A stretch of DNA of 44,894 nucleotides, from the NCBI GenBank assembly GCA_002069965.1, contig MWCI01000022.1:1-44894 (forward strand). Reading direction: 5' to 3'. The translations under genes and the position numbers were made by a program. Positions 1 to 44,894 of the stretch are shown here, in pieces. This DNA is from Spirochaetes bacterium ADurb.Bin218. Its GTDB lineage: Bacteria > Spirochaetota > UBA4802 > UBA5550. Every line of letters begins with the position of its first letter. The stretch's first letter is position 1. A model generated the notes under the pieces. It saw only the letters and a list, made by a program, of their open reading frames with translations. It had not been told where the DNA came from and made no database searches.

Positions 1-1
1 G

Positions 2-247
2 ACTTTTAATGGAGAAAGTAAAAAAAGAATTGGGCATCCTGCTCCTTTCCCTATTGAATTGCCTTATAGGTGTATTAAGTTGTTTAGTTTTATTGATGAT
101 ATTATATTTGACCCTTTTGCTGGTAGCGGAACTACTTTAATAGCAGCAAACAATACGAACAGGTATTCTGTTGGGTTAGAGATAGATTTAAAATATTGTG
201 AACTAGCAAAACAGAGAATAATCAATGAAACTGGTATGTTATTTTAG
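2..247 (+). CDS. DNA methyltransferase, C-terminal fragment (starts before the window)
   Basis: The frame is open from base 2 and ends at a stop at 245-247, so only the last ~81 residues are visible. They contain the GHPAPFP element followed by DPFAGSGTT, the AdoMet-binding motif I, and a GLEID acidic strand end. Motif I near the C-terminus is the beta-class order (catalytic motif, target recognition, then motif I), typical of N4-cytosine or N6-adenine type II methyltransferases. The HNH endonuclease gene begins 11 bases downstream, so the two probably form a restriction-modification pair. The catalytic (D/S)PP(Y/W) motif would lie upstream of the window, so target base and activity cannot be judged. 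Confidence 0.88.
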   Translation, partial: TFNGESKKRIGHPAPFPIELPYRCIKLFSFIDDIIFDPFAGSGTTLIAANNTNRYSVGLEIDLKYCELAKQRIINETGMLF

Positions 248-258
248 AGAGATAAGTT

Positions 259-849
259 ATGAATAATAGTAAAAGTATAAGTGATTTAATAATTGAATAT
301 TTTAAAAAACACCCAAATAAAGATTTATCACACGGACCAGTTGTTGATTGGGTAGAAGAAGAATATAAAAAAATATATGGAAGAAAACCAAGGGATACAT
401 GGAGAGCTATAAGGAAATTACATCAAGAAGGATTTTTAATTAAAGTAAAAAAAGGAGTATACAAATATGATCCTGGTTATGTTTCAAAAAAAGAATTTGA
501 TGATTTTACATCTGAGCTAAAAAGACTTATTCTTGAAAGAGATGGCTATAAATGCGTTATTTGTGGAAGAACTGAAAAAGAAGGCTATGAACTTCATGTT
601 GACCATATCTTGCCTAAGGATAAAGGAGGAAAAGCAACTTTAGAAAATGGGCAAACATTATGCTCAATATGTAATTTTCGAAAGAAAAATTATAATCAAA
701 CAGAAAGTGGCAAAAAAATGTTTATTAGATTATGGGAAACTGCTAAAAGATTAGGAGATGAAAAAACTCTGAAATTTTGTGAAGAGATTTTAAATACCTA
801 TGAAAAGTATAATATTAATGGTCATATTGAATGGAAAAAAGATGAATAA
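259..849 (+). CDS. HNH endonuclease, probable type II restriction enzyme
   Basis: A 196-residue protein. Residues ~1-75 look like a winged-helix DNA-binding region. Residues ~90-145 form an HNH nuclease: CVICG and CSIC pairs that would bind structural zinc, HVDHILPKDKGG with the general-base His, and ENGQTLC with the central Asn. The third HNH position appears to be Asn (CNFRKKN), a common variant. It starts 11 bases after the methyltransferase stop, so a cognate restriction partner is the likely role. An attC-like site begins directly after the stop codon, which places the pair in one integron cassette. The site it cuts cannot be read from the sequence. Confidence 0.82.
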   Translation: MNNSKSISDLIIEYFKKHPNKDLSHGPVVDWVEEEYKKIYGRKPRDTWRAIRKLHQEGFLIKVKKGVYKYDPGYVSKKEFDDFTSELKRLILERDGYKCVICGRTEKEGYELHVDHILPKDKGGKATLENGQTLCSICNFRKKNYNQTESGKKMFIRLWETAKRLGDEKTLKFCEEILNTYEKYNINGHIEWKKDE

Positions 850-856
850 AATGAAT

Positions 857-953
857 GCAGCTAACAGCGGCTATGCAGTTCGGGCGGAGTACCGCCCTCG
901 CCCAAATTGCCCTACGCTTCGGGCAACTTCGCATAGCCGCGAAACGTTAGACG
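857..953 (+). repeat. attC-like integron recombination site
   Basis: A ~95-bp imperfect palindrome with the attC layout. R'' is AGCTAAC (859-865) and L'' is AGCGGCTATGC (866-876). They pair with L' GCATAGCCGC (931-940) and R' GTTAGAC (946-952), which matches the GTTRRRY core. The interior holds two GC-rich hairpins: GGGCGG/CCGCCC (883-896) and TTGCCC/GGGCAA (907-926). It is much GC-richer than the flanking genes and sits directly after a stop codon, as cassette attC sites do. The R'' box deviates from RYYYAAC at one base. Recombination would be expected after the G of GTTAGAC. Confidence 0.75.
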
Positions 954-982
954 AAAAAACGCTATACTATTGGAGCTAATAA

Positions 983-1618
983 ATGTCTTTTCTAAAAAAA
1001 TATAAATTTGATCCAGAGATGAGTTTAAAACATTTTATTTCATCATCTTACCTGAAAGATTCAAACGAATTTCTATGGATGGTAGAACATTTGAAGGATT
1101 CAGAATTTATGAATAGTATGAGTTTTCGTTGCAAGGTTTTTACTTTGATTCTTTTTTCAGTTGAGTGTTCTTTAAAAAGCCTAGTCATAAGTTCATCTAC
1201 TTATACTCAAAAGGCAGAAATACTTTATACAAAAAATAAATCACATGATGTGGTTAAACTTTTTAAAAATGTACAACAACAACTTTATGGCAAAATAAAA
1301 TTTATAAATAAAAATGAACTTAAACTTCTTGAAGATGCTCATAAACTTGGTGTAAATGTCAGATACAATATCGATGTAAATTATATTTCATTTTATAGCT
1401 CATTTATTGAAAAAATATATGGAACTGATTTATTAGAATCAACTGTTGGAGGTGAATGGTTGGTAGATTTTTGGGGTTTATCAAAAAAACTATTTACCAT
1501 TGCGGATAAATCGCATAAAAGATATTTAAGTAAATATTCGATGCTCACTGGTGTACATATTGAAAATCATGATAAACGAATCAATGAATTTGCAATAAAT
1601 ATTGGGTTGAAAAAATAG
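983..1618 (+). CDS. Uncharacterised cassette protein, possibly HEPN-like
   Basis: A 211-residue, Lys- and Ser-rich, mostly helical protein of unknown function. The only suggestive stretch is residues ~55-95, with VECSLKSL followed some 25 residues later by SHDVVKLF. That spacing recalls HEPN-type helical domains (E..LKAL ... HDL..L), and RYNIDVNY near residue 130 could be the later RY element. This is weak inference. No signal peptide or membrane segment is visible. It lies alone between two attC-like sites, starts 31 bases after the first and ends 10 bases before the second. This is the usual layout of a single-gene integron cassette. Its AT-rich codon use resembles the preceding cassette genes. 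Confidence 0.6.
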   Translation: MSFLKKYKFDPEMSLKHFISSSYLKDSNEFLWMVEHLKDSEFMNSMSFRCKVFTLILFSVECSLKSLVISSSTYTQKAEILYTKNKSHDVVKLFKNVQQQLYGKIKFINKNELKLLEDAHKLGVNVRYNIDVNYISFYSSFIEKIYGTDLLESTVGGEWLVDFWGLSKKLFTIADKSHKRYLSKYSMLTGVHIENHDKRINEFAINIGLKK

Positions 1619-1627
1619 CGTTACTTC

Positions 1628-1735
1628 GCTTAACAGCGGTGGTGCGCTGCGCTAGGAGTACCTCGCTTGGCCTTACTTCGACAGGCTCAGCATAAGTCGG
1701 CACATCGCGCAAAAGGCCGGCGACGTCGTGTAAGC
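1628..1735 (+). repeat. Degenerate second attC-like site
   Basis: A GC-rich segment begins with GCTTAACAGCGG (1628-1639), a clear R''-L'' start like the first attC site, and ends with GTCGTGTAAGC (1725-1735), an imperfect R'. GCTTA pairs with TAAGC at the outer ends, but the arms pair only patchily. The R' box reads GTGTAAGC instead of GTTAAGC. The interior contains CTTCGACAGGCTCAG (1677-1691), a motif type often seen in dispersed palindromic repeats. It may be a decayed or fused attC at the edge of the array. Confidence 0.45.
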
Positions 1736-1740
1736 AAAAC

Positions 1741-1919
1741 ATCATATGAAACTGCCAATTTTAGATTTGCCTCATCTTTCAAGCATCTTTTTCCAGTTAT
1801 ATATCATTTGATTCGATAAACCCATATTTCTGGATACTTTCAAAATACTCCTATTCTCTAAGCGATAATAACTTATTTAGCACTGGTTCTTTAAATCTCT
1901 TACTGTATTTCATCGTCAT
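1741..1919 (-). pseudogene. IS3-type transposase OrfA remnant (frameshifted, truncated)
   Basis: Reading the minus strand from an ATG at 1919 (GAGGAA ribosome site just upstream) gives MTMKYSKRFKEPVLNKLL, then a stop at 1851-1853. A shift of one base resumes the family pattern with SILKVSRNMGLSNQMIYNWK up to a stop near 1770. This is the N-terminal helix-turn-helix of IS3-family OrfA transposases (basic start, FK..V, then S....W.K). The rest of the element is missing and the sequence runs into the attC-like site, so it is a dead fragment. Confidence 0.65.
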
Positions 1920-2057
1920 TTCCTCGTTATTTCAGGTTATAATTATTTTAGCACGTATAGCTTACGGTTATTTATAAATCCAAAATTTTATAAAAAATTG
2001 ATGGAAAAAGAAATAGTCTTAGTAAAAAATGGAGATAGTTTATAGGAGACTATTTCA

Positions 2058-2831
2058 ATGATTGAGCTTATAAATGTTAGCCTTGATATTTATGGCAGTA
2101 AAAGAAGAATTCTCAGTAACATAAACTGGCATGTAGAGGATGGCCAGTGCTGGGTGCTTTTTGGACGAAATGGCTCTGGCAAAACAAAGCTTTTGGAGAT
2201 TGTCAATGGCTTTATATTCCCCACAGAGGGAGAGGTCAGGAGGTTTGGCAAGCCAGCTATTGGAAGTGATATAAGGGAAATTCGTAAGCGTATTGGATAT
2301 ATAAGCTCTGTAATAAGAGATATGTTTAATCCTAATGAAAAGGTAATTGATACAGTATTAAGTGGTTTATATTCCTCAGTTGGTTTATACAGACATCCAA
2401 CTAAATCCGAAAAGGAAAAGGCTTTTGAGCTTATTGAGAGAGCTGGCCTTGGTGGAAGAGAACAGGATTCCATAAATCATCTATCTGATGGAGAAAAGCA
2501 AAAGATACTTATGCTGAGAGCTTTAATAAATGATCCTGATCTTCTTATATTAGATGAGCCCTCTACAGGTCTTGATATTGTTGCAAGGGAAGATTTTTTG
2601 CAGCTACTTAGCTCCATTACCATGGAGAGAGAGCATTCTGTGATATATGTCACTCATCACGTTGAAGAGATTACTCCGCTTTTTAAAAATATTTTTATTC
2701 TCAATGATGGTGAGGAATTTTTTAAAGGAGAGATTGACAGAGCTCTTTCAATGAATGTATTTTCATCTCTTTTTGGAAGGAATATAGAAGTATTCAAAAA
2801 AGGCGATAGGCTCTATGCTCAGCTAAATTAA
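2058..2831 (+). CDS. ABC transporter ATP-binding protein (YlmA/ModF-like)
   Basis: A 257-residue single-nucleotide-binding-domain ATPase. Walker A is GRNGSGKT at residues 36-43, the signature is LSDGEKQK near 142, Walker B is LLILDEP near 160, and the switch His lies in THH near 200. The signature LSDGE in place of LSGGQ occurs in the YlmA/ModF-like ABC group. A good ribosome site (AGGAG, 2044-2048) precedes the ATG. No permease or binding-protein gene lies nearby, so the substrate is unknown. It converges on trpA across a 43-base gap. Confidence 0.85.
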   Translation: MIELINVSLDIYGSKRRILSNINWHVEDGQCWVLFGRNGSGKTKLLEIVNGFIFPTEGEVRRFGKPAIGSDIREIRKRIGYISSVIRDMFNPNEKVIDTVLSGLYSSVGLYRHPTKSEKEKAFELIERAGLGGREQDSINHLSDGEKQKILMLRALINDPDLLILDEPSTGLDIVAREDFLQLLSSITMEREHSVIYVTHHVEEITPLFKNIFILNDGEEFFKGEIDRALSMNVFSSLFGRNIEVFKKGDRLYAQLN

Positions 2832-2842
2832 ACCATAGAGCC
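2809..2842. terminator. Hairpin between convergent ABC and trpA genes
   Basis: GGCTCTATG (2809-2817) is the exact inverse of CATAGAGCC (2834-2842) and overlaps the stop codon of the ABC gene. The stem can extend with ATAG/CTAT pairs on each side. No U-tract follows on either strand, so it may be a Rho-linked or 3'-end stabilising structure instead of a canonical terminator. Confidence 0.4.
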
Positions 2843-2874
2843 ACCTATACCACTGCAAATATTATATATCTGAC

Positions 2875-3609
2875 TTATTCAAAGAACTCCCTGAGCTTTG
2901 ATTTAAAGGAGTCAAATCCCACTTCTTTTAAAGCCTCAATGAGGGCTGTTCCTGTTATAAATCCATCAGAGTAGTTTAAAGCCATTTTTGCATCCTCTTT
3001 GCTTTTTATGCCAAAGCCTGTTACCACTGGAACATTTGAAAGAGATGTTGCTTTTTTCAATATTGATACTGTTTCATCTTCCATTGTAAATTTTGATCCT
3101 GTTATTCCCCTCATTGAGATAAAATAAATAAAGCCCTTTGCCTCTGAGGTGATCTCCTCTAAGGACTCCTGCGTGCTTTCTGGCGTAAGAAAGTTTATCA
3201 AAGCAATATTATCATCAAGATTCAATTGCCTTATAAAGCTCTGCTCACAAAAAGGGACATCTGGCAATATAAGCCCTTTTATATTTACCCCTGTGCAAAA
3301 ATCATTAAAATCCTTCATATTCATGTTGTATATAAGATTTGAATAAGTCATAAGGTAGATATCTTTGGATTTATCTGAGTGCTCTCTTATATATTCAATG
3401 CTTTTTGAGATTTCTGCAAAGCCTTCATTTTTTTCTATCATAAACTGTGCAGCATCTGAAATCACCTCTCCATCTGCAATTGGATCGCTAAAGGGTATTC
3501 CTACTTCTATAAAATCAAAGTATCTAAGACCCTCAAGTGCAGACTTTATAAAGGTCTCTCTGTCGGGATAGTTCCCCATAAGATAAAATCCGTTATATTT
3601 ATTTTTCAT
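2875..3609 (-). CDS. trpA: Tryptophan synthase alpha chain
   Basis: A 244-residue TIM barrel that cleaves indole-3-glycerol phosphate to indole and glyceraldehyde-3-phosphate and passes indole to TrpB. The family signature [15 protein letters not shown] (residues ~33-47) carries the catalytic Glu and Asp. PDVPF, TGFGIK and the phosphate-binding GTAL near 221 are also present. It is slightly shorter than the typical ~265 residues, mostly at the N-terminus. The ATG overlaps the trpB stop as ATGA, so the two are translationally coupled. It is the last gene of the trp operon. Confidence 0.97.
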
Positions 3610-4787
3610 AGATCAAACTCCTTCTCTACTATAGGCATATCCTTGTCTCCTCTGCCAGAGAGGTTTACTAAAACTTTTTTCCCCCTGAAGCGATCTTGAT
3701 TTGCTATGACATATCCAAGTGCGTGGCTGCTTTCCAGAGCAGGTATTATCCCCTCGGTCATTGTTAGTTCTTTAAATGCTGAGAGTGCCTGGTCATCAGT
3801 GCATGTTACATATTGCGCTATCCCTTTTTCATGGAAGTAGCTGTGCTCTGCCCCCACTGCTGGATAATCAAGGCCGGCGGATATTGAATGGACGGGTAAA
3901 ACGTTTCCCTCTTTTGTCTGCAGAAGATATGTATGGTTCCCGTGAATAATTCCCGGCCTGCCATAGTTGAGTTTTGCGCTGTGCTCCCCCTCCTTTGGAG
4001 ATATTCCTCCTGCTTCAACTCCAATTAGTTTAACTCCCTCTATATCTTTAAAGTGTGCAAAGATCCCTGCAGCGTTGCTACCACCTCCCACTGCTGCAAT
4101 TACATAATCAGGGTATACTCCTGCTGCATCAAGTATCTGCAATATTGCTTCTTTGCTTATTACAGATTGGAAATCACGAACAATCATCGGGAAAGGGTGC
4201 GCCCCCACAACAGATCCTATGAGATAATGGGTATTCTGGCATGTTTTTACCCAATCCCTCATAGCTGCATTTATTGCATCTTTTAGGGTTTTGCTTCCTG
4301 AGTCCACGGCTGTTACCTTTGCACCAAGAAGTCTCATTCGCTTTACATTGGGAGACTGGCGCTCCATGTCTGTTCTGCCCATAAAGACCTCACATTCCAT
4401 TCCAAGGAGTGCAGCCACTGTTGCCGTTGCAACTCCATGCTGGCCTGCACCTGTCTCTGCAATAAGACGACTTTTACCCATATACTTTGCAAGCAGTCCC
4501 TGCCCGAGGGCGTTGTTAAGCTTATGTGAGCCTGTATGCACCAGATCTTCCCGCTTTAAATATATCTCAATTCCAAATTTTTCAGATAACCTTTCTGCAA
4601 AATACAAAGGGGTTGGTCTTCCCGCATAAGTAGAAAGAAGTGAGTTGAGAGTTTTTTGCATTTTATCATCTTTTTTAAAATGATTGTATGCCTCTTCTAT
4701 TTTATTTAGAGTTTTAGTAAGAGTCTCTGGCACAAATCTACCGCCGAATCTTCCAAAATATCCTCTGCTATCAGGTAATGCTGTCAT
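3606..4787 (-). CDS. trpB: Tryptophan synthase beta chain
   Basis: A 393-residue, full-length PLP enzyme that condenses indole with serine to give tryptophan. The cofactor Lys is in [10 protein letters not shown] (~residues 86-95), the active-site Glu in ETGAGQHG, and the phosphate-binding loop is GGGSNA near 235. It is the usual TrpB1 type that pairs with TrpA. Its ATG lies inside the last 17 bases of trpF, with AAGGAGG within trpF serving as ribosome site, so expression is tightly coupled. Confidence 0.98.
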
Positions 4788-5391
4788 TTTCTGCCTCCTT
4801 AATCTTTAGCAGTAATTGTATAATTTTTTCTCTCGATTTAACCCCAGGGGAGATCTCTATTCCAGAGGAGAGATCAATTCCAAAGGGTTTTATTTTGCTT
4901 ATGATAGATGATACATTTTCAGGGTTTATTCCACCTGCAATTATAAGATTTTTTTTAAAAGTGCAATTATTTAAGAGAGCAAGATCAAAAGTTTTCCCTG
5001 TGCCGCCAAAGCTCTGCTGATCAAAGGTATCCACAAGAATAAAGTCTGCCTCAGAGTCTATCCTTTCTTCAAATCCTGAATCCTTAATCCTGAAGCATTG
5101 AATTATTGGGAGAAATCCCTGCAGGGCTCTGGCAGTCTCTATATTATAAAGCTGCAGCATATCCAGGGATGCTCTCTCTGCAATTGCTTTGATTTCATCA
5201 ACAGTATTATCAACAAAGACTCCTACTTTTAGAAGAGAGCTTCCTGCAATATTTCCCAGTTCTCTGGCTTTTTCTGCAGAGACATATCTAAGAGATTTTT
5301 TGTAGAAGATGAATCCTATAGCAGAGACTGGAAGATCTGCTACAAATTTAACATCCTCTTCTTGAGTAAATCCACAAAGCTTAACAAACAT
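4771..5391 (-). CDS. trpF: Phosphoribosylanthranilate isomerase
   Basis: A 206-residue (beta/alpha)8 barrel for the third committed step of tryptophan synthesis. The N-terminal [10 protein letters not shown] contains the catalytic Cys (residue 6). VGVFVD, the catalytic Asp in [19 protein letters not shown] and the phosphate-binding GIDLSSGIE are all present. It is stand-alone, not fused to TrpC as in enterobacteria. It overlaps trpC by 11 bases and trpB by 17. Confidence 0.96.
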
Positions 5392-6148
5392 TTTTAAGCT
5401 CCCTTATAAAAATTTCAGGGGATCTGCTTTTCATCAAAGCGCTTCCGATAAGAAAATTGTTTATTTTGCCTTTTTGTTTTATAAAGAGTAAGTCCTCCTT
5501 ATTTTCTATGGCGCTTGCGCTTATTGTTTCAATTTCTTGTGGAATTTTTTTCATAACATCAAGGCCCTGGGCAAAATCAATTCTTAGACTCTCCAGATCT
5601 CTCATATTGATCATTATTATCTCTGGATCTATCTTTAATGCTTTTTTTAGATCATCATTGGATGTAACCTCCACAAGAGGTGCAAGACCTATAGAGGTTG
5701 TGTAATCATATAGTTCCTTTAAATCTAACAGAGACAGAGCCCTTGCTATAAGGAGAATAATGTCTGCACCGCATATAAAGGCAGCATCAATTTGCTCCTT
5801 ATAAAATACAAAGTCTTTACATAAAATAGGTAGATTTACATTTACAGAGAGATCCCTTATAGAATGGTAGCTTCCACCAAAAAATTTTTCTTCTCCCAGG
5901 ATGCTTATAGCACAGGCTCCTCCTTTTATATAGGAGTTAATTCTCTCTTCATCTGCAATCTCAGTATTAAATGCCCCATGAGATGGTGAGCTCTTCTTTA
6001 TTTCTGCTATTATATTTATATTGTCTTTAAAAATTTCTTTAAGACCAAAAATAGGCCGAAGTCTTTTATAGCGTTTGACAATAGAGACCATATCTGGCAG
6101 CTCACCTTTTTTTATTTCCCTCATCAGGGACAGAGAAAATTTATTCAT
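5381..6148 (-). CDS. trpC: Indole-3-glycerol phosphate synthase
   Basis: About 255 residues. It closes the indole ring from CdRP. IIAEIKKSSPSHG has the catalytic Lys, LCKDFVF the second active-site Lys, and LAPLVEV, INMRDL and SASAIENKEDL follow the family order. I chose the ATG at 6148 because it forms a TAATG overlap with the trpD stop. The frame is open seven codons further upstream inside trpD, but that would add a non-conserved MPQGEWI. It is a single-function protein, separate from TrpF. Confidence 0.96.
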   Translation of the reverse strand: MNKFSLSLMREIKKGELPDMVSIVKRYKRLRPIFGLKEIFKDNINIIAEIKKSSPSHGAFNTEIADEERINSYIKGGACAISILGEEKFFGGSYHSIRDLSVNVNLPILCKDFVFYKEQIDAAFICGADIILLIARALSLLDLKELYDYTTSIGLAPLVEVTSNDDLKKALKIDPEIIMINMRDLESLRIDFAQGLDVMKKIPQEIETISASAIENKEDLLFIKQKGKINNFLIGSALMKSRSPEIFIRELKNVC

Positions 6149-7188
6149 TATCCATTCTCCCTGAGGCACTTGAGCTTTTTTAAAACCTCACCTGATATTA
6201 TTAGTTCTAAGGCTTTGCCAAAGGATGTTGAAATATCATTTTGAGGATTATGAGCAAACATCGCCACTGCACTATTCATTGCAAGGAGTTTAGCAAGAGG
6301 TGTTTCATGGCCACAGGATATAATCTCCTCAAAGAGTCTTGCGTTTTCCTCTGCACTCAGTCCCTTTGGTATCTGCAGTGCCTCTTCTTTGCTTATAAAT
6401 TTTTCAGGGCTAAAAAGTTTTTTTTCACTTCTGTCTCCTTCTATTTCGTAAAGCAATGTTGGCTCATAGGGAGATATCTCATCCATACCGTCAAGAGATG
6501 AATAGACAATAGCTCTTTCAAAGTCGAGAGCTCTGACAGCTTCTGCATAAACAGGAAGGAGCTCATGACTAAAGAATCCAATAGCCTGTCGCATTGTTCC
6601 TGCTGGATTTGCAAGAGGCCCAAGATAATTGAATATAGTACGTATCTGTAGTTTTTTTCTTACAGGTGCAGCAAATTTCATAGCTGGATGATAATTAGGT
6701 GCAGCCATGTATAAAAAATTGTGATTTTTAAAATACGCAACAGCCTCCTGCCCTGTCAAGTTTACTGGAATCCCAAGGGCTTCATAAAAATCAGTGGAGC
6801 CGCTTTTGCTGCTCATTGATCTGTTCCCATGCTTTGCCACAGGGATGCCATAGGCTGCAAGTATTATTGCAACAGATGAGGATATATTGAATGAGTGGGA
6901 ATTGTCTCCCCCTGTTCCGCAGGTATCAAAAATTTCATTATTGTCAAGGGTAAGCCTTTGGCTGAAGGCTCTCATTGATTTTGCAGCACCCATAATTTCC
7001 TCTGGTTTTTCCCCTCTCATCCTCATTGCAACAATTAAGGCACTAAGCTCAATTTCTGATAAATTCCCAGAAAATAAATCTATAAAAAGCTCTTCGCTCT
7101 CTGATGATGAAAGGGTTTTCCCATCTACTATCTTTGAAAGAGATATTGCCGGGGATATTTTTTGAGAATTTTGCACCTTTATTTCCAT
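6148..7188 (-). CDS. trpD: Anthranilate phosphoribosyltransferase
   Basis: A 346-residue enzyme that transfers phosphoribose from PRPP to anthranilate. FDTCGTGGDNSHSFNISS (~residues 90-107) is the PRPP-binding signature, KHGNRSMSSKSGSTD the second conserved loop, and RTIFNYLGPLANPA the third. It is the first structural gene of the operon, with a strong AGGAGG (7195-7200) seven bases before the ATG. trpE and trpG are not in the window, so anthranilate must come from genes elsewhere. Transcription must pass two terminators in the leader to reach this gene. Confidence 0.97.
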   Translation of the reverse strand: MEIKVQNSQKISPAISLSKIVDGKTLSSSESEELFIDLFSGNLSEIELSALIVAMRMRGEKPEEIMGAAKSMRAFSQRLTLDNNEIFDTCGTGGDNSHSFNISSSVAIILAAYGIPVAKHGNRSMSSKSGSTDFYEALGIPVNLTGQEAVAYFKNHNFLYMAAPNYHPAMKFAAPVRKKLQIRTIFNYLGPLANPAGTMRQAIGFFSHELLPVYAEAVRALDFERAIVYSSLDGMDEISPYEPTLLYEIEGDRSEKKLFSPEKFISKEEALQIPKGLSAEENARLFEEIISCGHETPLAKLLAMNSAVAMFAHNPQNDISTSFGKALELIISGEVLKKLKCLRENG

Positions 7189-7205
7189 TACTTTCCTCCT
7201 TTAAG

Positions 7206-7234
7206 TAAAATAAAAAGCCACGGTTTTCCGCGGC
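7206..7234 (-). terminator. Second intrinsic terminator of the trp leader
   Basis: On the minus strand GCCGCGG (7228-7234), an AAAA loop and CCGTGGC (7217-7223) form a 7-bp stem with one G-U pair, followed by TTTTTATTTTA (7206-7216). It lies directly before the trpD ribosome site. Its descending arm with the loop (AAAACCGTGG, plus 7218-7227) can also pair with the descending arm of the first terminator (CTGCGGTTTT, plus 7249-7258) over ten pairs, which would dissolve this stem. Confidence 0.8.
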
Positions 7235-7241
7235 CTTTATT

Positions 7242-7277
7242 GAAAATAAAAACCGCAGGGGGTTGTCCGCCTGCGGT
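7242..7277 (-). terminator. trp attenuator terminator (3:4 stem)
   Basis: On the minus strand ACCGCAGG (plus 7270-7277) pairs perfectly with CCTGCGGT (plus 7252-7259) across a 10-base loop, and TTTTTATTTTC follows (plus 7242-7252). This is a canonical Rho-independent terminator. Its ascending arm overlaps the segment used by the antiterminator stem, so the two cannot coexist. Confidence 0.9.
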
Positions 7278-7331
7278 ATATGATCATAAAAATACCTCGG
7301 CGGACAGCTATGTAAGTTGCCACCACCAGAG
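7264..7331 (-). promoter_or_regulatory. trp attenuator: pause (1:2) and antiterminator (2:3) stems
   Basis: Segment 1 is CTCTGGTGG (plus 7323-7331), which includes two of the Trp codons. It pairs with CCGCCGAG (plus 7296-7303) with one bulged U and one G-U. Segment 2, TGTCCGCC (plus 7299-7306), is alternatively an exact 8-bp complement of segment 3, GGCGGACA (plus 7264-7271). A ribosome stalled on the Trp codons would mask segment 1, allow 2:3, and prevent the 3:4 terminator. This is the classical logic of ribosome-mediated attenuation. Confidence 0.88.
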
Positions 7332-7373
7332 ATTTATGGTTCTAAAAATTTTATGATTTTTTGTTTCTATCAT
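7308..7373 (-). CDS. trpL: trp operon leader peptide with three tandem Trp codons
   Basis: An ATG at 7373 opens a 21-codon frame ending in TAG (7308-7310). Codons 16-18 are TGG-TGG-TGG (plus 7320-7328), giving NLWWWQLT at the C-terminus. Three consecutive Trp codons inside a leader followed by alternative stems and a terminator are diagnostic of a trp leader peptide. No Shine-Dalgarno lies upstream, and the ATG falls about 8 bases after the -10 box. The transcript may therefore begin at or next to the start codon. Confidence 0.88.
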   Translation of the reverse strand: MIETKNHKIFRTINLWWWQLT

Positions 7374-7398
7374 GTTTCTATATATAGAAACATGATAG
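7367..7398. promoter_or_regulatory. 32-bp perfect palindrome, probable trp repressor operator
   Basis: The half-site CTATCATGTTTCTATA is followed by its exact reverse complement, a perfect 32-bp palindrome with no spacer. It covers the -10 box, most of the -35/-10 spacer, the likely transcription start and the first codons of the leader peptide. That placement suits repression of initiation by a dimeric regulator. It does not match the E. coli TrpR operator core CTAGTTAACTAG. The regulator is not in the window. Confidence 0.8.
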
Positions 7399-7409
7399 TT
7401 TTTTGTCAA
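7381..7409 (-). promoter_or_regulatory. trp operon promoter
   Basis: On the minus strand, TTGACA (plus 7404-7409) is separated by 17 bases from TATATA (plus 7381-7386). The -35 box is perfect and the spacing ideal, while the -10 box matches 4 of 6. The predicted start is near 7373-7375. Confidence 0.8.
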
Positions 7410-7537
7410 GATTTTTTATAAAATTTTTTAAATAAAATTATAAATTATCCTTCTATACAGAAGGAACAGGAAAAGGGTTTATTTCCAGGAAGCAAATATC
7501 TGGAAATAATTTTTGGGGATATTAAAAAAAATTTACT

Positions 7538-7568
7538 TTGACTTTTTTTAAAAAAGCTTAAATATATT
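7538..7568 (+). promoter_or_regulatory. Possible promoter of the acyl-CoA synthetase gene
   Basis: TTGACT (7538-7543) is followed by an A/T-rich spacer and TATATT (7563-7568) at 19 bases, or AATATA at 17. It lies about 120 bases upstream of the gene. The rest of the 7410-7690 spacer is AT-rich and I see nothing else in it. Confidence 0.35.
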
Positions 7569-7690
7569 CAATACCCTAAACTATGGGAAAGCAGAGTGAT
7601 TAGATTAAAAAGACTCTGGCATATAATTTCAGCAAATAAATAAAGAAATATAATTAAGGTCATTGAAAAAATTATATCAAGAGGAAGATA

Positions 7691-9511
7691 ATGAGCAGAA
7701 ACTTTGTGGATTATGATTATAGAATAAACACTATTTTAGATGTTTTTTACAGCAATGCACTTAAATATAAGGATAAAGTTTTTCTTAAGAAAAGAGAAAT
7801 TTCTGGATGGAAAGACTTTACATGGAAGGAGACTCTTGAAAAAGTAGAAGCTCTGGCATCTTATCTAATTAAATGTGGCATTAAAAAAGGTGATATTGTT
7901 GCTATATATTCATCAAATAGGCCGGAGTGGGTAATTGCAGATCTTGCTGTATTGATATCTGGAGCAGTGGATATTGCCTTTTATGATCATAGCTCCACTT
8001 CAGAGGTTATTCAGCTTCTAAATGATTCAAAGGCATCACTCTGTTTTTGCGATGATAGAGACAGGTCTTTTTCTTTGCTTTCTCAAAGGGATAAGTTACC
8101 ATTTCTAAAAAAAATAATTGCCTTTGATGATAATGCTGTAGATAGCGGTGCAATTGCATTATCTCATGCAATTGCAGAGGGCTCTGCAAATTTAAAAGCA
8201 GAAGAGATCAAAAATATAAGAAGCTCCATCAAGGGTGATGATCTGATGACTGTCATTTATTCCTCTGGAAGCTCATCACAGCCTCAGGGGGTGATGTTAA
8301 CTCACAAAAATATAATGTTTACGGTTTCGAAATTCACAATGAGACAAAACCTCCCTGAGGGCCTTACTTCCATTTCTATTTTACCTCTTGCACATGTTTC
8401 TGAAAGATTGATGGGATATTATTCTGTTATGCTTGATGGTGGAGTCATTTGTTTTTCTACAGGATTAAATTCTTTTATCAATGACTGCATTGAGGTAAAG
8501 CCAAATTATGGCGTGCTTTGCCCTTATATATTGGGGAGTATATATAATAGCTTTATGTTAAAGCTAAAAGGACTTCCAGCTTATAGACAAAATTTTGTTA
8601 AAAAAAGTCTTACTGCTGCAATGGAAGTAGAGCAATTTTATCTTGCAGGGAAGTCACTCCCACTGTTTTTAAGATTTAAATACTTTTTATTAAACAGATT
8701 AGTCTTCTGGAAGTTGAAGAGAGCCCTTGGCCTTCACAGGGCTATTGCCTTTATCTCCACAGGGACATCCCCTGTTTATGAGGTAAAGAGTTTTTTCTGG
8801 GGTCTTAAAATTCAGCTAAGAGATGTTTATGGCTTAACAGAAACCTCTGGAGTTTTAAGTGCAGAGGGATTACCTTCTATTATGGCTTTAAAATCTGATG
8901 GCTCTATACCTCCTTTCCCTGAAACCGAGATTAAGATTGTCAATGATGAGGAGATCCTTGTAAAGGGGCCACAGATTATGAAGGGGTATTTTAATAGACC
9001 ATATGAAACTGAGCAAATATTTAATAAAGATGGATTTTTAAAAACTGGTGATAAGGGAACTATTGATAAGTATGGCTATTTGAAGATCATAGAGAGAAAA
9101 AGTGATATAATAATAACCGCCAATGGGAAGAAGATAACCCCTCAAATTATTGAAAATAGCTTTGCATCTCACCCAATGATTGATCATATTTTAATAGTAG
9201 GTGATGGGAAAAAATATCTTGGTGCCTTAATTTTCCCAAATTTTAAAAATCTATATCCCTGGGCTGAGTCAAAAGGCATGAATACAGAATCTGCAGAAAA
9301 ATTGCTAAGGGAAGGTGCGATTTTAAACAAATACCAGAGGATAATTGATAAGCTCAACAGAAGCTTTTGTCAGATTGAGCCTATAAAAAAGTTTATATTG
9401 GTTCCACAGGAACTGCTTCCAGGGGGGGATCTTACGCCTTTATATAGTATTAAGCGAAAAGCTGTAATGGCTAAATACAAAGACTTAATTGATTCACTCT
9501 TTGTTGAATAA
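7691..9511 (+). CDS. Long-chain acyl-CoA synthetase (AMP-forming, ANL family)
   Basis: A 606-residue adenylate-forming enzyme that activates fatty acids with ATP and CoA. The P-loop is YSSGSSSQPQGVMLTH (~residues 190-205), the A5-type motif is DVYGLTETSG (~378), and KTGDKG (~457) and the hinge region IERKSDIIITANGKKI follow. The C-terminal SIKRKAVMAKY carries a candidate catalytic Lys. The length matches bacterial FadD15-like proteins. The P-loop is unusual: its normally conserved Lys/Arg (PKG) is Gln (PQG). SD-like AGAGGAAG precedes the ATG. It lies upstream of pyrE with a 91-base gap. Confidence 0.88.
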   Translation: MSRNFVDYDYRINTILDVFYSNALKYKDKVFLKKREISGWKDFTWKETLEKVEALASYLIKCGIKKGDIVAIYSSNRPEWVIADLAVLISGAVDIAFYDHSSTSEVIQLLNDSKASLCFCDDRDRSFSLLSQRDKLPFLKKIIAFDDNAVDSGAIALSHAIAEGSANLKAEEIKNIRSSIKGDDLMTVIYSSGSSSQPQGVMLTHKNIMFTVSKFTMRQNLPEGLTSISILPLAHVSERLMGYYSVMLDGGVICFSTGLNSFINDCIEVKPNYGVLCPYILGSIYNSFMLKLKGLPAYRQNFVKKSLTAAMEVEQFYLAGKSLPLFLRFKYFLLNRLVFWKLKRALGLHRAIAFISTGTSPVYEVKSFFWGLKIQLRDVYGLTETSGVLSAEGLPSIMALKSDGSIPPFPETEIKIVNDEEILVKGPQIMKGYFNRPYETEQIFNKDGFLKTGDKGTIDKYGYLKIIERKSDIIITANGKKITPQIIENSFASHPMIDHILIVGDGKKYLGALIFPNFKNLYPWAESKGMNTESAEKLLREGAILNKYQRIIDKLNRSFCQIEPIKKFILVPQELLPGGDLTPLYSIKRKAVMAKYKDLIDSLFVE

Positions 9512-9602
9512 CTCTGCTAATTGAAATTTGCTTTAAAATTATCTTGACCAGCTTTAGCCTCTCCTGTAAATGAGAGGTATATTATTAAATTCAAGGTGGT
9601 AT

Positions 9603-10277
9603 ATGAAGGATTACAAAAAGGAATTCATTGAGTTTTTGCTTGATATGAAATCTCTTAAATTTGGAGAATTTACTTTAAAGTCTGGAAGGCTTTCTCCATA
9701 TTTTCTCAATACAGGCATGCTTTATACAGGAGAGTCTGTAAATAAACTGGGGAAATTTTATGCAAGTGCAATAAAGGATAATATAGCTCAGGATTTTAAT
9801 GTGATCTTTGGACCTGCCTATAAGGGAATACCTCTGGCTATTGCAACTGTAAACTCACTTTTCAGTGATTTTAATATAAATGTTAGCTATTCCTTTAACA
9901 GAAAAGAGGCGAAGGACCATGGAGATATGGGCCTCATTGTGGGCAAGCCTCTTGGCGCTGATGATAAGGTCATTCTTGTTGATGATGTGATAACTGCAGG
10001 GACTGCAGTGAAAGAGTCTATGGAAATACTGAGAAACAACGGCAACCCTTCTCTTATTGCTGTCATTGTATCTGTTGACAGAATGGAAAAAGGAACTGGA
10101 GAAAAATCAGCTATCGGAGAGCTAAGAGATTCAACAGGCATAGAATTTTTTCCAATAGTTAATATCCTTGATATTATGGAATTTTTGAGGGATGAAACTA
10201 ATTGCTTAAAATATAATATAGACAAAAACATGCTTGGAAAAATGGAAGACTATAGAAGCAAGTATGGTGTTCAGTGA
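9603..10277 (+). CDS. pyrE: Orotate phosphoribosyltransferase
   Basis: Adds phosphoribose to orotate to make OMP in pyrimidine synthesis. ILVDDVITAGTAVKESM (~residues 122-138) is the PRPP-binding signature, FGEFTLKSGRLSPYFLNTG the N-terminal orotate-site region, and FGPAYKGIPLA the PRPP loop. I place the start at 9603, where AAGGTGGT lies upstream. An ATG at 9570 would add 11 non-conserved residues and sits inside a small hairpin (CCTCTC 9558-9563, GAGAGG 9572-9577). The stop overlaps the bpt start as GTGA. Confidence 0.94.
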   Translation: MKDYKKEFIEFLLDMKSLKFGEFTLKSGRLSPYFLNTGMLYTGESVNKLGKFYASAIKDNIAQDFNVIFGPAYKGIPLAIATVNSLFSDFNINVSYSFNRKEAKDHGDMGLIVGKPLGADDKVILVDDVITAGTAVKESMEILRNNGNPSLIAVIVSVDRMEKGTGEKSAIGELRDSTGIEFFPIVNILDIMEFLRDETNCLKYNIDKNMLGKMEDYRSKYGVQ

Positions 10278-10999
10278 TTCTTTTAAGTGATAGGCTTTTA
10301 AGCAGTGAATCTCAGTGCCCTTATCTTCCAGATAGGCTCTGGCGATTTGCTTTCTTTTTTGCCATAGGGGTATCAGCTGAAGAGCTTGAGGCCTTGCTTT
10401 CAAGTGGATGGAGAAAGTTCGGAGAGTATTATTTCAAACCACAATGCCGCAATTGCTCCGAATGTATTCCCCTGAGGGTGAGGCTCAAGGATTTTCATCT
10501 TTCCAGAAGCCAAAGGCGCGTTGTGAAGAAATGTCAAGAGGTAGAGGTTAAGTTCAATGAGCTTGAACTTAGAGATGAGATCTATGAGGTTTACAAAGAT
10601 CATTCTTTAAAGCGTTTTGGCAAAGAAACAGATTATGATGATTTTGCTTTCTCTTTTTATAATCCATCCTGCCCTGCTATGCAATCAGAATATTTTATTG
10701 ATGGTAGACTTGCAGCTGTTGGATTTTTAGATGTGTCATCAAAAGCCTTAAGCAGTGTTTATTTTTGTTTTCACAGTGACTTTGAGGACTATAGCCTTGG
10801 CACCTTTAGTTGCATTAAAGAGATTGAATTTGCCACAAAGGAAGGTTTGCAATACTATTACTTGGGCTATTATATAAAAGATTGCCAGAGAATGATATAT
10901 AAGGATTCATTCAAGGAAAATGAAAAGATGGATTGGGAGACTGGACAATGGTTATCCTCTAATCCGTTGCAACAAATTAAAGCATCATCTGAGTTTTAG
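10274..10999 (+). CDS. bpt: Aspartate/glutamate leucyltransferase (N-end rule)
   Basis: A 241-residue leucyl-tRNA--protein transferase that adds Leu to proteins with N-terminal Asp or Glu and marks them for ClpS/ClpAP. The N-terminal CPYLPDRLWRF, GWRKFGEYYFKPQC and CRNCSECIPLRV carry the conserved Cys and Arg residues. YLGYYIKDCQRMIYK near the C-terminus is the second family block. It starts with GTG overlapping the pyrE stop, so translation is coupled. Its 3' end overlaps the convergent CBM48 gene by 15 bases. Confidence 0.9.
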   Translation: MILLSDRLLSSESQCPYLPDRLWRFAFFFAIGVSAEELEALLSSGWRKFGEYYFKPQCRNCSECIPLRVRLKDFHLSRSQRRVVKKCQEVEVKFNELELRDEIYEVYKDHSLKRFGKETDYDDFAFSFYNPSCPAMQSEYFIDGRLAAVGFLDVSSKALSSVYFCFHSDFEDYSLGTFSCIKEIEFATKEGLQYYYLGYYIKDCQRMIYKDSFKENEKMDWETGQWLSSNPLQQIKASSEF

Positions 11000-11716
11000 T
11001 ATTGAGCAGATCTCCCCTGTATTGTCAGTTCCAGAGTCAGGATTAAAAGTATCTGGCATCCATTGTCCATCAACAATAAATTTATACCTGTATGTACCTG
11101 GAGCAAGTTTTTTCTCTAATCGCCAGATTCCTTTTTTATCTTTTTTCATCAGGTCGTTTTCTGGATTCCATCCATTAAAATCTCCAACAAGGGAGACTAT
11201 TCTTGCCTCTGGTCTATATAATCGAAAGAGAACATTGTTTCCTTTGAGTATTTTATATGTAACAAGCTTGCCTTCTTCAGGGGCATCTATTTCTGCCAGT
11301 GATGTATAGGAGCCCTGCTTATCATCTTCCCGAAGTCCATTCCATGGATCTTCAGTCCATAGACCATCAACATTGAATTTGTATACAATCTTCCCAGAAA
11401 AAGAGCTATTGGGGAGAAAGAAAAACCATACTCCATCTTTTCCCCTTGTCATATATTTGATATTCCATGAAGAAAAGTTACCAGCTATGCCAACAGAAGA
11501 GGCTTTTCTGTCTTTAAAAGTAAAAAGTAATCCTTCTTCAATAAGAGGCTTTCCACTGCCTATGTTATCCACCATAACAAGCTTTATTCTCTCTGGAGGT
11601 CGTGCCTCCTTTAGCTTTGTAAGGTTGTAAAAATATTCCGTCCTTGGATTATATGGCATGGATGATATAAAAAAAAGCACAAGGAGAAGAATTCCCTTTC
11701 TTCTAAAAGACTCCAT
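10985..11716 (-). CDS. Exported protein with two tandem CBM48-like domains
   Basis: A 243-residue protein. Residues 7-20 are a hydrophobic signal or anchor segment. Two early-set carbohydrate-binding modules follow. The first (~residues 60-125) has AGNFSSWN and YKFNVDGLWTEDP. The second (~residues 155-240) has LVGDFNGWNPEN and YRYKFIVDGQWMPDT. These are the sugar-contact patterns of AMPK/CBM48 glycogen-binding modules, and the copies are clearly related. No catalytic domain is attached. Binding to alpha-glucan at the envelope is inference. No glycogen gene is nearby, and the gene is divergent from the TPR protein. Confidence 0.75.
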   Translation of the reverse strand: MESFRRKGILLLVLFFISSMPYNPRTEYFYNLTKLKEARPPERIKLVMVDNIGSGKPLIEEGLLFTFKDRKASSVGIAGNFSSWNIKYMTRGKDGVWFFFLPNSSFSGKIVYKFNVDGLWTEDPWNGLREDDKQGSYTSLAEIDAPEEGKLVTYKILKGNNVLFRLYRPEARIVSLVGDFNGWNPENDLMKKDKKGIWRLEKKLAPGTYRYKFIVDGQWMPDTFNPDSGTDNTGEICSILKLR

Positions 11717-11899
11717 GAAGTTTCCTCTTTTTATTTATTATGCTGTCTACATAATTTGTCGATAAAAGTATAAGAAAAATTTATAGTGAAATTACCTATA
11801 GTTTTTAAAAAGAGGGAATTTTAATTGATTTTTAATCAGGAAAATATAAAATCTGAATTATGTCACTTTTGGGTGAGTAAAAATTAATCGGGATTTCAA

Positions 11900-14800
11900 A
11901 TGGCAAAGAAAACAGAAGTAACATACACACCAGAGGAACTGGCAGAGATAGACAGAATATTAAAGGTATTAACTGAAGAACCTGACATTCCTGAATTTCC
12001 AGAGCAGGAGAGGGTTTTTAAGCCTTCTCAGGATGAAGATTTTGACATAGAGAAAGAAGACGAGAATATACCTGATGATCTGCATTTTGATGATGAATTG
12101 ACACGAGAGGAGAGATTTGAGCCAGAAGAAACTGTTGAGCCAGAAACCCTGGATGTTGAAGAAGGCTTTCTTGAAGAATCTCCAGAAGGGGGGCAAGAAG
12201 CAGAATTTGAGCCAGAAGAAATTTATACCCTTGATGATAGTGATATAAAAGTTATAGATGAGGCTGAAGAACAGGAAGGGGCACAGATTGAAGGCTTTGA
12301 TGAAATCGAAGATATACCCAGCATAGAAGAACCAACTGCTGCCAGGAAAAAGCAGCAGAGCATTGTAATTGAAGGTGAGGATGAGATTGCTCTCCCTTCC
12401 TTTGATGAATTGGATATAAAGGAACCAGAGGGTATCCCGGAAATAGATGAGATGGATATCCCGGAGGTTAATCTTGAGGATCTACCAGGTGCTTCACAGC
12501 CAGCTTCTTCTGAAACTCCAGAAGGACCTGATGAATTTTTAAGCTCACAGGAGGATTTTGCTTCACTGGAGGAGGCTGAATCAAAGGGCTTTGAGGAAGA
12601 AGAACAGGAGATCTCACCCAGAGGAGAATCTGCAGAAAGTGCCCTTGATGAGTTTGATTCCTTTGAAGATGCTGGATTTGAAGATATTTCTAATATCTCT
12701 GATAGCGAAAAGGAAGCACCAGCTGCATCTTCTAAAAAAGCTCAGGAGGCTTTTGAAGATGCCTTTTCTCATGAGGATGAATCTTTTACCATAGAGCCCC
12801 TGGATGATGATCATTTTGATCATATAGTGGATGAAGAGGTTCATGAATCACCAAAGCCTCAGGGTGGTGGCCAGACTCTGGAGCTTTCTGACAGGGATCT
12901 TGCAAAGTTAAAGAAAGCCATAATTTTGTTTAATCCTGCCATAAGGGATGCTATTAAAGATACAATTATAAACGACCGCCTTTCCTATGGTGATACCAAA
13001 AGGCTTGTAGATATGATTCTTGCCGGCAAGCCTGAGGATAATATTCACAGATTTCTTGAAAAGAAGTTAAAAACAAAGATTGAATTAAGGGAAGAAACAG
13101 TTGCAGGCCGAAGAGTTATAGCTTCCAGACCTGAATATACTCTTGAAGGGAGGGAGAGGCAAAAGAGATTACTCAAGGCAACCAGGATTTTTGGTGTCAC
13201 AGTGATTTTGACATTTTTTATAACCATACTCTCTTATCAGTTTATCTATAAGCCCTACATGGCAAAAAAGCTTATAGGCAAGGGGGTTCAGGTAATAATA
13301 AAAAGTGGTGTTGCAGGCAACAGATTTGAGAGAAAGCAAAATTATGATGAGGCAGAGCGTATTTTTAAAGAGGTAGATGAGGAATATGTAAAAGATTATA
13401 TATATGGCTATAATGAGTATGCCAGAGCTTATCTGCTCAATGGCGATTATAAGGAATCCCTTGAAAAGCTAAACAGAGCATACGATCTTGACAGGGCAAA
13501 TATTGATACACTTAATAATCTTGGGTATTTCTATGCAAAGGTAAGCAATGAATATTTTAGCTATATAGCAAAAGATATTAAAAATTGGTATTTTAAAGAC
13601 AGAACAGATCTTGAGACAATTAAAACCCCTCTTGATTTAGCTATTAATTTTTACAGAAGAGTCTTGCTTCTGGATAAAGAAAATATCACTGCCCTTGTTG
13701 GTATAGGAAATGCTTATTTTTATCAGGGACAATATCTTAAGGCAAAAAAATATTATGAAGATATATTAAGGGTAAATCCAAAGTCTATTGCTGGTTATTC
13801 CGGTCTGTTGAATCTTTATATTGAACGAAACGCCTTTCCAATGGTTGCTCAAACTCATGCACAATTAAGGGAAAAGGAGATGCTTGCTGATTTACCATCT
13901 CCTCTATTGTCCAAGCTTGCAGGGTATTACCTTGATAAAAGAGCAATGGGGGATTCAAATGTCCGAATTGATTACGGAGTGACAACTAAAAAGCTTATAG
14001 ACGAAGCAGATAATACATATCCAGCCATTGTGGAGGTGCTTAAGGCTCTCAATGATAGAGATCCTGATTATCCTCAACTCCATATTCAATATGCAAAGCT
14101 GAGCATTGCTCAAAACAATTTAATGGCAGCTAAAAGATATATTGATAAAGCACTTTCCCTGGCTCCTAATTACTACAGTGCACTTCATCTTATGGGAGAG
14201 TATTACTATATTACAAAAGAGCCAGTGAAGTCCTATAGGTATCTCAAAGAGGCAATTGATAACTATGGGAATCAGCCAGCCTTTACCAGAGAGGATTTTT
14301 ATAAAGAGACAGAGCATATAGGCAAAAGCAATACCTATATTGGAAATATTTTTTATTATTTCTTTGATAAGGTTAAAAGCAGAGAGGGAGCTTTAGAAGA
14401 GGAGTTTGCAAATAATGAAATTGAGAAGATGGCTAACTATACAATAGCTGAACAGTATTATATAAATGCTGTTAACCAGGGGTATGCCTCCTCCGAGCTT
14501 TATTATAATCTTGGCAGGATATATTATCTTAAGAAGAACTACTCTCTGGCCCTGAATAGCTGGCTCCATCTTTATGATGATTTTATCAAATCTCCAGAGC
14601 TTATGCTATCTCTGGGCAACGCCTTTTATTATAATAACAATATCAATGCAGCAAAGGGTGAATACCTTAAACTAATAAGCGTTTTTGAGTATGAGGCAGA
14701 TAAGATTAAGGTTGCAGACCCATCAAGGGTTGAGCATATTAAGATCTTCCAGACCCTCTCTTCTGCATATAACAACTTAGGTGTTGCTTACAATGATCTT

Positions 14801-14989
14801 GGTGAGTTTGCCAAAAGAGATCTGGCTTACTGGAAATCAATTGATTACGGTCTTAAACTTAACAGAGAAAACGAATATGCAAGGGTAAATATGGCTCGTT
14901 CAAATAGAAATAATGATAGAGAAGGCCATCTCATTGATGAGAGCATACCCTATAGCATAGATATTTACATGGAGAATATGAGAAACTAA
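11900..14989 (+). CDS. Large acidic-TM-TPR protein; possible flagellar collar component
   Basis: A 1029-residue protein in three parts. Residues 1-~310 are a highly acidic, low-complexity region rich in Glu, Asp and Pro. Residues ~430-450 form one transmembrane helix (VTVILTFFITILSYQFIY). Residues ~480-1000 form many tetratricopeptide repeats, such as LNNLGYFYAK, ALVGIGNAYFYQGQYLKAKKYY and SELYYNLGRIYYLKKNYSLAL. The layout implies an acidic cytoplasmic tail and a periplasmic TPR superhelix. Spirochaetes use large TPR proteins in the periplasmic flagellar collar (the Borrelia Flc group), so such a scaffold role is possible. That is inference from architecture only. Confidence 0.7.
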   Translation: MAKKTEVTYTPEELAEIDRILKVLTEEPDIPEFPEQERVFKPSQDEDFDIEKEDENIPDDLHFDDELTREERFEPEETVEPETLDVEEGFLEESPEGGQEAEFEPEEIYTLDDSDIKVIDEAEEQEGAQIEGFDEIEDIPSIEEPTAARKKQQSIVIEGEDEIALPSFDELDIKEPEGIPEIDEMDIPEVNLEDLPGASQPASSETPEGPDEFLSSQEDFASLEEAESKGFEEEEQEISPRGESAESALDEFDSFEDAGFEDISNISDSEKEAPAASSKKAQEAFEDAFSHEDESFTIEPLDDDHFDHIVDEEVHESPKPQGGGQTLELSDRDLAKLKKAIILFNPAIRDAIKDTIINDRLSYGDTKRLVDMILAGKPEDNIHRFLEKKLKTKIELREETVAGRRVIASRPEYTLEGRERQKRLLKATRIFGVTVILTFFITILSYQFIYKPYMAKKLIGKGVQVIIKSGVAGNRFERKQNYDEAERIFKEVDEEYVKDYIYGYNEYARAYLLNGDYKESLEKLNRAYDLDRANIDTLNNLGYFYAKVSNEYFSYIAKDIKNWYFKDRTDLETIKTPLDLAINFYRRVLLLDKENITALVGIGNAYFYQGQYLKAKKYYEDILRVNPKSIAGYSGLLNLYIERNAFPMVAQTHAQLREKEMLADLPSPLLSKLAGYYLDKRAMGDSNVRIDYGVTTKKLIDEADNTYPAIVEVLKALNDRDPDYPQLHIQYAKLSIAQNNLMAAKRYIDKALSLAPNYYSALHLMGEYYYITKEPVKSYRYLKEAIDNYGNQPAFTREDFYKETEHIGKSNTYIGNIFYYFFDKVKSREGALEEEFANNEIEKMANYTIAEQYYINAVNQGYASSELYYNLGRIYYLKKNYSLALNSWLHLYDDFIKSPELMLSLGNAFYYNNNINAAKGEYLKLISVFEYEADKIKVADPSRVEHIKIFQTLSSAYNNLGVAYNDLGEFAKRDLAYWKSIDYGLKLNRENEYARVNMARSNRNNDREGHLIDESIPYSIDIYMENMRN

Positions 14990-15441
14990 AGGATATCATC
15001 TCGCTTTTTAAGGATCATATACTCAAAGCCATCGGCAAGTGCACGAAAAGAGGCAAAGTTTATATTTTCTGACATAGCATAAACTTCCCATAGCTCCTCA
15101 CCATCGGTAAAAATAATGCGCACCTCAACATCTGTGCTTGTTCCTCGATGAGCATCCATGATCTTTGCCTGATAATCCACAAGGCGCACATTTTTTATTT
15201 CAGGGAAGAGAGGAACAAGAGCCTTGCGCAAAACATTGGCAAGAGCATCAACAGGACCATTACCATTGGAGGCTTCATGAATAATTTGATCAAAGGCCTC
15301 TATGTGGACAGTTGCCTCAGGTATTATGCCATTATCAATTAGCTTGTATTCGCCTACAATTTTAAAAGGAGCCTTATATTTATTGAGACTTCTTGCAATG
15401 GAAAGCTTTTTTGTGGCATCCTCAATTTTGTAGTTAAGCAT
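14986..15441 (-). CDS. Free-standing LeuA/citramalate-synthase regulatory domain
   Basis: A 151-residue protein equivalent to only the C-terminal allosteric domain of isopropylmalate/citramalate synthases. It aligns along its length with the end of the full CimA at 43047-44633. Shared blocks include NGNGPV.A..N.LRKAL, PEI....L.D, D...GTS..V.V, and S..AL.DG.EY...KK. The catalytic barrel is absent. A strong AAAGGAGG before the ATG argues against decay. It is the last gene of a minus-strand run after a PQQ-like protein and a kinase. It might sense a branched-chain amino acid, or pair with a synthase as a regulatory subunit. That role is inferred. Confidence 0.82.
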   Translation of the reverse strand: MLNYKIEDATKKLSIARSLNKYKAPFKIVGEYKLIDNGIIPEATVHIEAFDQIIHEASNGNGPVDALANVLRKALVPLFPEIKNVRLVDYQAKIMDAHRGTSTDVEVRIIFTDGEELWEVYAMSENINFASFRALADGFEYMILKKRDDIL

Positions 15442-15453
15442 AAAAACCTCCTT

Positions 15454-15942
15454 TCAGTTGATTAAGTCCCCTGTTGCACTTGATAATATCTCAACCCTGC
15501 CATCAAGGTATTCTAATAGGACTCTTTGTCTATTGATTGAATAGCGGTGAAGATCTATATCCACCTCGTGATACCAGACTTTGCTCCCATCGGAGCTATT
15601 GACCTTAATTAGATAGTAAATGTCATTATTATCAATAAAAATTAGATAGAGGTAATTGTCAAATACTTCATAGACATAGGCCTTGCCAGGAATTGTCCAT
15701 TTTGTAATACCATCTTCTTTGCCAATAGCCCAAAAAATGCCACTTTTGTCGTCATATTCAATGGCTATGTAGAAGTTTTCATCATCATGGACAATTCCGT
15801 TTATAAAGCCTCCTTCGTCGATTTTTATAATCCAGATATTTTTGTTCTCTGGCTGCCTTTTGCAGAGAATTGAAAAATTCTCTGGATTGTAAACAACTGT
15901 GTAAGAATCAAATTCAAATTTTTGCAAAAATCCTTTGCTCAT
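15454..15942 (-). CDS. Small beta-propeller-like (PQQ-repeat) protein, unknown function
   Basis: A 162-residue protein with about four repeating beta units ending in hydrophobic/Gly/Asp patterns, for example GKEDGITKWTIPGKAYVYEV and NSSDGSKVWYHEVDID. These resemble PQQ-type propeller blades (..DG...W......) and are too few for a closed propeller, so it may oligomerise or be a fragment-type family. There is no signal peptide, so it is probably cytoplasmic. It starts nine bases after the kinase stop without an obvious ribosome site and ends 12 bases before the regulatory-domain gene, implying one operon. I recognise no named family. Confidence 0.6.
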   Translation of the reverse strand: MSKGFLQKFEFDSYTVVYNPENFSILCKRQPENKNIWIIKIDEGGFINGIVHDDENFYIAIEYDDKSGIFWAIGKEDGITKWTIPGKAYVYEVFDNYLYLIFIDNNDIYYLIKVNSSDGSKVWYHEVDIDLHRYSINRQRVLLEYLDGRVEILSSATGDLIN

Positions 15943-15951
15943 TTATTTAAA

Positions 15952-16671
15952 TTATATCAAGCCACTTTGCTTCATACCATTAATTATGATATTTGCCACC
16001 TGATCAGTGTTAAAAAATTCCATATTGATAACTATATGATAATTATAAGGATCTCTATTGTCAAATTTGACAAATTCTTTTATAAAGCCATCGATTTCGT
16101 TATCCTTTTCTACAATGAGTTGCTCAGCTTCTTTCACAGTGTAATTGTGAAGCCTGCTCATCCTTTCTGCTCTCCAGTTAACAGGAGCAACAAGCCTGAC
16201 ATGAAAGCCATTGGGCATGTCTCTTGTGATTCTGTTGGCAGCTCTTCCTGCAAGAATTACATGGCCATTGTATGCCAGCATCCTTGTAATCTCTGCCAGC
16301 TTTCTGTAGACAGCAACCTGAGGTGGGAAAGTGCTAAATGTTGTTTGAAAAAGCTCTGTCATTTTGTTTCTGGCGCTTGTGGTTAAAGTCTGAGCGAGAG
16401 ATTCAGAAAGTCCCATGTCATTGGCAATTTTCTCCAGTAGATTACGGTCATAAGCAGCCCATGGATGTTCTCCATTTTGTTCTTTATTCAGGAGCTCTAT
16501 AACTTTTTCTGCCACCTGATAAGCGCCTGCACCATATTCTCTTGAGATAGTTACAAAAGGTTTTATTTCCTTTGTTTTTGGCTTAAAGTCACTGTCAATA
16601 GCCTCTTTTTGGATTTTCCAGTACCTAACCTGACTTGTTATGTACTTTTCCATATTTGTATGGTATGCCAT
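15952..16671 (-). CDS. Cytidylate kinase-like family protein
   Basis: A 239-residue protein. After ~40 N-terminal residues it shows FVTISREYGAGAYQVAEKV, which corresponds to the cytidylate-kinase-like nucleotide-binding start. YDRNLLEKIANDMG and VILAGRAANRI (~residues 125-135) fit the same family, and HVRLVAP and R.ERM fit its lid region. The P-loop is relaxed (REYGAGA, not a GxxxxGKS motif), as usual in this group. Its substrate is not established. A GGGGGTGA ribosome site precedes the ATG at 16671. It is the first gene of the run with the propeller-like and LeuA-domain genes. The 204-base gap upstream holds nothing I can name. Confidence 0.78.
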   Translation of the reverse strand: MAYHTNMEKYITSQVRYWKIQKEAIDSDFKPKTKEIKPFVTISREYGAGAYQVAEKVIELLNKEQNGEHPWAAYDRNLLEKIANDMGLSESLAQTLTTSARNKMTELFQTTFSTFPPQVAVYRKLAEITRMLAYNGHVILAGRAANRITRDMPNGFHVRLVAPVNWRAERMSRLHNYTVKEAEQLIVEKDNEIDGFIKEFVKFDNRDPYNYHIVINMEFFNTDQVANIIINGMKQSGLI

Positions 16672-16875
16672 AATTCACCCCCCAGTTTTATTCATACCAA
16701 AACTGTTATTTAAATTTTTAAATTAAAGAAATATCTCTATCTTGGCAATCCTCTCTTTATAAGGAACCGGCATTTACCTCAATAGAGGAGTGTTTTAATT
16801 ATTTAAAAATAACACACTTTGCTTTAAAATTCAAGCTCAAATTGTTTCTGAGAAAATTTTTATTTAAATAAAATA

Positions 16876-17727
16876 CTATTTTACCATTGTTCCAATTTTT
16901 TCACCCATCTTAACTTTTGAACCTATTGGCAAATCTTCAAATTTGATCATATTTTTTTCAAAGAGAATTATAACAGTTGAACCAAGATTAAATATCCCTA
17001 TTTCATCGCCTTTTTTTATTGGCTTATATTCATCTTTCCCATAGATTTTTTCTTCTTTTGAGTCAAAGGCTCTATTTGTAACAGCATTATCATAGCTTAG
17101 AGAGATTTTTCCAACATTCATAGCCCCTATTTTGCAGACAGCCACCTCTCCCACAGGAGTTGATATGTACGTGATGAGCCTTTCATTAATGGCAAAGAGA
17201 TCTGGCAAATTTTTTACCATAAAATCCTGAACAGAAAAAAGCTTTCCGGGAATTTTATAAAATCCAGTTATCTTTCCATCAACTGGAGAGTGAATCCTGT
17301 GATAATCTCCAGGAGAGAGGTAAAGGGTTATAAATTTCCCACCAATAAACTTTTCGCTTTTAATAGAGGGGATTAAATCTCTTACTGAATAGCTTATACC
17401 TTTTGCTTGAAGAATTTTATCCTCTGTAATATCGCCAAAGTGGTCTACCCTTGAATCAGTTGTAGCTACAACTGAATTTTTTTGGTTATCAATAGGTCTG
17501 ACTCCTTCTTTTAGTTTTCTTGTGAAGAATTCATTTAAATTTCTAAAACCCTTCTCCGGTATGACGGCTTCCTCTATATTTGCGGCAAATTTTTTGCAGT
17601 ACCATTTTATTATAGCCTTCATTACTGGAGAAGGCAGTGGGCATAGAGCAATAACTCCGAAGATCCTTGAAAGAAAGCTCTTTGGAATTATCTTAAAAAG
17701 GAGTATTTTAAACTTTATGCTATCCAT
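16876..17727 (-). CDS. psd: Phosphatidylserine decarboxylase proenzyme
   Basis: A 283-residue membrane-associated enzyme that makes phosphatidylethanolamine. The self-cleavage motif LGST (FNLGSTVIILFE, ~residue 250) generates the pyruvoyl group on Ser. The upstream catalytic Asp/His elements are TDSRVDHFG and LSPGDYHRIHSPVDG. The N-terminal ~30 residues are hydrophobic and basic, consistent with membrane binding. The length fits the bacterial Psd-I type. No phosphatidylserine synthase gene is adjacent. It is divergent from glyA, with 160 bases between. Confidence 0.93.
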   Translation of the reverse strand: MDSIKFKILLFKIIPKSFLSRIFGVIALCPLPSPVMKAIIKWYCKKFAANIEEAVIPEKGFRNLNEFFTRKLKEGVRPIDNQKNSVVATTDSRVDHFGDITEDKILQAKGISYSVRDLIPSIKSEKFIGGKFITLYLSPGDYHRIHSPVDGKITGFYKIPGKLFSVQDFMVKNLPDLFAINERLITYISTPVGEVAVCKIGAMNVGKISLSYDNAVTNRAFDSKEEKIYGKDEYKPIKKGDEIGIFNLGSTVIILFEKNMIKFEDLPIGSKVKMGEKIGTMVK

Positions 17728-17798
17728 TAGATCCTCACTGTTTTTTAATTATATGAATATGAAAAGATATTACGACATAATACAACAAAAATTTTAAA

Positions 17799-17828
17799 TT
17801 GACATATATTAAACAGGCATTTTTATAT
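17799..17828 (+). promoter_or_regulatory. Probable glyA promoter
   Basis: TTGACA (17799-17804) is followed by TTTATA (17822-17827, 17-base spacer) or TTATAT at 18. The -10 match is weak. The leader to the ATG is about 55 bases and ends in a GAGGA ribosome site. I see no glycine riboswitch fold in it. Confidence 0.45.
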
Positions 17829-17887
17829 CAACAGAGATTCTGAAAATTTCGGCATCTTGAATTTATCTATAAATTTGTGAGGAAAAA

Positions 17888-19150
17888 ATGTCAGATACAA
17901 TATCTCTGAAATCAGTTGATCCTGAAGTATATAATATATTGAGAAGGGAGGATAAGAGGCAGGAAGATAATCTCATAATGATTGCCTCAGAGAATTACGT
18001 TTCCAGGGCTGTTCTTGAGGCCTCTTCTTCAACTCTTACTAATAAGTATGCTGAGGGCTATCCTGGAAAAAGATATTATAATGGATGCCAGCATGCTGAT
18101 GAGGTAGAGGCTCTTGCTATAGAGAGGATCAAAAAGCTCTTTGGTGCAGAGTCTGCAAATGTTCAACCACACTCTGGCGCTCAGGCTAATATGGCTGTTA
18201 TGATGTCTTTGCTTGAGGCAGGTGATACCTATATAGGAATGAATCTTGCCCATGGAGGCCATTTATCTCATGGATCTCCTGTAAACTTTTCTGGAAAATA
18301 TTTTAATGTTGTTGCCTATGGAGTAACTGAGGACACAAACTTAATAGATTATGATAGTCTTTACAGGCTTGCAAAGGAGCATAAACCAAAGCTCATAATT
18401 GCAGGTGCATCTGCATATCCGCGAACTATTGATTTTGCTAAATTCAGGGAAATAGCTGACTCTGTAGGGGCAAAGCTTCTTGCAGATATAGCTCACATTG
18501 CAGGGCTTGTTGCAGTAGGGGAGCATCCTTCACCAGTAGGAGTAGCTCACTATGTTACAATGACTACACATAAGACATTGAGAGGTCCAAGGGGAGGAGT
18601 TATTCTCTCTGATGCTGATTATGAGGCGAGTATAAATAAATATATGTTCCCAGGGACTCAAGGTGGTCCTCTGATGCATACAATTGCAGCAAAGGCAGTG
18701 GCCTTTAAAGAGGCGTTGCAGCCTGAGTTTAAGACATACCAACAGCAGATTAAAAAGAATGCAGCTGCTTTAGCTGAGGTTTTACTCTCTGGAGGGTTAA
18801 AGTTAGTTTCTGGTGGAACAGATAATCATCTTATCTTGATAGATCTCAGAAATAAGGGTATAACAGGAAAGGATGCAGCAAACAGGCTTGATGAGGCAGG
18901 AATTACATGTAACAAAAATGGCGTGCCCTTTGATGATAAATCACCTTTTGTTACAAGCGGAATAAGGCTTGGCAGTCCAGCTCTTACAACAAGGGGGCTT
19001 AAGGAGGATGATTTCCGTAGAGTTGGAAAGCTCATACTGCAAATACTTAACAATATGTCAGATGACGAAGTGCTTAAAAATGTCCGTGCTGAGGTTTCAG
19101 AAATATGCAGGGCATATCCAACAGATTTTTTAAGGATTTATAATGACTAA
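17888..19150 (+). CDS. glyA: Serine hydroxymethyltransferase
   Basis: A 420-residue PLP enzyme interconverting serine and glycine with tetrahydrofolate. [13 protein letters not shown] (~residues 222-234) holds the PLP Lys. [14 protein letters not shown] binds cofactor phosphate, and [14 protein letters not shown] and [13 protein letters not shown] are also canonical. The length is as expected. The stop codon lies inside the first codons of the next gene (8-base overlap), so glyA is co-transcribed with the lipoprotein that follows. Confidence 0.98.
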
Positions 19151-19958
19151 AGGGGGAATTATATCAAAAACAGCCGTTGTTATGCTTGCAGCGGTTGTTT
19201 TTTTTTCCTGTGCAAGAGAAATAACTGTAACAGAATCAGTCCATTTTGCATTTCTTGCAAACACCTATCCTGTTTCTCCTTTTTCTGGATTCACTAAATC
19301 TCTGCCTACAGTTGTAGCTGAGATCAAGAAGCATAAACCTTTTTTTATAATACATGGCGGTAATGCAATTTATGGCGGTTCTGAGGAATACGGCATCAAA
19401 GAGAGGGATCTCAGGCGTCAGTTAAAGATATTTTTTTCATACATGGAGGATTTTACTTCTCCTTTCTATGTTATTACAGGTGAGAGGGATCTTTATAATG
19501 GCAGTTCAAAACTCATGTCTGAGTATTCTGGCAAAAGCAGCTATTTTTCGTTTAATTATGGTTCAATTCATTTTGTATGCCTTGGAGTTGCTGATACAGG
19601 AGAGGATTTTATAAGTGATAGAGAGATTCACTGGCTCAAAAAGGATCTTGCTCAGTCAATAAAATACTCATCCATATTTGTAATAACGAGCAAGCCTTTT
19701 TTAAACCACAGAAACTCAAAGTCATTGCCAGTCCCTGAGGAACTTCACAAAGTGTTTCTTGATAATAATGTGAGATTTGTTTTTTCGTCTGGAAAAGAAA
19801 ATTTTGAAAAGCAGATAGACATGGTTCATTATATATCCCTTAGTTGTGGTGGCTATAATGACGAAAAAGAGAACAGAAAAACTGAGCAGTATTATATAAT
19901 AGATTATTTTAACAATGAAGTAAACATTAAAGCCTATAGAGTTAATATTTCAAAGTAA
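19143..19958 (+). CDS. Lipoprotein resembling a metallophosphoesterase without metal ligands
   Basis: A 271-residue protein. A signal peptide ends in the lipobox VFFSC (Cys ~23), so it is a lipoprotein. The body follows the calcineurin-like phosphoesterase layout, but each metal motif is altered. DxH is replaced in [11 protein letters not shown] by GN ([11 protein letters not shown]), GNHD by GERD (VITGERD), and GHxH by SSGKEN. The non-metal landmarks remain, for example [14 protein letters not shown], matching the family's '..QL.WL...L'. A binding or scaffolding pseudoenzyme is likely. It overlaps glyA and precedes a 93-residue unknown gene. Confidence 0.65.
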
Positions 19959-19972
19959 GCAATGAGGATTTT

Positions 19973-20254
19973 ATGTCTTTGGTAAAAGAGTTTTCCAATC
20001 TGGATGATTTTATAGCTGAGATGAAAAATCTCAATATAGATAAAATTGCCTTTGCAGAGATAAATGAAAGAAGACCAATGGAAACAGCAAAGGATTTTAT
20101 TGAGGTAGTTATTGTCCGAGAAGTAACATTAAAGGCTTATAAGGATTCAGTGATTTATAAATACCACCAGAAGTGCCATGACCTTGAAGAGATACACGAT
20201 TTTCTTTTATCAAAGGGCTTTGAAATAAAGAGGCTAAATAGAAATATAACCTAA
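19973..20254 (+). CDS. Conserved-looking small protein of unknown function
   Basis: A 93-residue alpha/beta protein with no signal peptide or membrane segment and no motif I recognise. It has a regular strand-helix pattern (KIAFAEINERRP, FIEVVIVREVTLKAY) and a charged C-terminal helix (LEEIHDFLLSKGFEIKRL). GAGG lies ahead of the ATG, 15 bases after the lipoprotein stop, so it probably closes the glyA transcript. A perfect hairpin follows its stop codon. Confidence 0.6.
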   Translation: MSLVKEFSNLDDFIAEMKNLNIDKIAFAEINERRPMETAKDFIEVVIVREVTLKAYKDSVIYKYHQKCHDLEEIHDFLLSKGFEIKRLNRNIT

Positions 20255-20258
20255 ACTT

Positions 20259-20282
20259 TAGGCTGCCTTTTAAAGCAGCCTA
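20259..20282. terminator. Hairpin between convergent small genes
   Basis: TAGGCTGC (20259-20266) and GCAGCCTA (20275-20282) form a perfect 8-bp stem with an 8-base loop. It starts five bases after the plus-strand stop and lies 22 bases beyond the minus-strand stop. There is no clear U-tract on either side, so termination is probable but not typical. Confidence 0.5.
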
Positions 20283-20304
20283 TGGTATTTACAAGTTGCA
20301 ATTT

Positions 20305-20505
20305 TTAGAATGCAAGGTTAATGTGATATCTGTTCTTGATAACATTGAGAATCGCTGGCACAAGGTTTGGATTCTTTTCTTTAGTCTCTTTCAGGATATT
20401 CATTACATCGCTTCTTGTGAGCTCAATGTCATACCTGTCAATTTTTTCACAAAACTGAGCAAAGTTAAGTTTTTGATCACCTATTGTTATAATGTTTCCT
20501 CTCAT
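20305..20505 (-). CDS. Small protein of unknown function
   Basis: About 66 residues beginning MRGNIITIGDQKLNF. I chose the ATG at 20505 because GGAGGAG lies six bases upstream. An in-frame ATG at 20532 would place that ribosome site inside the coding region. The protein is helical and charged, with no signal peptide, membrane segment or recognised domain. Convergent with the 93-residue gene. A strong ribosome site and a downstream hairpin are the main reasons to believe it is real. Confidence 0.5.
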   Translation of the reverse strand: MRGNIITIGDQKLNFAQFCEKIDRYDIELTRSDVMNILKETKEKNPNLVPAILNVIKNRYHINLAF

Positions 20506-20532
20506 TTTATTCTCCTCCATATATTTTGCCAT

Positions 20533-21299
20533 TACATCTTTTCAAAAATCCTTTTTAAACAAGGATAAACTATTAATATGCAATTTGCGTGCCAAAGTTA
20601 TTCAGATGATGGAAATTTTTTAAGAGACATAATAGCAAGGAGTTATTCTATTTTTTAGACAAAAAATACATATTTGTATATAAATTTACCTATAAAGTAC
20701 TGTAGATATGAGCCATGATTGGCTATGTGCAATATTTAAGCTGCATGGCGGTGTTGCAATAAAAATTCTCTGTATCAAAAATTCAACAGTGTAACTGTGT
20801 CTTTTGAATATCTTTTCTTGATTTATGTAAAGCAGAGTCAACTTAAAGCTAACAGTGAGTCACTTTCAAATCAAATGAGTTAAAATGTTTATCGCTGGTT
20901 ACTATCTCTTTAATATAAATTTTTCGAGCAAGAAATTCTTTATTGCCCCGCGGATTTATTGTATCCCTCTACTTAGCCCCACTTCTGAAATTGGAGACAA
21001 CATCAGTGTTAATTTTCTTTGGCAGAAGTTTATAAATTTCATTATCATTTTGGTAATTGGTGAGCTTTTCAAAGAGATAACGACCAGTAAGGCTAAGTCA
21101 TTGCCCTTTGCTGTCTCTATTATGTTGTAAGAAGTTGCACTTGCCAATAGTTTCTATCATGCTTGATCCTCTTTCTTTTTATCTGTGATTCTATTTTTTA
21201 AATACTTTTTTAGAAGGTTTTATCACAGTCTTTAGGTAGAATTTTTATTGGTAAAATACTGAAAACATGGTAAAAAAGGTAGTAAGTGACTTGCGATGT
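20533..21299. other. 767-bp gap between small gene and WYL regulator
   Basis: AT-rich sequence without an intact gene. The only recognisable content is the IS66 transposase tail at 20969-21144 and a short inverted repeat AGCCA/TGGCT near 20710-20723. It looks like the scar of an old insertion. Confidence 0.6.
20969..21144 (-). pseudogene. IS66-family transposase C-terminus, frameshifted remnant
   Basis: On the minus strand, ASATSYNIIETAKGNDL matches the IS66 pattern A..IYSLIETAKANGL. A one-base shift then continues with RYLFEKLTNYQNDNEIYKLL, the family's YLFE.LP....EIY.LLP ending, up to TAG at 20969-20971. The catalytic part of the transposase is absent and stops precede the first block. I could not identify inverted-repeat ends with confidence. 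Confidence 0.65.
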
Positions 21300-22244
21300 T
21301 TATTGCTCATATATGCTTAAGCTTTCCTTAAGCATACTTATCATTGCCTGTCGAACCTTTTGTGGGCTTACTATCTCCACTTCCCTTCCATAGAGCACAA
21401 GCTGCTTGCAGAGATAAAGATAATCGCTTATGGTAAAGGTTGCCCTATACCAGTTATTGTTTTCATGCTCTATTGATGGCTGTAGTGAGGTAATAATATT
21501 TTCAATGATTGTTTTTACAACCTGTGAATAGCGAATTGTAACTTCCACTGTATTGCTGTTATCAATAAATGCGCTCAGTGAGGTTGCAAATAACTCATCA
21601 ACATCAGGGACTTCCCAGTTAAATCTGTGTTTCTTATCACATACCACGATGTCCTGTATGCGCTCAGCAACAAGGGGCAGGTATCTCTTCATATCTGCAT
21701 CATAGACTACAAGGTATAGATTGTTGTTTCGAAATATAAAATAACAGGGGCAAAGCTTTCGATCTGTAAGCAACTGCCCGTCATTGGTCTTGTAGTTACA
21801 TTGTATCATGCGCTTTTCAAGGGTTGCAAAATAGATGCGTGCCAATGTCCACAGAGCTCTGTTGGGATTTGCGGCAATAAATTTTTGTAATATCATATCA
21901 CGGGTGGAATCCTTTACAACAAAGCCGCTATAGACCCGCGCAATTTCAAGCTGCATGTCAGGATCAAGGTCTTCAGCCAGTGCTGTTATAAGTCCACCCT
22001 GTGTTCGGTCAACACTTATTCCCAGGTCATCTTCTATATGGTCTTTGATGTATTTTCGCACGTGGCTGTCGCTAATGTCATTTTCATCCTCTTCAAGGGA
22101 TAGTAAGCGGGCAAGGCTTGTTGCATTCCATGTTTCCTTGCTTCCAGGTGGTGATTGCAAAAGCGCCAGTATATGAAGGTAACGCTTCAATACGTTGATC
22201 TTTCCTTCTGGGTTGGGGAAGTTGTGTTCTTTTTTGCGAGCCAT
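21300..22244 (-). CDS. WYL-domain transcriptional regulator
   Basis: About 314 residues. The N-terminal ~95 residues include a winged-helix-like region (LHILALLQSPP...WNATSLARLL...VRKYIKDHIEDDLGI). The middle and C-terminal parts follow the WYL/WCX layout: LEKRMIQCNYK, then CPCYFIFRNNNLYLVVYDADMKRYLPLVAERI, which is the WYL-type ligand-binding core. I chose the start at 22244. An upstream in-frame start would run through the promoter and palindrome. Its neighbours give no clue to targets; many WYL regulators respond to DNA damage or mobile elements. Confidence 0.78.
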   Translation of the reverse strand: MARKKEHNFPNPEGKINVLKRYLHILALLQSPPGSKETWNATSLARLLSLEEDENDISDSHVRKYIKDHIEDDLGISVDRTQGGLITALAEDLDPDMQLEIARVYSGFVVKDSTRDMILQKFIAANPNRALWTLARIYFATLEKRMIQCNYKTNDGQLLTDRKLCPCYFIFRNNNLYLVVYDADMKRYLPLVAERIQDIVVCDKKHRFNWEVPDVDELFATSLSAFIDNSNTVEVTIRYSQVVKTIIENIITSLQPSIEHENNNWYRATFTISDYLYLCKQLVLYGREVEIVSPQKVRQAMISMLKESLSIYEQ

Positions 22245-22245
22245 T

Positions 22246-22259
22246 GTATCTATAGATAC
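22246..22259. promoter_or_regulatory. 14-bp perfect palindrome at the WYL gene start
   Basis: GTATCTATAGATAC is its own reverse complement. It ends one base before the ATG (minus strand) and lies between the start codon and the TATAAT box. It therefore covers the expected transcription start, a natural place for an autoregulatory operator. Confidence 0.55.
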
Positions 22260-22262
22260 CCT

Positions 22263-22268
22263 ATTATA
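22263..22268 (-). promoter_or_regulatory. -10 box of the WYL regulator gene
   Basis: The minus strand reads TATAAT, a perfect -10 box, 19 bases before the ATG. No good -35 box lies at 16-18 bases. With a start seven bases downstream, the leader would be about 12 bases and has no Shine-Dalgarno, so a very short-leader mRNA is likely. Confidence 0.5.
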
Positions 22269-22312
22269 ATATAATTTGTAAACAATTATTTTGAAATTTT
22301 GTAATACCATTT

Positions 22313-22361
22313 AGTAATTATTCCTAAATATAATTTTTAGTGTAAATAATAGAGTATTTTT
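22313..22361. repeat. Dispersed repeat, short copy
   Basis: A 34-base stretch (22313-22346) matches 29001-29034 with one difference, and the adjoining 15 bases TAATAGAGTATTTTT (22347-22361) match 29068-29082. The second copy carries 33 extra bases in between. This copy lies directly downstream of comM. Confidence 0.7.
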
Positions 22362-23882
22362 TTATTTATCATAATTTCTCTGTAGATTTTTGTAAGATAT
22401 TGCCTCAAGGAGATGTTTCCGTTTAATTGTATCAGAGGTTTCAAGATCTGCAATTGTTCTTGCTACCTTGAGTATTCTAAAAAAGCTCCTTGCCGATAAG
22501 TTTAGCTTTTTAACTGCATTTTCCAGAAATAGCTCGTCCTCTGGATCTATCCTGCAGAATTTTTTAATGTCTCTGTTGCTCATACGGGAGTTGAATAAAA
22601 TCCTTGTGCCTTCAAAACGATTTTTTTGTATTTCACATGCTACTATGACACGCTCTCTTATTTTTTCTGAGCTTTCACCTGAATTTTCGTTATAGAGAAG
22701 ATCCTTGTAAGACACTCTGTTTACAGGAACCTCTATGTCTATCCTGTCTGTTATGGGACCTGCAATTTTTTGGTAATAGCGTATAATCTTTGACTCAGAG
22801 CATTTACATTCTATTTCATTATCAAAGAGATAACCACACTGGCATGGATTTGTTGCTGCCACAAGCATAAAATCAGCGGGAAAAGTTACGCTCCCTGCAA
22901 CTCGAGAGACTGTTATCACTCTGTCCTCAAGGGGCTGGCGTAGAGCCTGTATAGCGCTGTTTCTGAATTCAACAAACTCATCGAGAAAAAGAACTCCGTT
23001 ATGAGCAAGAGAAACCTCTCCAGCTCCAGGGTTTACTCCTCCACCAACAAGTGCTGCCTCTGATGATGTGTGATGGGGAGCTCTAAAGGGAGGAATTGTA
23101 ATAAGACCTTCACCTTCTTTTAATATGCCAGAGGCTGAATGGATCATCGTTGTCTCAATTGCTTTTTCCATTTCAAGGGGAGGTAGAATTGAGGGAATTC
23201 TCCTTGCAAGCATTGTCTTTCCCGAACCAGGAGGGCCATAAAGCAGAATATTATGCCTACCTGCTGCTGCTATTTCAATGCTCCGTCTGGCGTTTTCCTG
23301 ACCGCGGACATCTGCAAAATCAAATTCCTTATCATAGTTTATTACATATTGAGATGTTCCTTTGAAGACTTCAATTTTCCCTTCAATGCCAAGTTTTGCC
23401 TCAGAGAGATTTGATACAGGAAGAACCTCAATTTCAGAAAGGACAGAGGCCTCATTTCTGTTTGCAAAGGGCAGTATTATTTTTTTAAAACCAAGGGTTC
23501 TAAGAGCTATTATCATGGAGATTACACCTCTTACAGGTTTAATTTTGCCATCAAGGGATAGCTCTCCAACCATTGGTATTTTTTCTATATCACAGTCAAG
23601 CTGCCCTGTGGATTTAAGTATTGCCATTGCTATTGGCAGATCGAAGTTTGCACCTTGCTTTCTGAATCCTGCAGGAGCCAGATTTATGATAAAATTTTTT
23701 GGTGGAAATTCAAAGTTGGAATTTTCAACAGCAGATCTTATTCTATCCTTTGATTCCTTTATAACAGAATCTGGTAATCCAACAATAGTAAGATTAGGGA
23801 GACCCTTCACAGTATCAACCTCTATATCAACCTTCACAGCACTTATGCCATTAAGAGCCAGTGAAATAGCTTTGGAAAGCAT
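22362..23882 (-). CDS. comM: YifB/ComM-family AAA+ ATPase (Mg-chelatase-like)
   Basis: A 506-residue protein. The N-terminal ~170 residues are the ChlI-like Lon-substrate-type fold (GISAVKVDIEVD, GLPNLTIVGLPD). The AAA+ core has Walker A GPPGSGKTMLA (~residue 217), Walker B LFLDEF (~300), sensor ATNPCQCG, and the C-terminal Mg-chelatase lid domain. ComM is a hexameric branch-migration helicase that extends recombination tracts during natural transformation. The ATG at 23882 has a GGAGG site upstream. It is divergent from the MlaF-like gene. Confidence 0.93.
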   Translation of the reverse strand: MLSKAISLALNGISAVKVDIEVDTVKGLPNLTIVGLPDSVIKESKDRIRSAVENSNFEFPPKNFIINLAPAGFRKQGANFDLPIAMAILKSTGQLDCDIEKIPMVGELSLDGKIKPVRGVISMIIALRTLGFKKIILPFANRNEASVLSEIEVLPVSNLSEAKLGIEGKIEVFKGTSQYVINYDKEFDFADVRGQENARRSIEIAAAGRHNILLYGPPGSGKTMLARRIPSILPPLEMEKAIETTMIHSASGILKEGEGLITIPPFRAPHHTSSEAALVGGGVNPGAGEVSLAHNGVLFLDEFVEFRNSAIQALRQPLEDRVITVSRVAGSVTFPADFMLVAATNPCQCGYLFDNEIECKCSESKIIRYYQKIAGPITDRIDIEVPVNRVSYKDLLYNENSGESSEKIRERVIVACEIQKNRFEGTRILFNSRMSNRDIKKFCRIDPEDELFLENAVKKLNLSARSFFRILKVARTIADLETSDTIKRKHLLEAISYKNLQRNYDK

Positions 23883-24021
23883 TAAGACCTCCTTTTGAGG
23901 ATAAACGTTACTTTGAGAGGTTTTTTAAAAAATTTTTAGCACTTTTCCAAAATTTTTTTCTTTGTGCTTGCATAAAGAAAAAGGCTGTCTATCTTCTTTT
24001 TCAGGGATTAAGAGGTTTTAG

Positions 24022-24756
24022 ATGGTTAAGATAAGAATAGAGAATTTAAGCAGGTCTTTTGAAGAGAACAAGGTGCTTGATGACTTTAATCTTGATATAA
24101 ATGAAGGGGAAATTCTCTGCATCCTCGGGAAAAGTGGAACTGGAAAATCTGTTATACTTAAGCATTTAGTTGGAATTTTTAAATCCGATTCTGGGAAGAT
24201 CTTTGTGGATGGTCAGGAGTTTGTTCCTGATTCAAGAGAATCTTTTAGTAAAATTATTTCAAAGTATGGAATCCTCTTTCAAAATGGCGCTTTATTTGAC
24301 TCAATGAATGTATATGACAATGTGGCCTTTGGCCTAAGGAGACTTAAACTTTCGGAAAAGGAGATTGAAGAAAGAGTAAATGAGTCCCTTGCCAATGTTG
24401 GACTTGCAGGAAAGGGTGAGCTTTTTCCTTCTGAGCTTTCAGCAGGCATGCAAAAGAGGGCAGCTCTTGCTCGATCTATTGCTGTGCGGCCAGAAATTAT
24501 GCTATATGATGAGCCTACCACAGGGGTTGATCCAATTACCGCTGGTGCCATTGATAGGCTTATAGTTAAGATGAGAGATATTTATAAAATAACTTCAATT
24601 GTTGTTACCCATGATGTCAGATCTGCCTTTAGAATAGCTGACAGAATTGCAGTTTTAAACCAGGGGAAAGTAGTTTACTGTGCCTCGCCCTTAGAGATTG
24701 AGCAAAGCAGCGATACTTTTGTCAGAGATTTTGTACAAAGGAGATTAAAAAAGTGA
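24022..24756 (+). CDS. ABC ATPase of MlaF type (lipid transport)
   Basis: A 244-residue ATPase with Walker A GKSGTGKS (~residue 36), Q-loop FQNGALFDSMNV, signature LSAGMQKR (~140), Walker B MLYDEPTTGVDP, and THD. The 'FQ.GALFDS' and 'LS.GM.KR' features are characteristic of MlaF/Mkl ATPases that drive phospholipid movement between the membranes. The second signature residue is Ala, not Gly. MlaE and MlaD partners are not adjacent. AAGAGG precedes the ATG. Confidence 0.85.
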   Translation: MVKIRIENLSRSFEENKVLDDFNLDINEGEILCILGKSGTGKSVILKHLVGIFKSDSGKIFVDGQEFVPDSRESFSKIISKYGILFQNGALFDSMNVYDNVAFGLRRLKLSEKEIEERVNESLANVGLAGKGELFPSELSAGMQKRAALARSIAVRPEIMLYDEPTTGVDPITAGAIDRLIVKMRDIYKITSIVVTHDVRSAFRIADRIAVLNQGKVVYCASPLEIEQSSDTFVRDFVQRRLKK

Positions 24757-24861
24757 GATAATAAAGCCTATTGGTGCTTTATTGGAAAAATATTTTAGAT
24801 CTTTTTTATATAAAAGTGATATTTTATTGACAGCAAAGATTTTTTGTTTTTTGATATTAAA

Positions 24862-24890
24862 GGTAATTTTTGTTTTTACTAAAAGTTACC
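24862..24890 (+). promoter_or_regulatory. Hairpin in the leader of the alpha/beta hydrolase gene
   Basis: GGTAATTTTT (24862-24871) can pair with AAAAGTTACC (24881-24890), ten pairs with one G-U. It lies about 18 bases before the AAAAGGAG ribosome site. It could be an operator, an RNA stabiliser or a weak regulatory stem. Confidence 0.3.
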
Positions 24891-24921
24891 ATAAAATAAA
24901 TTAATTAAAAGGAGTTAATTT

Positions 24922-26001
24922 ATGGCAGAATCATATAAACATGAAACAGGCAGTTTTACAGGTAAAGGTGGAGTTGAGATTTTTTTTCAGAAGTGGTTAG
25001 TTGACAAAGCAAAGGCTATTCTGGTTTTAGTTCATGGTCTTGGAGAGCATTCAGGGAGATATTCTAACCTCTTAAATTCACTTGCTGGCAAGAATATCTC
25101 TATTGTAGCCATAGATCATAGGGGTCATGGCAAGTCAGGCGGCAAAAGAGGCCATATTGATTCATTTATGGATTATGTTTACGATTTGAAATTATTTATG
25201 GAATTTATCAAAGAAGAAAATCGTGGGCTGCCAGTTGTTCTCTTTGGTCACAGCATGGGAGGAGTTATTGCTGCAAAATATGCTTTAACCTATCCAGATG
25301 ATTTTTCTATGCTTGTATTGTCTTCCTCTGGCTTTGCTCCTTCAGCTGAGATACCTCAATGGAAGAAGAGCCTGGCTGAGTTTTTATCATCAAAGGTTGG
25401 TGCTCTTACAATGTCCAATGGTCTTAATACAGCTGATCTCTCCCATGATAAAGAGGTGGTTGTTGCTTATGAAAATGATCCCCTTGTCCATGACCGAGTT
25501 TCTGCACGGTGGTTTGTTGAATTTATGAAGGCAGCAGGGGAATGTATGGCAAATGCCAGGAATATTAAAAAGCCTTTACTTGTATTTCATGGTAAGAGCG
25601 ATAACATAGCTGATTATAAAGCTTCAGAGGAATTTTATAATTCTGCTACCTCTTCTAACAAACAGCTTTTTATATATGATGGATTATTCCATGAAACTAT
25701 GAATGAAACAGAAGCTGAAAGAAATAAAGTCCTTAAAGATGTAACTGGCTGGATTCTAAAGAATTTAGGGGAGGCCACTAAGGTTTCTTCTAAAGCACCA
25801 GAACCAAAGGCAAAAGCAGCACCTAAAGCAAAAGCAGCAGCAAAAAAGGCAAGTGCTAAGGTTGCAAAAAGTGAAGAGAAAAAGCCAGCACCAAAGGCAA
25901 AATCTGCAGCAAAAAAGGCTGAGCCAAAGGCAGCTGCTAAAAAAGCAGCACCTAAAGCCTCTTCAAAGGCAAAGGCTGCACCTAAGTCTAAAAAGAAATA
26001 A
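24922..26001 (+). CDS. Monoacylglycerol-lipase-like hydrolase with histone-H1-like tail
   Basis: A 359-residue protein. Residues 1-~283 form an alpha/beta hydrolase of the monoacylglycerol lipase/lysophospholipase type. The oxyanion region is LVHGLGEHSGRY, the nucleophile elbow GHSMGG (~residue 112), the acid likely Asp in HGKSDNIADY, and the catalytic His in GLFHETMNE. Residues ~290-359 are a disordered tail almost wholly of Lys, Ala, Pro and Ser (PKAKAAPKAKAAAKKA pattern), like histone H1 or bacterial nucleoid tails. The fusion is real in frame, and a terminator follows the stop. The tail's job is unknown. Confidence 0.85.
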   Translation: MAESYKHETGSFTGKGGVEIFFQKWLVDKAKAILVLVHGLGEHSGRYSNLLNSLAGKNISIVAIDHRGHGKSGGKRGHIDSFMDYVYDLKLFMEFIKEENRGLPVVLFGHSMGGVIAAKYALTYPDDFSMLVLSSSGFAPSAEIPQWKKSLAEFLSSKVGALTMSNGLNTADLSHDKEVVVAYENDPLVHDRVSARWFVEFMKAAGECMANARNIKKPLLVFHGKSDNIADYKASEEFYNSATSSNKQLFIYDGLFHETMNETEAERNKVLKDVTGWILKNLGEATKVSSKAPEPKAKAAPKAKAAAKKASAKVAKSEEKKPAPKAKSAAKKAEPKAAAKKAAPKASSKAKAAPKSKKK

Positions 26002-26018
26002 TTGCACAGATATTTATA

Positions 26019-26055
26019 AAAAATCCCTGTTTTTGCGCAGGGATTTTTTATTTTT
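26019..26055 (+). terminator. Rho-independent terminator after the hydrolase gene
   Basis: ATCCCTG (26023-26029) pairs with CAGGGAT (26038-26044), extended by flanking A/T pairs, and is followed by TTTTTTATTTTT. The A-rich left flank means it can also serve the convergent manC gene. Confidence 0.88.
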
Positions 26056-26079
26056 CTGTTTCAAGGTTTATGGTGCAAT

Positions 26080-27147
26080 TTAGCTTTTTTTGCCTTTAAC
26101 TATTTCAACAACCTTTCTTACATCCTGAGAAGAGTTTTTATTAATGACAAGTATATCATTCCCTGATTGGACAACAACTATTCCAGAAACCCCCACAAGA
26201 GCTATGCGAGAGCCTTCACTGAAGATGGTGCAGTCTTTGCTGTTTACAAATATTGCATTGTCTTGAGACTGAGTTCTATTACCATTGCTATCTGCTTCCA
26301 GTATATCGTCAGCTGCTTTCCAGCTACCAAGGTCTGCCCATCCAAAATCTGCAGGTATTACCATACAATTTGTGGCTTTTTCCATAATTCCATAGTCAAT
26401 GGAGACAGATTCAATTGATTGAAATATATTTTTTTTAATTTCTTTTACAGAATTATCCTTTGAGGAAATTTGTTCCCATGAAAGGTTCATTAGAGGCTCA
26501 AAGGCCTGGTAATGGCGAGGCATGAGTTCTTTAAACTTTTCTAAAATAACAGAGGTTTTCCATATAAATATACCACTGTTCCAGAAGAAATTTCCAGATT
26601 CTACATATTTTTTTGCAGTTTCAAAGTCTGGCTTTTCTACGAATCTGTCCACTGCAAGCTCTGTTGCATTGCCTTCCACTGATTTGATGTATCCATAGCC
26701 TGTTTCCGGATAGGAGGGCTTTATACCTATGGTTACAAGGGAATCCCTTTGAGCCAGAGATATTCCTTTTTTTATTATCTCAGAAAAAACATCTGGTTTT
26801 TTTATAAAGTGATCAGCTGGCAAAACTATCATCACAGAGTCTTTATATTTTTTTGATAAAAAAATTGCAGCATATAGCACAGCTGCTGCTGTATTCTTTG
26901 GAGCAGGCTCAGATAGTATTGTCCCTTTAAGGCCTGTTTTTTTAATTTCAGCAATAGAGAGATCCTCATATTTTTCTGATGATACAATTACAATTTCTTC
27001 AGGAGAAGCAGATTTGAGTCTGTTGATTGTTTCCTCAAGCAATGTTCCTTTCCCGGACATATTGTGATACTGCTTTGGCCTTTCCTCATTGCTCATTGGC
27101 CAGAGCCTTGTGCCAGCCCCTCCAGCAAGAATTACCGGTATTATCAT
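26080..27147 (-). CDS. manC: Mannose-1-phosphate guanylyltransferase
   Basis: A 355-residue nucleotidyltransferase that makes GDP-mannose. PVILAGGAGTRLWPMS.E..PKQY (residues ~4-26) is the GTP-binding signature, EPAPKNTAAAV and LPADHFI the metal/substrate region, and FVEKPDF the sugar-phosphate signature. The C-terminal beta-helix is short and there is no isomerase domain, so it is the single-function type. Its ATG forms a TAATG overlap with the LEA-type gene upstream. GDP-mannose would feed surface polysaccharide. Confidence 0.93.
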   Translation of the reverse strand: MIIPVILAGGAGTRLWPMSNEERPKQYHNMSGKGTLLEETINRLKSASPEEIVIVSSEKYEDLSIAEIKKTGLKGTILSEPAPKNTAAAVLYAAIFLSKKYKDSVMIVLPADHFIKKPDVFSEIIKKGISLAQRDSLVTIGIKPSYPETGYGYIKSVEGNATELAVDRFVEKPDFETAKKYVESGNFFWNSGIFIWKTSVILEKFKELMPRHYQAFEPLMNLSWEQISSKDNSVKEIKKNIFQSIESVSIDYGIMEKATNCMVIPADFGWADLGSWKAADDILEADSNGNRTQSQDNAIFVNSKDCTIFSEGSRIALVGVSGIVVVQSGNDILVINKNSSQDVRKVVEIVKGKKS

Positions 27148-28145
27148 TACAGGTTAAATTCTCCTTTCTCATCAAATTTTAGTTTTAAAGGCTCAGATTT
27201 TATTTTATCAGGGAATTTTACCATAGAAAAGCCAGTAAGTGAATATTCACCTTTCCCATCGTTAAAAGCCTTTAAAATGGATTTACCAAGTGCCTTTGAA
27301 CTGAATTCGTTGTTGACACTTAAGGTGTATTCTCCCTGTTTATTTTTTATATCCTTTGTATATCCGTCAACAAGTTTGCTTGCATTTATATTAAAATTAT
27401 AGTTTAGATCTTTGAAAAAAAGCTCAGCCTTTGTCTTGTTTTTCATTACAATATCAAAATTTACTTTAAGTTTAAGATCAAGATCTGCTGGATCTATGAC
27501 TTTTGCTGGATTTTTTCCGTCAATAATTGCTCCAAACATATCTGCCACTGCATTTGCATTGAGATTTTTCCTGGCTGATCTTTTTATAGCCTCTTCTATC
27601 TCCTGAGTTGTAGGTTTTATGACATTAAAATTGGCTATGTTTATCTCTGGTTTAATTGTGGGTATCTCTTTATTGAATTTAAAGTTAAATGTAACTTCCT
27701 TTGCAATTTTTTGAACACTTGCTGGCAATGGAATTGAGATAGTCATATCTATGAGGCATTTGAGAGAATCCTTTTTTTGATAATCCTGAATTATATTAAT
27801 TATATCAGAATATTTAAGGTTAAGAAGAAGCCGGGTCATCTCTGTGCCCTTGGCCTTGATCTTTAACTTATCAGTAGAAGTCTGAAATAACTGCTTTCCC
27901 TCAATAAAAAAAGTTGTTTTCACTGTTGAGAGCTTTAATTTAAAAGGATAAGGATTATATATCTCTACGTCAAAGAGAAATGTTATATCTCTCAGGCTAA
28001 GGGATTCTATGTCAAAATTTTTAATTTCTGCTGTTGGTTTTGGGATTTTTAACCCCTGAATTTCATCAGGCAGTTCAAAGGCTTCTGTTTTTGTGAGTAA
28101 AAAGACTATTGACAACAAAAGAGTAATAACTATAAATTTTTTCAT
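27147..28145 (-). CDS. Exported protein with two LEA14/WHy-like domains
   Basis: A 332-residue protein with a signal peptide (residues 1-~22, ending near TEA). Two late-embryogenesis-abundant type 2 (WHy) beta-sandwich domains follow. The first has SLSLRDITFLFDVEIYNPYPFKLKL (~residues 48-75). The second has DLDLKLKVNFDIVMKNKTKAELFFKDLNYNFNI (~residues 222-255). 'V.NP.P..L.L....Y...' is the family hallmark. Such proteins are periplasmic or secreted and linked to stress or envelope function. The gene is translationally coupled to manC. Confidence 0.7.
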   Translation of the reverse strand: MKKFIVITLLLSIVFLLTKTEAFELPDEIQGLKIPKPTAEIKNFDIESLSLRDITFLFDVEIYNPYPFKLKLSTVKTTFFIEGKQLFQTSTDKLKIKAKGTEMTRLLLNLKYSDIINIIQDYQKKDSLKCLIDMTISIPLPASVQKIAKEVTFNFKFNKEIPTIKPEINIANFNVIKPTTQEIEEAIKRSARKNLNANAVADMFGAIIDGKNPAKVIDPADLDLKLKVNFDIVMKNKTKAELFFKDLNYNFNINASKLVDGYTKDIKNKQGEYTLSVNNEFSSKALGKSILKAFNDGKGEYSLTGFSMVKFPDKIKSEPLKLKFDEKGEFNL

Positions 28146-28231
28146 AAATATACACCTTGAGGAAGTTTTTGCTTACTTTATGAAGTTATAAATTAATAGC
28201 TTCCATTTCTCAAGAAAAAAAGGAACTGAAG

Positions 28232-28975
28232 ATGTTTATAATCCAAAAAATGATGAATTTTTTAATCTTTCCTCCAGCAATTTTTATTTTAATAGGCTTT
28301 ATGGGTCTTATTTTTATAAGGAAAAATTTTAAAAAGGGATTTTATATTCTTTGCTTTGATTTTATTTTGATTTATCTATTATCCATAGAACCTATTAAGA
28401 ATTTAATACTCTATCCCCTTGAAAGCTATAGTCCGCCTCTTAATTATAATGTCAAAGACAAAGTAAGCCTTGTTGTTGTTCTTGGAGGAGGAACTGTTGA
28501 GACCTCCCCTGAGGATCAGGGTAGCCTCCATGCGGACTCTTTTAAAAGGGCTATGTATGGATTGAGAATTGCAAAGCATTATGGGATTCCTTTGCTTTAT
28601 TCTGGAGGCAGGGTCTTTGATTCTCAGAGGCAGGATGAGGCTTTGCTGGCAGAGAGGCTTTTGAATAAATATGCCATGGGTGTTACTATTTTTACAGAGA
28701 GTCAGAGCAGAACTACCTATGAGAATGCCCTATATGTTCAGGAAAAATACAGGCCAGAAAGAGTTATACTTGTGACTTCAGCCTATCACATGAAAAGAGC
28801 GATTTATGCTTTTAATAAGGCCTCAATTTCAGTTGTGCCAGCTCCTACTGATTATAAAATAGACAGCTGGAATTATAATTTTACCAGTTTTTTGCCAAAA
28901 TCCTATGAGATGGATTGTACATATAAGGCTCTTAAGGAGTATCTGGGACTTTTGTTTTATAAAATAAAGGATTAG
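28232..28975 (+). CDS. DUF218/YdcF-family protein, ElyC-like
   Basis: A 247-residue protein. Two N-terminal transmembrane helices (residues ~12-28 and ~35-55) are followed by a DUF218 domain: VVVLGGGTVETSP, the central LLYSGGRVF, ESQSRTTYENALYV and LVTSAYHMKRAIYAF. The domain order matches ElyC, which affects peptidoglycan lipid-carrier metabolism in enterobacteria; the SanA and YdcF proteins share the fold. It is divergent from the LEA-type gene, with a short shared control region. Confidence 0.82.
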   Translation: MFIIQKMMNFLIFPPAIFILIGFMGLIFIRKNFKKGFYILCFDFILIYLLSIEPIKNLILYPLESYSPPLNYNVKDKVSLVVVLGGGTVETSPEDQGSLHADSFKRAMYGLRIAKHYGIPLLYSGGRVFDSQRQDEALLAERLLNKYAMGVTIFTESQSRTTYENALYVQEKYRPERVILVTSAYHMKRAIYAFNKASISVVPAPTDYKIDSWNYNFTSFLPKSYEMDCTYKALKEYLGLLFYKIKD

Positions 28976-29000
28976 GTTTTATAAGTGTATAAAAATTTTC

Positions 29001-29082
29001 AGTAATTATTTCTAAATATAATTTTTAGTGTAAAATCAAGAAAATATTATCCCCTCTGCCTTTGGCGTAATAGAGTATTTTT
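29001..29082. repeat. Dispersed repeat, long copy
   Basis: 29001-29034 and 29068-29082 match 22313-22361 with one mismatch. The intervening 33 bases (29035-29067) are present only here. It lies between the ElyC-like gene and rplM. Confidence 0.7.
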
Positions 29083-29252
29083 ATTTTAAACTAAGTTAAG
29101 GAATAAATACTGAAAAATTTTTAAATTAATCATAAAAAGATAAGAAAAAAGGTATTATTTTCGTTGACAGTTTTTAGGGTATATATTGTTTTTAAACTTT
29201 GATATGACAGGAAAGAATTGTTATTTTTTATAAGTGGAAGAGGCTTAAGATA

Positions 29253-29693
29253 ATGAAGGGAATTCAGAAAACTTATGTAATGAAAGAATCTGAAATAGAG
29301 AAGAAGTGGTATCTTGTTGATGCTGAAGGTAAGGTTCTTGGAAGGCTTGCAACTGAAATTGCCAATATATTGAGAGGCAAGCATAAGCCAACTTATTCTC
29401 CAAATCTGGATATGGGAGACAATATTATTGTCATCAATGCGGAAAAAGTAGTTCTTACAGGCTCAAAGAGTGTTGATAAGGATTATTTCAGCCATTCAAA
29501 ATATCCGGGTGGTGTTAAGTTTACAAATATTACCAAGCTTATGAAGGAAAAGCCAGAGTTTATAATTCAGCATGCTGTGAAGGGTATGTTGCCAAAGACG
29601 AAAATGGGCCGTAAGGTTCTGGGTAATCTTAAGATCTATGCAGGGGATAAGCATCCGCATGAGGCTCAGAAGCCAGAAGTTATTAATCTATAA
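29253..29693 (+). CDS. rplM: 50S ribosomal protein L13
   Basis: A 146-residue ribosomal protein. WYLVDAEGKVLGRLATEIANILRGK (residues ~23-47) is the family opening. GDNIIVINAEKVVLTG, AVKGMLPK and the C-terminal LKIYAGDKHPHEAQKPE are canonical. An N-terminal extension of ~8 residues is plausible since L13 starts vary. It is followed by rpsI, the near-universal L13-S9 pair. TTGACA at about 29164-29169 may be the -35 box of its promoter, but I see no well-placed -10. Confidence 0.97.
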   Translation: MKGIQKTYVMKESEIEKKWYLVDAEGKVLGRLATEIANILRGKHKPTYSPNLDMGDNIIVINAEKVVLTGSKSVDKDYFSHSKYPGGVKFTNITKLMKEKPEFIIQHAVKGMLPKTKMGRKVLGNLKIYAGDKHPHEAQKPEVINL

Positions 29694-29738
29694 ATGATAA
29701 TCTATAAGTTAAGTAAAGAGGATTTAAGGAGATTTTAA

Positions 29739-30128
29739 ATGGCAGAAAGGATGTATGCTACAGGGAGAAGAAAGACTTCAGTGGCAAGAGTGTGGCTGAA
29801 GCCTGGTAATGGCCAGATAATTATTAATAAAAAACCCATCAATGAATATTTTAGAAGACAGACTCTTGAGCTTGTTGTAAGACAGCCTCTTGAGTATGTG
29901 GGACAGCTTGATAAATTTGATATTATGGCAAATGTTTCCGGTGGTGGCTGGTCAGGTCAGGCTGGTGCTGTAAAGATGGGCATAGCAAGGTGTCTTGTTC
30001 AGGCAGATGAAAGATTCAAGAAGAGTCTCCGTGATGCAGGATTTTTGACAAGGGATGCAAGAAAGGTAGAAAGAAAAAAGCCAGGACAGAAGAAAGCAAG
30101 GAAGAGATTCCAGTTTTCAAAACGTTAA
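29739..30128 (+). CDS. rpsI: 30S ribosomal protein S9
   Basis: 129 residues. [17 protein letters not shown] at the start and the C-terminal [24 protein letters not shown] are diagnostic, the last Lys-Arg reaching the ribosomal P site. [19 protein letters not shown] is also conserved. A GGAG ribosome site precedes the ATG. A strong terminator follows. Confidence 0.98.
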
Positions 30129-30150
30129 TATGTTTTATATATACTTTGAA

Positions 30151-30180
30151 AAAAAGGGATGCTTTTTGCATCCTTTTTTA
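30151..30180 (+). terminator. Rho-independent terminator after rpsI
   Basis: AAAAAGGGATGC (30151-30162) and GCATCCTTTTT (30168-30178) form a GC-cored stem with a T5 loop and a run of T residues. Confidence 0.92.
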
Positions 30181-30254
30181 TTTACTTAAATCCAGTAGGG
30201 CTAATTTTTATTTTAAGGCTTGCAAAATTTTGACATGTTTTTTATCATATACCT

Positions 30255-31535
30255 ATGAAGGGATTTTTGTATAAATTATTTTTTTATTTTAAGCACGACT
30301 CAGTAAACATTTTACGTTCCTTTGTTTCTGGCCTGGGTATTTTATTCCTTATAGCCTTTTTTGTAATGTATCTTGCTGTTAAGTCTGCTGTTTTGTCTTA
30401 TATATCAGGCTCTCTCCTTGATAACCTGGCAAGTGACGAAATTAAAATACTTCCAAAAAACGCAAAGGCTGTTGAATATGTTAAACGTGAGGGCTCTCCT
30501 GGGATAAGTCAAGAGCTATATAGCAAAATAAAATCTATGCCTGATTTCAAAGCAACAAGCACTATAAGCAGGACCCCTTTTTCAATCAGGCTCAAAGGTG
30601 AGATTTTAGGTAAAAGCAGGTCCACCTTTGTTCCAGTATGTGGTGTTGACAGAAATCTCATAAAGGACAAAGTGCCTCGATGGCAGTCCTTTTATAATAA
30701 AAAGCCTGTTCCTATAATTGTTCCTAAGTTTACTATAGATTTAATGAATAATTACATGTCCTCAATGGAGAATCTGCCACCTCTTTCGGAAAAAGACTTC
30801 ATCGGTTTTCCTGTAGAATTAAAATTTCATGCTGGCAAGCGCAATACCCCTTTTTATAAAGAATACTTCTTTGATGGGGAGGTTCACAGTTTTACAGATT
30901 TATTGAATTTCCCAGGAGTTATTGTGCCAACTGATTTTCTTGCCGAGGTTACTGCTCAATACAGAAGGGAAACTGGAGGGCAGGCAGCTCTTGATTATGC
31001 TGTTGTTTATGCAAGGGTCAAGGATCCAGATAAACTTCCAGTGATAGTTTCTAATCTTAAATCTATGGGTCTTAAGGTTGAATCTCAAAAGGATATTGCA
31101 GAGAAAACTCAAAAGACTATGGGATTAATAAATGAAGTCTTTTTTGCCATAATGGCTGTTTTCCTTGTTGTTTCTATAATTTCAATTTTCAATTCTTACC
31201 TTGCAATAGTTTACATTCGCAGTGAGAGGTTTTCTTTGCAAAGGATTCTTGGTTTTCCAAAAATTTCTATCTTATCAGCTTTTATTCTTGAGTCAGCAGT
31301 TGTTGGTGCGGTTTATGGTGCTGGAGGATATTTTATTGGTAACTATCTCCTTTCCCATGGAGGGGAAATCCTTTCAAAATGGGTTCCAATGCTTTCAGCT
31401 GTGCATCTTGAAACGGCTGGTGCTGATATTTTATTTTGTTCTGTTTTATTTGCCTCAGCTGTCTGTGTTATTGCTGCAGCTATCCCCGGTATTTTTGCTT
31501 CAAATATAAATCTCTTTAAGGCTGTAAGGAAATAA
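30255..31535 (+). CDS. FtsX-family permease of a LolCDE-like ABC exporter
   Basis: A 426-residue membrane protein: one N-terminal transmembrane helix (~residues 22-48), a large periplasmic domain (~50-285), then three helices (~290-320, 340-370, 385-420). This is the MacB/LolCE permease topology. The C-terminal half is an FtsX domain with AIMAVFLVVSIISIFNSYLAIVYIRSERF, the usual coupling-helix region before the second transmembrane segment. It is one base upstream of its ATPase. Lipoprotein release to the outer membrane is the likely role. Confidence 0.82.
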   Translation: MKGFLYKLFFYFKHDSVNILRSFVSGLGILFLIAFFVMYLAVKSAVLSYISGSLLDNLASDEIKILPKNAKAVEYVKREGSPGISQELYSKIKSMPDFKATSTISRTPFSIRLKGEILGKSRSTFVPVCGVDRNLIKDKVPRWQSFYNKKPVPIIVPKFTIDLMNNYMSSMENLPPLSEKDFIGFPVELKFHAGKRNTPFYKEYFFDGEVHSFTDLLNFPGVIVPTDFLAEVTAQYRRETGGQAALDYAVVYARVKDPDKLPVIVSNLKSMGLKVESQKDIAEKTQKTMGLINEVFFAIMAVFLVVSIISIFNSYLAIVYIRSERFSLQRILGFPKISILSAFILESAVVGAVYGAGGYFIGNYLLSHGGEILSKWVPMLSAVHLETAGADILFCSVLFASAVCVIAAAIPGIFASNINLFKAVRK

Positions 31536-31536
31536 T

Positions 31537-32334
31537 ATGCTTTTATCTGTAGAGAATGTATCCCTTTTTTTTGGAAAAAGAAAGATTCTTGATAACGTTT
31601 CATTAAAGATCTCTGAGGGAGAAATTGTTGCAATTACAGGAAAAAGCGGAAGCGGGAAGACCTCTCTCCTTGGTATTATGTCCGGGTTACTTGATCCTGA
31701 TGAGGGAGTTGTTTATTATAAAGGTGAAAATATAATTAAGTGGTGGGATTTTAAAAAATCCAGATACAGAAATAAAGAGATTGGATTTGTTTTTCAGTTT
31801 TTTAATCTGCTTCCTGATCTCTCTGCCTATGAGAATATAGTATACCCATCTCTGGTAAAATTTTTTCCTACTGATCTTAAAGGTGAGGTGAGGGAGCTTT
31901 CTAAGATTCTTGGGATAGAGCATATTCTTTACCAAAAACCAGAGACTCTATCTGGAGGAGAAAGACAACGTGTGGCAATTGCCAGAGCTATTATAAATAG
32001 GCCAAAAATTCTCCTTGCTGATGAACCCACAGGAAACCTTGATACTGGAACAGCCCTTGAGATAAAAAATCTCTTCCTAAGGCTAAGGGATGAGTTTAAT
32101 ATGAGTTTAATCATTGTTACCCATGATGAGCCATTGATAGAGATTGCAGATAGGCACTATCATCTTGAAGATGGAATTTTAACAGAGAAAATCATTAAAA
32201 GGCCACAGAGAGAGAATAAAACAAAAAGAACTGCTTCTGTAAAGAAAACTAAAAGTCTTGATAAAAAGGCACAGGCAAAAGCTGGCTCTAAAAGCTCTGC
32301 CTCGCGTAAGACTGCAGATAAGAAAATAAAATAA
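31537..32334 (+). CDS. LolD-like ABC ATPase with a basic C-terminal tail
   Basis: 265 residues. Walker A is GKSGSGKTSLLG (~residue 36), the signature LSGGERQRVAIARA (~residue 140), Walker B LLADEPTGNLD, and VTHDE the switch. The whole pattern is of LolD/MacB ATPases partnering FtsX-type permeases. Residues ~225-265 form an extra tail rich in Lys, Ser, Ala and Thr (KRTASVKKTKS...AKAGSKSSASRKT) not needed for ATPase activity. It starts one base after the permease stop. Confidence 0.86.
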   Translation: MLLSVENVSLFFGKRKILDNVSLKISEGEIVAITGKSGSGKTSLLGIMSGLLDPDEGVVYYKGENIIKWWDFKKSRYRNKEIGFVFQFFNLLPDLSAYENIVYPSLVKFFPTDLKGEVRELSKILGIEHILYQKPETLSGGERQRVAIARAIINRPKILLADEPTGNLDTGTALEIKNLFLRLRDEFNMSLIIVTHDEPLIEIADRHYHLEDGILTEKIIKRPQRENKTKRTASVKKTKSLDKKAQAKAGSKSSASRKTADKKIK

Positions 32335-32352
32335 TTATAGTTTTAAATTTTT

Positions 32353-33342
32353 TTATTCTTCCTGATTTTTGCTTTTAGTTGCATTCATCAGTTGATCTTT
32401 TAGATCCTTACGGGATGTTGCAAGGAGTATTGTTCTAAACTTCCATTCCTTATCCTCTTTAAATAGTCTTGTGGAAAATCCAACAGCATTATATACATTT
32501 AATATCTTAGTGCTGCCATTTTCGTCAATGACTTCATCTATACCTGAAGGAACGCAAAATAACTCAGGATTTTTTAGTAGTATTTCCTCAAGGCCTGAAT
32601 CATTGCTTTCTCTCAATATTTCAAATATCTTGCTTGAGTTAAATATAACTTTATAAGTTAAATCTTTATCGTAAAAAACTATAATATCCTCTTCCGGGAA
32701 GAGTTCATATCTGTATTCATCAGAAAATATGAGAACATCCCCTTTATCTACATAGGGCTTACCCATTGTGAGCACAAGGGAGAGTTTAACTGCATTCATG
32801 TAGTATTTTTTCAGGTATGAGTCTCTTTTGTCCCATAACAATTTTTCTTCCCTGGAAAGCTTTGGAAGATTTTTGTTCTTTTGTTTTGTTATTTCATCTA
32901 CCTTGTAGCTTTTAGGTTTATCGGGAATTAGGAATCCACAGTATACTATGCATTTTTTATTTTCACCAGCCTCGCTCTGTTGGTTTGCTGTTTCGTTGCA
33001 CTGTGACTCTTGCTTTGAAATATACTCTTCTTCTGTTATGTATTCTACATTTGTATTTTCTGGCTCATTGCCCCATAGTGGTTCAATTTTATACCAGAAC
33101 TTTATTCCCCTTGGTGCTGTATCTTTATATGATGTTTCTTTTACCTCTGCAATCATTTCAAAGTCAGAATGTATTTTCTCTGATCGAAATATTCTATAGG
33201 AACTGGCACCAATATCCTGCCATTTAATTTCTATAGCATCTGGCTGAACTGCTGATACTGTCATATTTTTTAAAAACTTAGGTTCTTCATTATTTGCTAT
33301 AATAAGCCCCAGAGTTAAAATTATATTGCTTAATAGTTTCAT
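32353..33342 (-). CDS. Exported FN3-like protein, unknown function
   Basis: 329 residues. A short hydrophobic N-terminus (LLSNIILTLGLIIA) may be a signal peptide. Residues ~27-95 look like a fibronectin type III domain (MTVSAVQPDAIEIKWQDI, YRIFRSEK, YKDTAPRG..FWYKIEP). The C-terminal ~180 residues have no recognised family but alternate beta strands and charged loops. Cys residues near 114 and 130-135 could form disulfides outside the cytoplasm. Convergent with the Lol-type operon. I do not know what it does. Confidence 0.6.
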   Translation of the reverse strand: MKLLSNIILTLGLIIANNEEPKFLKNMTVSAVQPDAIEIKWQDIGASSYRIFRSEKIHSDFEMIAEVKETSYKDTAPRGIKFWYKIEPLWGNEPENTNVEYITEEEYISKQESQCNETANQQSEAGENKKCIVYCGFLIPDKPKSYKVDEITKQKNKNLPKLSREEKLLWDKRDSYLKKYYMNAVKLSLVLTMGKPYVDKGDVLIFSDEYRYELFPEEDIIVFYDKDLTYKVIFNSSKIFEILRESNDSGLEEILLKNPELFCVPSGIDEVIDENGSTKILNVYNAVGFSTRLFKEDKEWKFRTILLATSRKDLKDQLMNATKSKNQEE

Positions 33343-33468
33343 ATCCTTCTCTTATGCTATATGATTTTTAATAATTAATTTAAAAGTTCTTTTCTATTTT
33401 TTCAATAAAATAATATGTATATGTGTATCTTTTGAAGTTACTTTATTTTTTAGAATGAGTTTTGAGAT

Positions 33469-34107
33469 ATGTTAAAGATTACAAAGATTTTAACAGGCAG
33501 AAATGTTTCTGTCTTTTTGAATAACGGAGAGAGGCTTTTACTTACTTATGAAACCTATAGCTCCTTAATGCTAAAAAGCGATATGGAGCTGGAGAGTGAG
33601 GTATATCTAAGGCTTTCTGATGAATCTTCCTTTCTTAATTGTATATCAAGGGCTTTGTCTTCCCTTGCAAGGGGAGGGAAGAGTGTCTATGAGATGAGAC
33701 AGTATCTTAAGAAAAAAGGCTTTGATGAAGAGATTATAGAAAGAGCTCTAATATATCTTAACGAGAAGAATTACCTCAACGATTATGATTTTGCAATAAA
33801 TTACATCACAAGAAAGATGTGCTCTGGAAAGAGAGGCAGAGGCTTTATAATCAGGGAGTTGCTAAAAAAAGGAGTTGATAGAAAATCTATAGATATGGCA
33901 ATAAAGGAAAGTGGCCTTTGCAATGTTGATATGGACTTGTTATATGAGATGGCCCTTAAGAAGTATAAGAGCCTTAAAGACAAAAAAAATGTCTATGCAA
34001 AGATATCTTCTTTTTTAAGCTACAGAGGTTTTGATTATGACTCAATAGCCTCTGTGCTTAGAAAGTTACAAGAAGAGAATAAAGAGGACAGTGATTTTTA
34101 TTTATAG
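33469..34107 (+). CDS. recX: Regulatory protein RecX
   Basis: A 212-residue RecA modulator. The core has three-helix repeats: ALSSLARGGKSVYEMRQYLKKKGF, IIERALIYLNEKNYLNDYDFAINYI, and GRGFIIRELLKKGVD.KSIDMAI. The last repeat is at the C-terminus (FLSYRGFDYDSIASVL). The N-terminal ~55 residues are an extra beta region, as in long RecX proteins. recA is not adjacent. Its end overlaps the convergent peroxiredoxin gene by 10 bases. Confidence 0.87.
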   Translation: MLKITKILTGRNVSVFLNNGERLLLTYETYSSLMLKSDMELESEVYLRLSDESSFLNCISRALSSLARGGKSVYEMRQYLKKKGFDEEIIERALIYLNEKNYLNDYDFAINYITRKMCSGKRGRGFIIRELLKKGVDRKSIDMAIKESGLCNVDMDLLYEMALKKYKSLKDKKNVYAKISSFLSYRGFDYDSIASVLRKLQEENKEDSDFYL

Positions 34108-34568
34108 TTCATCAAAAATCTTATTATCTCTTCTATGTCTGGAACTTCACTCAATTCATAGATTTTGATAAAGATAATATTGCCCTCTTCATCAATTATA
34201 AAGTTAGCTCTTCCTGATATGCCAAGCTTTTCAATAAATATATCATATTTGCGAGCAACCTCTCCATGTGGCCAGAAATCAGCCAGAAGATCTGTTTTTT
34301 CTATGTTCATTGACTTTGCCCATTCCTTTTTGCAGGCCTGACTGTCAACGCTGATACCAAGAGCTATTGTCTGGAGTGCCTTTAGCTCTTCATTTTTTGC
34401 CTCAAGGGTTCTCATCTGTATCTCGCAGATTTTTGTCCAGGCAAGGGGATGAAAGGATAGCAAAATCTTGTTGCCCATGAGGGCCTTTAAATTGACCTCA
34501 ACTTTATGTTGATTTAAAAGAGAAAATTCTGGAGCCTTATCACCTATTTTAAGTATTCCATTTTCCAT
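34098..34568 (-). CDS. Peroxiredoxin (AhpC/TSA family)
   Basis: A 156-residue thiol peroxidase. KAPEFSLLNQ opens the fold. The active-site PLAWTKIC (~residues 42-49) follows the P.x..T..C rule with the peroxidatic Cys. A second Cys (QACKKEW, ~80) could resolve as in Prx of the AhpE/BCP types. FIIDEEGNI completes the thioredoxin fold. It probably detoxifies peroxides in the cytoplasm. Confidence 0.85.
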   Translation of the reverse strand: MENGILKIGDKAPEFSLLNQHKVEVNLKALMGNKILLSFHPLAWTKICEIQMRTLEAKNEELKALQTIALGISVDSQACKKEWAKSMNIEKTDLLADFWPHGEVARKYDIFIEKLGISGRANFIIDEEGNIIFIKIYELSEVPDIEEIIRFLMNYK

Positions 34569-34716
34569 AAAAGACCTCCTTTTTTATGAAGAGCTCTTTT
34601 TTTGTAAAGCCCACAGCTATTTTATTCAAGCACTTTTTTTCCTCTTTTGGTGCATCAAAGGGCAAATGTATGGCAGAGAAATTTATGTAGGGGTTTATAT
34701 TTAACAGTGATGAGTT

Positions 34717-35394
34717 TTATTTATAGCCATAGTCTCTGCTGAGATTTTCTCCCTTTGCTGCCTCTACTGCCAACCTATCACATCTTTCATTATATTTATT
34801 TCCAGCATGTCCTTTTATCCAGTTAAATTCTATATCTAACCTTTCAACGAGAGAAAGAAGCTCTTCCCATAGATCTTTGTTTAATGCAGGGCTTTTATCT
34901 GATTTTATCCAGTTGTTTTTTTGCCATTTTTTTGCCCATCCCTTTGTTATCCCATTTACAACATAGGAGGAGTCTGTCCAGAGCCTAATTTTTTTGTCTT
35001 TTATCTTTAGATTTTTAAGAGCCTCGATTACTCCCATGAGTTCCATTCTGTTATTTGTTGTCATTGAAAAGCCAGCAGATAGCTCTTCAATTTTGTCGGG
35101 ATATATAAAAACTATGCCGAATCCTCCAGGACCAGGATTGCCAAGGCTGCATCCATCTGTATAGATTGTGATCACCTCTGTATCGTTATCTGCATCAGCG
35201 TATTCATCCTTTTTATTGTTAGCTGGTGTTTTTGAAAAGGAGGGATTTTTTAGCCATTCCTCAGCCTCTTTTTTTGAGCTAAATCCCTTATATAAAGGAT
35301 TTTTATAGCCCTCCACCTGAGCTTTTGCCTCTTCCCATGTGCTGTATATACCTGGCTTTATTCCCTTTGCAACAGCATAATACTTCTTTGACAT
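34717..35394 (-). CDS. rnhA: Ribonuclease HI with N-terminal viroplasmin-type domain
   Basis: 225 residues. Residues 1-~52 are the RNA:DNA-hybrid binding domain (KYYAVAKGIKPGIYSTWEEAKAQVEGY.. YKGFSS..EA..WL). Residues ~75-218 are RNase H with all four acids: ITIYTDGCSLGNPG, MELMGVIEAL, WTDSSYVVNG and ERCDRLA. WIKGHAGNKYNE supplies the catalytic-loop His. The hybrid-binding domain is typical of RNase H1 in some bacteria and eukaryotes. It removes RNA from RNA:DNA hybrids. Confidence 0.93.
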   Translation of the reverse strand: MSKKYYAVAKGIKPGIYSTWEEAKAQVEGYKNPLYKGFSSKKEAEEWLKNPSFSKTPANNKKDEYADADNDTEVITIYTDGCSLGNPGPGGFGIVFIYPDKIEELSAGFSMTTNNRMELMGVIEALKNLKIKDKKIRLWTDSSYVVNGITKGWAKKWQKNNWIKSDKSPALNKDLWEELLSLVERLDIEFNWIKGHAGNKYNERCDRLAVEAAKGENLSRDYGYK

Positions 35395-35583
35395 TTATTT
35401 TTCCCCTCTAAAATATCCATAACTTTTAGAGAAAATGAAATTGCTTTAAATATGGCAAATGAAATATTGAAAAGAGAAATAATTCTTGAAAAAAAAACCT
35501 CTCAAAGAAAAATTATATCTGTTTTTAATCTATATCATTATTGTTTTTTGTAAAAATTAAATTTAATTATTGGAAGGATTGTA

Positions 35584-38208
35584 ATGCATAAAGTAAGAGA
35601 TCTGCGAACTTCATTTATAGAATTTTTCAAGGCAAGAGATCATAAAATTGTCCCTTCAAGCTCCTTGCTCCCAAAGGATGATCCTACTTTGTTGTTTACC
35701 ACTGCAGGGATGGTTCAGTTTAAACCAATGTTTGCAGGAACTGTAAATCTTGAATATACAAGAGCTGCCTCAATCCAGAAATGCCTCAGAACAAGTGACC
35801 TGGAGTCTGTTGGAAGGACAAAAAGGCACCTTACCTTTTTTGAGATGCTTGGGAATTTTTCCTTTGGTGATTATTTTAAAAAAGAATCTATAGAATATGC
35901 CTGGGATTACTCCACAAACGTCATAGGATTTCCAAAAGAGAGATTGTGGGTAAGTATTTTTGAAAATGACGATGAGGCCTTTGAGATATGGAATAAGCAT
36001 ATTGGCGTTCCATCTCATAAAATAGTGCGCCTTGGCAAGAAGGATAATTTCTGGGGACCTGCAGGAGATACTGGCGCCTGTGGGCCATGCTCTGAGCTTT
36101 ATTTTGATAGAGGTGAAGAATTTGGATGTGGATCCAAAGATTGTAAACCAGGTTGTGACTGTGACAGGTTTCTTGAATACTGGAACTTAGTTTTTAATCA
36201 GTTTAATCAGGATGAAAATGGGGTACTCCATCCTCTACCAAGAACTGGCATAGACACAGGAATGGGTCTTGAGCGACTTGCGACTCTTGTTCAGGGTGTT
36301 GATTCTGTATTTGAAACTGATGAACTCAAATCTTTGATTGAATTTGTGAGCAATGCCTCAGGCAAAAAATATGAGGGTCAAAATATGATCCCTATTAAAG
36401 TCATAGTTGAACATGGTAGAACTCTTACCTTTGCCATGTCTGATGGTATATATCCTTCCAATGAAGGAAGGGGATATGTTTTGAGAAGGATTCTTCGAAG
36501 GGCTTTGCGCTTCAGTCGTATCTTAGGGCTTAAGGAGCCTTTTGTTTACAAAATAGTTGATCCAATTGTTGCTGCTATGGGTGACTTTTATCCAGAGATC
36601 AAAGAAAGCGTTTCCAATGTTAAGAATGTAATTGAGTCAGAGGAAAAGCGGTTTCTTGAAACAATAGAAAATGGGATGGATCGCCTGGAGGAAATACTTA
36701 AATCTGCCAAAAAGAGCGGTAACGTAATCTCTGGAGTAGATGCCTTTGTTCTTTATGATACCTTTGGCTTTCCTTTTGAGATGACAGAAGAGATGGCTCT
36801 TGAACAGGGAGTATCTGTTGATAAACAGGCCTTTGAGGCAGAGATGGAAAAACAGAGGCAGAGAGGAAAGCAGAGTTGGAAAGGCACAGATCTTGGGCTT
36901 GAGTCTGCTTTTGATGAAATAATATCCATAGCTGGTGACAGTGAGTTTCTTGGCTATGACCATGATAAGGCTGAAGCTGAGATCTTGCTACTTTATAAAG
37001 ATGGTAAGAGATGCCAGAGTCTTTCTGAGGGAGAAAGCGGTCTTATTGTTTTAAACAGAACTCCCTTCTATGGAGAGTCTGGTGGCCAGGTTGGAGACAA
37101 GGGTGAGATAAAGCTGGGAGATTCGATTTTCTCTGTTACAGATACTAAAAAGCACAATAAAACTATAATTCATTTGGGCTCAGTCACTAAAGGCAGCTTT
37201 AAAGAGGGTGACAAGGTCCTTGCAGAAATTGACAGGATCAATAGAAATCTCATAAGGGCAAATCATAGTGCAACGCATTTGTTGCAGGCAGCTCTTAGAA
37301 AGGTGCTTGGCAATCATGTTAAGCAAGCTGGATCAGTTGTTGATGCAGAGAGACTGAGGTTTGATTTTTCTCATTTCAATTCTCTCACAGATGAAGAGAT
37401 CTTAGAAATAGAAAAGCTTGTAAATGAAAAGATCTGGGAAAACATTGATGTTACAACTGAGATTATGAATATCAATGATGCTGTTGCTAAAGGGGCAATG
37501 GCAGTTTTTGATGAAAAGTATGAGGATATTGTCCGTGTGGTATCTGTTCCAGGATTTAGTATGGAGCTCTGTGGAGGAACTCATGTTAAAAATACAGGAA
37601 ATATTGGTTTATTTAAAATTTTAAAAGAAAGCTCTCCTGGTGCAGGTGTGAGAAGAATAGAGGCTGTCACTCTTAAGGGATTGCTTCAGAGGTTTAATGA
37701 GCAGAGTCAGGTTCTTTCACAACTTACAAAGAGTGTTAACGCTCCAGAGACTGTTCTTGTAAAAAAAGTTGAGGAGATTGTTTCACGGAGCAAGGCTGTT
37801 GAAAAGGAGATAGAAAGGCTCAAGAAAAGCTCTGTTGGCTCTGACATTGACTCTGTGATAAAGGCAGCGCAAGAGGTCATGGGAGTTAAAATTATTTCTG
37901 CTAAATATGATGATCTTTCAATTGATGACTTGAGAAATCTTGCTGACTCAATAAGAGAGAGAGCTCAAAGTAGTGCTGTTTTCCTTGCCTCAGGATCTGG
38001 TGGGAAAGTTTCTTTGCTTTATGCTGCAACCAAGAAGGCTGTGGAGAAAGGCATAGATTGTGGTAAATTGATTAAAGAGACAGCTCCAATAGTTGGAGGA
38101 GGTGGAGGTGGCAGACCTGACATGGCTCAGGCTGGTGGAAAAAATGTTGATGCAATTTCAAAGGCCCTGGAAGAGGCAATAAAAATTGCGCAATCCATGA
38201 TAAAATAA
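35584..38208 (+). CDS. alaS: Alanyl-tRNA synthetase
   Basis: 874 residues, full length. Class II core: FFKARDHKIVPSSSLLP, GMVQFKPMFAG and RTSDLE..GRTKRHLTFFEMLGNFSFGDYFK. The editing domain has HSATHLL (residues ~561-567) and the zinc ligands in MELCGGTHVKNTG (~658), so mischarged Ser and Gly can be cleared. The C-terminal Gly-rich GGGGGGRPDMAQAGG is the oligomerisation/C-Ala region. A terminator follows. Its ATG follows GGAAGGA. Confidence 0.98.
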   Translation: MHKVRDLRTSFIEFFKARDHKIVPSSSLLPKDDPTLLFTTAGMVQFKPMFAGTVNLEYTRAASIQKCLRTSDLESVGRTKRHLTFFEMLGNFSFGDYFKKESIEYAWDYSTNVIGFPKERLWVSIFENDDEAFEIWNKHIGVPSHKIVRLGKKDNFWGPAGDTGACGPCSELYFDRGEEFGCGSKDCKPGCDCDRFLEYWNLVFNQFNQDENGVLHPLPRTGIDTGMGLERLATLVQGVDSVFETDELKSLIEFVSNASGKKYEGQNMIPIKVIVEHGRTLTFAMSDGIYPSNEGRGYVLRRILRRALRFSRILGLKEPFVYKIVDPIVAAMGDFYPEIKESVSNVKNVIESEEKRFLETIENGMDRLEEILKSAKKSGNVISGVDAFVLYDTFGFPFEMTEEMALEQGVSVDKQAFEAEMEKQRQRGKQSWKGTDLGLESAFDEIISIAGDSEFLGYDHDKAEAEILLLYKDGKRCQSLSEGESGLIVLNRTPFYGESGGQVGDKGEIKLGDSIFSVTDTKKHNKTIIHLGSVTKGSFKEGDKVLAEIDRINRNLIRANHSATHLLQAALRKVLGNHVKQAGSVVDAERLRFDFSHFNSLTDEEILEIEKLVNEKIWENIDVTTEIMNINDAVAKGAMAVFDEKYEDIVRVVSVPGFSMELCGGTHVKNTGNIGLFKILKESSPGAGVRRIEAVTLKGLLQRFNEQSQVLSQLTKSVNAPETVLVKKVEEIVSRSKAVEKEIERLKKSSVGSDIDSVIKAAQEVMGVKIISAKYDDLSIDDLRNLADSIRERAQSSAVFLASGSGGKVSLLYAATKKAVEKGIDCGKLIKETAPIVGGGGGGRPDMAQAGGKNVDAISKALEEAIKIAQSMIK

Positions 38209-38237
38209 TAATATGAAGATAAAAGAGATATAGTAAC

Positions 38238-38260
38238 AAGGAGGCTTTTTAGGCCTCCTT
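38238..38260. terminator. Terminator hairpin between alaS and the convergent operon
   Basis: AAGGAGGC (38238-38245) and GCCTCCTT (38253-38260) form a perfect 8-bp stem with a loop of TTTTTAG. CTTGTTTATTTGTTT follows on the plus strand. It probably serves alaS, and the operon ending at 38266 on the other strand. Confidence 0.8.
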
Positions 38261-38265
38261 CTTGT

Positions 38266-38817
38266 TTATTTGTTTCCAAATTTATCCTTGTGTGTAAATT
38301 CAGAAATTTCTCTGCGCTTTGGACCTTCTTTTTTGAATTCAACAGGCTTGCCAACAGGTAGTATTACAACAAGCTCGTATGGATCTTTTACATTTAGCAG
38401 TCTTGCACACTTTTCGTGGTCAAGGGAACCTACAACTACTGTTCCAAGGCCAAGATCATGAGCTGTAAGGCTGATGTTTTGAACTGCAATGCCAAGGTCA
38501 AACATAAACCATGAGTCAAATTTTGTCCTCTGGATTCCATCTTTAAATCCTGGGAGATCTCTCTTGCCGCATACAGCAATTAGCACTGATGCTGACTCGG
38601 AGCATTTTCTTGCAGGATTTGTTTCAGAGTAAGTGTCTGTTACTTCTTTTATGAGATTTTTATCGCGAATAACAATAAATTCCCAGCATTGAGTATTTGC
38701 CCAGGAAGGAGACCAGCGGGCAGCATTAAGCAATGCCTCAATTTCTTCATCTGTAACATAATACTCTGTAAACTTGCGAACAGATCTTCTTGTTAAAATA
38801 GCTTCTTTTAATTCCAT
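38266..38817 (-). CDS. Nitroreductase-family flavoprotein
   Basis: 183 residues. RRSVRKFTEYYVTDEEIEALLNAARWSPS is the FMN-binding start. NTQCWEFIVI and LGIAVQNISLTAHDLGLGTVVVG complete the fold. It is a small NAD(P)H-dependent FMN reductase; the substrate is not readable. It is the last gene of the cimA-led run, starting nine bases after the PseG-like gene. Confidence 0.88.
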   Translation of the reverse strand: MELKEAILTRRSVRKFTEYYVTDEEIEALLNAARWSPSWANTQCWEFIVIRDKNLIKEVTDTYSETNPARKCSESASVLIAVCGKRDLPGFKDGIQRTKFDSWFMFDLGIAVQNISLTAHDLGLGTVVVGSLDHEKCARLLNVKDPYELVVILPVGKPVEFKKEGPKRREISEFTHKDKFGNK

Positions 38818-38826
38818 AATATCACC

Positions 38827-39720
38827 TCACAGTAAATTTTCTATATACCGGGTAAAGTTTTTAACTTTTGTTTCTATCTTAATCAGGATAGGAGACTTTG
38901 CAATATAATTATCTTTTTTTTGCGAATTTTTATAAATCCTGTGCAACTCTTCTTGAGTATGATTTGAATTGATTTCGCTGTATTGGCAAGATAGTTCAAT
39001 ATTTAAGTCCCTGGCGATTAGCTCTGTAAGCCTCTGGTGATAATCTGATGGGTTAAAGCTTATTATATTGCACTGAGAGATCTTTGCCTCAAAGAGAGTT
39101 ATGCCAAAGTGAGTAATTACATTTTTTGCTCTCAAGATAAGCTCAGAATAGTTGTTTATTTTTGATAATTCCTTGCTATGGAGATTATAAGCTTTTCCCT
39201 TTATAAGGACAAGGCTTTTTGACCCCTCAGGTAATATTTTTTGTAAAATCTCAAGGGTCTTTGAATCGGGAGAGATGCCAGGATAAATAAGGAAATCTAT
39301 ATCTTTGTAAATATTTTCTTCGCTTATTTCTTTAAGTCCATTATAAAAATTGTATCCATAGAGAAATTTATCAAAATCGATATGATTAAGCGAAAGGTTA
39401 GGCAGTAGATAGAGAGAGTAGTCAGATATTGCATTCCCTTCTCCCATGTCATCAATGCTCAGAACTGGAGCATGTTTTTTGAGAATCTTTATCTCTTCAG
39501 TGTTTGAATCACGCATATCTCTTATAATAAGGTTTGCTTCCTTTAGTGAATCACTCCATAAATATTCAAGGCCATCTAATGGAGCCATTGTTTTTGAGTA
39601 TATCTGGGCCTTTAGCCTCTTTTTCTCGTTTGCATATTGGGCAAAGAAAAGCATTCTCTGAAAATGGCCTGTTCCAAGTGAACCGCCTGTGGCTGTTATT
39701 ATGGCTATTTTTTTATCCAT
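38827..39720 (-). CDS. PseG/SpsG-like nucleotide-sugar hydrolase
   Basis: 297 residues with a glycosyltransferase-B-like start: TATGGSLGTGHFQRMLFFAQYA contains the G.GH..R motif of PseG and SpsG, which cleave UDP from an aminosugar intermediate. IIRDMRDSNTEEI and PVLSIDDMGEGNAISDY match the family's D....E and SIDD elements. The C-terminal VITHFGITLFEAKISQ is the second nucleotide-binding lobe. It overlaps the SpsF-like gene by eight bases, supporting a shared pathway, as in pseudaminic/legionaminic acid loci. Confidence 0.75.
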   Translation of the reverse strand: MDKKIAIITATGGSLGTGHFQRMLFFAQYANEKKRLKAQIYSKTMAPLDGLEYLWSDSLKEANLIIRDMRDSNTEEIKILKKHAPVLSIDDMGEGNAISDYSLYLLPNLSLNHIDFDKFLYGYNFYNGLKEISEENIYKDIDFLIYPGISPDSKTLEILQKILPEGSKSLVLIKGKAYNLHSKELSKINNYSELILRAKNVITHFGITLFEAKISQCNIISFNPSDYHQRLTELIARDLNIELSCQYSEINSNHTQEELHRIYKNSQKKDNYIAKSPILIKIETKVKNFTRYIENLL

Positions 39721-40450
39721 GGCTGTAGTGAGTCATAGGTCGTTGCTCAATGTGGGAATTGATTTTTGTTAAGTCTGGTTCGCTTTTTATAAGTTCAAAG
39801 ACCTCCTGTAATAAAATGGGTCTTCCCTGGTAGAGCCGTTCATATATTATTTTTATAAGTTCCAGATCCTCCGCTGTATCAACAGTTAAACGGAGATCTG
39901 GAAATGGATTGGTAAGCTCTGATTTGTTTTTTAGAAGGTAAAAAATTTCAGGATGTTCTTTTATGTAGGGTGTAACGTGTTCCCTGTGATGAGGTTCTTT
40001 CCCTTCCAGATAAGCTCTCATTAAGGCTTCTTTCTTTATGACCTCAACACCTGTTCCAAGGGGAATTCCCTCTGTTGTGCAATGATCTGCACTGTACCTA
40101 TAAGCCTTTTTAAGAGCAGATGATGCAGAGATATGATCTATAAGAGGATTATCTCCAGTTATTCTGATTATGTAATCGCAGTCAATGTTCTTTGAGGCAA
40201 GATAAAATCGTTCAAGGACATCATCTTCAGAGCCCATAAAAGAGTCTATGGAGCAGGAGTTTGCAAGGTCAATCAGTGGCTGGTTTTCCTTTCCAATGCC
40301 TGTTGCAAGTATTATTTTATGCAAGCCCTCAATAGCCTTAGCTCTTTCTATAACGTGATAGGTAAGGGCTTTGCCTCCGATTATAGACAGAGCCTTGCCT
40401 GGAAGGCGAGTTGAGTTTATTCGTGATTGTATTATAGCTATTGCTTTCAT
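39713..40450 (-). CDS. SpsF-like cytidylyltransferase
   Basis: 245 residues. AIIQSRINSTRLPGKAL (residues ~6-22) is the CMP-sugar synthetase/SpsF nucleotide-binding signature, and DDVLERFYLAS with YIIRITGDNPLID the metal-binding region. HREHVTPYIKEHP is also typical. It would activate a sugar acid or polyol with CTP. It lies between a radical SAM gene and a PseG-like gene, two bases after the former and overlapping the latter. Confidence 0.85.
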   Translation of the reverse strand: MKAIAIIQSRINSTRLPGKALSIIGGKALTYHVIERAKAIEGLHKIILATGIGKENQPLIDLANSCSIDSFMGSEDDVLERFYLASKNIDCDYIIRITGDNPLIDHISASSALKKAYRYSADHCTTEGIPLGTGVEVIKKEALMRAYLEGKEPHHREHVTPYIKEHPEIFYLLKNKSELTNPFPDLRLTVDTAEDLELIKIIYERLYQGRPILLQEVFELIKSEPDLTKINSHIEQRPMTHYSHG

Positions 40451-40452
40451 AT

Positions 40453-41973
40453 TTAGAAATTAAAGGTATACCATTCGTCGCATTTGCTGCAATCTGGATT
40501 TACCGGAAATCTAAACTTATAGCCTTCTATAAATGATTGCTTCTGATTTTTTAGTATATCCTCAAGGCTCTCGTTAGTAATATTTCCTCTGCTAAAATCT
40601 CCATCTATATCTTGTTTGCAAAAGGAAACAGTTCCATCTGCAAGAATATATAAGTCTCGTTGCAAATGCCAGCATGGTATTCTTTTTAATGGGGATAGAT
40701 CAGAATATCGTCTGTCTTTTATTTTTCCAAGATATATGTTTTGCTTTTGAAGTATAATGGGAAATTTTTGGCTTTCCCAGAAGTCATAGTATCTGTCAAG
40801 ATAGCTTCTTTGCTCGCCTTTTTGTATTTCATCAGTTTCGTTTATCTTCATGATTTGAAGATAAATTCTTTCACCATCTTTATTGAGTTCAGCAAGTGAT
40901 GTAATATTTTTAAATACTGTATCGTATCTATCCGCGCCGTGCAGTCTTATGTATGAGTCTTTATCTAAGGCATTATTGTTTATTATGACAGAGATCTTTT
41001 GGCTCTCGGGCTTTTGTAGAAATGTCTTAAAATTTGTATCTGCATATATTCCATTTGTTTCTATAATTATTCTTTCAACCAGAGGATCTCCACAGGCTAT
41101 TGAAAGCATTGAATAGAACTGAGGGTGCATTAATGGCTCTCCAGATCCCCCAAGGCTTAAAGTATAGGGTAGGTTATAGGCCTTCATCTCAGAAAGTATT
41201 TTCTGAAATGTGGAGATCTCCATCATGGGGTGTTCTTTTTTAAGTGATTTCCTGTAGCAGAAGATGCAGTCAAGGTCACAGCTTCCGCATATCTCTATTT
41301 CTATATACGATGGGGATAGAAATAGTATCTCTGGATTGTTATCTATGATCTCTTTTATTTCGCTATAGGAAGGAGTGCCTTGCTTGAGAGAGAGAATCCT
41401 CTCCATAATTGCCTTATCCCTTGGATTTGATACTCTGAAGGATAGGCGCTTTTCCCTTATATCCGGCTCCTTATAAAATAGCTCAACATCAAAAAGGTTT
41501 ATGTTTGATTTTATTACCTGTGAGAGCGGAAGAGTTTTTTCTTTAATATCAGGAATGTTTTCCATAAGATCTGTGGAGATTATTTCACAGGCAAATCCCT
41601 CAGGGAGATTTTCTGAATATGTAAATTCAGCAAGATATTTTACATGGACTTCAATCATTTCTCTGAGAATTTCGGGATCAAAAAATGCGGAGTCTGCTTT
41701 AATGATTGCTATATTTTTTGATTCAGTTTTTTCAAATAGATTTTTCCAGAATGGGACATCCTCATTTCCCTCTCTGATGAAAATGTCTTTTTTGTTTAGA
41801 AGAGTTCCATTGTAATTTGCCGGTATAGAATAAAAGATCTTGCATTGAGGAAAATTTTGAGCCACCCTCTCTGCAATTATTTCCGTGGAGAGTTTATTGT
41901 TAAAAGAAATCAATTCATCAGAGAGAGTATTGCTTTCAATATGGATTAAAACATCAAAATTTTCACTTTTCAT
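40453..41973 (-). CDS. Spiro-SPASM-type radical SAM protein with an SpsF-like N-terminus
   Basis: 506 residues. Residues ~1-190 resemble a nucleotidyltransferase fold, with AIIKADSAFFDPEIL where SpsF has YIIRITGDNPLID. Residues ~228-430 are the radical SAM core: CGSCDLDCIFC (C-x3-C-x2-C, ~233-243) binds the 4Fe-4S cluster, and SLGGSGEPLMHP follows. The C-terminal ~90 residues are a SPASM domain (CWHLQRDL, FCKQDIDGDF, CSKCDEW) that would bind auxiliary Fe-S clusters. The architecture matches the spirochaete-restricted spiro-SPASM proteins, which have no established substrate. It overlaps the SurA-like gene by one base (TAATG). Confidence 0.85.
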   Translation of the reverse strand: MKSENFDVLIHIESNTLSDELISFNNKLSTEIIAERVAQNFPQCKIFYSIPANYNGTLLNKKDIFIREGNEDVPFWKNLFEKTESKNIAIIKADSAFFDPEILREMIEVHVKYLAEFTYSENLPEGFACEIISTDLMENIPDIKEKTLPLSQVIKSNINLFDVELFYKEPDIREKRLSFRVSNPRDKAIMERILSLKQGTPSYSEIKEIIDNNPEILFLSPSYIEIEICGSCDLDCIFCYRKSLKKEHPMMEISTFQKILSEMKAYNLPYTLSLGGSGEPLMHPQFYSMLSIACGDPLVERIIIETNGIYADTNFKTFLQKPESQKISVIINNNALDKDSYIRLHGADRYDTVFKNITSLAELNKDGERIYLQIMKINETDEIQKGEQRSYLDRYYDFWESQKFPIILQKQNIYLGKIKDRRYSDLSPLKRIPCWHLQRDLYILADGTVSFCKQDIDGDFSRGNITNESLEDILKNQKQSFIEGYKFRFPVNPDCSKCDEWYTFNF

Positions 41974-43037
41974 TACATAGCCTTGACGTAATCATTCATA
42001 TAAATTTTTATAAAGGATTCTTTTTTTCTTTGTTCAACCCATTTGCTGAATTGTTGTTCCATTTTTTCAGTATAGAGCTTATACATGATTATGCGTTCGA
42101 CTTTTTCAAAGGTCACAGGTCTTTTATCAATAAATTTTACAATGTGATAACCAAATCCAGACTTAAATACTGAGGATATCTGACCACTTTTGTTCATCCT
42201 AAAAACATTATTTGCAAAGTATGGATCAAATTGGCCAAGGATCTGCCATCCGAGATCGCCTCCATTTACAGCAGAGGCTTTATCTTGAGAGTATTTTGCA
42301 GCCATGGATTCAAAGGATTCACCGGCTAAAATTTTTTTTCTTATCTCCTCAGCTTTTTGATTTGCTGCTTTTTCGCTTGCAAGGGATTTACCTTCAGGAA
42401 TTATGAGTATATGTTTAACATGGACTTCATATCCGAGTTTGGACTTATTGGCATTATACCATTTTTTTACCTCTTCCTGAGAGGGAGGTGTTGTCCCTAC
42501 TGTTACAGACATGATCTGTTCCTTGGCAATTTTTACTCGTAGCTCATCAAAGAATGTAAAAAAATCGACCTTTTCTTTTTTTTCTATATATTCAATAAAG
42601 GATTGTAATTCAGGTTCTATTTTTACTTTTGATTCAAATCTGTTTTCCATAAATTTTTCAAGATTACGGGAAACCTTTTCTACAGTTGCAGGAATATCTT
42701 TGTAGCCTTTGGATTCAAAAAAGTTTGAAAGAAATCCATGCAACTGATTTATTACTTTTTTGTTGCTTATCTCTATGGACTCTTTATTTGCAGTTTCAAA
42801 GATAATCTCATTTTCTATGAGATTATCCAGAATTCTGCTTTTTTCGTATGCCACTTTTGATGGAGGAATTGTTTTGGATTGAGCAATTCGATTATACCTG
42901 AGATTGACCTCACTCTCCATTATGGGTCTGTTATTTACAACAGCAAGAACTTTATCATACTCTGTCCATGAATAAAGAAAGACGCTTTGAGCCAAAAAGC
43001 ATATAACAATCAAAAAAGTGGTAATATTCTTTTTCAT
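41973..43037 (-). CDS. SurA-like periplasmic peptidyl-prolyl isomerase/chaperone
   Basis: 354 residues. Signal peptide (residues 1-~22). VLAVVNNRPIMESEVNLRY is the SurA N-terminal domain start. Residues ~195-305 are a parvulin domain: VKHILII, FESMAAKYSQDKASAVNGGDLGW and FGYHIVKFIDKRP. Only one parvulin domain is present, against two in E. coli SurA. It probably folds outer-membrane proteins in the periplasm. It begins nine bases after cimA and ends in a TAATG overlap with the radical SAM gene. Confidence 0.88.
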   Translation of the reverse strand: MKKNITTFLIVICFLAQSVFLYSWTEYDKVLAVVNNRPIMESEVNLRYNRIAQSKTIPPSKVAYEKSRILDNLIENEIIFETANKESIEISNKKVINQLHGFLSNFFESKGYKDIPATVEKVSRNLEKFMENRFESKVKIEPELQSFIEYIEKKEKVDFFTFFDELRVKIAKEQIMSVTVGTTPPSQEEVKKWYNANKSKLGYEVHVKHILIIPEGKSLASEKAANQKAEEIRKKILAGESFESMAAKYSQDKASAVNGGDLGWQILGQFDPYFANNVFRMNKSGQISSVFKSGFGYHIVKFIDKRPVTFEKVERIIMYKLYTEKMEQQFSKWVEQRKKESFIKIYMNDYVKAM

Positions 43038-43046
43038 ACAAAATCC

Positions 43047-44633
43047 TTAATTATTTACCTTGCTCCCTCTTTTTTTAAAGAGGAGGTACTCAATCCCATC
43101 TACAAGAGCAGCCCATGATGCTTCGATTATGTTTGGCGATACACCTACAGTTCCCCAGTGGTTTGTTCCATCTGTTTGATCTATAAGGACACGAACACTG
43201 GATGCAGTGCCTTTATTGTCATCAAGAACACGAACCTTGAAATCTGCAAGATGCATCTGTGCAATCTCCGGATAGAATTTGGTAAGAGCCTTTCTCAGAG
43301 CATTATCCATAGCTTCAACAGGACCATTTCCATTGGCAGCAGTATGCTCAAGAATTCCTCCAACTTCTATTTTTATTGTTGCCTCACTTTCCAGATAACC
43401 ATTGCTATCCATCTCTGTTATGAGTCTGAATCCAAGGAAGTTAAAGAATGGTTTGTATTCACCAGTGGCTTCTCTGATTATAAGTTCAAAGGAGGCCTCT
43501 GCTGCCTCAAACTGGAACCCCTGTTCTTCAAGATTTTTTATTTTTTCAAGAATTGTCCGTGATAGATTGATGTCTCCAGTTATATCAATGCCCAGTTCCT
43601 TTGCCTTGAATTCAACATTACTCTTCCCGGAGAGCTCTGATATCAATACTTTTCGTCTATTGCCAACAAGAGAGGGATCTATATGTTCGTATGTTCTGGT
43701 ATCCTTTTGCAAAGCAGAGACATGTATTCCACCTTTGTGAGCAAAGGCATTGTCTCCTGCATAGGGCATATTCTCTCTATGGGGAAGATTTGCAATTTCA
43801 CTAACCATTCTGCTGACCTCTGTGAGGTGCTGGAGAACTTCAGCTGAAGAGCAATGATAACCCATTTTAAGGGCACTGTTTGGTATGAATGTTATGAGGT
43901 CGCAATTCCCACATCTTTCTCCATATCCATTGATTGTTCCCTGTATGGATACAGCTCCTGCATCAATGGCATACATTGAGTTTGCCACTGCCACACCAGA
44001 ATCATTGTGGAAATGGCCTCCTACAGCAGTGGAAAATTTAGAGGTTACATCCCTTGTGATATCAAAAACTTCAGAAGGTAATGTCCCTCCATTGGTATCG
44101 CACAGCACCAGCATATCAACGCCTGCCTCGCATGCCTTTGCAAGGCAACTGAGAGAGTAATCGCTATTGCTTTTGTATCCATCAAAAAAATGTTCTGCAT
44201 CAAGAAAAACAGTAAATCCAAGATCTTTGAGATATGCTACAGAATCGTAGATGAGTTCAAGATTTTCATGGAGTTCCATGCCAAGGGCTTTTGTAACCTG
44301 AAAATCCCATGATTTGGCAACAAGAGTTATAACATCAGCCTTTGAATTTACCAGTGATTGCATCATAGGATCTTCTTTACATGATAATCCCTTCCGCTTT
44401 GTTGATCCAAATGCTGCTATCTTAGAATGCTGTATATCTAACTTTCTGACCTCAGAAAAAAAGGCTTCATCTTTTGGGTTTGATCCTGGCCAGCCACCTT
44501 CAATATAATCTATTTTTAGCCAGTCCAGTATTTTAGCAATATTAAGTTTGTCCTGAAGAGAAAAGGAAATGCCTACAGTTTGAGCACCATCCCTTAGAGT
44601 TGTATCATAAATTGATATAATCTTTTTCGTCAT
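43047..44633 (-). CDS. cimA: (R)-citramalate synthase
   Basis: About 528 residues. It condenses pyruvate and acetyl-CoA to citramalate, the first step of threonine-independent isoleucine synthesis. ISIYDTTLRDGAQ is the metal/substrate start. GGWPGSNPKDEAFF, LCDTNGGTLP, GGHFHNDSGVAVANS and HKGGIHVSAL are diagnostic of CimA, not LeuA. The C-terminal ~130 residues are the allosteric domain (NGNGPVEAMDNALRKAL), duplicated as a free protein at 14986-15441. I take the ATG at 44633, six bases after GGAG; a GTG two codons upstream abuts that site. Confidence 0.93.
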   Translation of the reverse strand: MTKKIISIYDTTLRDGAQTVGISFSLQDKLNIAKILDWLKIDYIEGGWPGSNPKDEAFFSEVRKLDIQHSKIAAFGSTKRKGLSCKEDPMMQSLVNSKADVITLVAKSWDFQVTKALGMELHENLELIYDSVAYLKDLGFTVFLDAEHFFDGYKSNSDYSLSCLAKACEAGVDMLVLCDTNGGTLPSEVFDITRDVTSKFSTAVGGHFHNDSGVAVANSMYAIDAGAVSIQGTINGYGERCGNCDLITFIPNSALKMGYHCSSAEVLQHLTEVSRMVSEIANLPHRENMPYAGDNAFAHKGGIHVSALQKDTRTYEHIDPSLVGNRRKVLISELSGKSNVEFKAKELGIDITGDINLSRTILEKIKNLEEQGFQFEAAEASFELIIREATGEYKPFFNFLGFRLITEMDSNGYLESEATIKIEVGGILEHTAANGNGPVEAMDNALRKALTKFYPEIAQMHLADFKVRVLDDNKGTASSVRVLIDQTDGTNHWGTVGVSPNIIEASWAALVDGIEYLLFKKRGSKVNN

Positions 44634-44671
44634 TGACACTCCATTTTGAATTTTTTACAAGTGTCAAACAT
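44630..44671 (-). promoter_or_regulatory. Stem and short upstream ORF over the cimA start
   Basis: On the minus strand TTGACACT (plus 44660-44667) pairs exactly with AGTGTCAA (plus 44633-44640), an 8-bp stem lying between the GGAG ribosome site and the ATG. A 13-codon ORF (ATG at 44671) also runs across the region and ends with TGA overlapping the cimA ATG. It has no visible ribosome site and no Ile, Leu or Val run. Confidence 0.4.
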
Positions 44672-44700
44672 AGTTGGCAGGTATATTGGATATTTCAAGC

Positions 44701-44720
44701 AATTTTTACTTGTAAAAATT
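44701..44720. promoter_or_regulatory. 20-bp inverted repeat upstream of cimA
   Basis: AATTTTTAC, two T bases, then GTAAAAATT: two 9-bp arms, exactly complementary. It lies about 70 bases upstream of cimA, between that gene and the divergent gene at 44830, and could serve either as an operator. Confidence 0.35.
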
Positions 44721-44829
44721 AGCTTTTTGGGCAAATTCACTTATAAGGCTATAGGTGTGGAATTGGGAACAGTCAAAAACTGCTGGACAAAAATAAAAAT
44801 TTTGTTACAGTAAAGTCACGAGGTAAAAG

Positions 44830-44894
44830 ATGAAGAAGCTACCAATAGGCATACAGACCTTTGAAAAGATAAGAAGTGATGACTATATATACAT
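44830..44894 (+). CDS. Start of an AAA-ATPase-like/PD-(D/E)XK family gene (runs off the window)
   Basis: The ATG at 44830 follows GAGG. The ~21 visible residues begin MKKLPIGIQTFEKIR and continue S-D-D-Y-I-Y. This matches the opening of the AAA-ATPase-like proteins with a C-terminal PD-(D/E)XK nuclease domain, which typically start 'LPIGI.DFE.LR...Y.YVDKT'. The family is common and multicopy in spirochaetes and Bacteroidetes, and its function is unclear. Only the start is present here. Confidence 0.7.
   Translation, partial: MKKLPIGIQTFEKIRSDDYIY

Follow-up and report, generated by a model that had tools for sequence, protein, structure and literature searches.

Spiro-SPASM proteins of spirochaetes: a predicted pseudo-cytidylyltransferase head on a radical SAM/twitch core, with a possible role in flagellin glycan synthesis

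Why a protein whose head resembles a cytidylyltransferase should be joined to a radical SAM core, directly beside an apparently intact copy of that same cytidylyltransferase, is the question raised by a locus of Spirochaetes bacterium ADurb.Bin218. The window, i.e., the whole stretch of 44,894 nucleotides analyzed here (contig MWCI01000022.1), carries the gene on the minus strand, at the position that a first-pass annotation of the letters had assigned to it. It lies in a run of co-directional genes:

43047..44639, minus strand: citramalate synthase (TIGR00977, 740 bits), which opens the co-directional run throughout the order to which the window belongs
41973..43037, minus strand: SurA-like peptidyl-prolyl isomerase, overlapping the spiro-SPASM start by 1 nt; a neighbour shared by SurA-type loci across the phylum
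40453..41973, minus strand: spiro-SPASM gene (TIGR04321), 506 aa from an ATG start, with a predicted pseudo-cytidylyltransferase head, a radical SAM core and a twitch/SPASM-like cluster domain
39713..40450, minus strand: SpsF-type cytidylyltransferase with intact signature (PF02348, 2.2e-31), 2 nt past the spiro-SPASM stop
38827..39720, minus strand: SpsG-like protein, overlapping SpsF by 8 nt, with profile kinship to a protein of locus L074 that matches TIGR03590 (PseG)
38266..38817, minus strand: nitroreductase-family protein (PF00881, 6.2e-33), which ends the co-directional run

The protein belongs to the uncharacterised NCBIfam family TIGR04321 (spiroSPASM), which it matches over nearly its full length (residues 25-506 to model positions 20-510) with 371.2 bits against a curated cut-off of 250, and whose domain order is the same throughout the phylum. 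A search of the open-access literature found neither a paper using the family name nor biochemistry for any member, and nothing on a pseudo-cytidylyltransferase head, a fusion of nucleotidyltransferase and radical SAM domains or a missing CX3CX2C motif in spiro-SPASM. TIGR04321 is listed as a SPASM protein; the present analysis adds the head and the lack of the motif in many members. The following parts were assigned to the window's copy:

41338..41973, minus strand: head (residues 1-212), predicted to fold as an SpsF-type cytidylyltransferase that lacks the CTP-binding loop (hhalign, AlphaFold2, Foldseek and an HMM match to 6OEW)
41914..41943, minus strand: degenerate site (residues 11-20) matching the Q-R-STRLPGK triphosphate loop of SpsF in the family alignment
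41692..41694, minus strand: codon of Asp94, equivalent of SpsF Asp100 (GDxP), Asp in 74/84 members
40744..41310, minus strand: radical SAM core (residues 222-410; PF04055 at 227-382), with BtrN as nearest solved sequence
41257..41280, minus strand: CX3CX2C motif (C232-C236-C239), intact in the window's copy
40456..40701, minus strand: twitch/SPASM-like domain (residues 425-506; PF13186) with Cys 434, 452, 495 and 498

Pfam recognizes the two rear parts (Radical_SAM, 3e-10, residues 227-382; SPASM, 4.7e-11, residues 434-499) and yields no significant match within the first 220 residues. The full-length AlphaFold2 model has a pLDDT of 92.3 and a pTM of 0.90, the latter suggesting that head and core are placed in a defined manner rather than joined by a floppy tether. 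Among the 50 structural matches listed, no single PDB chain spans head and core (best TMq 0.42). From sequence and model together, spiro-SPASM is thus predicted to be a dead SpsF-type cytidylyltransferase domain fused to a radical SAM core of the BtrN kind and a twitch/SPASM domain with one cluster.

A first independent hint of kinship between head and SpsF comes from the TIGR04321 model itself, as it also matches the neighbouring SpsF over residues 26-228, with a weak but significant E-value of 3.5e-5. The comparison of a head profile (residues 1-205 of 84 family members) with one built on 63 SpsF proteins of these loci gave a probability of 98.6% (hhalign, E 7.7e-16, 196 aligned columns), while nine other families of the loci, used as controls, reached 0.0-2.4%. 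The in-order alignment of head and SpsF, which had been proposed from the letters alone, is therefore far beyond chance, and the motif pairs on which it was based recur in the profile alignment (GNEDVPFWKNLFEK with SEDDVLERFYLAS, IAIIKADSAFFDPEIL with YIIRITGDNPLIDHIS and SENLPEGFACEII with TEGIPLGTGVEVI). The fold of the head is equally consistent with a GT-A nucleotidyltransferase, a point on which the proposal had been declared refutable beforehand. An AlphaFold2 model of residues 1-212, built on a 58-row alignment, has a mean pLDDT of 94.0 and a pTM of 0.90, and its top match in the PDB (Foldseek) is the cytidylyltransferase 6OEW of Leptospira borgpetersenii (E 3.3e-9, TM 0.77 by query length), followed by IspD, GlmU, KdsB and NeuA.

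The sequence profile of the head points to the same relative. Among solved structures it matches 6OEW with an E-value of 1e-6, followed by MobA (0.096) and GlmU (from 0.14 upward), whereas KdsB and IspD gave no match below E 1; the SpsF of the window matches 6OEW at 5.8e-22. Cytidylyltransferases of the phylum, typed by their N-terminal motifs, score 28-42 bits against the head profile if they are SpsF-type proteins outside the locus and at most 20 bits if they are KdsB-, IspD- or GlmU-like; the 63 SpsF proteins of the loci themselves score between 3 and 51 bits (median 25). By these comparisons the head is an SpsF-type domain, closer to this type than to the KdsB, IspD or GlmU types. The same fusion proved to be general among the spiro-SPASM proteins of spirochaetes.

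Whether such a head could still act as a cytidylyltransferase was judged from its conserved residues. Ten residues that are invariant in 63/63 SpsF proteins, namely Q8, R10, R15 and K19 of the nucleotide loop as well as R81, R96, T98, N101, E157 and H158, are without a conserved counterpart in the 84 heads. The Q-x-R...STRLPGK loop is accordingly not found in the head throughout these members, which extends the loss of RLPGK already noticed for the window's protein, and the neighbouring SpsF, which had been taken for the active copy, keeps the invariant residues of its family. Several other positions did persist: D100, P102, P130, G132 and E136 of SpsF have conserved counterparts in D94, position 96, P124, G126 and E130 of the head, with position 96 being Pro in 77/84 members and Ala in the window's copy. 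D94, like SpsF Asp100, is presumably the metal-binding Asp of the cytidylyltransferase superfamily (GDxP). The second metal-binding Asp (TVDT) is replaced by Ser182 in the window and is Asp in only 25/84 members. In addition, the head has gained near-invariant residues of its own (H110, N159, D162, E164, D171, R173, R176 and R185), and D99 is near-invariant as well.

With its CTP-loop residues unconserved, D94, P124, G126 and E130 kept and a new near-invariant set acquired, the head is predicted to be a catalytically dead, repurposed pseudo-SpsF. The loss of the triphosphate loop, combined with a pronounced signature specific to the head, is most readily explained by a repurposed binding or docking domain. 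The idea of a substrate-binding head stays putative, as R10, R15, K19, R81, R96, E157 and H158 are lost and another conserved set is found instead.

The radical SAM core has BtrN as its nearest solved structure by sequence (E 1.6e-17), and the structural neighbours of the full-length model include, among the matches listed, DesII, BlsE and viperin with CTP. BtrN is a radical SAM/twitch dehydrogenase that acts on a free aminocyclitol. Three of the four auxiliary cysteines of spiro-SPASM lie inside the segment aligned with it; unlike spiro-SPASM, BtrN has no cytidylyltransferase head, and many spiro-SPASM proteins differ from it by lacking the SAM cluster motif. Only four cysteines of the auxiliary domain (434, 452, 495 and 498) are invariant among all complete sequences, and the seven-cysteine motif of a two-cluster SPASM domain is absent, so that one cluster and a twitch-like rather than a full SPASM domain are to be expected.

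The window's copy retains C232, C236 and C239 and may be an active radical SAM enzyme. The earlier designation as such is thus reasonable for this protein, but it does not extend to the family, a quarter of which is devoid of the motif. CX3CX2C at 232-239 is missing in 24/84 aligned members, with the flanking sequence still aligning, and in 31/121 relatives after removal of near-copies; one of the 31 (L153, DCC at the motif) is incomplete and lies at a contig end. These motif-less relatives keep E305 (31/31), K410 (30/31), mostly the GEP segment and, in every complete sequence, all four twitch cysteines. Loss was found in genomes G183 (2,843,201 bp) and G096 (1,139,633 bp), in the Brachyspira-like clade of 480 aa and in the relatives L088/L132, L133 and L134 of the window's order. 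The Brachyspira-like proteins of L073 and L094 are also peculiar in their surroundings, since neither SpsF nor SpsG adjoins spiro-SPASM there and SpsF-type genes are located elsewhere in these genomes.

That every member is nevertheless a radical SAM enzyme, with the missing motifs being artefacts of alignment or assembly, is hardly credible. It is true that 60/84 aligned members have the motif. However, the flanks of the motif-less members align cleanly without cysteines, no CX3CX2C is found elsewhere in their chains except in four sequences, at their C-terminal twitch end, the loss occurs in single-contig genomes and sister species share it. A mere slip of the alignment was dropped as an explanation after inspection of the flanks and a motif search of the whole chains. 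In a maximum-likelihood tree, computed by a quick search without the motif columns and without the incomplete L153, the state of the motif changes at least 13 times, or 9 times if only strongly supported branches are counted. As a regain of three cysteines at the same place is unlikely, most of these changes would be losses, and the motif appears to have been lost independently no fewer than 9 to 13 times. Values of dN/dS for head, core and twitch parts, with saturated comparisons set aside, are 0.06-0.34 for motif-less pairs and 0.04-0.26 for intact pairs. Judged by these ratios, motif-less copies are under purifying selection like intact members; decaying pseudogenes were ruled out on the same grounds. 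The repeated loss of the motif, with the signature of the head and all four twitch cysteines being kept, argues that the role common to the whole family is probably one of binding or scaffolding and not radical chemistry.

The gene neighbourhood gives a clue to the pathway. The core of the locus consists of spiro-SPASM, SpsF and SpsG, with the latter two adjoining in most of about 119 loci. The window's SpsG-like protein has no meaningful match in Pfam or NCBIfam itself, and only its relatives reach PseG (TIGR03590). This core occurs in two settings. In one of them, seen in the order of the window, in Leptospira relatives and in others, a SurA-like isomerase lies upstream. In the other, which is the type of the Spirochaetales, an orphan gene of ~330 aa, SpsG in fusion with a methyltransferase, and separate genes for ATP-grasp ligase, amidase, Germane and FlaA proteins lie downstream, with FlaA often being a few kb or a few genes away.

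Several variants of the locus were observed. Citramalate synthase is located just upstream of the SurA/spiro-SPASM/SpsF/SpsG genes in the window, L061, L081-L087 and most of L101-L131, throughout much of the window's order. The orphan gene of the Spirochaetales (L074:9468-10448 and 37 relatives) lies between spiro-SPASM and SpsF and is without a match in Pfam or NCBIfam. Its pattern D..G.Y....F...GG.D.......WQ..DF..R...WG is reminiscent of a GT-A glycosyltransferase, and a relation to SpsF was rejected at the level of profile comparison (3.3%). SpsF, SpsG and the methyltransferase form a single protein of ~820-880 aa in Treponema and others (L062:10828-13416, L066:4355-7000, L090:6131-8599), of which the L066 protein has RLVRK in place of RLPGK. 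Two consecutive SpsF-like genes follow spiro-SPASM in L070, the second being joined to SpsG.

Genuine members of the spiro-SPASM family (E below 1e-20) occur in 303/393 genomes of Spirochaetota, and 16 further genomes of the phylum gave nothing beyond weak matches of a generic radical SAM kind. FlaA is absent in 46/393 genomes; three of these 46 carry spiro-SPASM, two of them being assemblies of 54% and 69% completeness. Conversely, 47 genomes have FlaA without spiro-SPASM, and 36 of them (0.9-1.9 Mb) belong to family f39, which we take to be Borreliaceae. The family thus covers almost all flagellated Spirochaetota, with a pattern of presence and absence that depends on a small number of independent losses. 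When 84,980 species genomes were scanned with a close set of 11 members as query, 491 relatives were returned, of which 80 were retained; 28 more distant members gave an alignment too variable along its whole length to be used for such a scan. Nearly all of the 80 are spirochaetal by title, the exceptions being a single MAG titled 'Caldithrix' and a few records called simply 'bacterium', and those exceptions that were placed on the tree fall among spirochaete sequences. The record titled Caldithrix sp. (L136) carries a SurA/spiro-SPASM/SpsF locus of the spirochaete type and is probably a mislabelled or misbinned MAG.

In B. subtilis, SpsE, SpsF and SpsG take part in the synthesis of legionaminic acid (PMC7439481), and Maf proteins are taken to transfer nonulosonates onto flagellin (PMC4065374). 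The same set of enzymes is present in spirochaete genomes, with NeuB, cytidylyltransferase and Maf occurring together. NeuB was found in 16/16 carriers of spiro-SPASM tested and the Maf family (PF01973) in 52/52, as opposed to 0/10 genomes of f39, 0/3 of f45/g96 and 1/13 of f49; the 11 genomes outside f39 that have FlaA without spiro-SPASM do contain PF01973. The window's own genome has a PF01973 gene (G000:C11 = L199:6826-7740) just upstream of genes that were named fliL-, fliM- and fliN-like by eye. A second Maf-family gene of this genome (G000:C60 = L196:8584-10440) shares its contig with a flagellar rod-protein-like gene. From the adjacency of SpsF and SpsG, the frequent position of FlaA a few kb away and the presence of NeuB and Maf in carrier genomes, spiro-SPASM can with moderate confidence be placed in a nonulosonate-type pathway for a flagellin glycan. 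We know of no radical SAM protein in the described pathways of legionaminic acid synthesis and Maf-dependent flagellin glycosylation.

Within this pathway, SpsG and NeuB would make a sugar acid similar to legionaminate or pseudaminate, to be activated with CMP by SpsF and then attached to the periplasmic flagellin by Maf-type transferases. The head would serve as a docking or ligand-binding module, which either holds a sugar nucleotide or pairs with the active SpsF, and would thereby present the SAM/twitch core with the activated sugar or its carrier. Where CX3CX2C is intact, as it is in the window's copy, a radical step on the sugar like that of BtrN or DesII could follow at the core, while a binding or cluster role alone would remain in members without the motif. 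Taken as a whole, a dead SpsF head and a radical SAM/twitch core serving nonulosonate-based flagellin glycosylation is the best explanation at hand, and we give it an even chance of being correct. Ligand binding as the role of the head is a tentative assignment, and a sugar nucleotide as its ligand is a guess, as most residues conserved in active SpsF are lost. SpsF and NeuB can serve a surface polysaccharide in place of flagellin, which counts against this explanation. So do the operon neighbours in the window (SurA and citramalate synthase, with no flagellar genes among them) and the f39 genomes, which keep FlaA without spiro-SPASM.

A locus that makes a surface polysaccharide or a lipid-linked sugar unrelated to the flagellum, with FlaA and Maf being linked to it by shared ancestry only, would fit the window-clade loci, which are without flagellar neighbours, and SpsF and SpsG also serve spore surface sugars (PMC7439481). 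We nevertheless consider it unlikely, since many Spirochaetales have FlaA a few genes downstream and 43/46 FlaA-less genomes lack spiro-SPASM. Moreover, the only CTP_transf_3 gene of G096, a genome of 1.14 Mb, is the SpsF-SpsG-methyltransferase fusion two genes from spiro-SPASM, and one NeuB and four Maf-family matches accompany it in that genome.

For the head, the main competitor to ligand binding is a pseudo-subunit that binds no sugar and forms a mixed dimer with the adjacent active SpsF, regulating it or anchoring the SAM/twitch part. KdsB and similar cytidylyltransferases of the superfamily are dimers; spiro-SPASM adjoins spsF in most loci of the phylum, and the residues lost from the head are those invariant in active SpsF. 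The Brachyspira-like L073 and L094, where SpsF-type genes exist away from spiro-SPASM, argue against such a pairing, and it appears rather unlikely. An enzyme with altered chemistry, e.g., a metal-dependent transferase that works through Asp94/Asp99 and the newly conserved positions, would account for the near-invariance of D94, D99, H110, N159, E164, D171, R173 and R176, which goes beyond the needs of a scaffold. As the triphosphate loop is unconserved in every lineage seen and the second metal position is mostly not Asp, this is quite improbable. A more radical reading, doubtful but worth stating, is that two decaying enzymes were fused and that both catalytic hearts became dispensable, the CTP loop everywhere and the SAM cluster in many lineages. 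The twitch Fe-S cluster and the remodelled pseudo-cytidylyltransferase pocket would then be the essential parts, acting in a non-radical role in the spirochaete flagellar glycan.

The best explanation remains a dead SpsF head with a radical SAM/twitch core in the nonulosonate pathway. The likeness of the head to SpsF-type cytidylyltransferases (PF02348; 6OEW) comprises the shared fold, profile homology, the GDxP Asp and the PxG...E loop, whereas the CTP loop and most invariants are missing, new invariants have arisen and a radical SAM core is fused. The results also carry a warning that not every TIGR04321 protein should be called a radical SAM enzyme. The family instead offers a natural series in which the SAM cluster motif appears to have vanished from a radical SAM fold on nine or more occasions, with the fold still being under purifying selection. 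An uncharacterised protein of almost all flagellated spirochaetes thereby gains a domain anatomy and a testable pathway. FlaB of T. denticola is described as bearing an essential novel glycan of 450.2 Da (PMC9481697). Spiro-SPASM together with SpsF, SpsG, NeuB and Maf would provide a directly testable route for the biosynthesis of this unusual, essential Treponema flagellin glycan.
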